From Hellea sp. (GTDB lineage Bacteria; Pseudomonadota; Alphaproteobacteria; Caulobacterales; Maricaulaceae): 64,000 nt of DNA. Within the stretch, counting starts at the first letter, position 1. Each line of letters opens with the position of its first letter. Shown here piece by piece: positions 1 through 64,000 of this stretch. The position numbers and the translations under genes are program-made. A model generated the notes under the pieces. The model searched no databases. It had not been told where the DNA came from and saw nothing but the letters and a program-made list of their open reading frames with translations. Where the stretch lies: the NCBI GenBank assembly GCA_020629135.1, contig JAHDDX010000006.1, positions 1 to 64,000 of the forward strand. Direction: 5' to 3'.

Positions 1-64
1 AGATAAACAAGGCCACCAGCATTTCCACCAATGTGAACCCGCGCTCTTTCGCGCGCCTATTCAT
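1..64 (-). CDS. gspJ: Type II secretion minor pseudopilin GspJ (N-terminus only, truncated by window edge)
   Basis: Reverse-strand ATG at 64 overlapping the gspI stop; reads MNRRAKERGFTLVEMLVALFI, a prepilin N-methylation signal; position after gspI. Confidence 0.8.
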   Translation of the reverse strand, partial: MNRRAKERGFTLVEMLVALFI

Positions 65-491
65 CGGGGATGCCTTCATCGGGTGGTGTATTACTGGGGA
101 CTGAAGGCTGATTGGTTGGCGCCGGGCTTGAAGGCCGACGAAAATAGGCGTCGCGCTCGATTAAAACCTGGCCTTGGTCCTGCAATGAGACTTTGACAAT
201 GAACCGATAAAATCCTTCGGCCTCTGTGTCCTGGGTTTCCAGATCCCAATCAAAACTTCGACCGAGTTGATCCTCTTCGCCGCGACGTGCGCCGACCTGT
301 AGACGTTCATGGCGCGCATTGGTTAATACATTATCTGCCACAATCCCAGCCAGCATTTTTTGCTCAATGGCTGATACGGACCGGGCGCTTTCTGTGCCCG
401 CCGCTGTTAGGCCAATTATTGCTACGCTAAAGATCAAGAGTGCCGCCAGCACTTCGATCAGGGTAAACCCGGCCTCCTTTCCGCGGATCAT
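57..491 (-). CDS. gspI: Type II secretion minor pseudopilin GspI
   Basis: Prepilin motif GFTLIEVLAALLIF; operon order. Confidence 0.85.
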   Translation of the reverse strand: MIRGKEAGFTLIEVLAALLIFSVAIIGLTAAGTESARSVSAIEQKMLAGIVADNVLTNARHERLQVGARRGEEDQLGRSFDWDLETQDTEAEGFYRFIVKVSLQDQGQVLIERDAYFRRPSSPAPTNQPSVPSNTPPDEGIPDE

Positions 492-958
492 GTTTCTCTA
501 TCCTGAAGGGTTACTCTACCATCGCCTGAGCTGACCAGAATTTCCTCACGATCGAAATCGGACAGGACAAGCTCAAATGGTGTCGCCAGACCTGTCGGCT
601 CAAAGACCGCCACGGGCACAAGATCGTCTGTCAGTTTGATCGCCAGATTGTTTTTCCTTAGCTCGGCTTTCACACCGTCGGGGCGCGGCAGGCTTTTAAC
701 CTCAAGCCACTCGCCGTCTTGAAAATCATATATCGCGAAAGCTGTTTTAGACATGGCTAAGGCATGGGGACGGCCGGTTATCAAGCTGTTCTGCGCAGCA
801 CCATTCAAAACAGTGACTAGCGCTTCGGATTGCGCATAGATGGCCGGCTTTTCACGAGGCAGGGTCATCACGACCGCGCTGGCCATAAGTCCGATTATCA
901 CCAAAACGGTGAGAATTTCGACGAGTGTAAACCCGGCCTGTTTGTCGCGCGGTGTCAA
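488..958 (-). CDS. gspH: Type II secretion minor pseudopilin GspH
   Basis: Prepilin motif GFTLVEILTVLVIIG; operon order. Confidence 0.85.
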   Translation of the reverse strand: MTPRDKQAGFTLVEILTVLVIIGLMASAVVMTLPREKPAIYAQSEALVTVLNGAAQNSLITGRPHALAMSKTAFAIYDFQDGEWLEVKSLPRPDGVKAELRKNNLAIKLTDDLVPVAVFEPTGLATPFELVLSDFDREEILVSSGDGRVTLQDRET

Positions 959-973
959 ACCGAAACGTCCGAA

Positions 974-1411
974 TTACTGTTCCCAGCTGACAATGTCCGC
1001 GGCCAGGCCTTCGCCGCCTGGTTCCCCGTCAGAGCCATAGGATAAAATATCAATGACGCCGTTTTCACCTGGATAACGATAGACATAGGGGCGGCCCCAG
1101 GGATCGTCGGGTAGAAACTTCACATATCCGCCGGGGCGGTAGCGATCGGCGTTGTCCGATCCGGGCGGAAGTTCCTGTAGGGCGGACAGGCCCGTATTTT
1201 CATCCGGATAGTCCAGCATATCAAGCCGGTACATTTCCGACGCCTGTTCCAATATCCGGATATCGGTTTTCGCCTTCTGCACCATGGCCTTGTCCTGACT
1301 GGGCAGAACATTAATCACGACAAAAGTTGCCAATAGGCCAATAATGACCATGACCACCATGACTTCAACCAGTGTGAAGCCGTCTTCTTTGCGTTTTTGT
1401 TTTGTCTTCAT
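974..1411 (-). CDS. gspG: Type II secretion major pseudopilin GspG
   Basis: GFTLVEVMVVMVIIGLLA plus GspG-type C-terminus (DPWGRPYVYRYPGENGVIDILSYGSDGEPGGEG). Confidence 0.95.
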   Translation of the reverse strand: MKTKQKRKEDGFTLVEVMVVMVIIGLLATFVVINVLPSQDKAMVQKAKTDIRILEQASEMYRLDMLDYPDENTGLSALQELPPGSDNADRYRPGGYVKFLPDDPWGRPYVYRYPGENGVIDILSYGSDGEPGGEGLAADIVSWEQ

Positions 1412-1421
1412 ATTGGCCTCC

Positions 1422-2627
1422 TTAAAACGCCAATGTGTTCAATCTGAGAATAGGCAGGAATATAGCGCCAATAATTAATAATACCACAAGTGACATCAGA
1501 ATAATAATCAGCGGCTCCAGGAGGTTTAAAAATATGGAGGTCGCGGCCTCAAACTCCCCTTCCAGATAGTCCGCCGATTTTTCAAACATTTTACCGATAT
1601 CACCGCTGGCTTCGCCACCGGCTACCATTTGTGTGACCAATAATGGAAAAACTTCGGTTTGGCGCAGGCTGGCACTGACAGCCGCCCCTTCACGGACTTT
1701 AACGGCGGCCGAGGTCACTGCATTGCGCATGACCCTGTTCCGCAAAGTGTGCCGGGCCGTTTCCATGGCCGATAGTGCCGGCGTGCCACTGTCAATCAGC
1801 CCCGCCATGGTCCGGGCAAACCGCGCCGCATTGAGATTTCGGATCAGGCGACCAATCAATGGCAGGCTGAGCAAAAATTCATGCCACCGCAATTGAATGG
1901 CGGGGCGCTTCAAGGCTTGACGAAATAAAAAAATAGACGCGCCAATGATTATTAAGGCGACCCAGCCAAAAGTTTGCATCCAATTCGACACACCAATGAC
2001 GAACCGGGTTAAGGCCGGCAGGTCCTGGCCAAAACTCTCAAACTGCTCAACCACGCGCGGGACCACAAACACCATCAGGATCACGACCACAATCATGGCC
2101 ACGACCGACAAGACCATGGGGTAGGCAGTGGCAGCCAGAATTTTTCTGCGTACCTTCTGTGCGGCTTCCAGGTCAATGGCCAAACGATCTAGCACTTCGG
2201 CCAATCGGCCAGACGCTTCACCCGACGCCACCATGCTGGCATAAAGGTCGGTAAAAGTCTTTGGATGCGCTCTCAGAGCATCTGAAAACCTGGTCCCTTC
2301 AAGGACTTGTGCTCGAATGGACAATAAAATCTGTCGCATGGGTGAGCGTTCAAATTGTACGGCCACAATTTTGATCGCTTCTTCAACGGGCGTTGCCGCA
2401 TCTATCAATATTGCCAGTTGCCGGGTTGCCTGTGTGATATCTTTATGGCTGGCTTTTCGCTCCCCTGTGAGACGTGAGGTTGATCTGGCGCGCGCTTTAT
2501 TTAGGTCAATCGGCGTGAGTTGACGCGCCCGAAGCAGGTCACGGGCTTCACGCGCATTATTGGCGGGTATTGATCCCGTTAGACGGTTTCCTTCCCGGTC
2601 CAGCGCTGCATAATCAAATGTTTCCAT
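1422..2627 (-). CDS. gspF: Type II secretion inner membrane protein GspF
   Basis: 401 aa, GspF/PilC repeats (VASGEASGRLAEVLDRLA; VAGGEASGDIGKMFEKSADYLEGE). Confidence 0.95.
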   Translation of the reverse strand: METFDYAALDREGNRLTGSIPANNAREARDLLRARQLTPIDLNKARARSTSRLTGERKASHKDITQATRQLAILIDAATPVEEAIKIVAVQFERSPMRQILLSIRAQVLEGTRFSDALRAHPKTFTDLYASMVASGEASGRLAEVLDRLAIDLEAAQKVRRKILAATAYPMVLSVVAMIVVVILMVFVVPRVVEQFESFGQDLPALTRFVIGVSNWMQTFGWVALIIIGASIFLFRQALKRPAIQLRWHEFLLSLPLIGRLIRNLNAARFARTMAGLIDSGTPALSAMETARHTLRNRVMRNAVTSAAVKVREGAAVSASLRQTEVFPLLVTQMVAGGEASGDIGKMFEKSADYLEGEFEAATSIFLNLLEPLIIILMSLVVLLIIGAIFLPILRLNTLAF

Positions 2628-4118
2628 TTAATCGTCCGAATTGGTTTTGGCCCGGCAGACCCGCAACACCTCTTCAACAGACGTATTGCCGTTAATAACG
2701 TGCTGGGCGCCGCTTTGCAGGAGGGTTCGACGGGATTTAAACGCATGGGCCGCCATATCAACCTCGCGCGCGCCGTCATGGATCATGCCGCGCAAGATGT
2801 CATCCATGATAACGATTTCGTATAAGGCCAGACGCCCTGTATAACCGATATGATGACAAGCGGCGCAACCGACCGGTTTGTAAATTGTCGCGCGGCTTCG
2901 GGTCGAAAAGCCGAGATCGGAAAGCTCTGCTGCGCTGGGTTTGTGCGGTTCACGACATTCTGTGCAAAGCCGTCTGACCAATCGCTGGGCCGCGATAGCC
3001 GTCACTGTTGATGCCAAAAGAAACGGCTCAATCCCCATGTCGCGCATGCGGGTAATCGCAGCGACCGCTGAATTTGTGTGAACAGTCGAAAGAACGAGGT
3101 GACCTGTTAACGCCGCCTGAACCGCAATTTCGGCCGTTTCAGGATCTCGGATTTCACCCACCATCACAACATCCGGGTCTTGTCGCAGAATGGCCCGCAA
3201 GCCAGCAGCAAAGCTCATGCCGACCTGATTGTTGACCTGGGTTTGCCCAATGCCGTCCAGTGCATATTCAACCGGGTCTTCGACGGTCAGTATGTTGCGT
3301 GATCCATCATTAAGTTTTGTCAGAGAGGCATATAGAGTTGTGGTTTTACCGGAACCCGTCGGCCCGGTGACAAGAATAATCCCGTTTGGCCGCTTCAAGG
3401 CACCCGCAAAATCTGCAAGCTCGTCCGGCTCCATACCCAGGTCGGCGAGATTTAAAAGCGAGCTGGTTTTTTCCAGAATTCTCATCACGACGCGTTCGCC
3501 ATGCTGCGACGGAAGTGTTGATACACGTACATCAACAGCGCGTTCGCCTAAATTCAGGGAAAAGCGGCCGTCTTGCGGAACCCGTTTCTTCGCGATGTCC
3601 AGCTTTGCCATAACCTTGACCCGGCTGACCAGAACCGGTGCCAGGCGCGCGGATAATGACAGCGTGTCGCGTAAGGCACCGTCAATTCTAAAGCGGACCG
3701 CCAGGCGCTTCTCATAGGGTTCGATGTGAATATCGGATGCGCGGGTTTTGATGGCCTCTTGCAATATGCCGTTAATCAGCTTGATCACTGGCGCATCATC
3801 ATCACTATCCAGCAGATCAGAGGTGCGCGGAAGGTTGTCAGCCAGAGCGTGGAGGTCTGCATCCTCTCCCAGGGCGGTTTCCGCTGTTTCTGACAAATCG
3901 CCTTGTGCGTAAATTTGGGCCATAAGGCTTTCAAACTCAGATCCGCTGACTTCTTTCAGGCTGAGCGGGCAATCGACAACGCGGCGGGCCTCAAGCACCG
4001 CCTCTATCGGCACGCCGCCACGGCGCGCTAAAATAGGCAGCCCGTCCTGTTCGGTCGCGACAATCCCGAATTTACGGGCGAAGCTATAGGATAAGCGGGG
4101 TAAAGGAGACTCGCTCAT
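2628..4118 (-). CDS. gspE: Type II secretion ATPase GspE
   Basis: Walker A GPTGSGKTTTLYA, Asp/His boxes, VGEIRDPETAEIAVQAALTGHLVLSTVHTN, C-terminal CxxC zinc motif. Confidence 0.97.
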   Translation of the reverse strand: MSESPLPRLSYSFARKFGIVATEQDGLPILARRGGVPIEAVLEARRVVDCPLSLKEVSGSEFESLMAQIYAQGDLSETAETALGEDADLHALADNLPRTSDLLDSDDDAPVIKLINGILQEAIKTRASDIHIEPYEKRLAVRFRIDGALRDTLSLSARLAPVLVSRVKVMAKLDIAKKRVPQDGRFSLNLGERAVDVRVSTLPSQHGERVVMRILEKTSSLLNLADLGMEPDELADFAGALKRPNGIILVTGPTGSGKTTTLYASLTKLNDGSRNILTVEDPVEYALDGIGQTQVNNQVGMSFAAGLRAILRQDPDVVMVGEIRDPETAEIAVQAALTGHLVLSTVHTNSAVAAITRMRDMGIEPFLLASTVTAIAAQRLVRRLCTECREPHKPSAAELSDLGFSTRSRATIYKPVGCAACHHIGYTGRLALYEIVIMDDILRGMIHDGAREVDMAAHAFKSRRTLLQSGAQHVINGNTSVEEVLRVCRAKTNSDD

Positions 4119-4120
4119 AA

Positions 4121-6001
4121 TCAGGGTTGTTCCAGATAATTATCCAGTTTTGAGGTCGTACGCCCGGACTGATTAATATCTTCTTGGCGAATATGATTAA
4201 GCCGGCTTTGCGTCAGCGGTCGCGCATCACTTTGATCGCGAATGATGCGAGGACGTAAAAATACCATCAAATTCTGACGAACCCGGGAATTGCTTTTTGA
4301 TCGGAAGAGATTTCCGATAACCGGCGCATCACCCAGTAGCGGGACTTTTTCAATATTAATTTGCTCGTCATCCTGAATAAGCCCGCCCAAGACAATTATC
4401 TCACCGTCATTAGCCAGAACTGTGGTTTCGATCTCGCGCTTGTTGGTAATGAAGTCTGAGCTGATCGTCGAGACCGCGCCCGAAATCGAGGACACTTCCT
4501 GCTTTATTTCAAGACGAATAACATCACCTTGGCTGATCTGAGGTAAAACATCGAGCTTAATCCCGACCTCTTTACGTTCAAACGTTCTAAACGGATTGAT
4601 GTTGTTTGAGCCAAGGCTTTCACCTGTCGTAATCGGGATTTCCTGGCCGACAACAAAGCGGGCCGGTTTATTGTCCAGGGTGGTGACAAAGGGCGTTGAT
4701 AAAATGTTTGAGTCTTTGTCCGACTCAAGAGCCGTTACGATCGCTGAAAACAATGTGTCATTGTCAATGCCGCCCCCGCCAACGACGACGCCGTTTGTGC
4801 CGAGAATTGAGCTGATTGCGGAAGATCGCAATGCGCTTGAATCGGCATCCGAAAACCCCAGCTGAGGGCCGGCTATCGCCCCAGCAAGATTCAAGACATT
4901 CGGCGTTTGCTGCGAATAATTTGTCCCGATAAAAGGAATAAAGCTACCATCAAGGCCGCCCAGGGCAAATTGCACACCTAGATCGCGCGCGGCTGTATCA
5001 CTGATCTCAACAATAATCGCTTCGACCAGGACCTGTGGGCGGCGGATATCAAGGCTGCGTATAATTTGTTCAAGCGCAGACTGAGTTTCAGGGGACGCGC
5101 TAATGACGATTGTATTGCTGCCCACCTCATGCGCGACTGTGGGAACCGGCTCACCCTCGCGCGTATAATTTGGTAGAAGCGTGTTCAAGAGCCCAAGAAT
5201 TTCTTCGCCATTTGCATAGCGTAGAGGAGTTACTGACACCGCGCCTCTAGGGGCGAAGCCGGCCGAGTCCATCTGATTAATGATCGGTCCCAATTTAGCT
5301 ATCTCGCCAGGTGCGCCTTCTATAATTAAACTATTGGTGCCTGGAATTGAGACAACTTGATAGCTCGCTCTTGGGCCCGCCAATGTTTTTAACGCGTCTT
5401 CGACATCCCGCGGCGACAAATTAGTCAGCTGAAACGTTTCAATTTGTTTGCCGTTAGAATCCAGTGCAGCAACGATTTCCCGAGCTTTTCTCAGGTTTTC
5501 GGGGAAGTCTGTGACGACAATAATTTTGCCCCCTTGGTTGGCGGTGACAATACCCTGAGAATGTAAAACCGGTTTGATCAGCTTTGCGGCCTCTGCCGCA
5601 TCACCATTTATCAGCTTTAATACCGTTGTCGCAAACTGCCCGTTTGCGCCTGCATTTGATACGAAAGGTGCATCCTGTGCAGATCCCTGTAATAAAGTGA
5701 TCCGGTATTCTCCACCGTTAGTCCGCACGACCGTATAGCCATGTACACGCATTACGTCTTTGAAAACGTCAAACACTTCGCGGGGATTGAGGGATTGTTC
5801 AGACGAGATGGTCACCTTGCCCTGGATACGCGGATCTACAAGAAAGGTCTTGCCTGTCACGACAGAAACGTCATCAATAAAGGCGCGAATGTCTGCCTGC
5901 TGCATGGTGATCAAATGGTCGCCAGCGGCGACCGCCGCAGGAATATTTGTCGTTGCAACGGCCAAGGCCGCTGTCGCGGTAAGGAGCAGGCGTTTAATCA
6001 T
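4121..6001 (-). CDS. gspD: Type II secretion secretin GspD
   Basis: 626 aa with signal peptide, N-domains and secretin domain (VPLLGDAPVIGNLFRSKSNSRVRQNLMVFLRPRII). Confidence 0.97.
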   Translation of the reverse strand: MIKRLLLTATAALAVATTNIPAAVAAGDHLITMQQADIRAFIDDVSVVTGKTFLVDPRIQGKVTISSEQSLNPREVFDVFKDVMRVHGYTVVRTNGGEYRITLLQGSAQDAPFVSNAGANGQFATTVLKLINGDAAEAAKLIKPVLHSQGIVTANQGGKIIVVTDFPENLRKAREIVAALDSNGKQIETFQLTNLSPRDVEDALKTLAGPRASYQVVSIPGTNSLIIEGAPGEIAKLGPIINQMDSAGFAPRGAVSVTPLRYANGEEILGLLNTLLPNYTREGEPVPTVAHEVGSNTIVISASPETQSALEQIIRSLDIRRPQVLVEAIIVEISDTAARDLGVQFALGGLDGSFIPFIGTNYSQQTPNVLNLAGAIAGPQLGFSDADSSALRSSAISSILGTNGVVVGGGGIDNDTLFSAIVTALESDKDSNILSTPFVTTLDNKPARFVVGQEIPITTGESLGSNNINPFRTFERKEVGIKLDVLPQISQGDVIRLEIKQEVSSISGAVSTISSDFITNKREIETTVLANDGEIIVLGGLIQDDEQINIEKVPLLGDAPVIGNLFRSKSNSRVRQNLMVFLRPRIIRDQSDARPLTQSRLNHIRQEDINQSGRTTSKLDNYLEQP

Positions 6002-6792
6002 AGTTTAATTTCAACCGTCATCGGCTGTCCGTTTCTTAAAAGTTTTATTTGAGCGGAGTTCGCATTGCGGAGCTCTTGCTGCATGTCTCTAAAATTGGGC
6101 CGCCCGGACCGAAGATCCATTGTGCCAATATGAGTTAGAATATCACCGGATTGCAACCCGAAATCCTCGAGCTTGATTTTGCCGTCCAGCGCCGAAATTC
6201 TCATCCCGCGGGGTTCGCCGTCATCGGTCATCGCGGGCGATAAAGAAACCGATCGCAACAATGTGCGCGCGTCAATTTGCGGGGCATTCCGCAGGGCCTC
6301 AATGCTAGCTTGGAGTCCCGTTGCAACAGACTCCCCAAATGTCAGACGTTCGAGCTTGCCGTTTTGAGAGATGACAACATAATCGGGGTGCACGGATTCC
6401 AAGGTCACGCCATTGAGGATTTCCTCGCCAATCTGATAAGATTTTTGTGACCCGTCAGGTATTTCCAATGTCGCTGTTGCGGGCTCTCCGGTAATTCGAC
6501 CAACAAGCGTTAAATCAAGGCTCGTTTCAGGCGCGTCGGAGCCCAAATCCTCAGGCAACTCCACTGCAATCGTTTGCGTGCGATGGAAGGGGTCAAAGCT
6601 CAGGTCCAAATTCGCAGCCGCCGTGCTGTTTTGCGACGGCAAAACGCCTCCGCCGGTGCTCACCGGTTGCCAGTTACTTTCGGGATTGGTAAATCCGATC
6701 ACAGCACGAATAAGAAAATAAGCGATCAGCCCCACAAGCAGAAGCTGAAATGCCAAAATACCCCATTCAATATATGACTTGCGGATTCGCAT
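5998..6792 (-). CDS. gspC: Type II secretion protein GspC (PDZ-containing)
   Basis: N-terminal TM, C-terminal PDZ-like region (FGLQSGDILTHIGTMDLRSG), first gene of operon. Confidence 0.9.
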   Translation of the reverse strand: MRIRKSYIEWGILAFQLLLVGLIAYFLIRAVIGFTNPESNWQPVSTGGGVLPSQNSTAAANLDLSFDPFHRTQTIAVELPEDLGSDAPETSLDLTLVGRITGEPATATLEIPDGSQKSYQIGEEILNGVTLESVHPDYVVISQNGKLERLTFGESVATGLQASIEALRNAPQIDARTLLRSVSLSPAMTDDGEPRGMRISALDGKIKLEDFGLQSGDILTHIGTMDLRSGRPNFRDMQQELRNANSAQIKLLRNGQPMTVEIKL

Positions 6793-6970
6793 TGTGATTT
6801 CGCTGATTCCCCTGTCTGCTTGTATGGCAGGATCGTTTTATTGGTTAAGGCGCTTCAAGAGCGGTTCATATTTATACGCGATAATCTAATGTCAGCCTAT
6901 TTAAAAAATTGCAATGGGAGAATCCCGCGCATGACCGTGCTCTAATTTCAAAAACCTTACTCCGCCCATG

Positions 6971-6998
6971 AAAAAACCGGGCCACTTGGCCCGGTTCT
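6971..6998 (-). terminator. Rho-independent terminator downstream of small ORF 7024..7179
   Basis: Minus strand AACCGGGCC-AAGT-GGCCCGGTT followed by TTTT. Confidence 0.8.
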
Positions 6999-7023
6999 TA
7001 AAAGGGTAAAAAATCTTGTTGGT

Positions 7024-7179
7024 TTAGAGCGTGCTGAAAACAGCAATCAGTGAAACCAGTCCGGCCGCCAATCCTGCGACGAACACAGTGTTTCGGTCTT
7101 CACCGTCATGCTTGTTAAACACGCCAGCGTTTCTGGTTGCTTTTTCGCCGCGAAATAAAACGCGTTGAGAGATATACAT
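7024..7179 (-). CDS. 51-aa single-TM small protein (hypothetical, below the ORF-track cutoff)
   Basis: MYISQRVLFRGEKATRNAGVFNKHDGEDRNTVFVAGLAAGLVSLIAVFSTL*; AAGGAG ribosome-binding site before ATG; sigma70-like promoter upstream and intrinsic terminator downstream. Confidence 0.7.
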   Translation of the reverse strand: MYISQRVLFRGEKATRNAGVFNKHDGEDRNTVFVAGLAAGLVSLIAVFSTL

Positions 7180-7207
7180 AGCCAATTCTCCTTATTATTA
7201 TGACAGT

Positions 7208-7237
7208 TATATAGCACACTTGTCATAAAACTGTCAA
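7208..7237 (-). promoter_or_regulatory. Predicted sigma70-type promoter for small ORF 7024..7179
   Basis: Minus strand TTGACA (7237..7232), 18-nt spacer, TATATA (7213..7208); overlaps repeated TGTCA/TGACA elements. Confidence 0.6.
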
Positions 7238-7329
7238 ATATATGTCACACCCCAGATTTTGTGCCACGCGTCCAATTCAACACTAAATGTTGACTATGCT
7301 AAATTTTCTATTAATTTCAGGTGTTTGAA

Positions 7330-7415
7330 TGGTGCCGATGGAGAGACTCGAACTCTCACTCCCAATGGGAACTGGATTTTGAATCCAGCGCGTCTACCGG
7401 TTCCGCCACATCGGC
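7330..7415 (-). tRNA. tRNA-Leu (anticodon CAA), CCA encoded
   Basis: GCCGATG...GCTGGATTCAAAATCCAG...TTCGAGTC...CATCGGCACCA; acceptor stem pairs, long variable arm. Confidence 0.95.
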
Positions 7416-7547
7416 CAAGATCTGAGATCCGGATCAGGCGCGCAACATAGCTTCGGGTTTTAATAGGTCAATAAATATTTGAATAGTTCTATGAATTTGC
7501 GAACTAAGGCCTAACGTGTTAATCGAGACTATTCGCGCCCAATTGGG

Positions 7548-8003
7548 GTGGACGTGAGGCAGGCTATGAAACAACAAACATTTTCACTCGTTTACACCAG
7601 TTCTATGCTGGATGGTCAGGACAAAAAAGTTTTCAAAGACATAGCTCTTTTATCTGCAGGCTTTAATGGTGAAAATCAAATAACTGGCTTGTTGCTGGTT
7701 TACGGCGGCTTGATAATACAATTCTTGGAAGGTCAAGAAAGCATTATAGAAGCATTATATGCCCGTATCGAAAAAGACAGCCGGCACAAATCTCCTCTTG
7801 TTTTATCGCGCCGAAATATAGCTGAACGTGAGTTTCCGGGATGGGCCATGGGATACCAGGAAGTGGTGACAGGCGAAGAGCCTGACTGTATTTTTAAGCT
7901 CACGCCTGCAACCCTCAGAATAAAAACGCCAACCATGATATCTTCGGTTTCTGAAACCCTGTTAAATACTTTTGGGCGCACCAGCGCATTACTTCCTATT
8001 TAA
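7548..8003 (+). CDS. BLUF-domain blue-light sensor protein
   Basis: SLVYTSSM, GENQITGLLLVYGGLIIQFLEGQ, RIEKDSRH, WAMGYQEV: BLUF motifs with the conserved Tyr, Gln and Trp/Met positions. Confidence 0.85.
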   Translation: MDVRQAMKQQTFSLVYTSSMLDGQDKKVFKDIALLSAGFNGENQITGLLLVYGGLIIQFLEGQESIIEALYARIEKDSRHKSPLVLSRRNIAEREFPGWAMGYQEVVTGEEPDCIFKLTPATLRIKTPTMISSVSETLLNTFGRTSALLPI

Positions 8004-8071
8004 TGGACGCGATCGAACTTAATCCCTTTGCATTAAAGTAATTTTCACTTCCAGCCTGTTAGGAGCGCCTC

Positions 8072-8683
8072 ATGAAAGGTCGACTCGCATTTTTAGATCA
8101 ATGGTATGAGCGCATCAAGGCGACAGCTGGCGATAAACGGGCCGAGCCCGTTCTGGCTGGGTACTCATTTATAGAAAGCTCAATTTTTCCGGTTCCGATA
8201 CCTCCGGAAGCTCTACTTATCCCGATGGTTCAAGCCGATCATAGCCGGGCCTGGCGGATAGCTTTTATTTGCTCGCTGTTTTCGGTGCTCGGCGGCATAT
8301 TTGGTTATTTTTTAGGCCTGTTCTTTTTCGAGGTCCTTGCAGAGCCTTACCTTGAAAAAATCGGCAAGGCCGAAAAAATGGAAAGCTTCAGCGCGACTAT
8401 CCGCGAATATGGTGCCCTCGGTGTGTTCGGGGCTGGTTTCACGCCTTTCCCTTACAAGGTCATCACCATTATGAGCGGAGCGCTGAAAATCAATTTTGCG
8501 ATATTTGTTGCCGCCAGCGTACTTTCCCGATCACTTCGGTTCTTTCTTGTCGCAGGTATTGTCAAAAAGTTTGGCGATACGGCCGAATATTGGCTCAAGG
8601 AGCATTTTGGCAAATTTACTTTTGCCATATTTGCAGTTTTGGTCGCCTTGTTTTTAATCTGGAAGTTTGCTTTCGGGCATTAA
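8072..8683 (+). CDS. YqaA-family (DedA-like/VTT) membrane protein
   Basis: SFIESSIFPVPIPPEALLIPM, GALGVFGAGFTPFPYKVITIMSGAL. Confidence 0.8.
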   Translation: MKGRLAFLDQWYERIKATAGDKRAEPVLAGYSFIESSIFPVPIPPEALLIPMVQADHSRAWRIAFICSLFSVLGGIFGYFLGLFFFEVLAEPYLEKIGKAEKMESFSATIREYGALGVFGAGFTPFPYKVITIMSGALKINFAIFVAASVLSRSLRFFLVAGIVKKFGDTAEYWLKEHFGKFTFAIFAVLVALFLIWKFAFGH

Positions 8684-9475
8684 CCCCACCACCGAGTCAA
8701 ATCCGAATTTAGAAAATGCTGATCGACGTTTTTTGGAGGTTGGTGGGCCGATCAGGAAGGCCAGGTCCTTTCCTGGTCGTTTATCTGCACCTTTCACACC
8801 CAGCAGGCTTTCCGTACGTCGCGCGATCGCAGTACCAGAATCGACCCAGCTTACTGGCCTTGACGCGGCCTGAGATAACTCCGCTCTAAGCAACGGAAAA
8901 TGGGTGCAGGCCAAAACGATTTGGTCGGGTATTTGGCCAGGTTCATTTTCAAAAAACGGTCGAATTTCATTTTCTACAACCGTCATATCAACCGGCATGC
9001 CGGCCAGTTTATTTTCAGCCTGGGTCACAAGTTGAGTACTCCCATGCAACATCACACGGCAATGGGCGGCATGGCGATTAATCAAGCCGTCCACATATTT
9101 GTGCCGGACGGTTCCCGGTGTTCCCAAAACGCCGATAACGTTTTTGTCAGACTTTTCCGCAGCGGGCTTAATGGCGGGCACAACCCCGACAACCGGCATG
9201 TCGGCTTCCGCTCTGATCGCATCCAGCGCTGCGGTGGACGCCGTATTACAGGCCAGGACAATAATATCCGGCTTTGTCATAATGGACAAAGTTCTGATCA
9301 ACCCAGGCAGGCGCTTCCTGAGCGCGGATTCTGATTTTTCGCCATAGGGCCGAAAGGCGTCATCTGCCACATAGATTTGTTTCAGGTCAGGCAGGCGCGA
9401 TCGAATCTCAGCCGAAACTGATAGTCCACCAACCCCAGAATCAAATATAAGTGCGCGAGCCATAATTATCCTCAC
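8654..9475 (-). CDS. murI: Glutamate racemase
   Basis: FDSGVGGLSV, ACNTAST, LACTHFPLL motifs. Confidence 0.92.
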   Translation of the reverse strand: MRIIMARALIFDSGVGGLSVSAEIRSRLPDLKQIYVADDAFRPYGEKSESALRKRLPGLIRTLSIMTKPDIIVLACNTASTAALDAIRAEADMPVVGVVPAIKPAAEKSDKNVIGVLGTPGTVRHKYVDGLINRHAAHCRVMLHGSTQLVTQAENKLAGMPVDMTVVENEIRPFFENEPGQIPDQIVLACTHFPLLRAELSQAASRPVSWVDSGTAIARRTESLLGVKGADKRPGKDLAFLIGPPTSKKRRSAFSKFGFDSVVGLMPESKLPD

Positions 9476-9534
9476 GCTGTCAATTCAGCGTTAAAAATCT
9501 ATTAGCAATAGGAATATGGCAAAGTTCAGGCGTC

Positions 9535-9996
9535 TTAGCCGTTTAGATGGCCTTTAACGATGGCGCCCGCCTTGCCCATATCGACTTGACCGGCATAACT
9601 GGATTTAAGTTTTCCCATGATCTTGCCCATATCTTTGAGACAGGTTGCACCCAGATCATCAATGAAACCTGAAATCACCGTATTTAGCTCGTCATCTGTC
9701 AACGGCTTGGGCATAAATACCCGGATTACATCAATCTCAGTACGTTCGCGGTCCGCCAGCTCCGGGCGGCCATTATCTTCATAGGTTTGCGCGCTTTCTT
9801 CCCGCTGTTTCACCATTTTGGCTAAAAGCGCCAAGATTTCATCATCGCCAATCCCGTCGCAGCGGTCTTCGGCGCGCGCCGCGATGTCCCGGTCTTTGAT
9901 CGCCGCATTGATTAAGCGCAAAGTGGACAAGCGTATCGCGTCTTTGGATTTCATAGCGTCTTTGACACTGTCATTAATATCTGTGCGTAAAGCCAT
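9535..9996 (-). CDS. yqeY: GatB/YqeY domain protein
   Basis: MKSKDAIRLSTLRLINAAIKD, KQREESAQTYEDNGRPELADRE, MGKIMGKLKSSYAGQVDMGKA. Confidence 0.9.
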   Translation of the reverse strand: MALRTDINDSVKDAMKSKDAIRLSTLRLINAAIKDRDIAARAEDRCDGIGDDEILALLAKMVKQREESAQTYEDNGRPELADRERTEIDVIRVFMPKPLTDDELNTVISGFIDDLGATCLKDMGKIMGKLKSSYAGQVDMGKAGAIVKGHLNG

Positions 9997-10184
9997 ATTA
10001 TTTTTTACTCTGTCTCCCCTAAGACGCGGGATTAAAGCAGATGCTCGCCAAACCGAAAAGGGGATAATTGTTAAATTTGCATTTTCACATATAGGAACAA
10101 ATTTGCCCCTTGCATCCTTTCAAGAGCCCGATTAAACGGGCGCAACGCGTGAAAACGCGGGCCTTTAGAGGGATAAAGACCGAA

Positions 10185-11333
10185 ATGCAAGAGTTGAATG
10201 CCGAAGCAACAGCTGTTCTCGTCCTCGCCAGTGGGGACGTTTTTTTTGGCCAGGGATGCGGCCATATCGGACAAGCCGTCGGTGAAGTCTGCTTCAATAC
10301 CGCCATTACTGGATATCAGGAAATTTTAACCGACCCGTCTTATGCGGAACAGCTTATCTGTTTTACGTTCCCCCATATCGGCAATACGGGGACGACGCCC
10401 GAAGATGAAGAAGCCTCGTGTGAAAGATCAGAACAAGCGGCCCGCGGCGCTATTTTCAAAGCGCCGGTTACGGCGCCGTCAAATTGGCGGTCTCAATCAC
10501 ATCTGCATGACTGGCTGACAGATCGGCAGATTATAGGGCTTTCCGGAATAGACACACGGGCACTGACGGCTTTTATTCGCGAAAACGGTATGCCGAACGG
10601 TGTTATCGCCCATGACCCACAAGGCCATTTTGATATTGATGCATTGATAGAAACTGCCCGGGGCTGGAATGGATTAGTTGGGGCTGATCTCGCCGCAGAC
10701 GTCCATACGGAGACAGCGTTTAGTTGGCGCGAAGCCCGTTGGGTCTGGCCGGACGGGTTTTCAGATAAAGATGGTACCAAAAAAGTTGTCGTGATCGACT
10801 ATGGCGTCAAACGCAATATTCTGCGCAACCTCGTTTCTCAGGATTTGGCTGTGACTGTTGTTCCGGCCACAACTTCTGCAAAAGATATTCTGGCTATGCG
10901 TCCGGACGGCGTGGTTCTATCAAATGGCCCCGGTGACCCGGCCGCGACCGGATCCTATGCCATTCCCGTTATTCAGGAATTACTCACAGCCAATATGCCT
11001 ATGCTCGGAATTTGTTTGGGCCATCAGATGCTTGCCCTCGCTTTGGGGGCCAAGACCATTAAAATGGAGCAAGGCCATCACGGCGCCAACCATCCCGTCA
11101 TGGATCACACAACCAATAAAGTTGAGATCGTTTCCATGAATCACGGATTTGCGGTTGACCGAGACAGCCTGCCCGACAGCTGCGAAGAAACACATGTGTC
11201 ATTATTTGATGGTACAAATTGCGGCATTCAGGTGAAAGGCAAGCCGGTCTTTTCCGTTCAGCATCACCCGGAAGCCAGCCCTGGCCCTCAAGACAGTCTT
11301 TATCTGTTTGAGCGCTTTGCAGCGGCACTTTAA
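10185..11333 (+). CDS. carA: Carbamoyl-phosphate synthase small subunit
   Basis: GATase class I triad region ([32 protein letters not shown]); likely start at internal Met 10185 of ORF 10110..11333. Confidence 0.95.
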
Positions 11334-12364
11334 TCGTCCAAATTTACCACGCCATTTGCGATCAGGCTTTCCGCCGCCGCCAGAACGGCCTCTTTGGCCG
11401 GGCGCGGGACGACCTGGGTTAAATTGGTGACATAGGCGGCGTCGGCTTCGTGCCGAATGCCAAGATCTGACAATATTGTTTTAACCCGTTCATCAAAATT
11501 TGACAGGATCTTCAAAATGAAGTTCGGCAGCTCACCTTTTGGCAGCTTTTTAGCCGCCGGATAAGCCGCCCTTAATATATCTGCAATTTCAACAAAGCTC
11601 AGCGTGTTCGACGCGGCTATCAATCTGCGACCACCTGCGTCCTTAGAGGTCATAGCGCCCACATGGATCGCGGCCACGTCTCGAACATCGACGATTGGAA
11701 AGGCCACTTTCGGGGCTCGCGGGAAATCGCCCCGCAATAATGAACTGATCACCGCCAAAGACGCACTGGCATTTTCATAAGGATCAGGTCCAAATACCAT
11801 GCCGGGATTAATCACTGTCAATTTTTCTTTGAGCCCTTGAGCCTCCACATAGGCCCAGGCAGACAACTCCGCCCTTGTTTTGGAAACGGGATAAGCCGGG
11901 AGCGGCTTCCAATCCGGGTCGGACCAATCATTCTCTCCAAAATGAAATGTCTTTTTGCGATCGGGTTGACCGATCATTGACGCAATGGATGACGTCATGA
12001 CAATACGCTCAACTCCAGCGGAAAAGCCGTTTTCCAAAACCCGCTGTGCTCCGGCTCTAGCTTCAGGCACTAAAGCTTCCCGGTCGCTCGGCGGATCGAT
12101 TGGTAAGGGCGACGCAATATGCTGGATGTAACGGCAATCTTTGACTGCGTCTTCCCACCCCGCATCAGAGGCGAGGTTGGCTTCAACCAATTCGAGCTGT
12201 CCTTCATCCGAGCCGGTTTTATCCAGCAAAGCCCGCCGAATGGTTTCGCCCTTGGATTTATCGCGAACCGTGCCGCGCAGCTGATAGCCCTGGCCAAGCA
12301 GTTTTTCTGCCGTATGGGCGGCAATAAATCCGGAAATACCGGTAACAAGAACGCGGTCAGACAT
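11330..12364 (-). CDS. NAD(P)-dependent epimerase/dehydratase (dihydroflavonol reductase-like)
   Basis: [19 protein letters not shown] Rossmann, YPVSKTRAE YxxxK. Confidence 0.85.
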
Positions 12365-12366
12365 GG

Positions 12367-13212
12367 CTAGATTTTACGGGAGCAATTCTGATTATAAATC
12401 TCGATCGCTTCGGGCATCCATTCTTTGAAATTTTGAACCCGCGTTGACGGCGATGGGTGCGTGCTTTGGAATTCTGGCGGTGTAGCCCCGGCCTGAGCGC
12501 CCATGCGTTCCCATAGTTTCGGGGCTTCGCGTGGATCATAGCAGGCGCGCGCCACTAAAATTAAACCAATCCGATCGGCTTCGCTTTCGTGAGAACGTGA
12601 AAAGGGTAAAGCATATCCATATTGAGAAATACCGCCAAACACGCCCATAATAGCGCGCTGAGACCCCATATCCATGCCCCCTGCCCCAAGCGATACGCCG
12701 GCGCCGACAATGCGTTGCATATTTTGTTGCGCCATGCGTTCAGCCCCGTGATGGGCCAAGGCGTGGGCAATTTCGTGACCCATGACCACGGCCAGGCCGT
12801 CCACATTTTCCGCGATAGGCAAGAGGCCCGTATAAACGGCCGTATATCCCCCCGGCAGCGCAAATGCATTGGCTTGCTCTGAGCGGATCACATTAAACGT
12901 CCAATTAAAACCCGGGTCCCACGGTTCAGCCGCACGCGCAATATTGTCACCGATTTGTTGAACGGTGTCATAGGCTTCACCGGAGCGGACCAGATTGTTT
13001 CGGTTATCGTTGAGAATTTGCTGATAGGATTGCAGACCCAGCTGCATTTCCTGGGCTGGCTTCATGGTCCGAAGCTGTTTGCGTCCGGTGATCGGAACGG
13101 TTTCCTGATTAGCAAAATAATAAATGCCGGCGCCGATCGCGAATAATAGCATAATCTGCCAGCGAAAACCTCCGCGACGGCGTCTACCGCCCATGGAATT
13201 CCGAAATACCAT
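12367..13212 (-). CDS. M48-family metalloprotease
   Basis: [17 protein letters not shown] (HExxH), [11 protein letters not shown]. Confidence 0.92.
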
Positions 13213-13419
13213 TCTGACCTCTTAAAACCCAATTTCCAAAAACATTACTCGAAAATGCCCGAATTTGTCCATGGTCTATGCCTGTTCAATATATCCTCGG
13301 CAAACCGGCCACAATTTCGGACTAAAACGCACATTTATCTTGTCACGAAGCGCGGTCCTCATTACAGGGAGACAATTTGGCTTTTTGACCGGGATTCGGT
13401 CCGATTTTGTGAGGCAGAA

Positions 13420-16686
<3,267 letters not shown>

Positions 16687-16702
16687 CGGGAGAGACCCGT
16701 AA

Positions 16703-17026
16703 TTATCCCGTATTTTTTTCCTGATGCATACGGGTGAGTTTGTCATTACCAACGCTGGAAATGAAATCGTTTAGCAGGTCCTCGGCGCAGGCCTTTGCCA
16801 TGCGCTGTTCTGCTAACCTTGGAGCCCGAACAGAGGCGCATTCGCGCTCGGCCTGTTCAAGCAATTGATTATAAACCTTGATAAGGCCAGCTTCGGTTTG
16901 AAGGTCGGCTACTTTAATACGGGTTTCTACCTTGTAGCTTGACGTTATAGCCGCTTGAGCCGGAATAGTCACGGCAACAGCGCCGAGGGCTAGCGTTGAA
17001 ACAGCCAGGGTTTTAAAATTTAACAT
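16703..17026 (-). CDS. UrcA-family protein
   Basis: Signal peptide, short alphaproteobacterial UrcA-type sequence (KVADLQTEAGLIKVYNQLLEQAERECAS). Confidence 0.7.
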   Translation of the reverse strand: MLNFKTLAVSTLALGAVAVTIPAQAAITSSYKVETRIKVADLQTEAGLIKVYNQLLEQAERECASVRAPRLAEQRMAKACAEDLLNDFISSVGNDKLTRMHQEKNTG

Positions 17027-17240
17027 GAGTCGTCTCCTTTCTAATCTCTCTCATGAAGGAGCGTGGCACCGCTCCAATTTATAAAAGGAAAGCAAAGGTC
17101 CTGAGGGGTTTCGGAATAGTCGCTCTCGTCTTATTGTTTTTCAATAAAACAAAACGACACATGTCTCAAATTAATTTTTGTTGATAATCGATAATAAAGT
17201 TTAATGTTACCGAATCTATTCGGTAATGAATTGGTTAAGA

Positions 17241-18212
17241 TTATGGGCGCAACAATACTTTTAATAGCTCATCAAGCTCATCAGAATTTTTATATTTGAT
17301 CCGCACTTCGCCGTTTGGCCCTTTGTGCCGAATATCTACAGACAGTCCGGTGGCGTCCATAATTCGAGCCTCGAGACGCCGTTCATCAGCCGATTTAGAT
17401 GATTTGGTTCTAGGGTTTTCGGGGCTGGCCTCTGTTTTTAAACGGCGAACCCAATCTTCAGCTGCCCGAACCGAGAGGTCATTTTTGACAATTTCTTCAG
17501 CGAGCATTGTGGGGTCGGGCGCTGCAATAATGGCGCGAGCATGGCCGGTCGAGATTTTGCCTGTTGCGAGATATTCCTGAACCCCGTCGGGCAAATTCAG
17601 CAATCGCAACATATTGGTGATGTAAGACCGCGATTTCCCAACGGCCTGAGCCACGTCTTCCTGAGTGCGCTTAAACTGGGTTAATAGTGATTTATAAGCC
17701 AGCGCCTCTTCCATTGGGTTTAGGTCTGCCCGATGAACGTTTTCAACGATGCCGATTTCCAAGGCTTCCTGGTCTGTAATCGCCCGGATAAAGACCGGCA
17801 TTGCGGACAGGCCTGCATTAAGCGCGGCCTGATATCGTCTTTCACCCGCAATGATTTGATAAACTGGTTTGTTGTGAGAAATATCAATTGGGGTTTTTGC
17901 CCCCTTAGGCAAAGGACGAACGAGGATGGGTTGTAAGACCCCTTTGTCTTTTATCGAATCTGAAAGTTCTTGAAGCTGGGCTTTATCAAAATGACGCCGG
18001 GGCTGATCAGGGTTTCGAACAAGCTGATCCATAGCCAGGGTTGAAATCCCTGGTTTTTTGGTCGCCTCGAGCTTTGAGGGTTCGGCGTCTTTGGCCTGTG
18101 GCTTGGAGTCTTCAAAGCCTGGAACCGCAACATCAGACATAAGCGCAGAAAGCCCGCGGCCTAATCCGCGCGTCTGGGCTTTGCTTTCTTTATGTTTTTT
18201 GTCTTCACTCAT
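17241..18212 (-). CDS. parB: Chromosome partitioning protein ParB
   Basis: LGRGLSALM N-terminus, NPDQPRRHF, AGERRYQAA, ENVHRADLNPMEEA. Confidence 0.96.
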   Translation of the reverse strand: MSEDKKHKESKAQTRGLGRGLSALMSDVAVPGFEDSKPQAKDAEPSKLEATKKPGISTLAMDQLVRNPDQPRRHFDKAQLQELSDSIKDKGVLQPILVRPLPKGAKTPIDISHNKPVYQIIAGERRYQAALNAGLSAMPVFIRAITDQEALEIGIVENVHRADLNPMEEALAYKSLLTQFKRTQEDVAQAVGKSRSYITNMLRLLNLPDGVQEYLATGKISTGHARAIIAAPDPTMLAEEIVKNDLSVRAAEDWVRRLKTEASPENPRTKSSKSADERRLEARIMDATGLSVDIRHKGPNGEVRIKYKNSDELDELLKVLLRP

Positions 18213-18228
18213 AATCTACCCCGTTCAT

Positions 18229-19014
18229 TTATTTATTTTTTAGCCGACCGTGGCGCTTTAATAGTTCGTCGCCCAAGGCCATATAGGCTCGGGCCCCAGC
18301 GCAGTCTGGGTCATACATCATAACTGGTTTGGCAAATGATGGGGCCTCAGCAACGCGAACATTGCGCGGAATAACAGATTGAAAAACGGCTCGCCCCAAA
18401 TGTTTGCGCACGTCTTGTGCGACCTGCGCCGATAGGCGGTTGCGTTTGTCATACATGGTCAACATCACGCCTTCGATGATCAAATCCGGATTAATACTGC
18501 CTTTGGCCATCTCTACCGTTTTTAAAAGCTGAGATAATCCCTCCAGCGCATAAAACTCACATTGCAATGGCACGAGGGCGGACCGGGAAGCCGCCAACGC
18601 ATTTACGGTCAAAAGCCCTAGAGCCGGGGGACAGTCTATTAGAATATAGTCGTAATCGCTTTTAACAGCTTCTATGGCGTCTCTGAGCCGGGTCGTGCGT
18701 CCGGCTTGTGCGCCAATTTCAAGCTCGGCAGATGAGAGATCAATATGCGACGGCACAATTGATAATCCAGGTACAGAGGTCGACTGAATGGCCTGCGATA
18801 TTTCTGCGCCATCAACCAGTACATTATAAATAGACATGCCTCGTGCGCGTCGATCAATTCCGAGACCCGTTGATGCATTGCCTTGCGGATCAATGTCCAC
18901 CAAAAGAACTGACTGTCCGCGCAGGGATAATGCGGCAGCGAGATTTATAGTTGTTGTGGTTTTTCCAACGCCGCCCTTTTGGTTTACAATTGAAATTACG
19001 CGGCACTCGGTCAT
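18229..19014 (-). CDS. parA: Chromosome partitioning ATPase ParA
   Basis: Deviant Walker A NQKGGVGKTTTTINLA; next to parB. Confidence 0.97.
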   Translation of the reverse strand: MTECRVISIVNQKGGVGKTTTTINLAAALSLRGQSVLLVDIDPQGNASTGLGIDRRARGMSIYNVLVDGAEISQAIQSTSVPGLSIVPSHIDLSSAELEIGAQAGRTTRLRDAIEAVKSDYDYILIDCPPALGLLTVNALAASRSALVPLQCEFYALEGLSQLLKTVEMAKGSINPDLIIEGVMLTMYDKRNRLSAQVAQDVRKHLGRAVFQSVIPRNVRVAEAPSFAKPVMMYDPDCAGARAYMALGDELLKRHGRLKNK

Positions 19015-19017
19015 AGA

Positions 19018-19653
19018 TTATCCATCACGTGGTTTTGTGCGAAGCCCCCTCACCTTCAAAACGGCGCTATTCGGGTCCGTTTGGCTCGGAATTACTTCCA
19101 CGTCGGATATCCATGTTTTTTCGGCCTGGGTCAATTCCTCTGACACGTTTTCCCCTTTAAGCAGCAAGCCCGTTGTGGATTGACCCCAAAAAGGCTGTGC
19201 ATAACCATAAAGGCGGTCTAGAGGAGCAAAAGCCCGCGCTGTGATAACATCATAAGGCTGTGCAATGAGTTTTTCAGCTCGGTCGGCCCAGACTTCAGCG
19301 GGCAGGTTTAAGCGTCGAATAACCGTTCTTAGGAAATTGGCCTTTTTTCCGGCAGATTCAACCAGGGTAACGCGCCCCCTGCCCTGAGCCTTACATCCAA
19401 TGGCCATAGCTATTCCTGGAAAACCAGCGCCAGATCCAAGATCTAAAACGGTTTCGGCCTCAGCGGGTATATGCGCCCAGAGCTGCCAGCTATCCAAGGC
19501 ATGGCGCGCCCAAAAGTCGTCCATTGCCCGCGGCGAAACAAGATTAATGCGGGCGTTCCAGCTTTCTAAAAGCTCTTTCCAGGATTGGAAATCATTAAAT
19601 GTTTCACGTGAAACATTGGGTAGACCGGCAAAATCTTGAGCTGAAAACATCAA
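19018..19653 (-). CDS. rsmG: 16S rRNA (guanine-527-N7)-methyltransferase RsmG (GidB)
   Basis: [17 protein letters not shown]; conserved mnmG-rsmG-parA-parB order. Confidence 0.95.
19600..19615. promoter_or_regulatory. parS centromere site
   Basis: Exact TGTTTCACGTGAAACA palindrome, inside the 5' end of rsmG. Confidence 0.95.
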
Positions 19654-21524
19654 CCCGCCTTTTTGATATAAGCCAGCAAAGCGGTCAAAGCCCCTGGGGT
19701 TACACCCTCAATCCGAGCGGCCTGCCCCAATGTTGCCGGACGCACGGCCTTAAGTTTTTCCTTTACCTCATTGGAAATACCGCCAATCAGGTCATAATCC
19801 AGGGTTTCAGAAAGTCGGAGCCCCTCATCTCGCCGAAAAGCGGCGATGTCGCGCGCCTGGCGTTCAATATAACCACTATACAAGGCTTCGGTTTCCAAAT
19901 GCTCATGCGCAAATGCCGGAAAGGAGCCAAGTTCCGGCCAAACCGGCATTAGGTCCTGCATCGAAATGTCTGGATAAGCTAATAAATCAAGCACGGAACG
20001 GCGAACGCCGTCAGCATTGACCTTTATGCCATGCTTCGCGAGCGCGTTTGGTGTGTGTTCAAGACGTTTGGCCAAAGCCATAGCCTGATCCAGAACTTCA
20101 AGTTTCTCACTGAACTTTTTGGACCGTTCTGGTGAAATAGCGCCAAGTTTTTCTCCCAAAGGCGTTAAGCGTTGATCTGCATTATCTGAGCGTAGCACAA
20201 GCCGGTATTCTGCGCGTGACGTAAACATGCGGTAAGGTTCTGTAACACCTTTGGTTATGAGGTCATCGATCATAACGCCAATATAGGCCTGTGATCGATC
20301 CAGTATAAACGGTTCAGATCCTGAGGCTGCCAAGGCAGCGTTAAAACCCGCGATCAATCCCTGCGCCGCGGCTTCTTCATAGCCCGTCGTTCCATTGATC
20401 TGGCCCGCTAAATATAACCCCATTAGCTTCCGCGTTTCGAGCGTCGCCCTCAGCTCACGCGGGTCTACATAATCATATTCAATCGCATAGCCATGTCTTT
20501 GCACGACGCAATTTTCCAGGCCTCGAATAGTACGTAAAAACGCATCTTGAACATCGACGGGCAGGGAGGTTGAAATCCCATTTGGATAAACCGTATTCCC
20601 GTCCGGGTTTCCCGGAAGGCCTTCGGGCTCCAGAAAAACCTGATGTTTATTCCGGTCCGCAAACCGAACCACTTTATCTTCGATTGATGGACAATAACGC
20701 GGACCGCGACCAGATATTCCACCCCCATAAACCGCTGATTTATCGATGTTTTTCGCAATAACATCATGCGTCGTTTCATTTGTATGCGTAATCGCACAAG
20801 TGACTTGCGGCACCGTAATTTTGTCAGTCAAAAAAGAAAAGGGCAGGGGAGTGTCATCCGCCGGCTGCTGTTCAAGCGCCTCCCAGTCAATTGACGATTT
20901 ATCAATACGGGCCGGTGTTCCGGTCTTAAGTCGACCCATATCAAGGCCCAGACCATATAGTCGGTCTGACAGGCCGATCGCCGGCTTTTCACCAAATCTC
21001 CCTGCCGGCGTGCGTTCATGACCTAAGTGAATAACACCCTTCAAAAAAGTACCTGTTGTTAAAACGACTTTCCCACACCGGAACTCAGTACCATCTTCAG
21101 TACAAACGCCTACGACTTGGTTGTTTTGAACCACCAGGTCTTCGACCGCATGCGCCATGATTGACAAATTATCATAGAAAAAAAGGGTGTCCTGCATGGC
21201 TTTTTTATATAGCCAGCGATCGCTTTGCGTTCTTGGCCCCCGGACGGCCGGACCTTTTGATCGATTTAACAATCGAAACTGAATACCAGACGCATCAGCA
21301 ACCTGACCCATAACGCCGCCCAAAGCATCTATCTCGCGAACTAAATGACCTTTGCCCAATCCACCAATCGCCGGATTACAGGACATTTCGCCAATCGTTT
21401 GCTTTTTATGGGTCAACAATAAGGTCTTTGCGCCCAGGCGCGCGGACGCCGCGGCGGCCTCACATCCCGCATGCCCGCCCCCGATGACAATAACGTCCCA
21501 AACTTGTTTTGAACTATCGCTCAT
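19650..21524 (-). CDS. mnmG: tRNA uridine-5-carboxymethylaminomethyl modification enzyme MnmG (GidA)
   Basis: [51 protein letters not shown]. Confidence 0.97.
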
Positions 21525-21606
21525 TTTCCTACCTTAATCGGCGGGTCTTTACGCCTTCATAAAAGCTTTGTCGATAAAAAGTGGCAATAAGGGGGTTTAG
21601 AGGGAA

Positions 21607-21622
21607 TGTTTCACGTGAAACA
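21607..21622. promoter_or_regulatory. parS centromere site (core of a 24-bp perfect palindrome 21603..21626)
   Basis: GGAATGTTTCACGTGAAACATTCC between mnmG and mnmE. Confidence 0.95.
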
Positions 21623-21645
21623 TTCCGGGCTCGCGGGTCTAGTTG

Positions 21646-22974
21646 TCATTTCCCAACACAAAACCGGGAAAAAATCGCATCCAGCACAGCTTCTATATCT
21701 GTTTCGCCCGCTAACTCCTTGATCGCGTGCAAAGCCACTCTTACATCATCTCCCGACAACTCTGGAGCCACTACAAGATTGTTTATCGCCCGTTCCAACG
21801 CCTCAACCGCTCGAGAAACGCAATCCCGATGACGCGCTCGCGTCAGCCCTGGGGAAGAGGACATCGAAAACTCAGACCGAACTTTATTTCTTAGCTCTTC
21901 TTGAAAAACATCAAGACCCTCTCGCGTTTTCAAGCTGACCTGAAAATGTTTTCTGTTGGCCAAATTGGCGTGTGTATTTTCTTCTATGTCAATTTTATTG
22001 ATCAGCAATATATCATTATTATTCAATAGGTTAAGTGTTTCTGTATCCACATCCTCAGGTGTAACCACCCCAATTCGTAATTCACAGTCTTCACTTCGTT
22101 TTATAGCGCGTCGCACACCTTCCGCTTCGATTTCATCTTGTGTTTCTCTAAGGCCCGCCGTGTCGGCTATTCTAACCGGCAGACCTGCCAATTCAAAATG
22201 AGCATCGACTATGTCTCGAGTTGTTCCAGCAGTATGAGATACAATCGCCGTGTCACGCCCGGTTAGAAAATTGATGAGACTGGACTTGCCCGCATTGGGC
22301 GGGCCAATAATGGCTATATCCAAGCCGTGCCGAATCTTCTCTCCCCGAAACCCGTCTTCCAAAAGAGATCTCATTTTGGAAACGGTTTCCGCTAAAGGTT
22401 TATATCCCACGTGGGCTAATTCATTGGGTACGTCCTGCTCATCCGGAAAATCGATCTCTCCCTCAATTGCCGCTAGCACGTCTATCAAATTATCTCTCCA
22501 AGAAAGATATTCGTCCCGTAAGCCGCCTTGCATTTGCCGTAAAGCCTGTGCACGTTGAACCTGACTGTCAGAATCAATCAAATCTGCCAGACCTTCCGCC
22601 TCAGTCAGGTCCATTTTCCCGTTTTCAAAAGCACGTCGTGTAAATTCGCCGGGCAGCGCTTCTCTCGCCCCTGCCTGAGTTAACGCGCTTGCCATCGCCT
22701 CTATTACCGCTGGACTCCCATGAGTTTGAAACTCAATCAGGTCTTCACCCGTAAAGCTTTTTGGCGATTTAAACCGAATTACCAAACCTTCATCCAAAGG
22801 CTCACCGTCCTTTGTTGCTAATTTTCGAAAAACGGCCTTACGCGGTTGGGGCAGGGGACCCGGCGCCAATTGCGCTACTATATGATCGGAATTTTCGCCG
22901 CTCACCCGAAACACCGCAACACCTGAACGGCCCGGTCCGCTCGAAAGCGCAAATATCGTATCCGAACTCGCCAT
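21646..22974 (-). CDS. mnmE: tRNA uridine-5-carboxymethylaminomethyl modification GTPase MnmE (TrmE)
   Basis: GPPNAGKSSLINFL, DTAGLRET, C-terminal FCVGK. Confidence 0.97.
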   Translation of the reverse strand: MASSDTIFALSSGPGRSGVAVFRVSGENSDHIVAQLAPGPLPQPRKAVFRKLATKDGEPLDEGLVIRFKSPKSFTGEDLIEFQTHGSPAVIEAMASALTQAGAREALPGEFTRRAFENGKMDLTEAEGLADLIDSDSQVQRAQALRQMQGGLRDEYLSWRDNLIDVLAAIEGEIDFPDEQDVPNELAHVGYKPLAETVSKMRSLLEDGFRGEKIRHGLDIAIIGPPNAGKSSLINFLTGRDTAIVSHTAGTTRDIVDAHFELAGLPVRIADTAGLRETQDEIEAEGVRRAIKRSEDCELRIGVVTPEDVDTETLNLLNNNDILLINKIDIEENTHANLANRKHFQVSLKTREGLDVFQEELRNKVRSEFSMSSSPGLTRARHRDCVSRAVEALERAINNLVVAPELSGDDVRVALHAIKELAGETDIEAVLDAIFSRFCVGK

Positions 22975-24096
22975 CTAGTTTTTAGGCGTAATACGAAGAA
23001 GTTCTCCGCCGTCTGCCGATTCTGTTAAAGCCAATACAGCCCCGTCGTAATCCTGTTTCACGTCTCGAACTCTCTGACCCCGATCCGCGAGCAATCGTTC
23101 TTCGCCGACCGCTTTATTGTTCGAAAGATCTACTCGCCAAATCGATTTTCCTGCCAAAGCGCCTATCAACGCATCCCCTTGCCAGTCTTCAAACAAATCA
23201 CCCCGATAAATAACTAAGCCGCTTGGGGCAATGGACGGCACCCAGTCCTTGACGAAGGGTTCCGTCCCCTCAAATTTATCATAAGGCGTAATTCTGGCCC
23301 CGTTATAATCCCGTCCTGTCGTTGCCAAAGGCCAACCATAATTAGCCCCCTGTTTAATCAGGTTCAACTCGTCTCCACCGCGTGGTCCATGTTCGTGTGA
23401 CCATAATGAGCCGGTCGCCAGATCATAAGCCAATCCCTGGACATTACGATGCCCATAGGAATAAATTTCCGGCCGAGCATTTTCATCTCTGATAAAAGGA
23501 TTGTTATTTGCTGGACTTCCATCGCGATTAATTCTGATGATCTTTCCTAAGTGAGTATCTAAAGTCTGCGCTTTTTCGCGAAACGCAAAACCATCGCCCA
23601 ACGTCAAAACCAGAGTATCGTCGGGCAAAAAAACCATTTTCCCGCCAAAATGAGATCCCGCCTGTTTAGGTGAAGCCTTAAAAATGACCTGACCGTCCCT
23701 GAGAGCAGCTCCATCAAAACGGCTTTTATAAATTGCCGTTCCGTTGTGATCTGCCGTTCCATAAACATAGGAAATGTAAACTTCGCGACTGGTCTCAAAA
23801 TCAGGCGCCAGCACCACGCCCAACAAACCTCCTTGTCCGTTAACAAAAATATCGTCGGGCAGACCCTCGAGATCGTTAGTTTTGTTTCCTGAAACAAGCT
23901 TTATTGTTCCGCCAATTTCTGTAACCAAATAACCCTCTCCGGGCAAAGGTGCGACACCCCAGGGTTTCACCAAATCATTTGAGAGGACTTCTATGGTAAA
24001 ATTATCTGAAGGCAAATCTGTTACGTCATGAGGAGGCTGAGCCTCCTGACAGGCTGAGAGTAGAATAGCCGCAGCAAAGACAAGTCCATATTTCAT
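22975..24096 (-). CDS. PQQ-dependent sugar dehydrogenase (aldose sugar dehydrogenase-like) lipoprotein
   Basis: Lipobox LLSAC; LGKIIRINRDGSPANNNPF, GHRNVQGLA, EHGPRGGDELN motifs. Confidence 0.88.
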   Translation of the reverse strand: MKYGLVFAAAILLSACQEAQPPHDVTDLPSDNFTIEVLSNDLVKPWGVAPLPGEGYLVTEIGGTIKLVSGNKTNDLEGLPDDIFVNGQGGLLGVVLAPDFETSREVYISYVYGTADHNGTAIYKSRFDGAALRDGQVIFKASPKQAGSHFGGKMVFLPDDTLVLTLGDGFAFREKAQTLDTHLGKIIRINRDGSPANNNPFIRDENARPEIYSYGHRNVQGLAYDLATGSLWSHEHGPRGGDELNLIKQGANYGWPLATTGRDYNGARITPYDKFEGTEPFVKDWVPSIAPSGLVIYRGDLFEDWQGDALIGALAGKSIWRVDLSNNKAVGEERLLADRGQRVRDVKQDYDGAVLALTESADGGELLRITPKN

Positions 24097-24161
24097 TTCA
24101 CTCTCCGATTGACCTATAACATTATTTTAGGCCATCTTACTCCAATCACAAGGATAGTCCC

Positions 24162-24635
24162 ATGGTAAAGAAAATAATCAGATTTCTAAGGTATTTTCTA
24201 TTTCCGTTATGTGTCGCCGTTTTAATTACAACCATGCTCGGCATGGTGTTTTCAACGCAAAAAGTTATCAGCGCCCTCAACGAACTTGGCGGAGAGATTG
24301 GTTTCTCTGATAGATTATCGATGACCGCTTATGATCTCAAATATTTTGGGTCTTTATATATAGTCTTCGTTTTTGTAGCCTTTCTTGTCGCAATGATCGT
24401 CGCGCTATTAATCGCCCGTAAATTGCCGCACCTAAAATTTCTGCTCGTTTTAGGCGCAGGGTTTGTCGCAATCATAATCTTGCTAAACGGAATGAAAATG
24501 GCGTTTTTTGATATCAACTTGGTCGCTGGCGCCCGAGATGGTTTTGGTTACTTCCTACAAGGCCTGGCCGGTTTAGCGGGCGGCTGGGTATTTTACCGGT
24601 TAAACCAAAAACCCTTAGCGCATGAAGAAGCCTAA
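24162..24635 (+). CDS. Hypothetical multi-pass membrane protein
   Basis: 157 aa, four hydrophobic segments; intergenic, not antisense to a known gene. Confidence 0.5.
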   Translation: MVKKIIRFLRYFLFPLCVAVLITTMLGMVFSTQKVISALNELGGEIGFSDRLSMTAYDLKYFGSLYIVFVFVAFLVAMIVALLIARKLPHLKFLLVLGAGFVAIIILLNGMKMAFFDINLVAGARDGFGYFLQGLAGLAGGWVFYRLNQKPLAHEEA

Positions 24636-24866
24636 ATTCAAAAACAAGGTTAAAGCTATGGATATGATTATCATGGCTTTCCAGGGGAAAAATACTTTTA
24701 CCCGTGGGCGCTCTCCGCATTCGATCTGACGTTCCTGTTCTTCTATCTTGCTTTTTAGGTGATCAAAAGTTTTTCGGCTCGCCTTGGGAAACAAGACCGG
24801 CAAAAAATTAAGCGCCAGGGTGAGAACCACTGACGCTATAATCGACCAGAATATAAAATCTGGCAT
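24615..24866 (-). CDS. Hypothetical two-TM small membrane protein
   Basis: 83 aa, two hydrophobic segments, directly upstream of rho on the opposite side; overlaps end of 24162..24635. Confidence 0.45.
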   Translation of the reverse strand: MPDFIFWSIIASVVLTLALNFLPVLFPKASRKTFDHLKSKIEEQERQIECGERPRVKVFFPWKAMIIISIALTLFLNLGFFMR

Positions 24867-24870
24867 GACA

Positions 24871-26166
24871 TCAGGTATTCATACTGTCAAAGAAGTCTGA
24901 ATTTGATTTTGTTTCTTTAAGTTTGGAGATCAAAAACTCGATAGCATCCATTGTTCCCATTGGATTCAAAATTCGACGCAAAACGAAAGTTTTTTGAAGC
25001 TCAACTGGATCTACCAGTAATTCTTCTTTTCGCGTGCCAGACTTGGTCACATCTATCGCCGGGAAAACCCGTTTATCAGAAACTTTCCGATCCAGGATAA
25101 TTTCGCTGTTACCAGTACCTTTAAATTCTTCAAAGATAACCTCATCCATACGCGAACCAGTTTCGATCAAAGCCGTTGCAATAATCGTTAAAGATCCACC
25201 TTCTTCTATATTCCGGGCTGCCCCGAAAAAGCGTTTGGGACGCTGCAAAGCATTGGCATCGACACCACCGGTCAAAACCTTCCCCGAACTTGGGACAACC
25301 GTATTATAAGCGCGACCCAACCGGGTAATACTATCCAGCAAAATCACCACATCCTTACCATGTTCGGTCAGGCGTTTGGCTTTTTGTATGACCATTTCGG
25401 CCACCTGAACGTGGCGTGTCGCAGGCTCGTCAAAGGTAGAGCTTACAACTTCGCCCTTTACAGAACGCTGCATGTCCGTGACTTCTTCAGGCCGCTCGTC
25501 AATCAAAAGAACAAGAACATAACATTCCGGGTGATTGGCCTCGATGGAATGCGCAATATTTTGCAACAATACCGTCTTACCTGTACGTGGTGGGGCCACG
25601 ATCAAGGCGCGCTGGCCTTTACCGATCGGTGACACAATATCGATAATACGTCCTGACAGGTCTTTACGGGTTGGATCCTCAATTTCCATAGACAGGCGCT
25701 GGTCCGGATAAAGCGGTGTCAAATTGTCAAAATGAGCTTTATTTCGTGCATTTTCTGGTGTCTCGAAATTGATATTGGCAACTTCGGTCAGCGCAAAATA
25801 ACGCTCATTGTCGCGCGGGCTCCGGATTTGCCCTGAAATTGTATCACCTGTGCGAAGTCCAAATTTACGGATCTGTTTCGGGCTTACATAAATATCGTCA
25901 GGGCCCGGCAAATAATTCGCTTCGGGTGCGCGAAGAAATCCAAATCCGTCCTGCAGGACTTCAATGACTCCACCGCCATTAATTTCAATATCCCGTTCAG
26001 CCAGATCTTTAAGAACCGAAAAGAAAATATCCTGCTTGCGCATACTGCCCGCATTTTCAATGCCGACAGCTTCCGCAAACCGGATCAATTCCGCCGGTTT
26101 TTTCTCTTTGAGGTCATCCAGACTGATGGATTTCAGGTTTTCGATATCTATACTTGTATCAGACAT
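24871..26166 (-). CDS. rho: Transcription termination factor Rho
   Basis: [37 protein letters not shown]. Confidence 0.98.
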
Positions 26167-26289
26167 AATATTCCGTTGGGGTTATTCGCTCTTCATTATT
26201 AGAATTTTGGATTAAGAAGAGGGCGGCTAGAACAGCCGACTTTGTTGATAACGTCCCATAATCATAAATGAAATAGAGCGTCAAGTAAA

Positions 26290-26727
26290 TTAAAAAGGCT
26301 CTATCACCGCCATGATTACAATCAGAACAGTCAAAAGCGCCGGGATTTCATTGGATAGACGATAAAATTTTTCACTGCGGGGTCTTTCGCCCCGTTCAAA
26401 TTTTTTCCGGTCCGCAGATAGCAAACCATGAAATCCAAAAATAACAAAAACTGCGGCGAGTTTCACATATAACCAGGCTGAACTGGTAAATACTTCCCAG
26501 CGAATATGAATAAGCATCAAACCAAAAACAAAAGCCAGGATCATTGCCGGGTTTATTATTATTCGTAGAAGTTTGCGTTCTTGAATTTTCAGAGTTTCAT
26601 CAAGTTCCCCACCCGGTTCAGCCTGACTGTGATAAACAAATAGTCGCGGCAAATATAACATACCGGCCATCCAAAAGATGACAAAAATAATATGGCCCGC
26701 CCGGATCCATTCATAATATTCAGACAT
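26290..26727 (-). CDS. hemJ: Protoporphyrinogen oxidase HemJ
   Basis: MSEYYEWIRAGHIIFVIFWMAGMLYLPRLFVYH; next to hemE. Confidence 0.92.
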   Translation of the reverse strand: MSEYYEWIRAGHIIFVIFWMAGMLYLPRLFVYHSQAEPGGELDETLKIQERKLLRIIINPAMILAFVFGLMLIHIRWEVFTSSAWLYVKLAAVFVIFGFHGLLSADRKKFERGERPRSEKFYRLSNEIPALLTVLIVIMAVIEPF

Positions 26728-27772
26728 AATCACCTCGACCCGTCCGCACATGATTAATCACTGCGTGAACATTTTCGATTTTGACATCTGGTGACACGCC
26801 GTGACCCAAATTAAAAATATGTGGGCCTGTTATTTGATCTAGTACATTTTGCACGGCGGCTTCAAGCGCCTTGCCGCCAATCCTTAACGCTAATGGATCC
26901 AGATTGCCCTGAACCGGCATCGCAGATGGTATAATCTCTCTGAATTTATGCAACGGAACATCTGTCCCCGCGGCAATTGCGGTTACACCCGTTTTATGGG
27001 CGTATCGACCCGCATTCAGACCCGCTCCACGAGGAAACCCAATGATTGGACAATTAATCCCAGCCGATCTGACCCGATCTATAATCATCTTGGTCGGTGC
27101 TATAACCAACCTATCAAATAAAGCCGGTGATAACCCTTCAGCCCAGCTTTCAAAGATCTTTAAAACATCTGCACCCGCTTGCGCTTGCTTGATCAGATAT
27201 AAAGCGCTTGTTTCTGCTAAAGCCTTTAACAACTCATCCATTGCTTCTGGATGTTCATAAGCAAATCTTTTTGCCCCTTCTTTACTCGGTGTGCCGCGCC
27301 CTTCAATCATATAAGTCGCAACGGTCCAGGGTCCGCCGCAAAAACCGATTAGCGTTTTATTTTCATCTAATTCAGCCCGCACCCGTCTCACCGTTTCATA
27401 AACCGGTTCAAGATGGCTCATATCTGGATCGAATTTCCTAATGTCCGCGACAGATAACGGATCAAGAACAGGCCCAACCCCTTTCTCGAATCTGACATCA
27501 CGACCAAGGGTTATAGGCACTAATAATATATCGGCGAACAAAATTGCGGCATCCATATCATAGCGCCTGACAGGTTGAAGAGTCACTTCAGAAGCCAGGT
27601 CTGGTGAAAAACAAAAATCTATGAAGTTTTTAGCCTGGGCCCTGATTTCAAGATATTCAGGCAGGTGACGACCCGCCTGGCGCATCATCCAGATAGGGGG
27701 CGGTGTTTCTATTTTACCGCTGAGCACATTTAAGACGTTTTTTGGCAAGATGTTAAACCTGTTCATCCCCAA
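26720..27772 (-). CDS. hemE: Uroporphyrinogen decarboxylase
   Basis: PPIWMMRQAGRHLPEY, GFCGGPWTVATYM, NLGHGVSPD. Confidence 0.97.
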   Translation of the reverse strand: MGMNRFNILPKNVLNVLSGKIETPPPIWMMRQAGRHLPEYLEIRAQAKNFIDFCFSPDLASEVTLQPVRRYDMDAAILFADILLVPITLGRDVRFEKGVGPVLDPLSVADIRKFDPDMSHLEPVYETVRRVRAELDENKTLIGFCGGPWTVATYMIEGRGTPSKEGAKRFAYEHPEAMDELLKALAETSALYLIKQAQAGADVLKIFESWAEGLSPALFDRLVIAPTKMIIDRVRSAGINCPIIGFPRGAGLNAGRYAHKTGVTAIAAGTDVPLHKFREIIPSAMPVQGNLDPLALRIGGKALEAAVQNVLDQITGPHIFNLGHGVSPDVKIENVHAVINHVRTGRGDYV

Positions 27773-28153
27773 ATCTGAATCTCTCTATATTATAAATAAA
27801 GAAGGAATAGTTGTAGGGAGGTGGAGAATGTGGATGAAATTAACCTTTTATTGATCTGTGTTAATATCAATTAACCTTATAGAACTTTATCCACAGAGTA
27901 TAAATTTAATTATGTACAAATGAATATGTGGATAAATGCCACATCATACGAAAATAGGTAATACTCATAGTGGATAAATCTATGGATAAAATTGAGTCAT
28001 TTCTTATCCTCGAAGTTCATGTAATTCTTGGAATTTTCTTTTCCCCGTGTATGAATTCATGAAATAGGCCAGATTTGTTAGTGGGATTCACAATAAAACT
28101 TGGATGTGCGGTTTCGCTGGGGATAGGGTCAAAAAAGCCTGAGTAAAAAATAC
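27773..28153. other. oriC: Predicted chromosomal origin of replication (oriC)
   Basis: AT-rich hemE-PPSR intergenic region with two perfect DnaA boxes (TTATCCACA 27887..27895; TGTGGATAA 27927..27935) and one-mismatch boxes at 27829..27837, 27969..27977 and 27981..27989; flanking genes diverge; parAB/parS 6-8 kb away. Confidence 0.88.
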
Positions 28154-28987
28154 GTGTTATCCAAAAATTCGAATATCGCCATTTACTTCCATATTCATAT
28201 GGTTTCGGATTCAACCGGAGAAACTCTGGTTGCCATGATGAAAGCTTCATGCGCGCAATATAGAGGTGCTCGGGCTTTGGAACACTTGCACACGCTTGTA
28301 CGAACTGAAGAACAAATGGAACAAACTCTGGCCGATATTGAAAATCGGCCAGGTGTCGTTCTTTATACGATTGCAAATCCTGATCGCCGAAAAATGCTCG
28401 AAAAACGCTGTAATGAACTGAAAATTCCAGCGATTTCTATTCTGGATCCAACACTGAATATGCTGGGGCGTTATCTTGGGGCAGCCATGACCCACGAAGT
28501 TGGTGCGCAACGTAATCTGGATTCTGCCTATTATGACCGAATAGCCGCATTAGATTACGCTATGGCCCATGATGATGGGCAAAATGTACCGGGCCTTAAA
28601 GAAGCCGATATCATTTTGCTGGGAATTAGCCGGACATCGAAAACACCAACCTCTATTTACCTGGCCAATCGCGGATTTAAGACGGGTAATATACCACTCG
28701 TTCCCAGTGCGCCTTTACCGGCAATTTTGGATACATTTACAGAGCCTTTTATTGTTGGACTGATAGCGTCTCCGGACCGGATCGCTCAAATTCGGTCTCA
28801 AAGATTGATCGGATTAAACGAAACCAAACAATCAACCTATACAGATATTGCTCAAGTTCGGACGGAAATGCGAGACGCAAAACGCATGTTTGTGAAAAAA
28901 GGTTATCCCGTAGTCGATGTTACGCGCCGGTCCATTGAAGAAACAGCCGCAAAAATCATCAATCTATATCAATCGGCAGGCCGATAA
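28154..28987 (+). CDS. Pyruvate, phosphate dikinase regulatory protein (PPSR/DUF299 kinase-phosphorylase)
   Basis: MVSDSTGETLVAMM, GISRTSKTPTSIYLANRGFKTGNIPLV. Confidence 0.93.
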   Translation: MLSKNSNIAIYFHIHMVSDSTGETLVAMMKASCAQYRGARALEHLHTLVRTEEQMEQTLADIENRPGVVLYTIANPDRRKMLEKRCNELKIPAISILDPTLNMLGRYLGAAMTHEVGAQRNLDSAYYDRIAALDYAMAHDDGQNVPGLKEADIILLGISRTSKTPTSIYLANRGFKTGNIPLVPSAPLPAILDTFTEPFIVGLIASPDRIAQIRSQRLIGLNETKQSTYTDIAQVRTEMRDAKRMFVKKGYPVVDVTRRSIEETAAKIINLYQSAGR

Positions 28988-28988
28988 A

Positions 28989-29582
28989 ATGACCCGTTTG
29001 ATATTAGCGTCAGGCAGTCAAATCCGCCGAGATATTTTAACCGGTGCCGGGCTGGAGTTTGAGGTAATCGTCAAACCTGTCGATGAAGCAGCGATCAAAG
29101 CCTCAATGTTGGCCGAAGGCGAAAAACCCAAAGATATTGCAGATGCTCTGGCCGAAGCCAAAGCCCGAAAAGTCAGCTTGATAGAGCCAGGACTGGTAAT
29201 TGGTGCGGACCAGATTATGGTCATGGACGGTATAGTTTTTGATAAGCCCCGGGATATCGAAGAGGCCCGGGACCGCCTAAAAGATATGCGGGGAAAAACC
29301 CATTATCTGATCGGGGCCGTGGTTATTTGTGAAAACGGGCAGCCGGTTTGGCGCCATGTGTCAAAAACAAGTTTGACGGTTCGGGATTTTAGCGATGAAT
29401 TTCTCGAATATTATCTGGGGCTCGAAGGAGAGCGCGTCTGTAAAAGTGTTGGAGCTTACCGATTTGAAGGTCCCGGATCACAGCTTTTTTCACATGTAGA
29501 AGGGGATTTCTTTTCAATCCTTGGATTATCTCTGCTTCCGGTTTTGGATTATCTTCGTATTCGTGGAGCAATTTTGGGATGA
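28989..29582 (+). CDS. Maf-like nucleotide pyrophosphatase
   Basis: LILASGSQIRRDIL, GADQIMVMDG; start 28989 chosen over longer ORF. Confidence 0.9.
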   Translation: MTRLILASGSQIRRDILTGAGLEFEVIVKPVDEAAIKASMLAEGEKPKDIADALAEAKARKVSLIEPGLVIGADQIMVMDGIVFDKPRDIEEARDRLKDMRGKTHYLIGAVVICENGQPVWRHVSKTSLTVRDFSDEFLEYYLGLEGERVCKSVGAYRFEGPGSQLFSHVEGDFFSILGLSLLPVLDYLRIRGAILG

Positions 29583-30433
29583 GCGCACCTATTCCTAAGC
29601 TCGCTGGCGTATGTGGATGGCCGATCCATCATTCCTTGTCGCCCATGCTCCATTCGTTTTGGCTTCGCAAAATGAAACTGCCGGGGGCCTATGTGCATTT
29701 TGCCGTAAGACCGGATAAAGCCCATGACGCGTTTCAGTCTCTTAAAAAAACATCCATAGTCGGGGTGAATGTCACAATTCCTCTTAAACATTTGGCCCAT
29801 GAGGCAGCTGACCGCCTAAGCCCAGATGCGCGTAAACTTGGCGTGGTCAATTGCCTCTATAAAAGCAAGGGCGAGCTGGTTGGTCACAATACAGATCTTG
29901 AAGGTTTTGCCGCCCCATTATTACAACATTTCGGGGCTCGGCAGGTCATGAATGTACCTGCTATGATATTGGGGAATGGTGGAGCTTCACAGGCCGTAAT
30001 CGGCGCTTTGATTTCTTTAAACTGTCCGGAAATACGCCTTTGTGGTCGAAATAATGATAAAAGCGAAGCGATTTGCGCCGATATCAATATTCCCAGTCTT
30101 TATCCGGTGCGCTGGGAAGAGCGCCATATCTACCTGCCAAGCACGGGTCTGATTATTAATGCAAGTGCCGGTGGCATGGCGGGTAATTCAGAGCTTGAGA
30201 TAGATCTTGCCCGGGCACACCCGGAAAGCTTCATTTATGATCTGGTTTATATTCCCGAAAAAACCGGCCTCTTAAAACAGGCCGAGCAATATGGTCTCTC
30301 GCATATTGGAGGGCTCGAAATGTTGATTGGTCAAGCGCGACCGTCTTTCAAGCTCTTTTTCGGCAAAACGCCACCGCTGGACCTGGACCCTGCACCGATA
30401 CTCCGTAAAACCCTTGCCGGTGACGCGGGGTGA
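29579..30433 (+). CDS. aroE: Shikimate dehydrogenase
   Basis: GWPIHHSLSPMLHSFWL, GVNVTIPLKH, GHNTDLEGF. Confidence 0.96.
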   Translation: MSAPIPKLAGVCGWPIHHSLSPMLHSFWLRKMKLPGAYVHFAVRPDKAHDAFQSLKKTSIVGVNVTIPLKHLAHEAADRLSPDARKLGVVNCLYKSKGELVGHNTDLEGFAAPLLQHFGARQVMNVPAMILGNGGASQAVIGALISLNCPEIRLCGRNNDKSEAICADINIPSLYPVRWEERHIYLPSTGLIINASAGGMAGNSELEIDLARAHPESFIYDLVYIPEKTGLLKQAEQYGLSHIGGLEMLIGQARPSFKLFFGKTPPLDLDPAPILRKTLAGDAG

Positions 30434-31014
30434 TCGTTCTGGGTCTGACAGGCTCTATCGGCATGGGGAAATCAACCACCGCTGAAATGTTTCGCAAAGA
30501 AGGCTGCCCGGTTTTTGATGCGGACGCCGCCGTTCATCAGCTGTATTCAAAAGGGGGTGAGGCCGTCCCCATTATTAAAGCGGTTTTTCCGGACGCTGTG
30601 AAAAACGGCGCAATCGATCGAAAAACCCTTGGCATCCATATGCGCAAAGATCCCTTACACCTCGAAGTATTGGAAAGCTTTATTCACCCATTAGTCGCGA
30701 ATAAACGGGCTGAGTTTTTCACAAAGGCTAAAGGTGCCGATATTGTTATCATGGATGTGCCGCTCTTATTTGAAACCGGGGGCGATTCTTATGTCGACAA
30801 GATTGTCGTAGTGACCGCGCCCGCAGACATACAAAAATCCCGGGTCCTGGCCCGACCGGGTATGACACTGGAATTATTTGAAACCTTGCTAGCCCGACAG
30901 GTCCCGGATGCAGAGAAACGCCGCCGCGCCGATTTCCTGATTTTTACGGATAAAGGTCTGGATAATGCCCGCGAACAAGTCCAGTCTATCCTGGCTCAAC
31001 TCAGGGAAAATTGA
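30430..31014 (+). CDS. coaE: Dephospho-CoA kinase
   Basis: LGLTGSIGMGKSTTAEMF, VFDADAAVH, DVPLLFETG. Confidence 0.96.
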   Translation: MIVLGLTGSIGMGKSTTAEMFRKEGCPVFDADAAVHQLYSKGGEAVPIIKAVFPDAVKNGAIDRKTLGIHMRKDPLHLEVLESFIHPLVANKRAEFFTKAKGADIVIMDVPLLFETGGDSYVDKIVVVTAPADIQKSRVLARPGMTLELFETLLARQVPDAEKRRRADFLIFTDKGLDNAREQVQSILAQLREN

Positions 31015-31018
31015 CCCC

Positions 31019-31741
31019 ATGACCGGAATTCGTGAAATCGTTTTTGATACGGAAACGACAGGCTTTGACGCCAAGGGCGAAGACCGGATCACGGAAATCG
31101 GCGCTATCGAAATCATCGACCTGGTTCCCACCGGTGAAAGTTTTCACACCTATCTGGATCCGCAGCGCGAAGTCCCGGCGGCCGTGGTTGAAATTACCGG
31201 CCTGACCACGGAATTCCTAAAGGGCAAACCCCTGTTCAAAGATCAGGCCAAAGCCTTTCTGGATTTTGTCGGGGACAGCCAGTTGGTTGCCCATAATGCG
31301 GACTTTGACCGCGGCTTTATTAACGCCGAGCTCGCGCGGGCGGGTTTTGATCCGGTTCCCAATGGCCGGTTTACGGATACGTTGAAAATAGCCCGGTCGA
31401 AATTTCCAGGATCACCGGCCTCGCTCGATGCCCTGTGTAAGCGGTTTAATATTTCCCTGACCAGCCGGGACAAACACGGCGCTTTGATCGATGCGGAACT
31501 TCTGGCGGAGGTTTATCTGGATCTGCGGGGAGGACGCATTCGCAAGCTGGGTCTGGGAGATGATATTGTCCAGGATACGGCCCGACTGAAAATCCCAACG
31601 GCCAAACCCCGACCTACGCCGCTTGCTCCGCTTTCAAGCGAGGCGGAACGCACTGAGCATAAAGCCTTTATGGATAAAATTGGCGGCGATGATGAATCCA
31701 CCGTCTGGCATCGTTATTGGAAAAAAGCCGCTCGGGGATAA
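31019..31741 (+). CDS. dnaQ: DNA polymerase III epsilon subunit (proofreading exonuclease)
   Basis: IVFDTETTGFD, HNADFDRGFINAEL, SLTSRDKHGALIDAELLAEVYLDL; start 31019. Confidence 0.95.
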   Translation: MTGIREIVFDTETTGFDAKGEDRITEIGAIEIIDLVPTGESFHTYLDPQREVPAAVVEITGLTTEFLKGKPLFKDQAKAFLDFVGDSQLVAHNADFDRGFINAELARAGFDPVPNGRFTDTLKIARSKFPGSPASLDALCKRFNISLTSRDKHGALIDAELLAEVYLDLRGGRIRKLGLGDDIVQDTARLKIPTAKPRPTPLAPLSSEAERTEHKAFMDKIGGDDESTVWHRYWKKAARG

Positions 31742-31794
31742 ATACATGCCGTTCGGTTGTTTGGTGCCCACAAAAAATCGGACAAAGAGCAATC

Positions 31795-32343
31795 CTAATC
31801 CGACGCCTCGGGTTTTTCCATTGGCATCATCGCCGTGTCGCCAATCAGGCGGGTCATGGCTTCAGTTTTGACGAAATCCACGGCCTTGGCCATGTCTTCC
31901 AGATCGCTTTGTAACGAACCATTGACGATTTCAGCAAAAACGACTTTGGTTCCGGTTTCATGGGCTGACAATGTAATGGTCCAGACCGTTTGAACGGCGA
32001 GCTCAGACAGTGGACCAAAAGGCGCGTCCATGACAATTTTTTGGCCGTCCAGTATAATCAGGACTTCGCCGTGGGTGACGGAGCCTTTGTCCCAATTTTC
32101 CTGCCACAGCCCACCGGCCTTGGGATCAAAACTCAGATTTTCTGATTTGCCGGAATAGGTATGGTCCGGATGCCACCAGCTGGCCGGGTCAATCAGGCGG
32201 TCCCACATTTGATCCGGGGACAGGGTCGAATAACCTTCATGACGTAAGGTAAAGTGATCCGGCGCAGATTGGACGATCTCGGCATTGGCGATCGAGGTCG
32301 CGGATAAAGTCGCGAGGACAAAAGGGGTAAGAAGGGATTTCAT
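31795..32343 (-). CDS. Secreted SRPBCC (polyketide cyclase-like) domain protein
   Basis: Signal peptide and START/SRPBCC-like pattern (LSPDQMWDRLIDPASWWHPDHTYSGK). Confidence 0.65.
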   Translation of the reverse strand: MKSLLTPFVLATLSATSIANAEIVQSAPDHFTLRHEGYSTLSPDQMWDRLIDPASWWHPDHTYSGKSENLSFDPKAGGLWQENWDKGSVTHGEVLIILDGQKIVMDAPFGPLSELAVQTVWTITLSAHETGTKVVFAEIVNGSLQSDLEDMAKAVDFVKTEAMTRLIGDTAMMPMEKPEASD

Positions 32344-32411
32344 GCAGGTCTCCGTTCACGGGCTGAATTTATCCAGCCCGTTACGGGTCCGCAATCCCAC
32401 CTTACGACAAA

Positions 32412-32906
32412 TTAATTCGGCTCTCCGGCCTCGGCGGCGCGGCGCATCATTTCATCCCGGAACATGGCGGAAAAATCCGGCGGCTCAAGCATGATGGGTG
32501 GGTAGCCGCCATTCTGTGTCATTTCCGCCATGATCTGACGGGCAAATGGGAAAAGCAAGCGCGGACACTCAATCATGATCAAAGGCTGGATTTCTTCAAT
32601 ATTGACGTTTTGAAACGCAAATAGACCGGCATATTCCAGCTCAGCGATAAAAGCAGTCCCGCTTTCTCGCCGGGCATCCGCCTTCAGGATCAAAGTTACC
32701 TCAACCGTATCATCGGTCAGCATTTGACGGCCGATTTCAATATTAATGTTGATTTCCGGGGCATCTTGTCCCGTCCGTAAAGAATCCGGGGCGTTAGGGT
32801 TCTCAAAGCTCACATCTTTGGTGTATTGCGCCAAGACCTGAAGCATTGGGCCTTGTGCCGTGGCCTCGGGTTCAGAATTGCCGGTTTTTTCAGCTTCATC
32901 CGCCAT
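32412..32906 (-). CDS. secB: Protein-export chaperone SecB
   Basis: QYTKDVSFENPNAPDSL, CPRLLFPFARQIMAEMTQNGGYPPIMLEPPDF; likely start 32906. Confidence 0.95.
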   Translation of the reverse strand: MADEAEKTGNSEPEATAQGPMLQVLAQYTKDVSFENPNAPDSLRTGQDAPEININIEIGRQMLTDDTVEVTLILKADARRESGTAFIAELEYAGLFAFQNVNIEEIQPLIMIECPRLLFPFARQIMAEMTQNGGYPPIMLEPPDFSAMFRDEMMRRAAEAGEPN

Positions 32907-33046
32907 GCGGTGTCTCCTGATTGAATAAGTTAAGCACAAGGGCTATTGCGCCGTGCGCGTGGTCAGCTAACATAGCTCTAACTACGGGGCAACCGCAGAA
33001 TTTGAATTTCGGCAGAGCCGGAAAAAGACGTTAAAAGGCGACGAAA

Positions 33047-33712
33047 ATGTATGACGTAATTTTATGGGCCGCAATTGCGACAATTGTCTGCGTCGTGTTC
33101 TATTCCATCCTCGGAAAGTCCGTTGGCAAAGGCCCGGAATCCGGTATTGATCCGACGAAATTATTTGAAAAAGAAGTCAATTCTCCTTTACCGGTTGTCG
33201 ACCCGATCGAAGATGATCTTGGCTTCCCGGTTTTGCGCGACATTGCCAAAGCGGATCCGGGTTTTACGCCGGGATATTTTATTGATGGAGCCAAAGGGGC
33301 CTATAGTATGATTTTGGAAGCCTTTGCGAATGGGGACAAAGACGACCTGCAAGACTTACTGACGCCATCGGTCTATGAAGTATATGCGGCTGCGATTGAT
33401 GACCGACTGTCCAAAGACCTAACCCAGGTCACGGATCTGGCGCGTCTGATAGACGCTAAAATTGTTGGGGCCGAAAAATCAGGATCGGCAGCTCATATAT
33501 CTGTTGAGTATATAGCTGAACTGTCCTCGGCTCTTGTGGATGCGGACGGAAAAACCGTTCAAGGCGATCCGGACCTTTTATCCCGTGTGTCTGAGGTCTG
33601 GACATTTGAACGCGACCTGAAATCGAAAGATTTGAACTGGCGCCTTTCTGATGTGGCCTCGTCAAATGGAGACGAACTCGAAGCCGATCCGACCCCTGAC
33701 ACAAAAGACTAA
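33047..33712 (+). CDS. Tim44/TimA family putative adaptor protein
   Basis: GFTPGYFIDGAKGAYSMILEAFANGDKDDLQDLLTPSVYEVYAAAI. Confidence 0.88.
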   Translation: MYDVILWAAIATIVCVVFYSILGKSVGKGPESGIDPTKLFEKEVNSPLPVVDPIEDDLGFPVLRDIAKADPGFTPGYFIDGAKGAYSMILEAFANGDKDDLQDLLTPSVYEVYAAAIDDRLSKDLTQVTDLARLIDAKIVGAEKSGSAAHISVEYIAELSSALVDADGKTVQGDPDLLSRVSEVWTFERDLKSKDLNWRLSDVASSNGDELEADPTPDTKD

Positions 33713-33718
33713 TCCAAT

Positions 33719-35017
33719 ATGAAACAGCTTATTTGGGGCCTCCTGTTCGGAGCAATTCTATCAGCTTGTGCAACGACGCCAAAGACGGGGCCGATACTCA
33801 CGCCGACGCAGACACCTGTGTTGCAAGAGCCGGCTGAGCCTATAGACGCGCCTGTCGAAGGGCCTTCGCCTGTGTCGGAAGAGCCGATGATAGAACCCGA
33901 GGTCCAAGTTCCAGGACCCGAAACTCCAAACACAGTCGAAGAGACACCAGCGGCCCCCATTGAAAACCCGCCTGTGTCAATATTGCCGACTCAGCCTTCT
34001 GCGGAATTTCAATCCTTGTCTTATTGGGACGGGACCGATTTAAAACCCGCCTTTGCCGCATTTAAGCGAAGCTGTCGGCACTGGCGAAAAGCCAATGCGA
34101 ACAAAGCCCTCCATGCGGACCTCCCCGAATTTGGCAAAATTGCAGACTGGCTTTCAGCTTGTAACGGATTGGCGGAGTTAAATCTGGACGCGGATCAGCA
34201 GGAACTCAAACGGTTTTTTGAAACCGAGTTTTCTCCAATTGTTGTTGGAGCGGAAGCTGACGGACTGCTGACCGGTTATTATCAACCCGAAATTCAGGCG
34301 CAAAAATATCCGACGAAAGAATTTCGCGAACCGATACTGGCTATTCCCACGCAGAAAGAAAACAGAAGCAAAGCCCGGGATCAACTCAGTGCCGCGAGCG
34401 CGCGCGTCATCGCATTTGGTCGTCCGGCAGAAGTGTTCTTTATGCAAATACAGGGCTCCGGCATTTTAGTTTTTTCCGATGGGACGCGATTGCGTGCAGC
34501 CTATGCGGACAATAATGGCCACGCTTATACGTCAATCGGGCGGGTCTTGATTGACCGCGGGGAGTTGACACGTTCCGAAGCCTCAAAACAATCTATTGAA
34601 GCCTGGATGAAAAAAGCCGGCCCGGTAAAAGCGCGAGCGCTGATGAATGAAAATAAACGCTATATCTTTTTCAAAGAAGAAAATCTGATTCCGGGTGAGG
34701 GGCCTTTGGGTGCAATGCGGGTTGCTCTGACGGAAATGGGGTCTATGGCTATTGATACGCGCTATTATCCTTATGGTATTCCGATCTGGGTGAACACGAC
34801 ATTGCCAGAGAAAAAAGGGGATTATAATGGCAATGGCACCGGGCTTTTATTAATAACCCAGGACACCGGGCGTGCTATTCGCGGTAAACAACGCGGGGAT
34901 ATATACTTCGGAACGGGCGCGAGCGCCGGCGCTTTGGCAGGGGTCATGAAACACCCGGGTCAGTTTACCTTATTGCTGCCCAAACATCTCGCCGCTCAGT
35001 TTAAACCCAGCGCCTAG
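33719..35017 (+). CDS. mltA: MltA-family lytic murein transglycosylase lipoprotein
   Basis: Lipobox LSAC, GLLTGYYQPEI, FFMQIQGSGI, TQDTGRAIRGKQRGDIYFGTG. Confidence 0.94.
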   Translation: MKQLIWGLLFGAILSACATTPKTGPILTPTQTPVLQEPAEPIDAPVEGPSPVSEEPMIEPEVQVPGPETPNTVEETPAAPIENPPVSILPTQPSAEFQSLSYWDGTDLKPAFAAFKRSCRHWRKANANKALHADLPEFGKIADWLSACNGLAELNLDADQQELKRFFETEFSPIVVGAEADGLLTGYYQPEIQAQKYPTKEFREPILAIPTQKENRSKARDQLSAASARVIAFGRPAEVFFMQIQGSGILVFSDGTRLRAAYADNNGHAYTSIGRVLIDRGELTRSEASKQSIEAWMKKAGPVKARALMNENKRYIFFKEENLIPGEGPLGAMRVALTEMGSMAIDTRYYPYGIPIWVNTTLPEKKGDYNGNGTGLLLITQDTGRAIRGKQRGDIYFGTGASAGALAGVMKHPGQFTLLLPKHLAAQFKPSA

Positions 35018-35031
35018 GTGAGGCTGAATTA

Positions 35032-35928
35032 ATGAGCGAAGATCAAGGCATTGATTTTCTAAGAGGTCCATTATTGGTTCTTTTAGGGGGCATTTGTATC
35101 GGTTTCGCGCCGATCGGACTTCGCCTTGGCCTGAGCGATCTTGGCCCGCAGGCAATTGCCATGTGGCGATATCTTCTGGCGGTGCCGCTATTGTTTTTAT
35201 TGACTTTGGTGGCTCAAAAAAGCCTCCCCCGCCGTCCCAATAAACTAATTATTTTAGCCGGCATATTCTTTGCCTGTGATGTGGCGCTCTGGCATTGGAG
35301 TCTGGAAATCACGACCGTGGCTAACTCGACCTTTATCGTGAATTTGGGAAACCTCGGAGTCGGTTTTCTGGCCTGGCTGGTCCTAAAAGAACGCCCGGCC
35401 AATATTTGGTTTATCGCCGTATTGATGGCGCTCATTGGAGCGGCCGCCTTGTCCCAGGGTGGCGGCGAGGCCGGGAAAGGCGCGCTGCGCGGCGATATAT
35501 TGGCCTTTTTCGCGGCAATCCTGGTGTCGGGATATGTGCTGTGTTCAAAAATGGCCCGAAATGAATTAGGCGGGCTGGAGGCTATATTCTGGTTGTCAGT
35601 GGTTGAAGCCTGCGTGGCCGCTCTAATTGTTCTGATTTCAGGTGAATCATTTTTACCGGAAACGATCAAAGGATTAAAAGTACCATTATTTTTAGCCCTG
35701 GTTGTTCAGGTGGCCGGGCAAGGCTTGATCATTACCGGATTGGGCCGCACCCCGGCAGCAATCGCCGGGGTTTTGGTCGTCGTGCAGCCGGTCGTCGCCG
35801 CGGCGGTGGCCTGGAGCCTGTTTGTGGAACCGTTGACTGCCTTGCAAATTGGTGGCGGCATGCTCATTCTAGGTGGTATAATTTTATCACAAAGAAAGCC
35901 GTCTTCTCGTCATGAAAAAACCAGTTGA
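35032..35928 (+). CDS. EamA/DMT-family transporter
   Basis: 298 aa, ten hydrophobic segments, duplicated EamA pattern. Confidence 0.88.
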   Translation: MSEDQGIDFLRGPLLVLLGGICIGFAPIGLRLGLSDLGPQAIAMWRYLLAVPLLFLLTLVAQKSLPRRPNKLIILAGIFFACDVALWHWSLEITTVANSTFIVNLGNLGVGFLAWLVLKERPANIWFIAVLMALIGAAALSQGGGEAGKGALRGDILAFFAAILVSGYVLCSKMARNELGGLEAIFWLSVVEACVAALIVLISGESFLPETIKGLKVPLFLALVVQVAGQGLIITGLGRTPAAIAGVLVVVQPVVAAAVAWSLFVEPLTALQIGGGMLILGGIILSQRKPSSRHEKTS

Positions 35929-36388
35929 AGATCAAACCGATCCGGCCTGGAAACGGGTGAAACAGACGGTGACGCCTTTACGCCCGAACAGCTCAAAACC
36001 GGCAACGCGCAAAGAGTTTGAGGCCCTGATGCGGGTTAAACCTGAACCGCGGATCAAAAACACGCCTCAACAAAACCCGCCCGAGCTGAACCAGGATAAA
36101 AAAGTCCGCCGCGGACGGGTTGAAATCGACAAAAAAATTGACTTGCATGACCTGACAAAAGTCGAGGCTGAGCGCGCGCTCCGCCGGGCATTGGTCCGGG
36201 CCTATAATCAAAATTTGAAAACGCTTCTTGTCGTGACGGGTAAAGGGGTAAGGTTGCAGGGCGTCTTGCGTCAGGCTTTCCCTAAATGGATGAACGATCC
36301 GGATATTCGCCCGATTATTGCCAGCTACTCACAGGCCCATATCCGCCATGGTGGATCCGGCGCCTGGTATATATTTCTTAAGAGATAG
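35912..36388 (+). CDS. Smr-domain protein
   Basis: KIDLHDLTKVEAERALRRALVRAYNQNLKTLLVVTGKG, HGGSGAWYIFLKR. Confidence 0.9.
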   Translation: MKKPVEDQTDPAWKRVKQTVTPLRPNSSKPATRKEFEALMRVKPEPRIKNTPQQNPPELNQDKKVRRGRVEIDKKIDLHDLTKVEAERALRRALVRAYNQNLKTLLVVTGKGVRLQGVLRQAFPKWMNDPDIRPIIASYSQAHIRHGGSGAWYIFLKR

Positions 36389-36437
36389 GCTGCAAATTTC
36401 AGTTGAGCGGCAGAAGTCATAATCGTAGAGAAATTGC

Positions 36438-37697
36438 ATGAATATCAAATATAACCTCCTTTCAGTCTCACTGCTTGTTCTTTTAACTGCTTGCGGGGGA
36501 AGCGGGTCCAGCTCACCGGCCCCAGCACCGGTTGCACCAACGCCGCCTCCCACAACAACGACTCCGCCACCAGCGGCGCAGGATATCGGCCCGCATGATT
36601 GTGTAAACGGAATGGCTGGCGACTTTGCTTGTAACGGATTTGATTTTTCCAAACGAGTTTCACTGGAAGATTTTGGTGCCGGGTCAGGCAATGATATCTG
36701 GGGCTGGACAGACCCGGACGACGGCACAGAATATGCTTTGATGGGACTAAATAATGGGACCGGATTTGTTCGAATATCAGATCCGGAAAACCCGGTTTTG
36801 GTTGGAACTATGGCGACACAAACTGTTGGGGCCAACTGGCGTGATATTAAAGTCTATCAGAATCACGCCTTTGTCGTCGCGGATAATGCGGGCGCTCATG
36901 GCATGCAGGTTTTTGACCTGACACGCCTCAGAGGACAATCTGGAAACATAACATTTACTCCGGACACAGTTTATTCAGGCGTACAAAATTCACACAATAT
37001 CGTTATCAATGAGGACACCGGTTTTGCGTATCTGGTCGGCACGAATACATGTAATGGTGGATTGCATATGGTCGATATTTCGACCCCGACTTCACCCCAA
37101 TCTGCCGGATGTCATTCGACGAGCGGATATACCCATGATGCGCAATGCGTGATTTATTCCGGACCTGACACAGCCTATACGGGCGATGAAATCTGCTTTG
37201 CGTCCAATGAAGATGATGTGGCCATAATTAACGTGACCAACAAATCCGCCACGCAAGAGCTGTCCAGCGTTGTTTATCCAAATTTTGGTTACACACATCA
37301 GGGCTGGCTGGATGACAATCAACAATTCCTATTGGTTGGTGATGAGCTTGACGAAAGAAATGTTCGAGTCCGGACCAGCACGATTGTTTTAGATGTACGG
37401 GATTTGGATAATCCCCAATATCTTTATACCCATCAGGCCGATACGATCTCGATTGATCACAATATGTATATTGTTGGACAAAAAGTTTACCAGGCCAATT
37501 ACAGAGCTGGTTTACGGGTGCTGGATTTCACGGATTTGGCAACAGATAGTTTTACGGAATCGGCCTTCTTTGATACCTATCCGGCAGATGATGAAGCCTC
37601 GTTTGACGGGGCCTGGAGCGTTTATCCATTTTTTGCCAGCGGTACTGTGATTGTCAGTGACATTAATCGCGGCCTGTTTATTTTAACCCCGCAATAG
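36438..37697 (+). CDS. Choice-of-anchor B family (LVIVD-repeat-like) lipoprotein
   Basis: Lipobox LLTAC, Pro-rich linker, beta-propeller-like repeats (MQVFDLTRL, LHMVDISTP, IVLDVRDLDNPQYLYTH). Confidence 0.75.
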   Translation: MNIKYNLLSVSLLVLLTACGGSGSSSPAPAPVAPTPPPTTTTPPPAAQDIGPHDCVNGMAGDFACNGFDFSKRVSLEDFGAGSGNDIWGWTDPDDGTEYALMGLNNGTGFVRISDPENPVLVGTMATQTVGANWRDIKVYQNHAFVVADNAGAHGMQVFDLTRLRGQSGNITFTPDTVYSGVQNSHNIVINEDTGFAYLVGTNTCNGGLHMVDISTPTSPQSAGCHSTSGYTHDAQCVIYSGPDTAYTGDEICFASNEDDVAIINVTNKSATQELSSVVYPNFGYTHQGWLDDNQQFLLVGDELDERNVRVRTSTIVLDVRDLDNPQYLYTHQADTISIDHNMYIVGQKVYQANYRAGLRVLDFTDLATDSFTESAFFDTYPADDEASFDGAWSVYPFFASGTVIVSDINRGLFILTPQ

Positions 37698-37738
37698 CCC
37701 TAATCGAATTCTGGCAAGGATTTTGCACATGACCCGTT

Positions 37739-38014
37739 ATGAAAAACGGGTCGCGCATTCTTATTTTGTTTTGCTGTTTTATGAGCCTTTTCACCTGCGT
37801 GCAGGTGTTAGATCGATATTCGCTTGCCTATGAGGAGTGTTCACAACTTTGGCGAACAGAAATTGACAGCTCAAAGCAATATCCGGAACAGGTCGAGTTT
37901 GTGAAAGCGCGCTTAACTGAGGATAAGATGATCGCATCTGATAATAAGAGCTGCCCCGGATTATGGCCAGGGCACAAACAAAGACTGGTGTCCGAACTTA
38001 ACGCTATAAAATAA
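37739..38014 (+). CDS. Hypothetical small secreted protein
   Basis: 91 aa with N-terminal signal sequence; 3' end overlaps convergent hslU. Confidence 0.45.
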
Positions 38015-39308
38015 ACTTCGACAAATCTTGATCGCTGGCAAGCTTGCCGACCTGATTGCGTACATATTCAGCATTAATGACCAAAGTCTCGCCGCCTTTA
38101 TCGGTGGCGCTAAAGCTAATATCATCCAAAAGCCGCTCCATGACTGTGTGTAATCGTCGGGCGCCGATATTCTCAATACTGGCATTTACATCGGCAGATA
38201 TTTTGGCAATTTCGGCAATGCCATCTTTGGTGAAATCCAATGTAACATCTTCAGTTTCCATGAGGGCTTTATATTGTTTGATCAGACTGGCCTCGGGCTC
38301 GGTCAGGATGCGGACAAAATCTTCCTCTGTCAGTGCCCGCAACTCAACCCGGATCGGCAATCTGCCTTGAAGCTCCGGCAATAAGTCAGAAGGCTTGGCG
38401 ACATGAAATGCACCGGAGGCAATAAAGAGTATATGATCGGTTTTGACGGGACCATATTTGGTCGCAACCGTCGTGCCTTCGATTAAGGGCAAAAGATCAC
38501 GCTGCACACCTTCTCGGGATACGCTGGCCCCGCGCATTTCAGACCGGGCAGAAATTTTATCAATTTCATCCAGAAAAACGATGCCGTCATTTTCTGCGCG
38601 GTCTATGGCTTCGCGTGTGATCGCTTCATCATCGATAAGTTTGTCTGCCTCTTCGGCCAGTAAGGGTCCATAGGCGTCTCCGATTTTTAACGTCACTTTT
38701 TTGGTGCGTCCCATGCCTTTGCCAAAAATAGATCCAAGATCGATCATGCCCATACCGGCACCCGGTTGTCCGGGAATATCAATGCCCTGAAAAGGAGACG
38801 CCGTGTCAGCGAGCTCTAGCTCGACTTCGGTGTCGTCCAGTTCGCCATTTATGAGTTTAGATCGAAATTTCTTTCGCGTCGCTTCGCCGGCATTTTCACC
38901 CACCAGGGCGTCCAGAATGCGTTTTTCCGCCGCCAGATCCGCCTGGGCCTTAACCTGTTCGCGTTTCATATCTCTGAGCATAGAAATTGAAGCCTCGACC
39001 AGATCTCTGACAATCTGCTCGACGTCTCGCCCAACATAGCCAACTTCCGTAAATTTCGTGGCCTCGATTTTGATAAATGGAGCTTGCGCTAATTTCGCAA
39101 GACGTCTGGATATTTCAGTTTTTCCGACACCGGTTGGGCCGATCATTAATATGTTCTTTGGAGTTACTTCGTTCCGAAGAGCCTCAGGCACACGCCGACG
39201 TCGCCAGCGATTGCGCAGGGCAATCGCAACGGCCCGTTTAGCATCTTTTTGCGCCACAATGTGGCGATCGAGTTCGGATACGATTTCGCGGGGGGAAAAA
39301 TCTGTCAT
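38004..39308 (-). CDS. hslU: ATP-dependent protease ATPase subunit HslU
   Basis: [42 protein letters not shown]. Confidence 0.98.
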
Positions 39309-39382
39309 GACTTGACTCGTTTCATTTTCTTATCCCGCTTTAGATAAGACAATCATTTTGAATTTCAAGGCGAAGACTGTGT

Positions 39383-40696
39383 CTAGCGCGGGCGGAAGTA
39401 AGGATGGGCGATACGGTCCCGCCAATAGGGCCGTTCAAAGGAAAACAGCTTGGCTGTCGTGGCTACAAATATCAGCCAGTTCAGATCATTTTGCGCCAGA
39501 ATGATACTTTCTGACATTGAAAAAAACAAAAAGCTTAGAATAATTAAGATGGCCCAATATGTTTCAACACCGCCATGCTTCATCCGGTTGATCGCAAATA
39601 AAAGTGTGAGCAAATATAAAAACCCAAAAAGGACAACAATCACCACACCGGCCGAAAGCCAGCTTTCGATCCACCCATTATGCGCGGTGGGAATTCCCCA
39701 TTCAAGCTTGGCTCGTACATAATAAGACGGCCCTAATTGATCCATCCAGTAAACGCCGTATCCATGACCCAGCCAGAATTTTTCACGGATCGACGTCATC
39801 AATGAATCCCAGATATCGGTTCGGCCGGTGAAGGAAGGGTCTTTACCGATCAGGCCAAACATTTCTTCTGGGAATGCTAATATCAAAGTCAGGAACACGG
39901 AGATCCCCATGACTGAGAAATACATGAGCGGTATACGCAGCACTGGAAAACGGCGGAAGATCCGTATGGCAATAAACAGACCGATACTCGCCACCGAGAC
40001 CAGCAATGCTGTTTTGGAAGTCGACATTAAAACCAAAAGAAAACACAAAAGGCCCGTCGGCACCCATATCCAGAAGCGGTCAGGTCTCATGGCGAAGGCG
40101 CACATGGCGGCGATCAGACCTCGGGTCATATAGCCGCCCAGATAGTTTTTTTCCACCCAGGGACCGCGCCAGGCACCCTGGTGAATTTCCTGCATCACCC
40201 CTTTGGCAGGCATAACAATCGGGACGATAAGAGATATGACCGCCAGGATAAAAAAGACAAAGGCGATCCTTTGCACCATTTCATTCCAGTCATAGCGGGC
40301 GGCCAGGACCAGACCTGCCAGGGTCGTCATCATCAACGCCACTGATCGACGCATGGTGATGCCGGGGTCATAGGACCACAACATGGAAATGCCGCACCAC
40401 ATAACACACAGCAAAATCAGTGGATTAAATGCGGCAACCCGTATGACCTGTGGCAGGGAGCGCAGCATTAACAGAGCGATCAATAGATAAACAGGATACC
40501 AAAGCAAGCGCGCAAACGGATTTTCATTTTCCAGATCATCCAGATTTGTGAATAAGAGCCCGATAACAGCCCCGCTGAAAAAGATCAGCAGACCGACAAA
40601 CAATAGGGTTTCAACGCCGCCCAACACGCGCATGAAAGTGCGGTCAAAGGCCGCTTCATCTGTGGTGTTATAGGTCGTGCTGACCATAAAGCTCAT
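39383..40696 (-). CDS. O-antigen ligase/polymerase-family (Wzy/WaaL-like) membrane protein
   Basis: 437 aa polytopic; FWLGHGYGVYW...AHNGWIESWLSAGV motif typical of the family. Confidence 0.8.
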   Translation of the reverse strand: MSFMVSTTYNTTDEAAFDRTFMRVLGGVETLLFVGLLIFFSGAVIGLLFTNLDDLENENPFARLLWYPVYLLIALLMLRSLPQVIRVAAFNPLILLCVMWCGISMLWSYDPGITMRRSVALMMTTLAGLVLAARYDWNEMVQRIAFVFFILAVISLIVPIVMPAKGVMQEIHQGAWRGPWVEKNYLGGYMTRGLIAAMCAFAMRPDRFWIWVPTGLLCFLLVLMSTSKTALLVSVASIGLFIAIRIFRRFPVLRIPLMYFSVMGISVFLTLILAFPEEMFGLIGKDPSFTGRTDIWDSLMTSIREKFWLGHGYGVYWMDQLGPSYYVRAKLEWGIPTAHNGWIESWLSAGVVIVVLFGFLYLLTLLFAINRMKHGGVETYWAILIILSFLFFSMSESIILAQNDLNWLIFVATTAKLFSFERPYWRDRIAHPYFRPR

Positions 40697-40763
40697 CCGG
40701 ACAGGCCGGGCGATTCGGCCCGGGGGTTACCTGGTGAGTCTACGCTCAGACATTAAGATTACA

Positions 40764-41828
40764 TTAACCCTGTGAGCCGGGCTTGTAATCTGGGTCATAA
40801 GGCGGCGGAAAAATCGGGAGTTTTGGCAATATTTTGATCAAAGCATTGCGAGCCAAATGCCATCCAGCGCCCAGAAAGATGATTCCACCCCCGAGCAATA
40901 ATAAAGTGATGGCGACGACTTTGCCAAATCCCAGCCCCGTATCCTTCATAAGGTATCCAATGGCAAAACCAGCATATCCCAGTGAGCTGACCAGCAAAGC
41001 GCGTCGATTAATGGCCAGCGCCAGCAGGCCAATGATCAGCACAATACCCAGGATCAAGCCGGCGTCGGTCTGGTCGAGGGTGACCACTGGAACCAAATTA
41101 AACAGCTTGTCCGATTTCAGGGTCACGAACTCGGCGACGAGACCGTGAACCAGAAGTGGGGCGGCAGTCAGGTGCAGCCAAAAGGCATTATCGGCGAACC
41201 GGGTCGTCCGGTGCTTGTCGCGAGTATCGTACCAAAGCGCCACCGCAAAGATAACCAGTCCGGCAAAAAACAAGACCCAGCCAAAATGACTCCCCATCAA
41301 ATCAGGCGCGCCTCGGGCTAAAAGGACAAAAAACACATAAAGCAGCGACAAGGCTATCAGGGCCATACAAAAGGGCAGGCGAACCCTTAGGTAAAAAATC
41401 ATCATGGCGGCAAAAACGGTGAGAGCCACGGCGATATCACTACTAATGCCAAGATCAGGCAAAACCACGGCAAAACCGAGCTGGGAAAATATTAGGAATG
41501 CCATCGCCGTGATCAGGGTCGGTAGATGTTGGCGCTTACGCTTACCAAAATACTCAGCCATTAAGGCCATCAGAATTGCGGAGCCCACGTAATAAAGCCC
41601 GCCGCCCATCAGGGTTGACATGGCTGATAGGCCCAGGGCGAACAGGCCGATTCCGATTGCGATAAACACATCTGAAAAACTGCGCACAAAGCGCATATCG
41701 TCTTCATTGCCGATGACCGCGTCGTTATCAGAAACAGGAGTTTTTGCGCGCATGGCGCGGGCCTGATCCGGCGTTATTATACCGGCCTCTAAGGCCGCCT
41801 CAATCTGTTCCGGGGTCATATCACTCAT
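40764..41828 (-). CDS. DUF2157-like polytopic membrane protein
   Basis: N-terminal EAALEAGIITPDQARAM cytosolic segment then many TMs. Confidence 0.55.
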   Translation of the reverse strand: MSDMTPEQIEAALEAGIITPDQARAMRAKTPVSDNDAVIGNEDDMRFVRSFSDVFIAIGIGLFALGLSAMSTLMGGGLYYVGSAILMALMAEYFGKRKRQHLPTLITAMAFLIFSQLGFAVVLPDLGISSDIAVALTVFAAMMIFYLRVRLPFCMALIALSLLYVFFVLLARGAPDLMGSHFGWVLFFAGLVIFAVALWYDTRDKHRTTRFADNAFWLHLTAAPLLVHGLVAEFVTLKSDKLFNLVPVVTLDQTDAGLILGIVLIIGLLALAINRRALLVSSLGYAGFAIGYLMKDTGLGFGKVVAITLLLLGGGIIFLGAGWHLARNALIKILPKLPIFPPPYDPDYKPGSQG

Positions 41829-41873
41829 GCTGGCAGGTTAGCCCGCAAGCTGAGGGATTGGCAAGCGTTGGGT

Positions 41874-42437
41874 TTAGTCCGCCTCGATGACCTCAATCGT
41901 GAGGTTGTTATTGGTAAAGACACAAATCTGATCGGCAATGGCCATGGCTTTTTCCGCCAGGACCTGCGCGTCGTCCTCATAATCATTCATCGCTAAGGCC
42001 GCAGACAGGGCATAATTGCCGCCAGAACCGATTGCGGTGATCCCGCTATCGGGTTCAACCACATCGCCATTTCCGGTCAAGACAAAGGTCTGATCTTTGT
42101 CGGCGACAATCATCATGGCCTGAAGCTGTCTAAGATATTTATCGGTTCGCCAATCCTTGGCCAGCTCGACACAGGCACGGGTCAGCTGGGTTGGATATTG
42201 TTCAAGCTTGGATTCCAGTCGCTCCAGCAAGGCAAAGGCATCGGCTGTGGCACCGGCGAAACCGGTAATCACATTACCGCCCGCTATGCGGCGTACTTTG
42301 CGGGCGCTGGATTTCATGACCGTATTGCCGGCACTGACCTGACCATCGCCGACCACTACGACCTTGCCGTTTTTGCGGACAGATAAAATGGTTGTACCGC
42401 GCCACTGGCTGGCATCTGCATAATCATGTTGGGTCAT
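41874..42437 (-). CDS. hslV: ATP-dependent protease proteolytic subunit HslV
   Basis: [38 protein letters not shown]; likely start 42437 within ORF 41874..42488. Confidence 0.97.
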
Positions 42438-42484
42438 ATCCGGCTCCTTAGCTCCAAAAGAAATGGGATGTCGCTCCCATAAGG

Positions 42485-42880
42485 TCAAGAGGTAGAGATG
42501 TTGGTCAGAGCATCAAGGGCATTCTCCAGAAATGCATTTGTTTTTGGCGCCCGCTGGGGCAATTCTGAGAGGCCTGTCCCAAGGCCGTCTCTTGGGATTA
42601 TTACAATGCCATTATGTTTGAGATGGGCAATGACCGGCCGAAGGGCCATTTCTATTGCCTTGCAATTATCTTCAAATTGTTTGTCAGAAAAATAGGCGTC
42701 TGCGGCACGCGAAGGTTTAACTTTGGTCGGGATACCGTTTGCGTTGGGTTCGCCTCGCATTTCCTTTGCCTGTCCGCCCAGGCCGCGTTTCTGCAGGTTG
42801 TCCCCAAACAGGTAGAGCACGTCGGGATTGGATTTTAGGTCAGACCTGAAAATAAATTTTTGAAACAGAACGGGCATCAA
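42485..42880 (-). CDS. Uncharacterised protein of a family also recalled from phages
   Basis: [37 protein letters not shown] ... [21 protein letters not shown]; coupled start/stop with neighbours. Confidence 0.6.
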
Positions 42881-43185
42881 CCCTCTTTATGTTTACGGGC
42901 TTCAAAGGCAGCGAGCTGTTCTTGGGTGGCTTTGGGCTGGTGATTGGTTTTCCAGTCTGCATAAGGCATGCCGTAAACGCGTTCACGGGCCTCCATATCT
43001 GATAGTTCGATGCCCGCATTATCAGCGGCGGCTTTATACCATTTGGACAGGCAATTGCGACAAAACCCGGCCAGAATCATCAGGTCAATATTCTGAACGT
43101 CTTTATTGGCATCTAGATGTTTCAATAGACGCCGAAATGCGGCCGCGTCGAGCTGGTCTTTTTGTGTTTGGGTTAGCTCAGTCAT
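42877..43185 (-). CDS. DUF1244-family protein
   Basis: AFRRLLKHLDANKDVQNIDLMILAGFCRNCLSKWY, GMPYADWKTNHQ. Confidence 0.88.
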   Translation of the reverse strand: MTELTQTQKDQLDAAAFRRLLKHLDANKDVQNIDLMILAGFCRNCLSKWYKAAADNAGIELSDMEARERVYGMPYADWKTNHQPKATQEQLAAFEARKHKEG

Positions 43186-43386
43186 TTATTTATCCAGCTT
43201 TCGCGCTTCTTCAATCAGCATGATCGGGACGCCTTCACGGATTGGATAGGCAAGTTTTGATTTTTTGCAGATTAGTTCCTGAGCCTCACGGTCATAGGTA
43301 AGGGGGCTGCGCGACTTGGGGCAGACCAGCGCATTTAGCAACATGGGATCAATGATTTGGGCGTCGGCTTTGTCTGATGGGCTCAT
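43186..43386 (-). CDS. Trm112-family protein
   Basis: [17 protein letters not shown]...[25 protein letters not shown]. Confidence 0.9.
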
Positions 43387-43393
43387 TTTATAC

Positions 43394-44071
43394 CTATTGT
43401 GTGGTCGCGCTATTATCGCCGCCCGGATGGGTCGCGTAAAGATGCATCAGTCCGATCAATAGACGTCGGCGATCCTCAGTTGTTTGGGCCTCAAGCAAAG
43501 ATTGTTTGTCCTCGGGCTTAAAGGGGCTGATCATGGCGGCCTGATCAATCAGGCGAGGCAGGGGAATTTCGGCCAGACTGTCCCAATCTACTTGTACGCC
43601 TAAAGCCCGGGCGAAGTTTTTCATCGCGATGGTCAGAGCGTTTCGTGCCTCTCCGCCTTTATCGCTGATCGCTTCGGGCATGTTTTCTGGCATGTGGAAA
43701 TCTATATCGCCTTCATACGGTGCAAAGCTGATGCGGGCTTGCCGATAAGGTTTGTCCTGAGGCAGTTCTTCAATGATTTCAAAACGCTTTAATCCTCTGA
43801 GCACGACGAGGTATCGACCGTCTTCCGTTTCGGAAAACTGGGTGATACGGCCAAGTCCGCCGATTAATTTCAGGCCGCGATCATCGCTTTGCACCATGCC
43901 GATCAGGCGCTCGTTTTTCAAAGCGTCGTCAATCATATTGAGATAGCGCGGCTCAAAAATATTGAGCGGCAGGTCACAACCCGGCAACAACATGGTGCCG
44001 GACAAGGGAAACAAAGCCACCGTGTTCGGTGTCGTGCGTTTGGTCAAGGCTTTGTAATGAGCGCTCATCAA
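43394..44071 (-). CDS. LON peptidase substrate-binding (N-terminal) domain protein
   Basis: [58 protein letters not shown]. Confidence 0.9.
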
Positions 44072-44955
44072 GCAAATAGAATAGAGGACAGACGCCGACG
44101 TCCGTCAATGGATACTTCAGATTCCGTACCTTCAGCCTCAAAAATGGTGAGCAGGAACTTCCGCGCGGCCTCATCATCATGCATGCGGTCTTTACCGACG
44201 GAATAAATCAGGTGATTGACCGCCTCAGCATTTCGGCCCGCCCCCGCGAGGGCCTTAGCCAGCTCTAACCGGGCGTCCAGATCGTCAGGGTTTTGCTCTA
44301 CCTTGGCAATAAGTTCAGCGGTTTCATCCGCTTCGGGCGCTTCGGCTTTGAGCGAGATTTGTGAACGGATTGCGGCGATTTCCGGATGTTCAGCAATAGC
44401 TTCCGGCACGGCGGCGATAATTTCCGCGGCCCCGTCTTCATTGCCGCTATCTAGATAAACCCGGGCCAGACCGGCATGGGCTTCGGCGCATTCGGGGTGC
44501 AATTGCAGGGCATTGGCAAAATCCTGAGCTGCCCCGCCCGGATCGCCCGCGGCCAGACTGTCTTTGGCTCGACTGACCAGTTCCAACGCCTCGGCAGCCG
44601 GATCACTTGCTCCGGTTAGGCGCCCGACAAATTTCTTAAGTTCGCTTTCGGGCTGTCCGCCCATAAAGCCGTCCACCGGTTGACCATCCTTAAAGGCGAA
44701 AACGGCGGGGATAGATTGCACGCCGAGCTGACCGGCCACACCCGGATTTTGATCAATATTGATTTTGACCATTTTTACTTTACCGTTTTCGGCTTTCACA
44801 ACCCGTTCCAGCGCCGGCATGAGCTGCTTACAAGGGCCGCACCACGGGGCCCAGAAGTCGACGATGACTGGCGTCTCTTTGGAGGCCTCTATAACATCGG
44901 CCATAAAACCCATGTCTGACCCGTCTTTGATCACATCAATTGTGGCTTCGGTCAT
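44068..44955 (-). CDS. Thioredoxin-TPR co-chaperone (YbbN/CnoX-like)
   Basis: DFWAPWCGPCKQLMPALE, then tetratricopeptide-like region. Confidence 0.9.
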   Translation of the reverse strand: MTEATIDVIKDGSDMGFMADVIEASKETPVIVDFWAPWCGPCKQLMPALERVVKAENGKVKMVKINIDQNPGVAGQLGVQSIPAVFAFKDGQPVDGFMGGQPESELKKFVGRLTGASDPAAEALELVSRAKDSLAAGDPGGAAQDFANALQLHPECAEAHAGLARVYLDSGNEDGAAEIIAAVPEAIAEHPEIAAIRSQISLKAEAPEADETAELIAKVEQNPDDLDARLELAKALAGAGRNAEAVNHLIYSVGKDRMHDDEAARKFLLTIFEAEGTESEVSIDGRRRLSSILFA

Positions 44956-45000
44956 GATAAAATCCTTTGTTGCGCGCCCAAGATGGGCGTGAATGGCCCT

Positions 45001-45501
45001 CTATTCAAGGGCTGTGAAATCCATAATCACGGGATCGTGTCCAGTGGCCTTGGCGAACTTGATCATATCAGTGCTCGAGATCGCGGTCGTGGCGTCATTC
45101 AGCAGGGGATGAAAGTTTACAATATCGGCTTCGGCCAGGGTTTTATCGATCACCAAAGTAACATTTTGGTCTGTGTCATTGATGACAGAAAACAAGGTGA
45201 CGGATCCGGGCACGACACCGAGATATTCCAGTAAAGGCTCTGGCTTTCCAAAAGACAGTCGCTTACAGCCCAACACCGGATGCAGGCGGTTGACCTTGAC
45301 CTGGGCATGGGCCTCGGCACAGACTAGAAAAAACCGGCCGTTCTTGTCTTTCAAAAACAGGTTTTTGGTATGCGCCCCGGGCATATCGGCTTTGATCTCG
45401 GCACTTTCTTCGACGGTAAAGACCGGTTTGTGGTCTTTGGTTTTGTGAGAAATGTCCTGAGCCTCAAAAAAATCAAATAAATCCTGACGGGTTGCGGGCA
45501 T
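45001..45501 (-). CDS. Prolyl-tRNA deacylase (ProX/YbaK family)
   Basis: HTKNLFLKDKNGRFFLVCAEAHAQVKVNRL, PGSVTLFSVINDTDQNVTLVID. Confidence 0.88.
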   Translation of the reverse strand: MPATRQDLFDFFEAQDISHKTKDHKPVFTVEESAEIKADMPGAHTKNLFLKDKNGRFFLVCAEAHAQVKVNRLHPVLGCKRLSFGKPEPLLEYLGVVPGSVTLFSVINDTDQNVTLVIDKTLAEADIVNFHPLLNDATTAISSTDMIKFAKATGHDPVIMDFTALE

Positions 45502-45647
45502 AATATATTTCCTTCGATTTGACCCCTCGCCTAATCAAAGACAGAGCGAAGTTCAAGCCTATCTGTAATCGTTATATTGCTGTCTGACCTTATATATAAT
45601 AGACCCGCGAAGATAAGGCTTACGAGCCAAAGCAGGCGAGTGAATTT

Positions 45648-46952
45648 ATGCATATTGCAGTCATCGGAACAGGTTATGTCGGATTAGTATCCGGGGTCTG
45701 CTTTTCAGATTTTGGCCATGTCGTCACATGTGTTGATAAAGATGCCAAAAAGATCGAAACCTTAAATGCGGGCGGCGTACCGATATATGAGCCTGGGCTG
45801 AAACGCCTGATCCAGAAAAATGTTGAAGAAGATCGTTTGTTTTTTACGACGGACCTGTCGCCGGCGGTTCGTAAAGCTGATGCGGTTTTCATTGCCGTTG
45901 GCACACCGTCCCGTCGTGGCGACGGCCATGCGGACTTAAGCTATGTGTATGAGGCCGCGCGTGAAATAGCCAATGTCATGGATGGTTATACTGTGATCGT
46001 GACTAAATCTACTGTGCCGGTGGGAACGGGTGATGAAGTGGAAAAAATCATGCGCGAAGCGCGCCCGGATGCGGATTTTGCTGTTGTGTCTAACCCGGAG
46101 TTTTTACGCGAAGGCGCCGCTATTCGCGACTTCAAACACCCGGACCGGATAGTGGTCGGAACTGATGACGAAACGGCCCAAGAAGTGATGCGCCAGCTAT
46201 ATCGCCCTTTATATCTGAATGAAACGCCGATGGTGTTTACCAGTCGGCGCACATCCGAGCTGATCAAATACGCTGCCAATGCGTTTCTCGCCACCAAGAT
46301 TACCTTTATCAATGAAATTGCAGATCTGTGCGAAGAGGTCGGGGCCAATGTGCAAGAGGTTTCCCGCGGAATTGGACTGGATGGCCGGATCGGGGCTAAG
46401 TTCCTGCATGCCGGTCCAGGCTATGGCGGATCTTGTTTTCCCAAAGATACGCTGGCCCTGGTCAAGACCGCCCAGGACGCGGGCGCACCACTGCGCATCG
46501 TCGAGGCCGTCGAACAAGTCAATAAGGATCGCAAAATCGCCATGGCTGACCGGGTCGTTGCCGGGTGCGGCGGGTCGGTTGACGGAAAAACCATTGCCGT
46601 GCTGGGATTGGCTTTCAAACCCAATACGGATGATATGCGCTATGCGCCGTCTCTGGATATTATTCCGGCCCTGCAAAAAGCAGGCGCTAAAATTCGGGCC
46701 TATGATCCGGAAGCGATGGATGAGGCCAAAGCGCATTTCGAAAATGTCGAATATATGGATGGGGCTTATGAGTGCCTGGGCGGCGCTGACGCCTTGGTCA
46801 TCATAACTGAATGGGATCAGTTTCGGGCGCTTGATCTGGAGCGGGTGAAGTCAGATATGGCCCGGCCTGTGGTGATTGATCTTCGAAATATCTATAGCCC
46901 GAAAGACATGCGCGCGCGCGGATTTGACTATTCCAGCGTTGGGCGGCCTTAG
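45648..46952 (+). CDS. UDP-glucose 6-dehydrogenase
   Basis: IAVIGTGYVGLVSGVCFSDFGHVV, GPGYGGSCFPKDT. Confidence 0.95.
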   Translation: MHIAVIGTGYVGLVSGVCFSDFGHVVTCVDKDAKKIETLNAGGVPIYEPGLKRLIQKNVEEDRLFFTTDLSPAVRKADAVFIAVGTPSRRGDGHADLSYVYEAAREIANVMDGYTVIVTKSTVPVGTGDEVEKIMREARPDADFAVVSNPEFLREGAAIRDFKHPDRIVVGTDDETAQEVMRQLYRPLYLNETPMVFTSRRTSELIKYAANAFLATKITFINEIADLCEEVGANVQEVSRGIGLDGRIGAKFLHAGPGYGGSCFPKDTLALVKTAQDAGAPLRIVEAVEQVNKDRKIAMADRVVAGCGGSVDGKTIAVLGLAFKPNTDDMRYAPSLDIIPALQKAGAKIRAYDPEAMDEAKAHFENVEYMDGAYECLGGADALVIITEWDQFRALDLERVKSDMARPVVIDLRNIYSPKDMRARGFDYSSVGRP

Positions 46953-47830
46953 GCCTTACCGCTTTGTGCGACTTTTAATAAAAATGCTCCATATCCGCTT
47001 TTAATCAAAGGTTGGGCAAGGGCCGCCAGCTCGTCCTTGGAGATCCAGCTTTGCTTAAAGGCTTCAACTTCGGGACAACAAATTCGGATGCCTTGGCGGT
47101 TTTCTAATACGCTAACAAATTGTGAGGCCGCGTGCAGACTGCGATGGGTTCCTGTATCAAGCCAGGTTGCCCCGCCGTCCAGGCGTTGAACATCCAGCAT
47201 GCCTTGTTCTAAGTAAATCCGGTTTAAGTCGGTTATTTCGAGCTCATTTCTGGAAGATGGTTTAATAGACTTGGCATAGGCGGGGGCCTGCGCGTCGTAA
47301 AAATACAGACCAGTCACAGCATAATTGGAGGCCGGTTGTTCGGGTTTCTCAACCAGTGAAACGGCTTTCCCTTTCTCATTAAATTCGACGACGCCATAGT
47401 CAGAGGGATTACTGACTTGATAGGCAAATATTGTAGCGCCCCGGATTTGATCGACTGAAGCTCTTAGACTGTTTAGCATTTGGCCGCCAAAAAACAGATT
47501 GTCGCCTAAAATTAAGGCCGAGGGACATTGTTCAAGAAAATCTTCCGCAATGATAAGGGCTTGCGCAATGCCCTCAGGGCGGGGTTGCTCGGCATATTGA
47601 ATGTTAATGCCCCAGCTCTTTCCGTTTCCCAAGAGCTTTTTAAAGGCGGCATTATCTTCGGGCGTTGTTATGATGAGAATGTCGCGAATACCGGCTTGCA
47701 TGAGCGTGCTTAGCGGATAATAAATCATGGGCTTGTCAAAAACCGGCATAAGCTGTTTGGACACGGAAATCGTGCTGGGGTGCAATCGAGTTCCTGTCCC
47801 GCCGGCTAATATGATGCCTTTTCTGTTCAC
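46949..47830 (-). CDS. rmlA: Glucose-1-phosphate thymidylyltransferase
   Basis: GIILAGGTGTRLHPSTISVSKQLMPVFDKPMIYYPLSTLM. Confidence 0.97.
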   Translation of the reverse strand: MNRKGIILAGGTGTRLHPSTISVSKQLMPVFDKPMIYYPLSTLMQAGIRDILIITTPEDNAAFKKLLGNGKSWGINIQYAEQPRPEGIAQALIIAEDFLEQCPSALILGDNLFFGGQMLNSLRASVDQIRGATIFAYQVSNPSDYGVVEFNEKGKAVSLVEKPEQPASNYAVTGLYFYDAQAPAYAKSIKPSSRNELEITDLNRIYLEQGMLDVQRLDGGATWLDTGTHRSLHAASQFVSVLENRQGIRICCPEVEAFKQSWISKDELAALAQPLIKSGYGAFLLKVAQSGKA

Positions 47831-47899
47831 CTTTGTCTCCTAGCTGGCAGCGGGGTCCAGAATCGAGGTCGATTATTCGACACGCTGGTCATGCTGAAA

Positions 47900-48952
47900 T
47901 TACTGTCTTGTTCCAAGGCGCTGGTCAATGGCTGAGCTTGTGCGCTCCCACCACCCATGATTGTCTACATACCATTTTACGGTATTTCGCAGGCCGCTCT
48001 CAATCGAGACCGACGGTGTCCAATCCAGTTCTGTTTTTATTTTTTGAGCATTGATTGCATATCTGAGATCATGGCCGGGCCGGTCGTCGACAAACGTAAT
48101 CAGATCTTCATATTGCCAATCCTGCGGGACTTCTTCCGACAATATCTGACAGATCATTTTTACAAGGTCTATATTGGTTTTTTCGCTGTCCCCACCAACA
48201 TTATAGGTTTCGCCTGGACGCCCCCGTTCAATAATAGTCAAAAGAGCATCCGCGTGATCATCTACATATAGCCAGTCTCTGATATTTTCTCCGGTCCCGT
48301 AAACGGGAAGTGGCTTTTTTTGCAAAGCTCTTAAAATCGTAACCGGAATAAGTTTTTCCGGGAATTGAAAGGGCCCATAATTATTAGAACAATTCGATAT
48401 TAAAACAGGGAGGCCATAGGTTCGTCCCCAGGAGCGAACCAGATGATCTGATGCGGCCTTTGAGGCGGAGTAGGGTGAGCTTGGCTTGTAAGGATGAAGT
48501 TCGGTAAAGGCGGGTTCATTTAAAGTGAGGTCTCCGTAAACCTCATCTGTGGAAACATGCAAAAATCGAAAGGCGTTGGGACCTCGATAAGTTTCCAGAT
48601 AGTCTCGCGATAGCTCTAAGAGGTTTGCAGTGCCGATCACATTGGTCTCAAGGAAAATTTGAGGGGCGTCAATTGAACGGTCAACATGGGATTCCGCGGC
48701 CAGATGTATAATCCCATCTGGTTTGTGTTGCAGCACCACCTCTTTCAGAGCCGGGCGATCATTGATACTAACCTGCTCGAATTGATAATTTGAGCTGTCT
48801 TTGACCGATCTAAGATTTTCGAGATTGGCCGCATAGGTCAGACAATCGATATTCACGACACGATAGCCTTTTGCAATTGCCTTCCTGATGAGCGCGGAAC
48901 CGATAAATCCGGCCCCACCTGTTACGAGCAGCGTTTTTAATTGATCATTCAA
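47900..48952 (-). CDS. rmlB: dTDP-glucose 4,6-dehydratase
   Basis: LLVTGGAGFIGSALIRKAI, HLAAESHVDRSI, YSASKAASDHLVRSWGRTYGLPV. Confidence 0.97.
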   Translation of the reverse strand: MNDQLKTLLVTGGAGFIGSALIRKAIAKGYRVVNIDCLTYAANLENLRSVKDSSNYQFEQVSINDRPALKEVVLQHKPDGIIHLAAESHVDRSIDAPQIFLETNVIGTANLLELSRDYLETYRGPNAFRFLHVSTDEVYGDLTLNEPAFTELHPYKPSSPYSASKAASDHLVRSWGRTYGLPVLISNCSNNYGPFQFPEKLIPVTILRALQKKPLPVYGTGENIRDWLYVDDHADALLTIIERGRPGETYNVGGDSEKTNIDLVKMICQILSEEVPQDWQYEDLITFVDDRPGHDLRYAINAQKIKTELDWTPSVSIESGLRNTVKWYVDNHGWWERTSSAIDQRLGTRQ

Positions 48953-48963
48953 GGCGGTTCTCT

Positions 48964-49581
48964 TTAAAACGGCGTGTCAAAAGCGGAAAAGGTCGGTGCA
49001 TGACGATCTTTATCTGACACAATTTTTGTATCAGCTTCATAGTGCCAATCAATGCTCAGACTGGGATCCTTCCAGGAAACAGACATTTCACATTCCGGGT
49101 GGTAATAGGTATCACATTTATACACGATGTGTGTATTGTCTTCCAGAGTCTGAAAACCATGTAAAAAGCCAGGGGGAACCCATAATTGTCGGCCATTCTT
49201 TTCGCTGAGCTCAATACTGAAATATTGGCCATAAGTGTCAGACGTCGCGCGAACGTCAACCGCGACATCTAGAACGCGGCCTCTCGTACAACGCACCAAT
49301 TTTCCCTGAGCGTGTGGCGGGGCTTGTAAATGCAGACCCCGGATCGTATTTTTGTGTAGAGAAACGGACTGGTTATCTTGAACAAAAGGCTTGTCATGCT
49401 GGGTAGCTGTTACAAAATTTGACCTACGAAATGACTCACTAAACGACCCACGTCCATCATTAAAAATGGTGGGAACAAAAACGACCAGTCCTTCGATATT
49501 TGTGTATTCAACTTTCACTTGGTCAGCTCTGCATTGCGACAAATTCAAACGGGTTGTAACGACCGAAACCGCATTTACCAA
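48964..49581 (-). CDS. rmlC: dTDP-4-dehydrorhamnose 3,5-epimerase
   Basis: NDGRGSFSESF, FVQDNQSVSLHKNTIRGLHLQ, WVPPGFLHGFQTLED. Confidence 0.93.
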   Translation of the reverse strand: MVNAVSVVTTRLNLSQCRADQVKVEYTNIEGLVVFVPTIFNDGRGSFSESFRRSNFVTATQHDKPFVQDNQSVSLHKNTIRGLHLQAPPHAQGKLVRCTRGRVLDVAVDVRATSDTYGQYFSIELSEKNGRQLWVPPGFLHGFQTLEDNTHIVYKCDTYYHPECEMSVSWKDPSLSIDWHYEADTKIVSDKDRHAPTFSAFDTPF

Positions 49582-49721
49582 GTTGGTTTTTGAATCAATC
49601 GCAGACCGGCTTTATATCTGTTGATTTTGAAAATTTTGGGTTGATCTTCATTTCCAGTTGCGCCATATAGCGCGTCTTCGACCAAAAGAGTGGCTTTGTC
49701 GCTCTTTATTACGTCTTTTGA

Positions 49722-49796
49722 GCGGGCGTAGCTCAGTGGTAGAGCATCACCTTGCCAAGGTGAGGGTCGTGGGTTCGAATCTCATCGCCCGCTCCA
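49722..49796 (+). tRNA. tRNA-Gly (anticodon GCC), CCA encoded
   Basis: GCGGGCGTAGCTCAGTGGTAGAGCATCACCTTGCCAAGGTGAGGGTCGTGGGTTCGAATCTCATCGCCCGCTCCA cloverleaf. Confidence 0.97.
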
Positions 49797-49852
49797 TTTT
49801 ACTTTTATATTAATTTCCAGGTTACGCATTAAGAGCCAGTTATTAGCCGTGC

Positions 49853-51877
49853 CTAATTGGCGTTTACATCAAGCAATTCTCTGATCTCGAATTCCAGCAA
49901 ATCGGTTAAGGTCAAAATCATGGGCACACTGATATGTGTGCTGTCACGATATACCATTATATTGTCTATAATGACGGGACAGGTTGCGGAAGGGCACAAT
50001 GCCTGATTGAGGTCAATGTAATCAACTCCAAGGTTTCGGGCCGTTTTTTCTTGCCAGGCCATATGTGCAAGAGCGCTTCGTTTGGTTCGGTCGCAGGTTT
50101 TTCCGTCTGCTAAAATACAATCCCAGTAACCGTCATATGCTTTGGGTGTATCGCCCACCAATACGACACGTACATTTAGCTCGGTCAATTTTTTTATCAT
50201 CGACTGCAGCCCGGTCTGGTAAATATTCGTTGCGAGGGACGGGTCAGTAACAATCATATTGTCCGCGGTTATCCATCCCAAATAGTCTGTGTCATTTGTC
50301 AGGACAATGATGGGGCGTTGGTTGATGGGCGTCATTTTTATTTGTTCAAGCACTGAAGTTTTCCAGGCCTCACACGATATATAATTACTTTTATACCCCT
50401 TGTGCCAGATAGGAATGTCTACGGAAGGGCAAGAGGATTTGGTCACAGCTCGGATGTTAAGGGATTGATCCGTCTCCATATTTATATTTGACGCCGCCGA
50501 ATTGAAAACGGGCAACCATTGCGCTGCGTGACTATCCCCAAACAGCCAGATCGTATGATCAGCATTTTTTGGCCCGTATAGGCAATCTTTTATAGGTTCG
50601 TACTCGTTATTGAGGTGGCAGTCATCCGCGTAACTTTCAGGCAAAATTTTGCGCTGGTCATTATAGGACGCAACCATCTCTTCAGATATGGTTTGCCTGA
50701 CCTTTGATAAAGCGGTTGCTTGTGAAATTACCCAAATACTCAGCAACATCGACCCAAAAGCCAATATCAATGTGCGGCCATTAAAGCGGGCGAATTTTTG
50801 AGAGTTCCGAATTGGGTTTTCGATAAATGAAAATGACACGATTGTCAGAACAAGAAGAGCAAGCAGGCAAAATTCGATTTGAAAAGAGCTTCCTGGGACT
50901 AATGTAGGCCCAAAATATAATACGGGCCAGTGCCATAGATAAAAAGCATAAGATCTGTCTCCAATCCATTGTGCAACAGGATTGCTAAGAAGCAAAGAAG
51001 ATGAGCCAGCTGCCAGGCAGATTAGCGCCGTGATTGTCGCTGAAGTGGGAATTAGGGCCAATGGAGCCGGGAAGCCATCAAATTCCCGCATAAAAAGACC
51101 GGATAATAGGATCGCAGTCAGGGACAAATATAGCAGAAACTGGGAAGCAAAACTTTGTTGAAAACGACTTCTAATTTTTGGCGCTATTGCCGCCAAGATA
51201 ACGCCGGCAGACAGTTCCCAAACCCTGAATTCGGTCTGGTAAAACACAACGGTCTGCTGAGTTTGTGATTTAAAAATGCCTGAGACGAGTGAGACAACCG
51301 AAAGCGCACCTAAAGTTATGATGATGGTGCGAAGCCTAAGGCGGAGGAATGAAAAACCTAAGAGTATTATTGGAAAACCAATGTAAAACTGCTCTTCAAT
51401 GCTTAGTGACCAAAAGTGCAGAAATGGGCTCTGAGGCCGATCCAGCATAAAATAATCTTGGGCGCTAAAGGAAAAAGCATAATTTGCGACATAAAAAAGT
51501 GAGGCCAATGCGTCTTTTTTAACGTCTTCGAGAAAATCAACAGGCGTATACATAATCGCGAGAAAATACGTAACCAAAATTACCAACAAGGCCTGAGGCA
51601 ATAATCGCCGAACACGACGAGCCCAAAAGGTGACGAGCGCTTTATATCTGTTCTGGGGCGTGGACGTGTAGACGGAGTCAAACAATATACCGCCGATCAA
51701 GTACCCGGAGATCACAAAAAAAACATCTACCCCTACAAAACCGCCATTTACATTTCCGTATCCGGCATGAAAAAATACCACGAGCAAAACGGCAAGCGCC
51801 CTCAAACCCTGAATGTCCCCGGAAAATGGGACGCGGAAATGACGTTGTTGTGTCGGCGTAGTGGTTATTGGGTTCAA
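49853..51877 (-). CDS. Acyltransferase-3 / SGNH fusion, O-antigen acetylase OafA/YrhL type
   Basis: FSGDIQGLRALAVLLVVFFHAG..GGFVGVDVFFVISGYLI; C-terminal SGNH (IWLFGDSHAAQWLP, DSTHIS). Confidence 0.92.
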   Translation of the reverse strand: MNPITTTPTQQRHFRVPFSGDIQGLRALAVLLVVFFHAGYGNVNGGFVGVDVFFVISGYLIGGILFDSVYTSTPQNRYKALVTFWARRVRRLLPQALLVILVTYFLAIMYTPVDFLEDVKKDALASLFYVANYAFSFSAQDYFMLDRPQSPFLHFWSLSIEEQFYIGFPIILLGFSFLRLRLRTIIITLGALSVVSLVSGIFKSQTQQTVVFYQTEFRVWELSAGVILAAIAPKIRSRFQQSFASQFLLYLSLTAILLSGLFMREFDGFPAPLALIPTSATITALICLAAGSSSLLLSNPVAQWIGDRSYAFYLWHWPVLYFGPTLVPGSSFQIEFCLLALLVLTIVSFSFIENPIRNSQKFARFNGRTLILAFGSMLLSIWVISQATALSKVRQTISEEMVASYNDQRKILPESYADDCHLNNEYEPIKDCLYGPKNADHTIWLFGDSHAAQWLPVFNSAASNINMETDQSLNIRAVTKSSCPSVDIPIWHKGYKSNYISCEAWKTSVLEQIKMTPINQRPIIVLTNDTDYLGWITADNMIVTDPSLATNIYQTGLQSMIKKLTELNVRVVLVGDTPKAYDGYWDCILADGKTCDRTKRSALAHMAWQEKTARNLGVDYIDLNQALCPSATCPVIIDNIMVYRDSTHISVPMILTLTDLLEFEIRELLDVNAN

Positions 51878-52016
51878 AACCTGTTCCTGTTTTCTTTAAA
51901 AAACCGACAAGTATCATACTGGTTGCGGTGTAGAATACGATCCCGTGCGGATAAATATTGTTGACCATATGCCTCATAAACTCTATGGCGCCAATGACAT
52001 TTTTTGAGGGCTAACA

Positions 52017-52964
52017 ATGTATAAAAATAAGACTGTATCGGCGGTAATTCCTTGTTTCAATGAAGAAACTCAAATTGGCACTGTGGTTGAGACAATGCCT
52101 GAAATCGTTGATTTTATTGTTATTGTTGATGATAAGTCCAAAGACGAAACGGTAAAAGTCGTTAAAAAATTGCAGAAATCTGACAAACGCGTCGTACTCA
52201 TAGAACATCAGGTCAATCAGGGTGTGGGCGGAGCGATCGCAAGCGGATATGAATGGTCTCGTGACAATGACATTGATATGGCCGTTGTTATGGCGGGAGA
52301 CGGGCAAATGGACCCAAAAGACTTACCTGCCTTACTTGACCCGGTCGTTGACGACGGTGTCAATTATTCCAAGGCTAACCGACTGATTGTCAATCGATCA
52401 ATTGATAAGGTGCCTTTTGTCCGATTTTTCGGAAACTCTGTTCTTTCTTTATTGACAAAAATTTCTTCGGGCTACTGGCATGTATCCGATTCTCAAACTG
52501 GATATACTGTTGCCGATAAATCCGTGCTTCATGCTATCGACTGGCAAAAAATGTATAAACGTTATGGCCAACCAAATGATCTGTTGATCAAGTTAAATGT
52601 GCACAATTTTAAAGTCCGGGATGTTCCGACAGAGCCGGTCTACAATGTCGGGGAAAAAAGCGGAATTAAAGTCAGAAAGGTTATTTTCACAATCAGCAAT
52701 ATTCTCGTCAAAGGATTTTTCTGGCGAATGAAAGTCAAATATGTAATTCGTGATTTTCATCCTTTGGTTTTGTTCTATTTATTGGGCTTGCTTCTTTTGC
52801 TTGTCGGCGTTCTGTTTTTGCTTCGATGTGTTTGGGTTCTTATTGCGACAGGCTCAGCGCCACTAATCAGCACAATCAGCATGTTTTTCATGTTAGCGAC
52901 AGGGCTGCAATGTATGTTTTTTGGTATGCTGTTTGACATGCAAGACAATCGAGACTTGAAATAA
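52017..52964 (+). CDS. Glycosyltransferase family 2 (DPM1-like) with C-terminal TMs
   Basis: SAVIPCFNEETQIGTVVETMPEIVDFIVIVDDKSKDET, VVMAGDGQMDP. Confidence 0.92.
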   Translation: MYKNKTVSAVIPCFNEETQIGTVVETMPEIVDFIVIVDDKSKDETVKVVKKLQKSDKRVVLIEHQVNQGVGGAIASGYEWSRDNDIDMAVVMAGDGQMDPKDLPALLDPVVDDGVNYSKANRLIVNRSIDKVPFVRFFGNSVLSLLTKISSGYWHVSDSQTGYTVADKSVLHAIDWQKMYKRYGQPNDLLIKLNVHNFKVRDVPTEPVYNVGEKSGIKVRKVIFTISNILVKGFFWRMKVKYVIRDFHPLVLFYLLGLLLLLVGVLFLLRCVWVLIATGSAPLISTISMFFMLATGLQCMFFGMLFDMQDNRDLK

Positions 52965-52983
52965 TAGGATAACCGTCCAGCTG

Positions 52984-53832
52984 TTGCTGCGGATTGAGGA
53001 TGTGACCGAAAAATTTGCTTCAAATTTATTTGTTCCGACACTTTTCAGTGAGCTCTTGCTGTGTGGGCGTGACTTTTGTCAGTCATTCGCAAGGTCGGAT
53101 CTATGGCTCAAATTGGCGTGGCGGGACGTCAGAGTTTTGTTTGAAAGATCATTTATTGGCCCGCTCTGGATGACCATCCAAGCCGCGCTTTGGACGATTG
53201 CCATTGTTTTTGTTTTTGGCGGCATTATTGCGCCCGTTAAAGAATATGTGGTTTATGTTGCCGCCGGTATTGTTCTTTACAATTTTATTACCGTCATTGC
53301 GACGGATAGCAGTGAAATTTTCATAAAACACCGCATTATTATTCATTCACACCCAAACCCTTATTTTGCCTATATTTTGAGGCATATCGGATTTTCTGGT
53401 ATTCAATTGTTATTTCAATCCATCGTTGTGGCTGTCGCTATGGTTTGGGCGCAACACACACTTTCCCTCACCGCCCTTTGGGCAATTCCGGGTATTGTCC
53501 TTTGTGTAATCATGGGTGTATTTACATCATTATTGTTTGCATTAATCGGGTTGAGGTGGGGAGATTTTAGATTTGCCATGCTAGCGATTATGCGCCTTGG
53601 ACTTTTTGTTACTCCAATCCTCTGGTATCCGGATAACGGGGGTGCCTTAAAGAAAGTTGCGGCTCAAATTAATCCCATAAGCCACTTTGTTGATGTAGTT
53701 CGACAGCCTTTGCTGGGTTCCGTTCCGTCTACCTTAAACTATGTGGTTGTTTTTACGGCTATTGCGATTGCATGCTTCGGATCTATATGGATGTTTGCAA
53801 AGTTTAGACGTACAATACCGATGTGGGTGTAA
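52984..53832 (+). CDS. ABC-2 type polysaccharide export permease (Wzm/KpsM-like)
   Basis: LAWRDVRVLFERSFIGPLWMTIQAALWTIAIVFVFGGI, LFVTPILWYPD. Confidence 0.88.
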   Translation: MLRIEDVTEKFASNLFVPTLFSELLLCGRDFCQSFARSDLWLKLAWRDVRVLFERSFIGPLWMTIQAALWTIAIVFVFGGIIAPVKEYVVYVAAGIVLYNFITVIATDSSEIFIKHRIIIHSHPNPYFAYILRHIGFSGIQLLFQSIVVAVAMVWAQHTLSLTALWAIPGIVLCVIMGVFTSLLFALIGLRWGDFRFAMLAIMRLGLFVTPILWYPDNGGALKKVAAQINPISHFVDVVRQPLLGSVPSTLNYVVVFTAIAIACFGSIWMFAKFRRTIPMWV

Positions 53833-54599
53833 TGGCGCACATCTTTGCTGAAAATCTGTCTATTTTGTTTCCGCTTAGCCGAACGAGGTTAAAGCGGAAG
53901 TTTATTTCACGTGGCGGCACAGTCGGTGGGGACATCGTCTATATTAATAAGACGCCCCATATCGCGGCGCTAAAGAATGTAAATCTCACCTGTAATCCAG
54001 GTGACAATGTTGCGCTTATCGGCCCGAACGGGTCCGGGAAAACGACATTACTGAGAACATTGGCGAGGATTTACGAGCCGACGGGAGGCCAGGTTGCATG
54101 CGAAGGTACAATAGCGACATTGTTTTCCAGCTCTGTATCATTAAGCGATTTGGAAACGGGGCGAGAAAATATTTATTATGCATCAGTGCTAAGAGGTATT
54201 TCCAATCAATATTTATCAGCTCAACTTAACAATATTATTGAAATATGTGAGCTTGGGGACTCTATTGATTTACCTGTTTCTATGTACTCGGAAGGCATGA
54301 AATCGCGGTTAGGGTTCGCCATGGCCCTTATTGCCAACCCCGATATAATGCTGATTGATGAGGTGATCACGACAAGTGATATACATTATTTGCAACGCGT
54401 TGCCGCGCAGTCGAACTTTTTCAAAAACCCGAATGGAATTACTGTTATTGCGTCGCACGCAACGGATATTTTGGACTTGTATTGCAATAAAGCGCTATGG
54501 CTTGATTCTGGTGAGGTTAAGGCATTTGGCCTTTATGAGGATGTTGTGGCAGAATATAAAACAGCGCAAACAGCTCAGGTCGGCGATGATATAAATTAA
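53823..54599 (+). CDS. ABC polysaccharide export ATPase (Wzt/KpsT-like)
   Basis: Walker A IGPNGSGKTTLLRTLARIYEPTGG, signature YSEGMKSRLGFAMAL, Walker B IMLIDEV; coupled to permease. Confidence 0.92.
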   Translation: MGVMAHIFAENLSILFPLSRTRLKRKFISRGGTVGGDIVYINKTPHIAALKNVNLTCNPGDNVALIGPNGSGKTTLLRTLARIYEPTGGQVACEGTIATLFSSSVSLSDLETGRENIYYASVLRGISNQYLSAQLNNIIEICELGDSIDLPVSMYSEGMKSRLGFAMALIANPDIMLIDEVITTSDIHYLQRVAAQSNFFKNPNGITVIASHATDILDLYCNKALWLDSGEVKAFGLYEDVVAEYKTAQTAQVGDDIN

Positions 54600-55453
54600 C
54601 TGTAACCGAAATAATCCATCATGTCTTTGGACTGACGCCAAAATTCGTCCAACGCAGTTTGATCCCAATCACCATGGCTGGGCAGTATATAGCTTTTGTT
54701 ACTTTTGCGTCCGTTAATTCTATCTTTCAAAAGGGCTTCAACTTTATCGGTTTTTGGCCAGTCAATTCCTAAAAAATCCCGAATTTCATCATAACATTGT
54801 TCCGTTTCAGAAAAGAAAGTCTCTGACTTAACGAATAACACCTGATCATTTGACCAGCTATTTGCTACGCCTTTTAATACGGTTCGATAGGTTTCTGCCC
54901 ATAGCCAGGCATTTTTCTCAATAGGCGAATAGTTTTTCCATTCTTCAAAACTCGCGCTGCCTTTTAGCGGGCGTAGACGCCCCATAGCGATATAGCGCTC
55001 TAAATCTGTTAACTCGGTCGTCGCATCAAGCCAGCCCACGGGTGTCGGGTCAGGGCGGTCAGATGTATAAACGGATCTGACAAAATTTCGGCCGTCGCGA
55101 ACAAGAACAATAAGGCGGGCTTCGGGAAAAACCTTGGGAATCACCGACACAAAAGGTGAATTATTATAGGCGATATCGCCAAACCCTTTTAACTTTTCCT
55201 TCTCGCAAATATCATAAACATTTTTGCGTTTGCTTTGAAAAATGCCCTGAGCGAGTTCCGGTTTTGCATATGCCTGATAATTTTCAAGTGTTAAAAATGG
55301 AATCCACTGCTCCAGGGATTCTTCCCGCTCGCGTATTTTTCCCTCATGCAAGGTAAGCAGGCCTTCTTCTGCATTCAATAAATTAGACAGATACATCGAT
55401 CCGCAGCGACCTGCGCCTGCGCCAAAAAAAATAAGGGGCTGTTTTTCAGTCAA
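54596..55453 (-). CDS. Sulfotransferase-family protein
   Basis: 5'-PSB-like GAGAGRCGSMYLSNLL and 3'-PB-like LIVLVRDGRNFVRSVY motifs. Confidence 0.8.
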   Translation of the reverse strand: MTEKQPLIFFGAGAGRCGSMYLSNLLNAEEGLLTLHEGKIREREESLEQWIPFLTLENYQAYAKPELAQGIFQSKRKNVYDICEKEKLKGFGDIAYNNSPFVSVIPKVFPEARLIVLVRDGRNFVRSVYTSDRPDPTPVGWLDATTELTDLERYIAMGRLRPLKGSASFEEWKNYSPIEKNAWLWAETYRTVLKGVANSWSNDQVLFVKSETFFSETEQCYDEIRDFLGIDWPKTDKVEALLKDRINGRKSNKSYILPSHGDWDQTALDEFWRQSKDMMDYFGYS

Positions 55454-55686
55454 GATGATTTCCTGGAAATGACGCCTAATATGCCTTCGACGGAAGTCAT
55501 TTCAAAGGCATCATCTGGCTCAATACTGACTCCGAACTCACTTTCAACCGCGAGCATAACGTTAATAAAAGAAAGTGAATCCCAGGCCGCTACTGAATCC
55601 ATTGTCGCGTCGCTGGTAATTTCATCGCGAATTTCTTCGCCAAAAACAGAAACAAACGCGTTTTGAATTTTATCAATCATTTTCAA
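55450..55686 (-). CDS. Acyl/peptidyl carrier protein (candidate aminoacyl carrier)
   Basis: 78 aa; WDSLSFINVMLAVESEFGVSIEPDD with phosphopantetheine Ser in DSL. Confidence 0.92.
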   Translation of the reverse strand: MKMIDKIQNAFVSVFGEEIRDEITSDATMDSVAAWDSLSFINVMLAVESEFGVSIEPDDAFEMTSVEGILGVISRKSS

Positions 55687-55713
55687 AGATCTCCTGTCAC
55701 GGCAACATGGCCC

Positions 55714-56667
55714 TTATCGAGCAGATTTCAAGGATTGTGCCAGCCAATGTGTGTATTTTTCTCGACCAATTGCCGTCATATGGGTTGTATCAGCGTATCC
55801 ATCTATATTTTCGATTTCTCGTGTCAAGTCTTCGCCAGGAATAAATAGTTGCGCGCCGACTTTGGTCTGAAAAACCGAACTAAATTCGGGATCCAGCGTT
55901 TTATAATAGGCCTGATTTATATGATAAAAATAGAGTTTGACATTATTTTCGGAAGCGAAATCAACCATTTCTTTAAAGAACCCAAAATCATGCCGAGCGG
56001 CTTCAGAGTCCAGGTCCCAAGACCACTTTTGATCGACATAATATTGATGGTAACGCGCTTCTTGCTGGTCAAGATAGCCCCGCCGAATACGTTCCTCTCG
56101 GGTACGGCAATATCCGGTTGTTGCCGGAGATGGAGCGTCGGAGATTGCAAGATCGCCCATTTTACCTGACAAAATGAGACTGAATTGTTCTGTTATGCGC
56201 TCAATGATTTTTTTGGAACTTACGCTCAAAATATCAAAATCAAATTCGCCGGCAGATCGAAATCGGTAGCTCTTTATCCAGTCGGATATTTTTCCAACCA
56301 CGAAGAAATGCGCGTGATATGTTCCGCCTTCCGGGAGGTTGGCTTCCACAAGTATTGTGTCGACCTCTCGGCGCGAAATTACGTCCCGTAACAAGGCATA
56401 ATTTATACCTTGCCCGCGCCAATTTTTGGCCAAATTGTAAACCGTAGTGCCGCCCAACTCGTTTGACAAAATTTCGGCATCTACACCCTGTAACGAACGT
56501 GACGAACCTATGACGACAAGATCCACAGGTCCTTTTTGCCCATAAATCATGTCAAACTGACAGGGATATTTGCTATATCGATAGGCGGGACGATCCGTCG
56601 CTTTAATCAAAAAAGCCACAAGGGAGACAAATAGTATTATACCCGCAATTCTTAAAGGATTGGACAT
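55714..56667 (-). CDS. Single-pass membrane SGNH-like protein (DltD/AlgJ-like)
   Basis: N-terminal TM; LVVIGSSRSLQGVDAEIL nucleophile block and C-terminal D-x-x-H (DGYADTTHMTAIG); likely start 56667. Confidence 0.7.
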   Translation of the reverse strand: MSNPLRIAGIILFVSLVAFLIKATDRPAYRYSKYPCQFDMIYGQKGPVDLVVIGSSRSLQGVDAEILSNELGGTTVYNLAKNWRGQGINYALLRDVISRREVDTILVEANLPEGGTYHAHFFVVGKISDWIKSYRFRSAGEFDFDILSVSSKKIIERITEQFSLILSGKMGDLAISDAPSPATTGYCRTREERIRRGYLDQQEARYHQYYVDQKWSWDLDSEAARHDFGFFKEMVDFASENNVKLYFYHINQAYYKTLDPEFSSVFQTKVGAQLFIPGEDLTREIENIDGYADTTHMTAIGREKYTHWLAQSLKSAR

Positions 56668-56675
56668 ATTCGAAC

Positions 56676-57872
56676 TTAAATTGCTTGTGTGAATTTCGAC
56701 GCTTCTAATGGTATCTGGTCGGGCCAATTGCTTGGTGAAATACCTTTTTGAGCAATAAGGGCGTAGGCCAATCTTTCATAACCGACGCCGAAGCAGCCGG
56801 AATGACCATCCGAAACTTCAGCTTGCTCAATGTTATAGGCCTGCACCAAAGTTTGTTGATGATTATTGAAGCTGGCAACCGATATCCATTTATCTTCTTG
56901 CGGTATAAAGGCTTGAAGCTCGTATTTCAGACGGAATAATCGCTGGAAGTCTTTTTTATTTGACGCGGAAGTCGCAAAAAACGGATCAGAAGCCGCTGCT
57001 ATTCGATGTGTCATGTCAAATTCCCTAAGAAGGGATTTGCATTTTTCTAATATTTCTAACTGCCACTTTCGAACAAAGTCTTTATCTCCAAAGTAAATAA
57101 TCTCACGCATTGTGTATGTTTTTAATCTCGTTAGGCCTTGCGTGTTTTTCCCCTCATGCCGATGACATTTTCCAATAGCGGTAATCAGGCTTTGATTAGG
57201 CTTTAAAGTGCTGGCTTTAGCGCGTTCAAAACAATGATAGCAAACTGTTGGACACAAGACCTGATTGTGATTTGAGATCAGCGAATCTACATCTTTGACG
57301 CCCGAATAATCCTCAGGTGAAGATGCAATCGCCGTCAGGCTTTCAAAATCCTGGTGAATTGTGCCAGCTAAAATGGCATGTTGCGGAAACGACTTTAAAT
57401 AGCCGTTATTGAGAAGGCTGAGGGTAGGTACGGTTGTTGGATAACCCTGCTCAGTACATCCAATTTCAAGGGCATAATCCAAAAATAATTGATCAAGCCC
57501 TTTGAGCAGGGAAAATAGGTCGCCCTCAAATGAAGGAATGCCATCAGAGTTAAAGTGAAGTTGTCCGCTTTTAAGCAGCTCGGCCAGCGGATCGTCAGGT
57601 CCCGTTACTGTACCTGTATATTCTTCAAGGACTTCATCTTTGGTTTTTGCGCTCGCATCCGAGCATTTTTGCATCAATTGACTGGCAGAGTCGTTAATGG
57701 CGTCAGCTTCTCCTTCGCTGAGCGGGGTTGAAAAAAGCAAACGTAATCCCTTATTTTCAAATTCAAAATTGGAGATTTTTTCAGACACATAATATATTTG
57801 CTCTGCCACATCTTTCTTTGCGGCATCAAAATTTGTCCAGTTTTCGGGAAAGTCTACTATTATATCAGTCAT
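56676..57872 (-). CDS. Class II aaRS-like amino acid:[carrier protein] ligase
   Basis: Motif-2-like GKCHRHEGKNTQGLTRLKTYTMREIIYFG, motif-3-like HSGCFGVGYERLAYAL, CPTVCYHCFE; Cys/Glu/Cys pattern as in atypical SerRS-like ligases; no tRNA-binding coiled coil apparent; ACP gene close by. Confidence 0.82.
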   Translation of the reverse strand: MTDIIVDFPENWTNFDAAKKDVAEQIYYVSEKISNFEFENKGLRLLFSTPLSEGEADAINDSASQLMQKCSDASAKTKDEVLEEYTGTVTGPDDPLAELLKSGQLHFNSDGIPSFEGDLFSLLKGLDQLFLDYALEIGCTEQGYPTTVPTLSLLNNGYLKSFPQHAILAGTIHQDFESLTAIASSPEDYSGVKDVDSLISNHNQVLCPTVCYHCFERAKASTLKPNQSLITAIGKCHRHEGKNTQGLTRLKTYTMREIIYFGDKDFVRKWQLEILEKCKSLLREFDMTHRIAAASDPFFATSASNKKDFQRLFRLKYELQAFIPQEDKWISVASFNNHQQTLVQAYNIEQAEVSDGHSGCFGVGYERLAYALIAQKGISPSNWPDQIPLEASKFTQAI

Positions 57873-57889
57873 CTTAGGTGCACCTCTTA

Positions 57890-58048
57890 TCAGTATCCTT
57901 GATATACATATTCAACTCGCCCAAACGGAAAATGGCTGATGAAATAGACGATCATCACGGCGACGATGAGTATTGTGGCAAATCGTAAAGTAGCGGAAAG
58001 AATGCTCTTTGCGGTCATTGGAGAAGTTTGTTTTAACTCGTCTGCCAT
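57890..58048 (-). CDS. 52-aa single-pass membrane microprotein, DltX-like (not in supplied ORF track)
   Basis: MADELKQTSPMTAKSILSATLRFATILIVAVMIVYFISHFPFGRVEYVYQGY*; ATG overlaps the MBOAT stop (TAATG); stop 17 nt before the next gene; one TM, positive N-terminus, C-terminal Y-V-Y-Q-G-Y matches DltX F-x-Y-x-x-F spacing. Confidence 0.82.
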   Translation of the reverse strand: MADELKQTSPMTAKSILSATLRFATILIVAVMIVYFISHFPFGRVEYVYQGY

Positions 58049-59202
58049 TAGAAAATCCTAAACAATGTTTGAAACACGGTATCCATGTCGGGGGCATTTG
58101 CCATGAACGAAAGAAAGGACACCCAAATCATCGTGATTGCCCATCCAATAACACCGATCCCGATTTTAAGGGCCAAGGGTAGTGAGGTAAACCTTTTAGC
58201 AAAACGTCGCTTGAGCAACAAGAATATTATCAGGAAACCGCCATGGCCGACGCCCCATAACAGGTATTGAATTCCGACAGAGTGCCAAAGACCGACTATA
58301 ACGAATGCGAGGAATAAAGCGATGTAAGGTCTTTTCAGAGAAACGACCATTCTAAAGTAGAGATATTTACTTAGGAACTGCCCAAGGGATATGTGCCAAC
58401 GATTCCAAAACTCTTCCGGCGTGCGGGCTAAAAAAGGATAACGAAAGTTTTCTCGAATTCGAATCCCGAAAAATGCGGCTAAGCCAATGGCAAAGCTCGT
58501 ATATCCTGTGAAATTGATATAAAGATAGAGGAATTTCAGGAGAATAATTCCGAGAACACTTATGCCGTTAATTTCCGGGTTGATCACGCCGTTTTCGGTA
58601 TAGGCAGCCAAGACGTTAAGTAATATGTTCTGCCCAACATAAAATGAAAGTATAAAGCCTTCTAACATCCGGCTGATGCCAAAACCGATATTTGACAAAT
58701 TGGGATTGGCCTGCATGACGGTATCGCTAAACGTATTTCTATCTTCAATTGGCCCAGAAGAAAAAATCGGGAAAAAAGAATTCAAGAGTAAAATCGTGCC
58801 CAAACCAGCGCGTTTGCCGCTAGAGGCCGCATCTATGAGAACGCTGGAGGATTTCATAATAACGTATGAAAGCCCTAAAACTGCAATCGGTTCTTTTTTG
58901 AGGTCGAGCCAAAATAGGGGAAGAACAAGTATGGTAAGGCTTCCCCAGAACGCTAATCTTTTCAATAATTTTGAGGATCCGTGATGGGTTCGTACCCAGA
59001 CAAGTGCGACTTCGGAAACCGCCACCCAGATTGTAATGCCAATACAGGCCGCCGCCGCGAGGACAGACTCAAATGCTATGAGCCCCAAAGAAATAAAGAT
59101 GAGCCAAAATCGGCGTATCTGAACGGCACTTGGAGGAATCAGCCAGTAAACAGGGGCGGCCAAGAATAAAAATAACAGGACGGTTTGTGGTTGAGTAAAC
59201 AT
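58048..59202 (-). CDS. MBOAT-family O-acyltransferase (DltB/AlgI-like)
   Basis: RTPEEFWNRWHISLGQFLSKYLYFRMV, FVIVGLWHSVGIQYLLWGVGHGGFLI with conserved His. Confidence 0.93.
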   Translation of the reverse strand: MFTQPQTVLLFLFLAAPVYWLIPPSAVQIRRFWLIFISLGLIAFESVLAAAACIGITIWVAVSEVALVWVRTHHGSSKLLKRLAFWGSLTILVLPLFWLDLKKEPIAVLGLSYVIMKSSSVLIDAASSGKRAGLGTILLLNSFFPIFSSGPIEDRNTFSDTVMQANPNLSNIGFGISRMLEGFILSFYVGQNILLNVLAAYTENGVINPEINGISVLGIILLKFLYLYINFTGYTSFAIGLAAFFGIRIRENFRYPFLARTPEEFWNRWHISLGQFLSKYLYFRMVVSLKRPYIALFLAFVIVGLWHSVGIQYLLWGVGHGGFLIIFLLLKRRFAKRFTSLPLALKIGIGVIGWAITMIWVSFLSFMANAPDMDTVFQTLFRIF

Positions 59203-59207
59203 CGATT

Positions 59208-59984
59208 TTATTTTTCAGTGGAATTTGCAAGCTGGGTCAAAACGTCTTCAAATGCGCCGATCTCGCAAGTTTTCATACTTTTGCTGATAAAGGCGTCTAC
59301 AGGCGCATTTGGGGCAATGACACATAATTTATCATTTTCAGAGCTAAAATAGGTCTGGACGAGGCTCCAGCCAGATGGTGCGGCTTCAATCGAAAAATTT
59401 TCTGGCAATTCGTGATGGCTGCCAAATAAGCCCAGCAACATACCGTTAATAGATGTTTGAAGCAGGAAAAAAGTCTGACGCGTTTGCTCCAAATTTATAA
59501 TGGTTTTGTTTTTAGGTTTCGATTTTGGGTCCAGTTTATATGAAAATGCTAATCTTTTAGAATTTGCGTCGCTATACCATCCGGTCTGGTCAAATTGGAC
59601 AAAAACTGGTGTGTCTACTTTTAACTGAGACATCCGAAGCAAGCAGGCATGAACCTCATTGAGCGCTTTGGTCGGGGTGGCACAATACCCGACTTTTTCT
59701 GATCCCTTGGACAAGCTTTTTGCCATTTTTCGAAATTTATGATCGCCAACGATAAAAATGTCTCTCTGCTTGACAGGCTGGGATTGTCTTAGCGACACAC
59801 TCATGGCGTGATGCGGATAAGATGTCAGGGGGCTTTTCATCGATTTATGCAAAAACCGATAAACATCATTACTTGAAAACAATATTAGAATTAACAGAGC
59901 CAAAAGGGCTGTTGTCGCCAATGAGACTGGCGTTCGCCGCCAGGCTGTTTCTTCAAAGGTATTTGTGCCGCTTTGACCGATCAT
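59208..59984 (-). CDS. Single-pass membrane/periplasmic protein of unknown function
   Basis: 258 aa, N-terminal TM, soluble C-terminus (RDIFIVGDHKFRKMAKSL); start overlaps previous stop. Confidence 0.65.
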   Translation of the reverse strand: MIGQSGTNTFEETAWRRTPVSLATTALLALLILILFSSNDVYRFLHKSMKSPLTSYPHHAMSVSLRQSQPVKQRDIFIVGDHKFRKMAKSLSKGSEKVGYCATPTKALNEVHACLLRMSQLKVDTPVFVQFDQTGWYSDANSKRLAFSYKLDPKSKPKNKTIINLEQTRQTFFLLQTSINGMLLGLFGSHHELPENFSIEAAPSGWSLVQTYFSSENDKLCVIAPNAPVDAFISKSMKTCEIGAFEDVLTQLANSTEK

Positions 59985-62665
59985 TTTTGCTGTTCCTTTG
60001 GCGCTTTATCTGAGGTTTTGGGCAATGAATTAAGAAAATCCGAACCGGTAAAATATTGGAACATATTTGAGACAATTTGCTGACACTGCGGATTAACGGG
60101 CCCAACCAGCCTATAGGCGCCCATACTGCCAATTGTGAACACGCCGCCCCCATTATCACCATATGGCGCCTCTGATATTAATCCCGAAAAATGCAAAATT
60201 CCTGCAAATGGTCGACCATTCATAGCCGAATAATTTGGATTAAACATATAAGAGGCTGCTATCATGCTCCTATTTGGATTGGCATAGGAAAGCCATTGGG
60301 AATTTGGAATGAAATGAGGCCCAATGAGTGGCGATCCATCTAATTCTGCGTCAATAAAGGCTGAATTTTTGCAAAATGTATCCATCGGTCCAATTTCTAT
60401 GTTCGTAAAAATAGGATGATTGGCATTTAGAGTATAAGCCATGTCACTATCGTTATAGATCGAAACCGGAATTTGGTGCTGCACCATTTTATCTCTGTCC
60501 AGATAATATCGTACAGCATATCCGCCACTTTCATATGTAGATCCCGTAAGTGTCGCGATTCGTTCATCATTAGGCTCGCGTCGACGCAAATACAAACCGG
60601 TATCTGTGAGATCAACCTTGTTTAAAGCCGGGTTATCGATTGCAGGGTTGGCGCCATCCGATTTATTGATGGCAATCATCTTCCCTTTACGGACCACGCG
60701 ATACCATCCCGTATTTCCCGACATAAACATAAGTCGACCGCCATCTTCAATATGACCGATATAGGCCGAACGAATATTATCATCCCAATATTCATCGTGC
60801 CCAATCACGACCACATTATTGAACCCGTTTAGCTTTGCGGGGTCGCGGCCAATTTCTGACTGCAAGAGATTGACTGTATTATAGCCGCTCTCTTTCAAAT
60901 AATTTGCCACGGCAAGGCTGGATCTGAAGTTATGTTCTGATTTACCCAGGCTGCTATTCAGCGGTCGGTCTAAATTTGCAGCGTAGACCCCATTGGAAAG
61001 CGGAGAAACATAAATAGACCCGCCCCCAAAAGTATTATAAGCCTGCCAGGTATAATCAGGGTGTATGACTGCTATCGAGTTTTCTTCACTCGCGCGTCGG
61101 GGTGGACCCGTAATTTGAAGTAGCGCCGGGCTAAACTGAGCGCCTCCTTTTTCAACATATCTTATGAGGTAGGCCCCAGGGCTTAGTCCTTTGGTGGATA
61201 TGGTTGGATTATTTGATTTGGGGCAAGTTTTCTCGCCGTACCATTGCGTGCAAACTACAGGTAGAATTAAGGAGTTTTGTCCAGATAGATTGATGGATTT
61301 GGCAAGCGACGGAATTGGACCTGTGTCCCAAATTTCTACCCGGTCTAGAAGAAATGGTCGCTGATTTTTTTCGGAAGAAACAAGCAGGTTTACGTCAATT
61401 TTCTTCCCGGATTTCACAATGTGATGCGAAATGCCGCTCGTTAGTATTTCAGTTCCCGTTCGAGAACGCCATGCAAAGCTCATTTCCGGGTATAGATTCT
61501 GAGACAAGGCTCCAGTCGGTTGTACATTTACCAAAAACTTTTTTAGTTCATCTGTAATTGTTATCGCTTCGGATTGTGTTGGATTGGTGGGAAAATTATA
61601 GTCGTTAATCAGGGTTAAAAGGGTTGCAGACGCGGCATCAGAACCCAAAATTGACGCGTAAGAGTAGGCGCCAAGCGCAGCATCGAGCAACTCATTTCCT
61701 GACAATTGACCTTCGGGCGCTTCGACCGTCTTGCCGCGCCCATAAGCCCTCAGCAAATAAGCGCCCAAACTGATTGAAGCATGCGGAGAGCCCTGAAAGC
61801 TTGCGGCCCGGTACCAATAAATGGATTCCGGCGTTAATTTCTGATTCTGGACTGTAAGAAGCCGGGCCAGCTCATATTGGGCGGCATGGTTTCCATTTTG
61901 AGCGGAAGCCCGTAAATTTGCGAACTCATTTGCGGAATTTTTTTGTGCTCTTGATGCATATGCTTTGAGGGCCGACCTATGAGGAAGGTCGTTCGCGTCT
62001 GGTGTCGTATCAATATTGAGCAAAAGACCGTCTGGAATAGGTGTGTTGGCCAGGTTAAAATAATCGTTTAGGGTTGGTGGTAAATTTAAATTGTTGAAAT
62101 CGGCGAACTCTGAGCCTGTAAGCTCACCAGGGTTCAAAAAAACCTGTTTGCGATATAAATCATGAATAAATAATCGGGCCTCTAAACTGCCTTTGAGCGC
62201 GGCTGATCTGGCAAACTGAATGGCGTCAGAATCTGAAAATGCATTTGAAAATGCATTTGAAAATAGCCAATTAGAGAGCAAATAAAGACAATTAGGGTCT
62301 GTCGGCTCTTGGACTGCCTGAGCACTCAGGGGGAAATCGTTTATGGTGCCGTTTAAAATATGACCTTTAATGTTCTGGCACAGCTCAGATCCTTCCACTT
62401 TATCGCTTGAATGGTAGGCCCAAAAAGCATCGTCTGATCGAACAGCTTCGCTGAGTGTATTATTGTCACTCACCGATCCCAACGGGGTCGCACCCGTATA
62501 ATATTCAGAGCTTTTATGAGCGGCCGAAAAATCAATGGGAGAGGCCTGGGGGTTGACGTCTTGTTCGACAGGGGCTTCACCGCAAGACGCCGCAACCAAG
62601 GCAATTAGCGATACAATGAGTGTGCGATTCACAGCCTGTCCTTTGTGGGGAGGGGGTTTAGCCAA
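59981..62665 (-). CDS. Large lipoprotein: Sel1-like repeat region plus N,N-dimethylformamidase beta-subunit-like C-terminal domain
   Basis: Lipobox-like LVAASC; Sel1-like AAQYELARLLTV..YWYRAASFQGSPHASISLGAYLL; C-terminal IHPDYTWQAYNTFGGGSIY, GFNNVVVIGHDEYWDDNIR, GGRLMFMSGNTGWYRV. Confidence 0.78.
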   Translation of the reverse strand: MAKPPPHKGQAVNRTLIVSLIALVAASCGEAPVEQDVNPQASPIDFSAAHKSSEYYTGATPLGSVSDNNTLSEAVRSDDAFWAYHSSDKVEGSELCQNIKGHILNGTINDFPLSAQAVQEPTDPNCLYLLSNWLFSNAFSNAFSDSDAIQFARSAALKGSLEARLFIHDLYRKQVFLNPGELTGSEFADFNNLNLPPTLNDYFNLANTPIPDGLLLNIDTTPDANDLPHRSALKAYASRAQKNSANEFANLRASAQNGNHAAQYELARLLTVQNQKLTPESIYWYRAASFQGSPHASISLGAYLLRAYGRGKTVEAPEGQLSGNELLDAALGAYSYASILGSDAASATLLTLINDYNFPTNPTQSEAITITDELKKFLVNVQPTGALSQNLYPEMSFAWRSRTGTEILTSGISHHIVKSGKKIDVNLLVSSEKNQRPFLLDRVEIWDTGPIPSLAKSINLSGQNSLILPVVCTQWYGEKTCPKSNNPTISTKGLSPGAYLIRYVEKGGAQFSPALLQITGPPRRASEENSIAVIHPDYTWQAYNTFGGGSIYVSPLSNGVYAANLDRPLNSSLGKSEHNFRSSLAVANYLKESGYNTVNLLQSEIGRDPAKLNGFNNVVVIGHDEYWDDNIRSAYIGHIEDGGRLMFMSGNTGWYRVVRKGKMIAINKSDGANPAIDNPALNKVDLTDTGLYLRRREPNDERIATLTGSTYESGGYAVRYYLDRDKMVQHQIPVSIYNDSDMAYTLNANHPIFTNIEIGPMDTFCKNSAFIDAELDGSPLIGPHFIPNSQWLSYANPNRSMIAASYMFNPNYSAMNGRPFAGILHFSGLISEAPYGDNGGGVFTIGSMGAYRLVGPVNPQCQQIVSNMFQYFTGSDFLNSLPKTSDKAPKEQQK

Positions 62666-62711
62666 TAAGAGAAGGCCTTATATCAGGTAATATCGGAGCG
62701 GTGTAAAAAAA

Positions 62712-63302
62712 TTAAGGTAATTTTTCTATTTTTGGTGCCGCAAGAAGGATTGAAAACTGATCATCAGGTGTCGCATTAAGAACCTGAAAAACGACTTTCA
62801 TACAAGGGTGTGAGTTTTCAAATGTGTGCGAAACGGAATAAGTTTTCTCTTGGGAAGTCAGGTTGTAGGCTTCAATAGAATATTCTTCTTTTGAGGTCGT
62901 ACAGTCTCTGGCCAGCATTAGCCGAATCTGAGGCTCCAAAGAATCCAATGATTTAAGGTTTATAGAAAACTTGAACGTTTCATGGCTTTCTGGTTGAAAG
63001 TTTTGGACAACATAGGTCAAATCGCCATTCGTTAAAAACCTCAACGCCACTTCGTTTGATTTTTTTTCAATATCCAGCCCAACCGCATAGGCTCTATTGA
63101 GCCAATTTCCAAAAGAGGTCCCGATGACGGCGTCTTCATAGGAAATTTCTGAAAAACTTTCGATCTCTTCCTTTTCATTTACTATCGCGCCAATCTCGCC
63201 GGGTTCTTCGTCGATCCGAGTCTTATCGCTTGAGCAAGAGGACATTAGAATGGCCGTTGGAACAAAAATGAATTTAAAAAGATATCGCATTGAGGGCATC
63301 AT
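62712..63302 (-). CDS. Hypothetical lipoprotein
   Basis: Lipobox AILMSSCSSDK; 196 aa, beta-rich. Confidence 0.65.
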   Translation of the reverse strand: MMPSMRYLFKFIFVPTAILMSSCSSDKTRIDEEPGEIGAIVNEKEEIESFSEISYEDAVIGTSFGNWLNRAYAVGLDIEKKSNEVALRFLTNGDLTYVVQNFQPESHETFKFSINLKSLDSLEPQIRLMLARDCTTSKEEYSIEAYNLTSQEKTYSVSHTFENSHPCMKVVFQVLNATPDDQFSILLAAPKIEKLP

Positions 63303-63424
63303 ATTATAGCAAGAATCCTGTACTAAACCATATAGGGTGGCGCATATCCTTTTATACAGAGAAAGGCGATGACTGCAAAATGAATAAGTTTCACAAAAAG
63401 AATTTTTACACAGACAGTAACTTT

Positions 63425-64000
63425 TTAGGAAGGCTCACCACTTTTAAGTCGGTTTTTTACCACGAGCCACCAAAAGAATATTGGGCCAAGGGGTAAAAAT
63501 ATAATGGCGAGAGCAGCCCGTGTTATCAGGGCGACTGACAGGTTGTCGCCGAAACTCAAGTCATAAGGGGACATGGCCAGATGAAGCGCCCCTTCCAGAC
63601 TGCCAGCAGATGCCGGAAGAATTCTTATTATTAACGCTAAGTCTGAAAGGCTGGACGCCACTATGCTGGCGGCGACGGGAACCTGGGGAAACAGTACTTT
63701 GTAGGCTATTACAAACGCGAAGACAAACCCGAGAGCTTCCAAAAAAGTATAAATACCAATGAATAGAAATGCGCGCCTGTTCTGAGTGTAAGACTGCCAG
63801 TCTTCCAATATTGATTTTACAAATCCTGCCAAGGGGAGCCCGGACGGAATCCAAGAGGGCCGTATCAACATAACAAAAACAAACCCGGATATAATTCCCA
63901 GCATTAGAAGCGCAATTAAAGGGCTTACATAGTTGCCATTTACAGCCAGCCAGAAACACGCCCCGATGGCGATAAGTGCAAATATTGTCCATTCGACTAT
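63425..64000 (-). CDS. Lysylphosphatidylglycerol synthase TM region / UPF0104 flippase-like membrane protein (N-terminus beyond window)
   Basis: Open in frame to window edge (IVEWTIFALIAIGACFWLAVNGNYVSPLIALLMLGIISG...); FLEALGFVFAFVIAYKVL, ILPASAGSLEGALHLAM. Confidence 0.7.
   Translation of the reverse strand: MVEWTIFALIAIGACFWLAVNGNYVSPLIALLMLGIISGFVFVMLIRPSWIPSGLPLAGFVKSILEDWQSYTQNRRAFLFIGIYTFLEALGFVFAFVIAYKVLFPQVPVAASIVASSLSDLALIIRILPASAGSLEGALHLAMSPYDLSFGDNLSVALITRAALAIIFLPLGPIFFWWLVVKNRLKSGEPS

Follow-up and report, generated by a model that had tools for sequence, protein, structure and literature searches.

Here, we describe an operon within the window, the 64,000-nucleotide stretch of DNA analysed in full, that likely specifies a Dlt-type system of cell-surface aminoacylation, with a ligase derived from an aminoacyl-tRNA synthetase (aaRS) in place of DltA. 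We show the genes and their families, the conservation of catalytic residues, the recurrence of the set in other bacteria, and the absence of DltA from the genomes searched. All of the reaction steps, the amino acid and the acceptor are inferred. The Dlt pathway (DltXABCD) is responsible for D-alanylation of teichoic acids. According to a 2025 paper, it alone among MBOAT/SGNH pathways employs a carrier protein along with a microprotein, the others lacking both (PMC12148441). We found no description of the ligase combined with Dlt-like genes in the open-access literature searched.

Layout of the operon

An earlier note, made from the sequence alone, had claimed five tightly spaced minus-strand genes between positions 55450 and 59202, encoding an MBOAT, a microprotein, a ligase, an SGNH protein and a carrier. 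This held for all coordinates and strands except the start of the carrier gene, which is likely the ATG at 55680 rather than the TTG at 55686, because the ATG is preceded by the Shine-Dalgarno sequence AGGAG. The features, and the evidence for each, are as follows.

59208..59984, minus strand: 258-aa one-helix protein, possible accessory protein (position)
58048..59202, minus strand: DltB-like short-type MBOAT, 384 aa (PF03062, TIGR04091, PDB 6bug, tree, residues)
57890..58048, minus strand: 52-aa one-helix microprotein, proposed acyl shuttle and DltX analogue (C-terminal motif, Geminicoccaceae homologue, start overlap)
56676..57872, minus strand: class II aaRS-like amino acid:carrier-protein ligase, 398 aa (NF005479, PDB 3mey/4h2w, invariant residues, lengths)
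55714..56667, minus strand: one-helix extracytoplasmic protein with SGNH-type residues, proposed final transferase and DltD analogue (residue motifs alone)
55450..55680, minus strand: carrier protein, 76 aa from the ATG at 55680 (PF00550, Shine-Dalgarno)
54596..55453, minus strand: sulfotransferase-family protein (PF13469, 1.2e-8)

The MBOAT stop overlaps the microprotein start (TAATG), and the carrier gene lies two genes downstream of the ligase gene. The transcription unit is probably longer than five genes, since the sulfotransferase-family gene overlaps the carrier stop codon and the gene for the 258-aa protein, directly upstream of the MBOAT gene, ends 5 bases before the MBOAT start. The chance that the ligase lies by coincidence near either of the genome's two MBOATs is about 0.9%.

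Several features of the surroundings can be added. An ABC-transporter polysaccharide cluster neighbours the operon. The three nearest relatives of the window ligase, those of L033, L059 and L085, all have homologues of the sulfotransferase-family protein close by (E 7e-54 to 2e-90). The 258-aa protein has GDHKF at the place where an SGNH enzyme would carry GDS, and a one-helix protein with VGDQRF occupies the matching position in a Geminicoccaceae MAG (L224). We considered homology between these two proteins and rejected it, as the similarity is not significant (z 1.8). In its window form the system is known from a single draft MAG, and the ligase is absent from 60 near relatives.

The ligase and its partner proteins

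In an NCBIfam profile search, the ligase matches NF005479 at 140 bits, below the equivalog cut-off of 357. Its best PDB match is 3mey/4h2w (E 6e-26), ahead of SerRS; 3mey is Bll0957, an amino acid:carrier-protein ligase. The zinc ligands Cys211, Glu240 and Cys360 are retained and are invariant in alignments. The ligase does score against archaeal-type SerRS profiles (106 bits for NF002120; 7e-18 for PDB 3w3s). A separate, ordinary SerRS is encoded elsewhere in its own genome (518 bits, against a cut-off of 302), and two Paenibacillus genomes likewise contain a separate SerRS. Since PDB comparison and protein lengths reveal no tRNA-binding domain, the closest PDB match is a carrier-protein ligase, and SerRS is supplied separately, we conclude that the protein is by anatomy an amino acid:carrier-protein ligase and not a tRNA enzyme; that it loads the carrier is inferred. 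Ligases of the Bll0957 type (PDB 3mey, 4h2s-4h2y) have the same catalytic core, zinc ligands and adjacent carrier, and also lack a tRNA-binding domain. The window ligase differs from them in about 90 extra N-terminal residues, and in its neighbours, which are genes for an MBOAT, a microprotein and an SGNH protein; at the known loci, redox-enzyme and other genes have been described.

The carrier matches PF00550 (E 3e-7), and its phosphopantetheine site is Ser37 of the ORF as listed, in a DSL motif (codon 55576-55578).

The MBOAT belongs to PF03062 (E 6.6e-19). Its best NCBIfam match is DltB (TIGR04091, 132 bits, below the cut-off of 375), it matches the DltB structure 6bug with an E value of 5.9e-22, and both conserved histidines are present, His270 in FWNRWH and His307 in GLWH. 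No fused C-terminal shuttle motif was found on this protein, which ends in TLFRIF, and in our tree it falls outside the clade of fused-motif MBOATs.

The microprotein has one helix and ends in YVYQGY, with Tyr49 encoded at 57902-57904. Of the 522 window ORFs between 30 and 80 aa, no other has a [FYW]xYxx[FYW] ending; the background in other loci is 3 of 3876 ORFs of that size. Compared with FxYxxF, the acyl-shuttle motif of DltX, it has Tyr at the two Phe positions. No match to PF12459 was found for it, and no similarity to DltX of B. thuringiensis beyond the motif (z 0.9).

For the SGNH-type protein, the "SGNH/DltD-like" label rests on residue motifs alone: one N-terminal helix, Ser55 in GSS, and D293-x-x-H296. 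It matches no Pfam or NCBIfam family, PF04914 (DltD) included. AF2 without an alignment gave a pLDDT of 36, from which we draw no inference. A search for closer relatives in 290 genomes of the class yielded only one weak, partial match.

Recurrence of the gene set

A scan of GTDB identified 77 loci in Paenibacillaceae. The carrier gene adjoins the ligase gene in all 77, and in 72 of them five genes occur in the order carrier, ligase, SGNH, microprotein, MBOAT. The microproteins of these loci are 36 aa long and end in FIYEGF (47 cases), FIYEKF (25), FIYENF (1) or FIYEDF (1), an exact match to FxYxxF; the Paenibacillus microprotein is also similar to DltX of B. thuringiensis (z 7.9). None of 74 Paenibacillaceae MBOATs bears the shuttle motif itself. 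Because a profile search of PDB sequences and Pfam gave nothing significant for the Paenibacillus SGNH protein, we turned to a fold search, in which its model (pLDDT 87) matches GDSL/SGNH enzymes as well as E. faecalis DltD (6o93; E 8.5e-5, prob 1.00). This protein is the positional counterpart of the SGNH-type protein of the window, to which it has no detectable similarity (hhalign prob 0.2%). No DltA (TIGR01734) scores over the curated cut-off in any of 15 genomes, the window's own included, nor does canonical DltB in any of the 15; five Paenibacillus genomes have no DltB-like match besides the operon MBOAT.

The combination is also found in other loci. In the Geminicoccaceae MAG, an MBOAT 33% identical to that of the window (3e-69) is followed by a homologous microprotein ending in HVYQQY (shuffle z 9.7 against the window microprotein), and a ligase sharing 36% identity with that of the window is encoded about 10 kb away from this pair. 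Genes for KAS III and a second carrier sit beside this MBOAT. Three further loci have ligase and carrier together with an MBOAT bearing a fused motif (FIYFRF, FLYYQF or FIYFQF). In the ligase tree, MBOAT-linked members appear in at least four separate places.

Other members of the ligase family have different neighbours. The L021 ligase, near the window ligase in the tree, sits with its carrier beside a hexapeptide acyltransferase, in a cluster resembling those for nonulosonic acids. Since its partner there is this enzyme and not an MBOAT, aminoacyl carrier proteins evidently have other uses. We did not count L021 as a further MBOAT case: an MBOAT with fused FLYFEF lies about 17 kb off on the contig and has its own partner protein. 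Still other members lie beside acyl-CoA dehydrogenases that could act on the aminoacyl-carrier.

Interpretation and alternatives

In the mechanism we propose, the ligase would adenylate a small amino acid, most plausibly Gly, Ala or Ser, and attach it through a thioester bond to the phosphopantetheine of the neighbouring carrier. On the cytoplasmic side, the MBOAT would accept the aminoacyl group from this carrier and pass it to Tyr49 of the microprotein. The microprotein C-terminus would then offer the aminoacyl-tyrosine ester to the SGNH protein outside the cytoplasm, which would move the aminoacyl group onto a hydroxyl of an exported glycan. The acceptor would here probably be the product of the neighbouring polysaccharide cluster.

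The operon shares with Dlt a carrier and, less securely, an apparently DltB-type MBOAT without a fused motif, a one-helix microprotein with a C-terminal tyrosine motif close to that of DltX and a one-helix putative SGNH protein, all in one operon. It differs in that activation falls to a paralogue of class II aaRSs rather than to the NRPS-type DltA, that the MBOAT scores under the DltB equivalog cut-off, and that the window case comes from a proteobacterial MAG and lies beside an ABC polysaccharide exporter. The O-acetylation systems PatAB and AlgIJX also combine an MBOAT, an SGNH protein and an acyl-tyrosine shuttle motif; however, their motif is on the MBOAT itself, they use acetyl-CoA and they have no carrier, whereas the window has a separate microprotein, with carrier and ligase in the operon. 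Among the relatives studied here, the fused form occurs only in those of G243 and G457, where ligase and carrier accompany it. Iyer and Aravind (2010; PMC2922099, note in proof) predicted, for other ligases of the family, that carrier-bound amino acids are attached to amino groups of surface sugars. Our proposal likewise places the amino acids on cell-surface sugars, but in their prediction an Atu2574-type protein forms an amide bond, and no MBOAT, microprotein or SGNH protein takes part.

One alternative is that MBOAT, microprotein and SGNH protein O-acetylate an exported glycan, or acylate it from CoA, and that ligase and carrier belong to a different pathway, such as cytoplasmic N-aminoacylation of a sugar precursor. 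In its favor, most bacterial MBOAT/SGNH pairs use acetyl-CoA (PMC12148441), the L021 ligase and carrier adjoin the hexapeptide acyltransferase, and the prediction of Iyer and Aravind concerns amino groups. We consider it unlikely, given that 72 of 77 Paenibacillaceae loci keep five adjacent genes in one order with no such transferase among them, that the MBOAT is of the short type and outside the fused-motif clade, and that ligase-MBOAT linkage recurs across the ligase tree.

It is also possible, if again improbable, that the carrier-dependent MBOAT pathway operates as proposed, but with a cargo that is not simply a proteinogenic amino acid; the aminoacyl group could, for instance, be modified or sulfated while bound to the carrier. 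The sulfotransferase-family gene, the KAS III and second carrier genes of the Geminicoccaceae MAG, and the acyl-CoA dehydrogenases could be read this way. Against it, the Paenibacillus operon core contains no such gene, and the glycan may simply be the substrate of the sulfotransferase. That the ligase charges or mimics tRNA amid coincidental neighbors is very unlikely: its SerRS-profile scores are outweighed by better matches to carrier-protein ligases, the missing tRNA-binding domain, the separate SerRS genes and the adjacency of carrier and ligase genes in all 77 Paenibacillaceae loci.

We thus return to Dlt-type aminoacylation as the preferred reading. The earlier note had proposed that every Dlt function is present, with DltA replaced by a non-homologous aaRS paralogue; this is supported, with the chemistry inferred and the window SGNH protein identified by motifs only. 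Its suggestion that an amino acid (plausibly Gly or Ala) moves via carrier, MBOAT, microprotein and SGNH protein to an exported glycan remains an inference. Of the outcomes it had named as refuting, those open to analysis in silico did not come about: the ligase is by its anatomy not a tRNA-charging enzyme, the MBOAT lacks the fused motif of the acetylation type, and the genes do co-occur elsewhere, in Paenibacillaceae, the Geminicoccaceae MAG and the three fused-motif loci. Its claim of a cell-envelope role for orphan aaRS-like ligases is supported by gene recurrence, which reaches further than the note knew.

A bolder reading is that over much of Paenibacillus the aaRS-driven system has taken the place of canonical dlt, that it came together repeatedly in Proteobacteria, that it puts aaRS-chosen amino acids (possibly L-amino acids, not D-Ala) on teichoic acids or capsules, and that it gives the orphan ligases a physiological role. 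We lean only slightly toward this claim taken as a whole. The findings would tie orphan amino acid:carrier-protein ligases to a specific, inferred function in envelope modification, and do so in culturable bacteria. They suggest that an aaRS paralogue, non-homologous to DltA, has apparently taken its place with the logic of the export machinery kept, and widen the range of the microprotein acyl-shuttle design past canonical dlt. Should the amino acid prove to be other than D-Ala, our understanding of Paenibacillus surface charge would change.

Gene order and surroundings of the operon

The coordinates that the earlier note gave for the five ORFs held, with the carrier start alone revised; it likely lies at the ATG at 55680, preceded by AGGAG, rather than at the TTG at 55686. 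The MBOAT and microprotein genes meet in a TAATG stop-start overlap, and the other junctions in the set are 8 to 33 bases apart.

Features of the operon and its surroundings (window coordinates; the five operon genes numbered in order of translation)
59981-62665: 894-aa gene, upstream of the 258-aa protein gene
59208-59984: 258-aa one-helix protein; precedes MBOAT, overlaps 894-aa gene
59202-58048, minus: MBOAT, first
58048-57890, minus: microprotein, second
57872-56676, minus: ligase, third
56667-55714, minus: SGNH-like protein, fourth
55680-55450, minus: carrier, fifth
54596-55453: sulfotransferase-family gene; overlaps stop of carrier gene
52984-54599: polysaccharide-type ABC transporter, adjoining operon region
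52017-52964: glycosyltransferase, near operon
49853-51877: AT3-SGNH protein, near operon

The G+C content of the operon region is 0.43-0.44, versus ~0.51 in the window's first quarter, and the window ligase was not found in 60 near relatives. Together with the polysaccharide-gene neighbours, these observations lead us to infer that the region is likely an acquired surface-polysaccharide island. The 894-aa protein contains a DMFA2_C domain, and its gene probably belongs to the operon's transcription unit.

The ligase and the microprotein

When PDB entries are ranked against the window ligase, those of Bll0957, a solved amino acid:carrier-protein ligase, score best (6e-26), followed by type-2 SerRS (7e-18). 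Alignments show Cys211, Glu240 and Cys360 to be invariant, along with Arg238 and Arg367 from class II motifs 2 and 3; by alignment, we take the first three to be the Cys/Glu/Cys zinc site of the Bll0957-type family. The SerRS tRNA-binding domain is missing from the window ligase, its place being taken by a region of ~90 residues common to the other long ligases found, not the short type. Elsewhere in the Hellea sp. genome there is a separate bacterial SerRS (518 bits), and no DltA scores above the cut-off in that genome. Reported substrates of the ligase family are Gly, Ala and Ser (table in PMC9437257).

In the Dlt pathway, D-Ala is carried by the tyrosine of a DltX-type motif (summarised in PMC12148441); DltX of B. 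thuringiensis ends in TFIYNEF (PMC5541007). The window microprotein is a single hydrophobic helix with YVYQGY at its extreme C-terminus. Of the window's 522 ORFs of 30-80 aa, listed mechanically, it alone ends in [FYW]xYxx[FYW], an ending whose background in other loci is 3/3876 ORFs (1/311 among those with a helix).

Recurrence in Paenibacillaceae

Scanning GTDB with an alignment of four ligases yielded 80 loci, 77 of them from Paenibacillaceae. Carrier, ligase, SGNH-like protein, microprotein and MBOAT lie in that order on one strand in 72 of the 77; two are incomplete only in the small-ORF call, and three, short or truncated, lack the MBOAT, one of these also lacking the microprotein. The microprotein, of 36 aa, ends in FIYEGF (47), FIYEKF (25), FIYENF (1) or FIYEDF (1), and its gene overlaps the SGNH gene end (median overlap 34 bases). 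Of 74 Paenibacillaceae MBOATs, not one carries the shuttle motif itself. Similarity between the Paenibacillus microprotein and B. thuringiensis DltX exceeds the shuffled expectation (z 7.9); PF12459 matched one of five scanned, weakly. An AF2 model of the Paenibacillus SGNH protein (38 sequences, pLDDT 87) matches GDSL/SGNH enzymes (E 6e-5) and E. faecalis DltD 6o93 (E 8.5e-5, probability 1.00), with modest TM-scores of 0.40-0.45 by query length. Neither DltA nor canonical DltB was found above cut-offs in 12 sampled Paenibacillus genomes, and in five the operon MBOAT is the sole DltB-like match.

Upstream of the Paenibacillus operon lies a gene for a secreted-looking protein of ~1070-1090 aa (L034:4366-7563, L054:4251-7499, L112:4353-7637), with FG-GAP repeats in the L054 copy; a xylose-isomerase-like gene follows the operon.

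Proteobacterial relatives, possible other uses of the ligase family and proposed mechanism

The window ligase clusters with those of loci L021, L033 and L059 (SH-aLRT 100), and MBOAT-linked ligases are scattered over the ligase tree, in no fewer than four separate positions. Chance ligase-MBOAT proximity is ~1-1.5% per ligase in proteobacterial genomes with such loci. On the L059 contig (a Geminicoccaceae MAG), a 384-aa MBOAT lies ~10 kb from the ligase (33% identity to the window MBOAT, E 3e-69). The microprotein after it, with C-terminus SNFPYEQVVHVYQQY, is homologous to the window's SHFPFGRVEYVYQGY (z 9.7). Beside this pair, on the opposite strand, are KAS III and carrier genes (L224:6011-7267). 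In L033, from a Parvularcula MAG, a 70-aa protein with FRYMGF at its C-terminus is encoded together with a sulfotransferase, a carrier, a ligase and a one-helix GGSS protein before the contig ends.

MBOATs with the motif fused to them are joined to ligase and carrier at two loci in genome G243 and one in G457 (FIYFRF, FLYYQF, FIYFQF); the G457 locus includes a DUF1574 protein (PF07611, 1.4e-4). A tree built from 36 MBOATs places the fused type in one clade (98), which includes neither canonical DltB, nor the short MBOATs of Paenibacillus, nor the window-Geminicoccaceae pair. Because long branches leave short-MBOAT relations unresolved, we make no claim that the window and Paenibacillus systems share a common ancestor. 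It is possible that the five-gene architecture was assembled more than once.

A related sulfotransferase gene lies near the ligase in L021, L033 and L059; the family is present throughout the window's ligase clade (window 54596-55453, L033:6823-7716, L059:10475-11374 and, at the same place as L021, L085:3734-4573). At L021:2971-17403, a window-clade ligase and carrier lie inside a nonulosonic-acid-like biosynthesis cluster, adjoining a hexapeptide (LbH) acyltransferase (8495-9493). This setting suggests that some clade members may N-aminoacylate a sugar in the cytoplasm.

Long ligases without an MBOAT nearby occur at L166-L178, in three MAG families (f181, f186, f197); several of them adjoin a carrier gene and share a recurring neighbour with an NxGDxG-type end sequence, and from neighbourhood, we infer another use of the ligase family. 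A 54-aa one-helix protein is encoded at L168:13505-13669, just downstream of a 738-aa ORF on the same strand; its C-terminus, APYIYAMF, comes close to the shuttle motif. On plasmids of Streptomyces and Priestia (L014, L015, L019), related ligases are accompanied by genes for carriers and acyl-CoA dehydrogenases, within clusters resembling those for secondary metabolites.

The ligases and carriers are prior work (Mocibob 2010, 2013, cited in PMC9437257, where their role is called unknown), and a 2010 note (PMC2922099) predicted that a different protein would attach carrier-bound amino acids to surface sugars. Our text search, mainly of open-access literature, found no paper on the five-gene combination; this speaks only weakly for the absence of such a paper, as subscription papers and preprints were mostly outside the search. 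In the mechanism we propose, whose steps are inferred and not shown, the Dlt scheme (as summarised in PMC12148441) would run with DltA replaced by the aaRS-like ligase. The ligase would load the carrier, the amino acid would be transferred to the microprotein tyrosine, and transfer to a glycan would follow.
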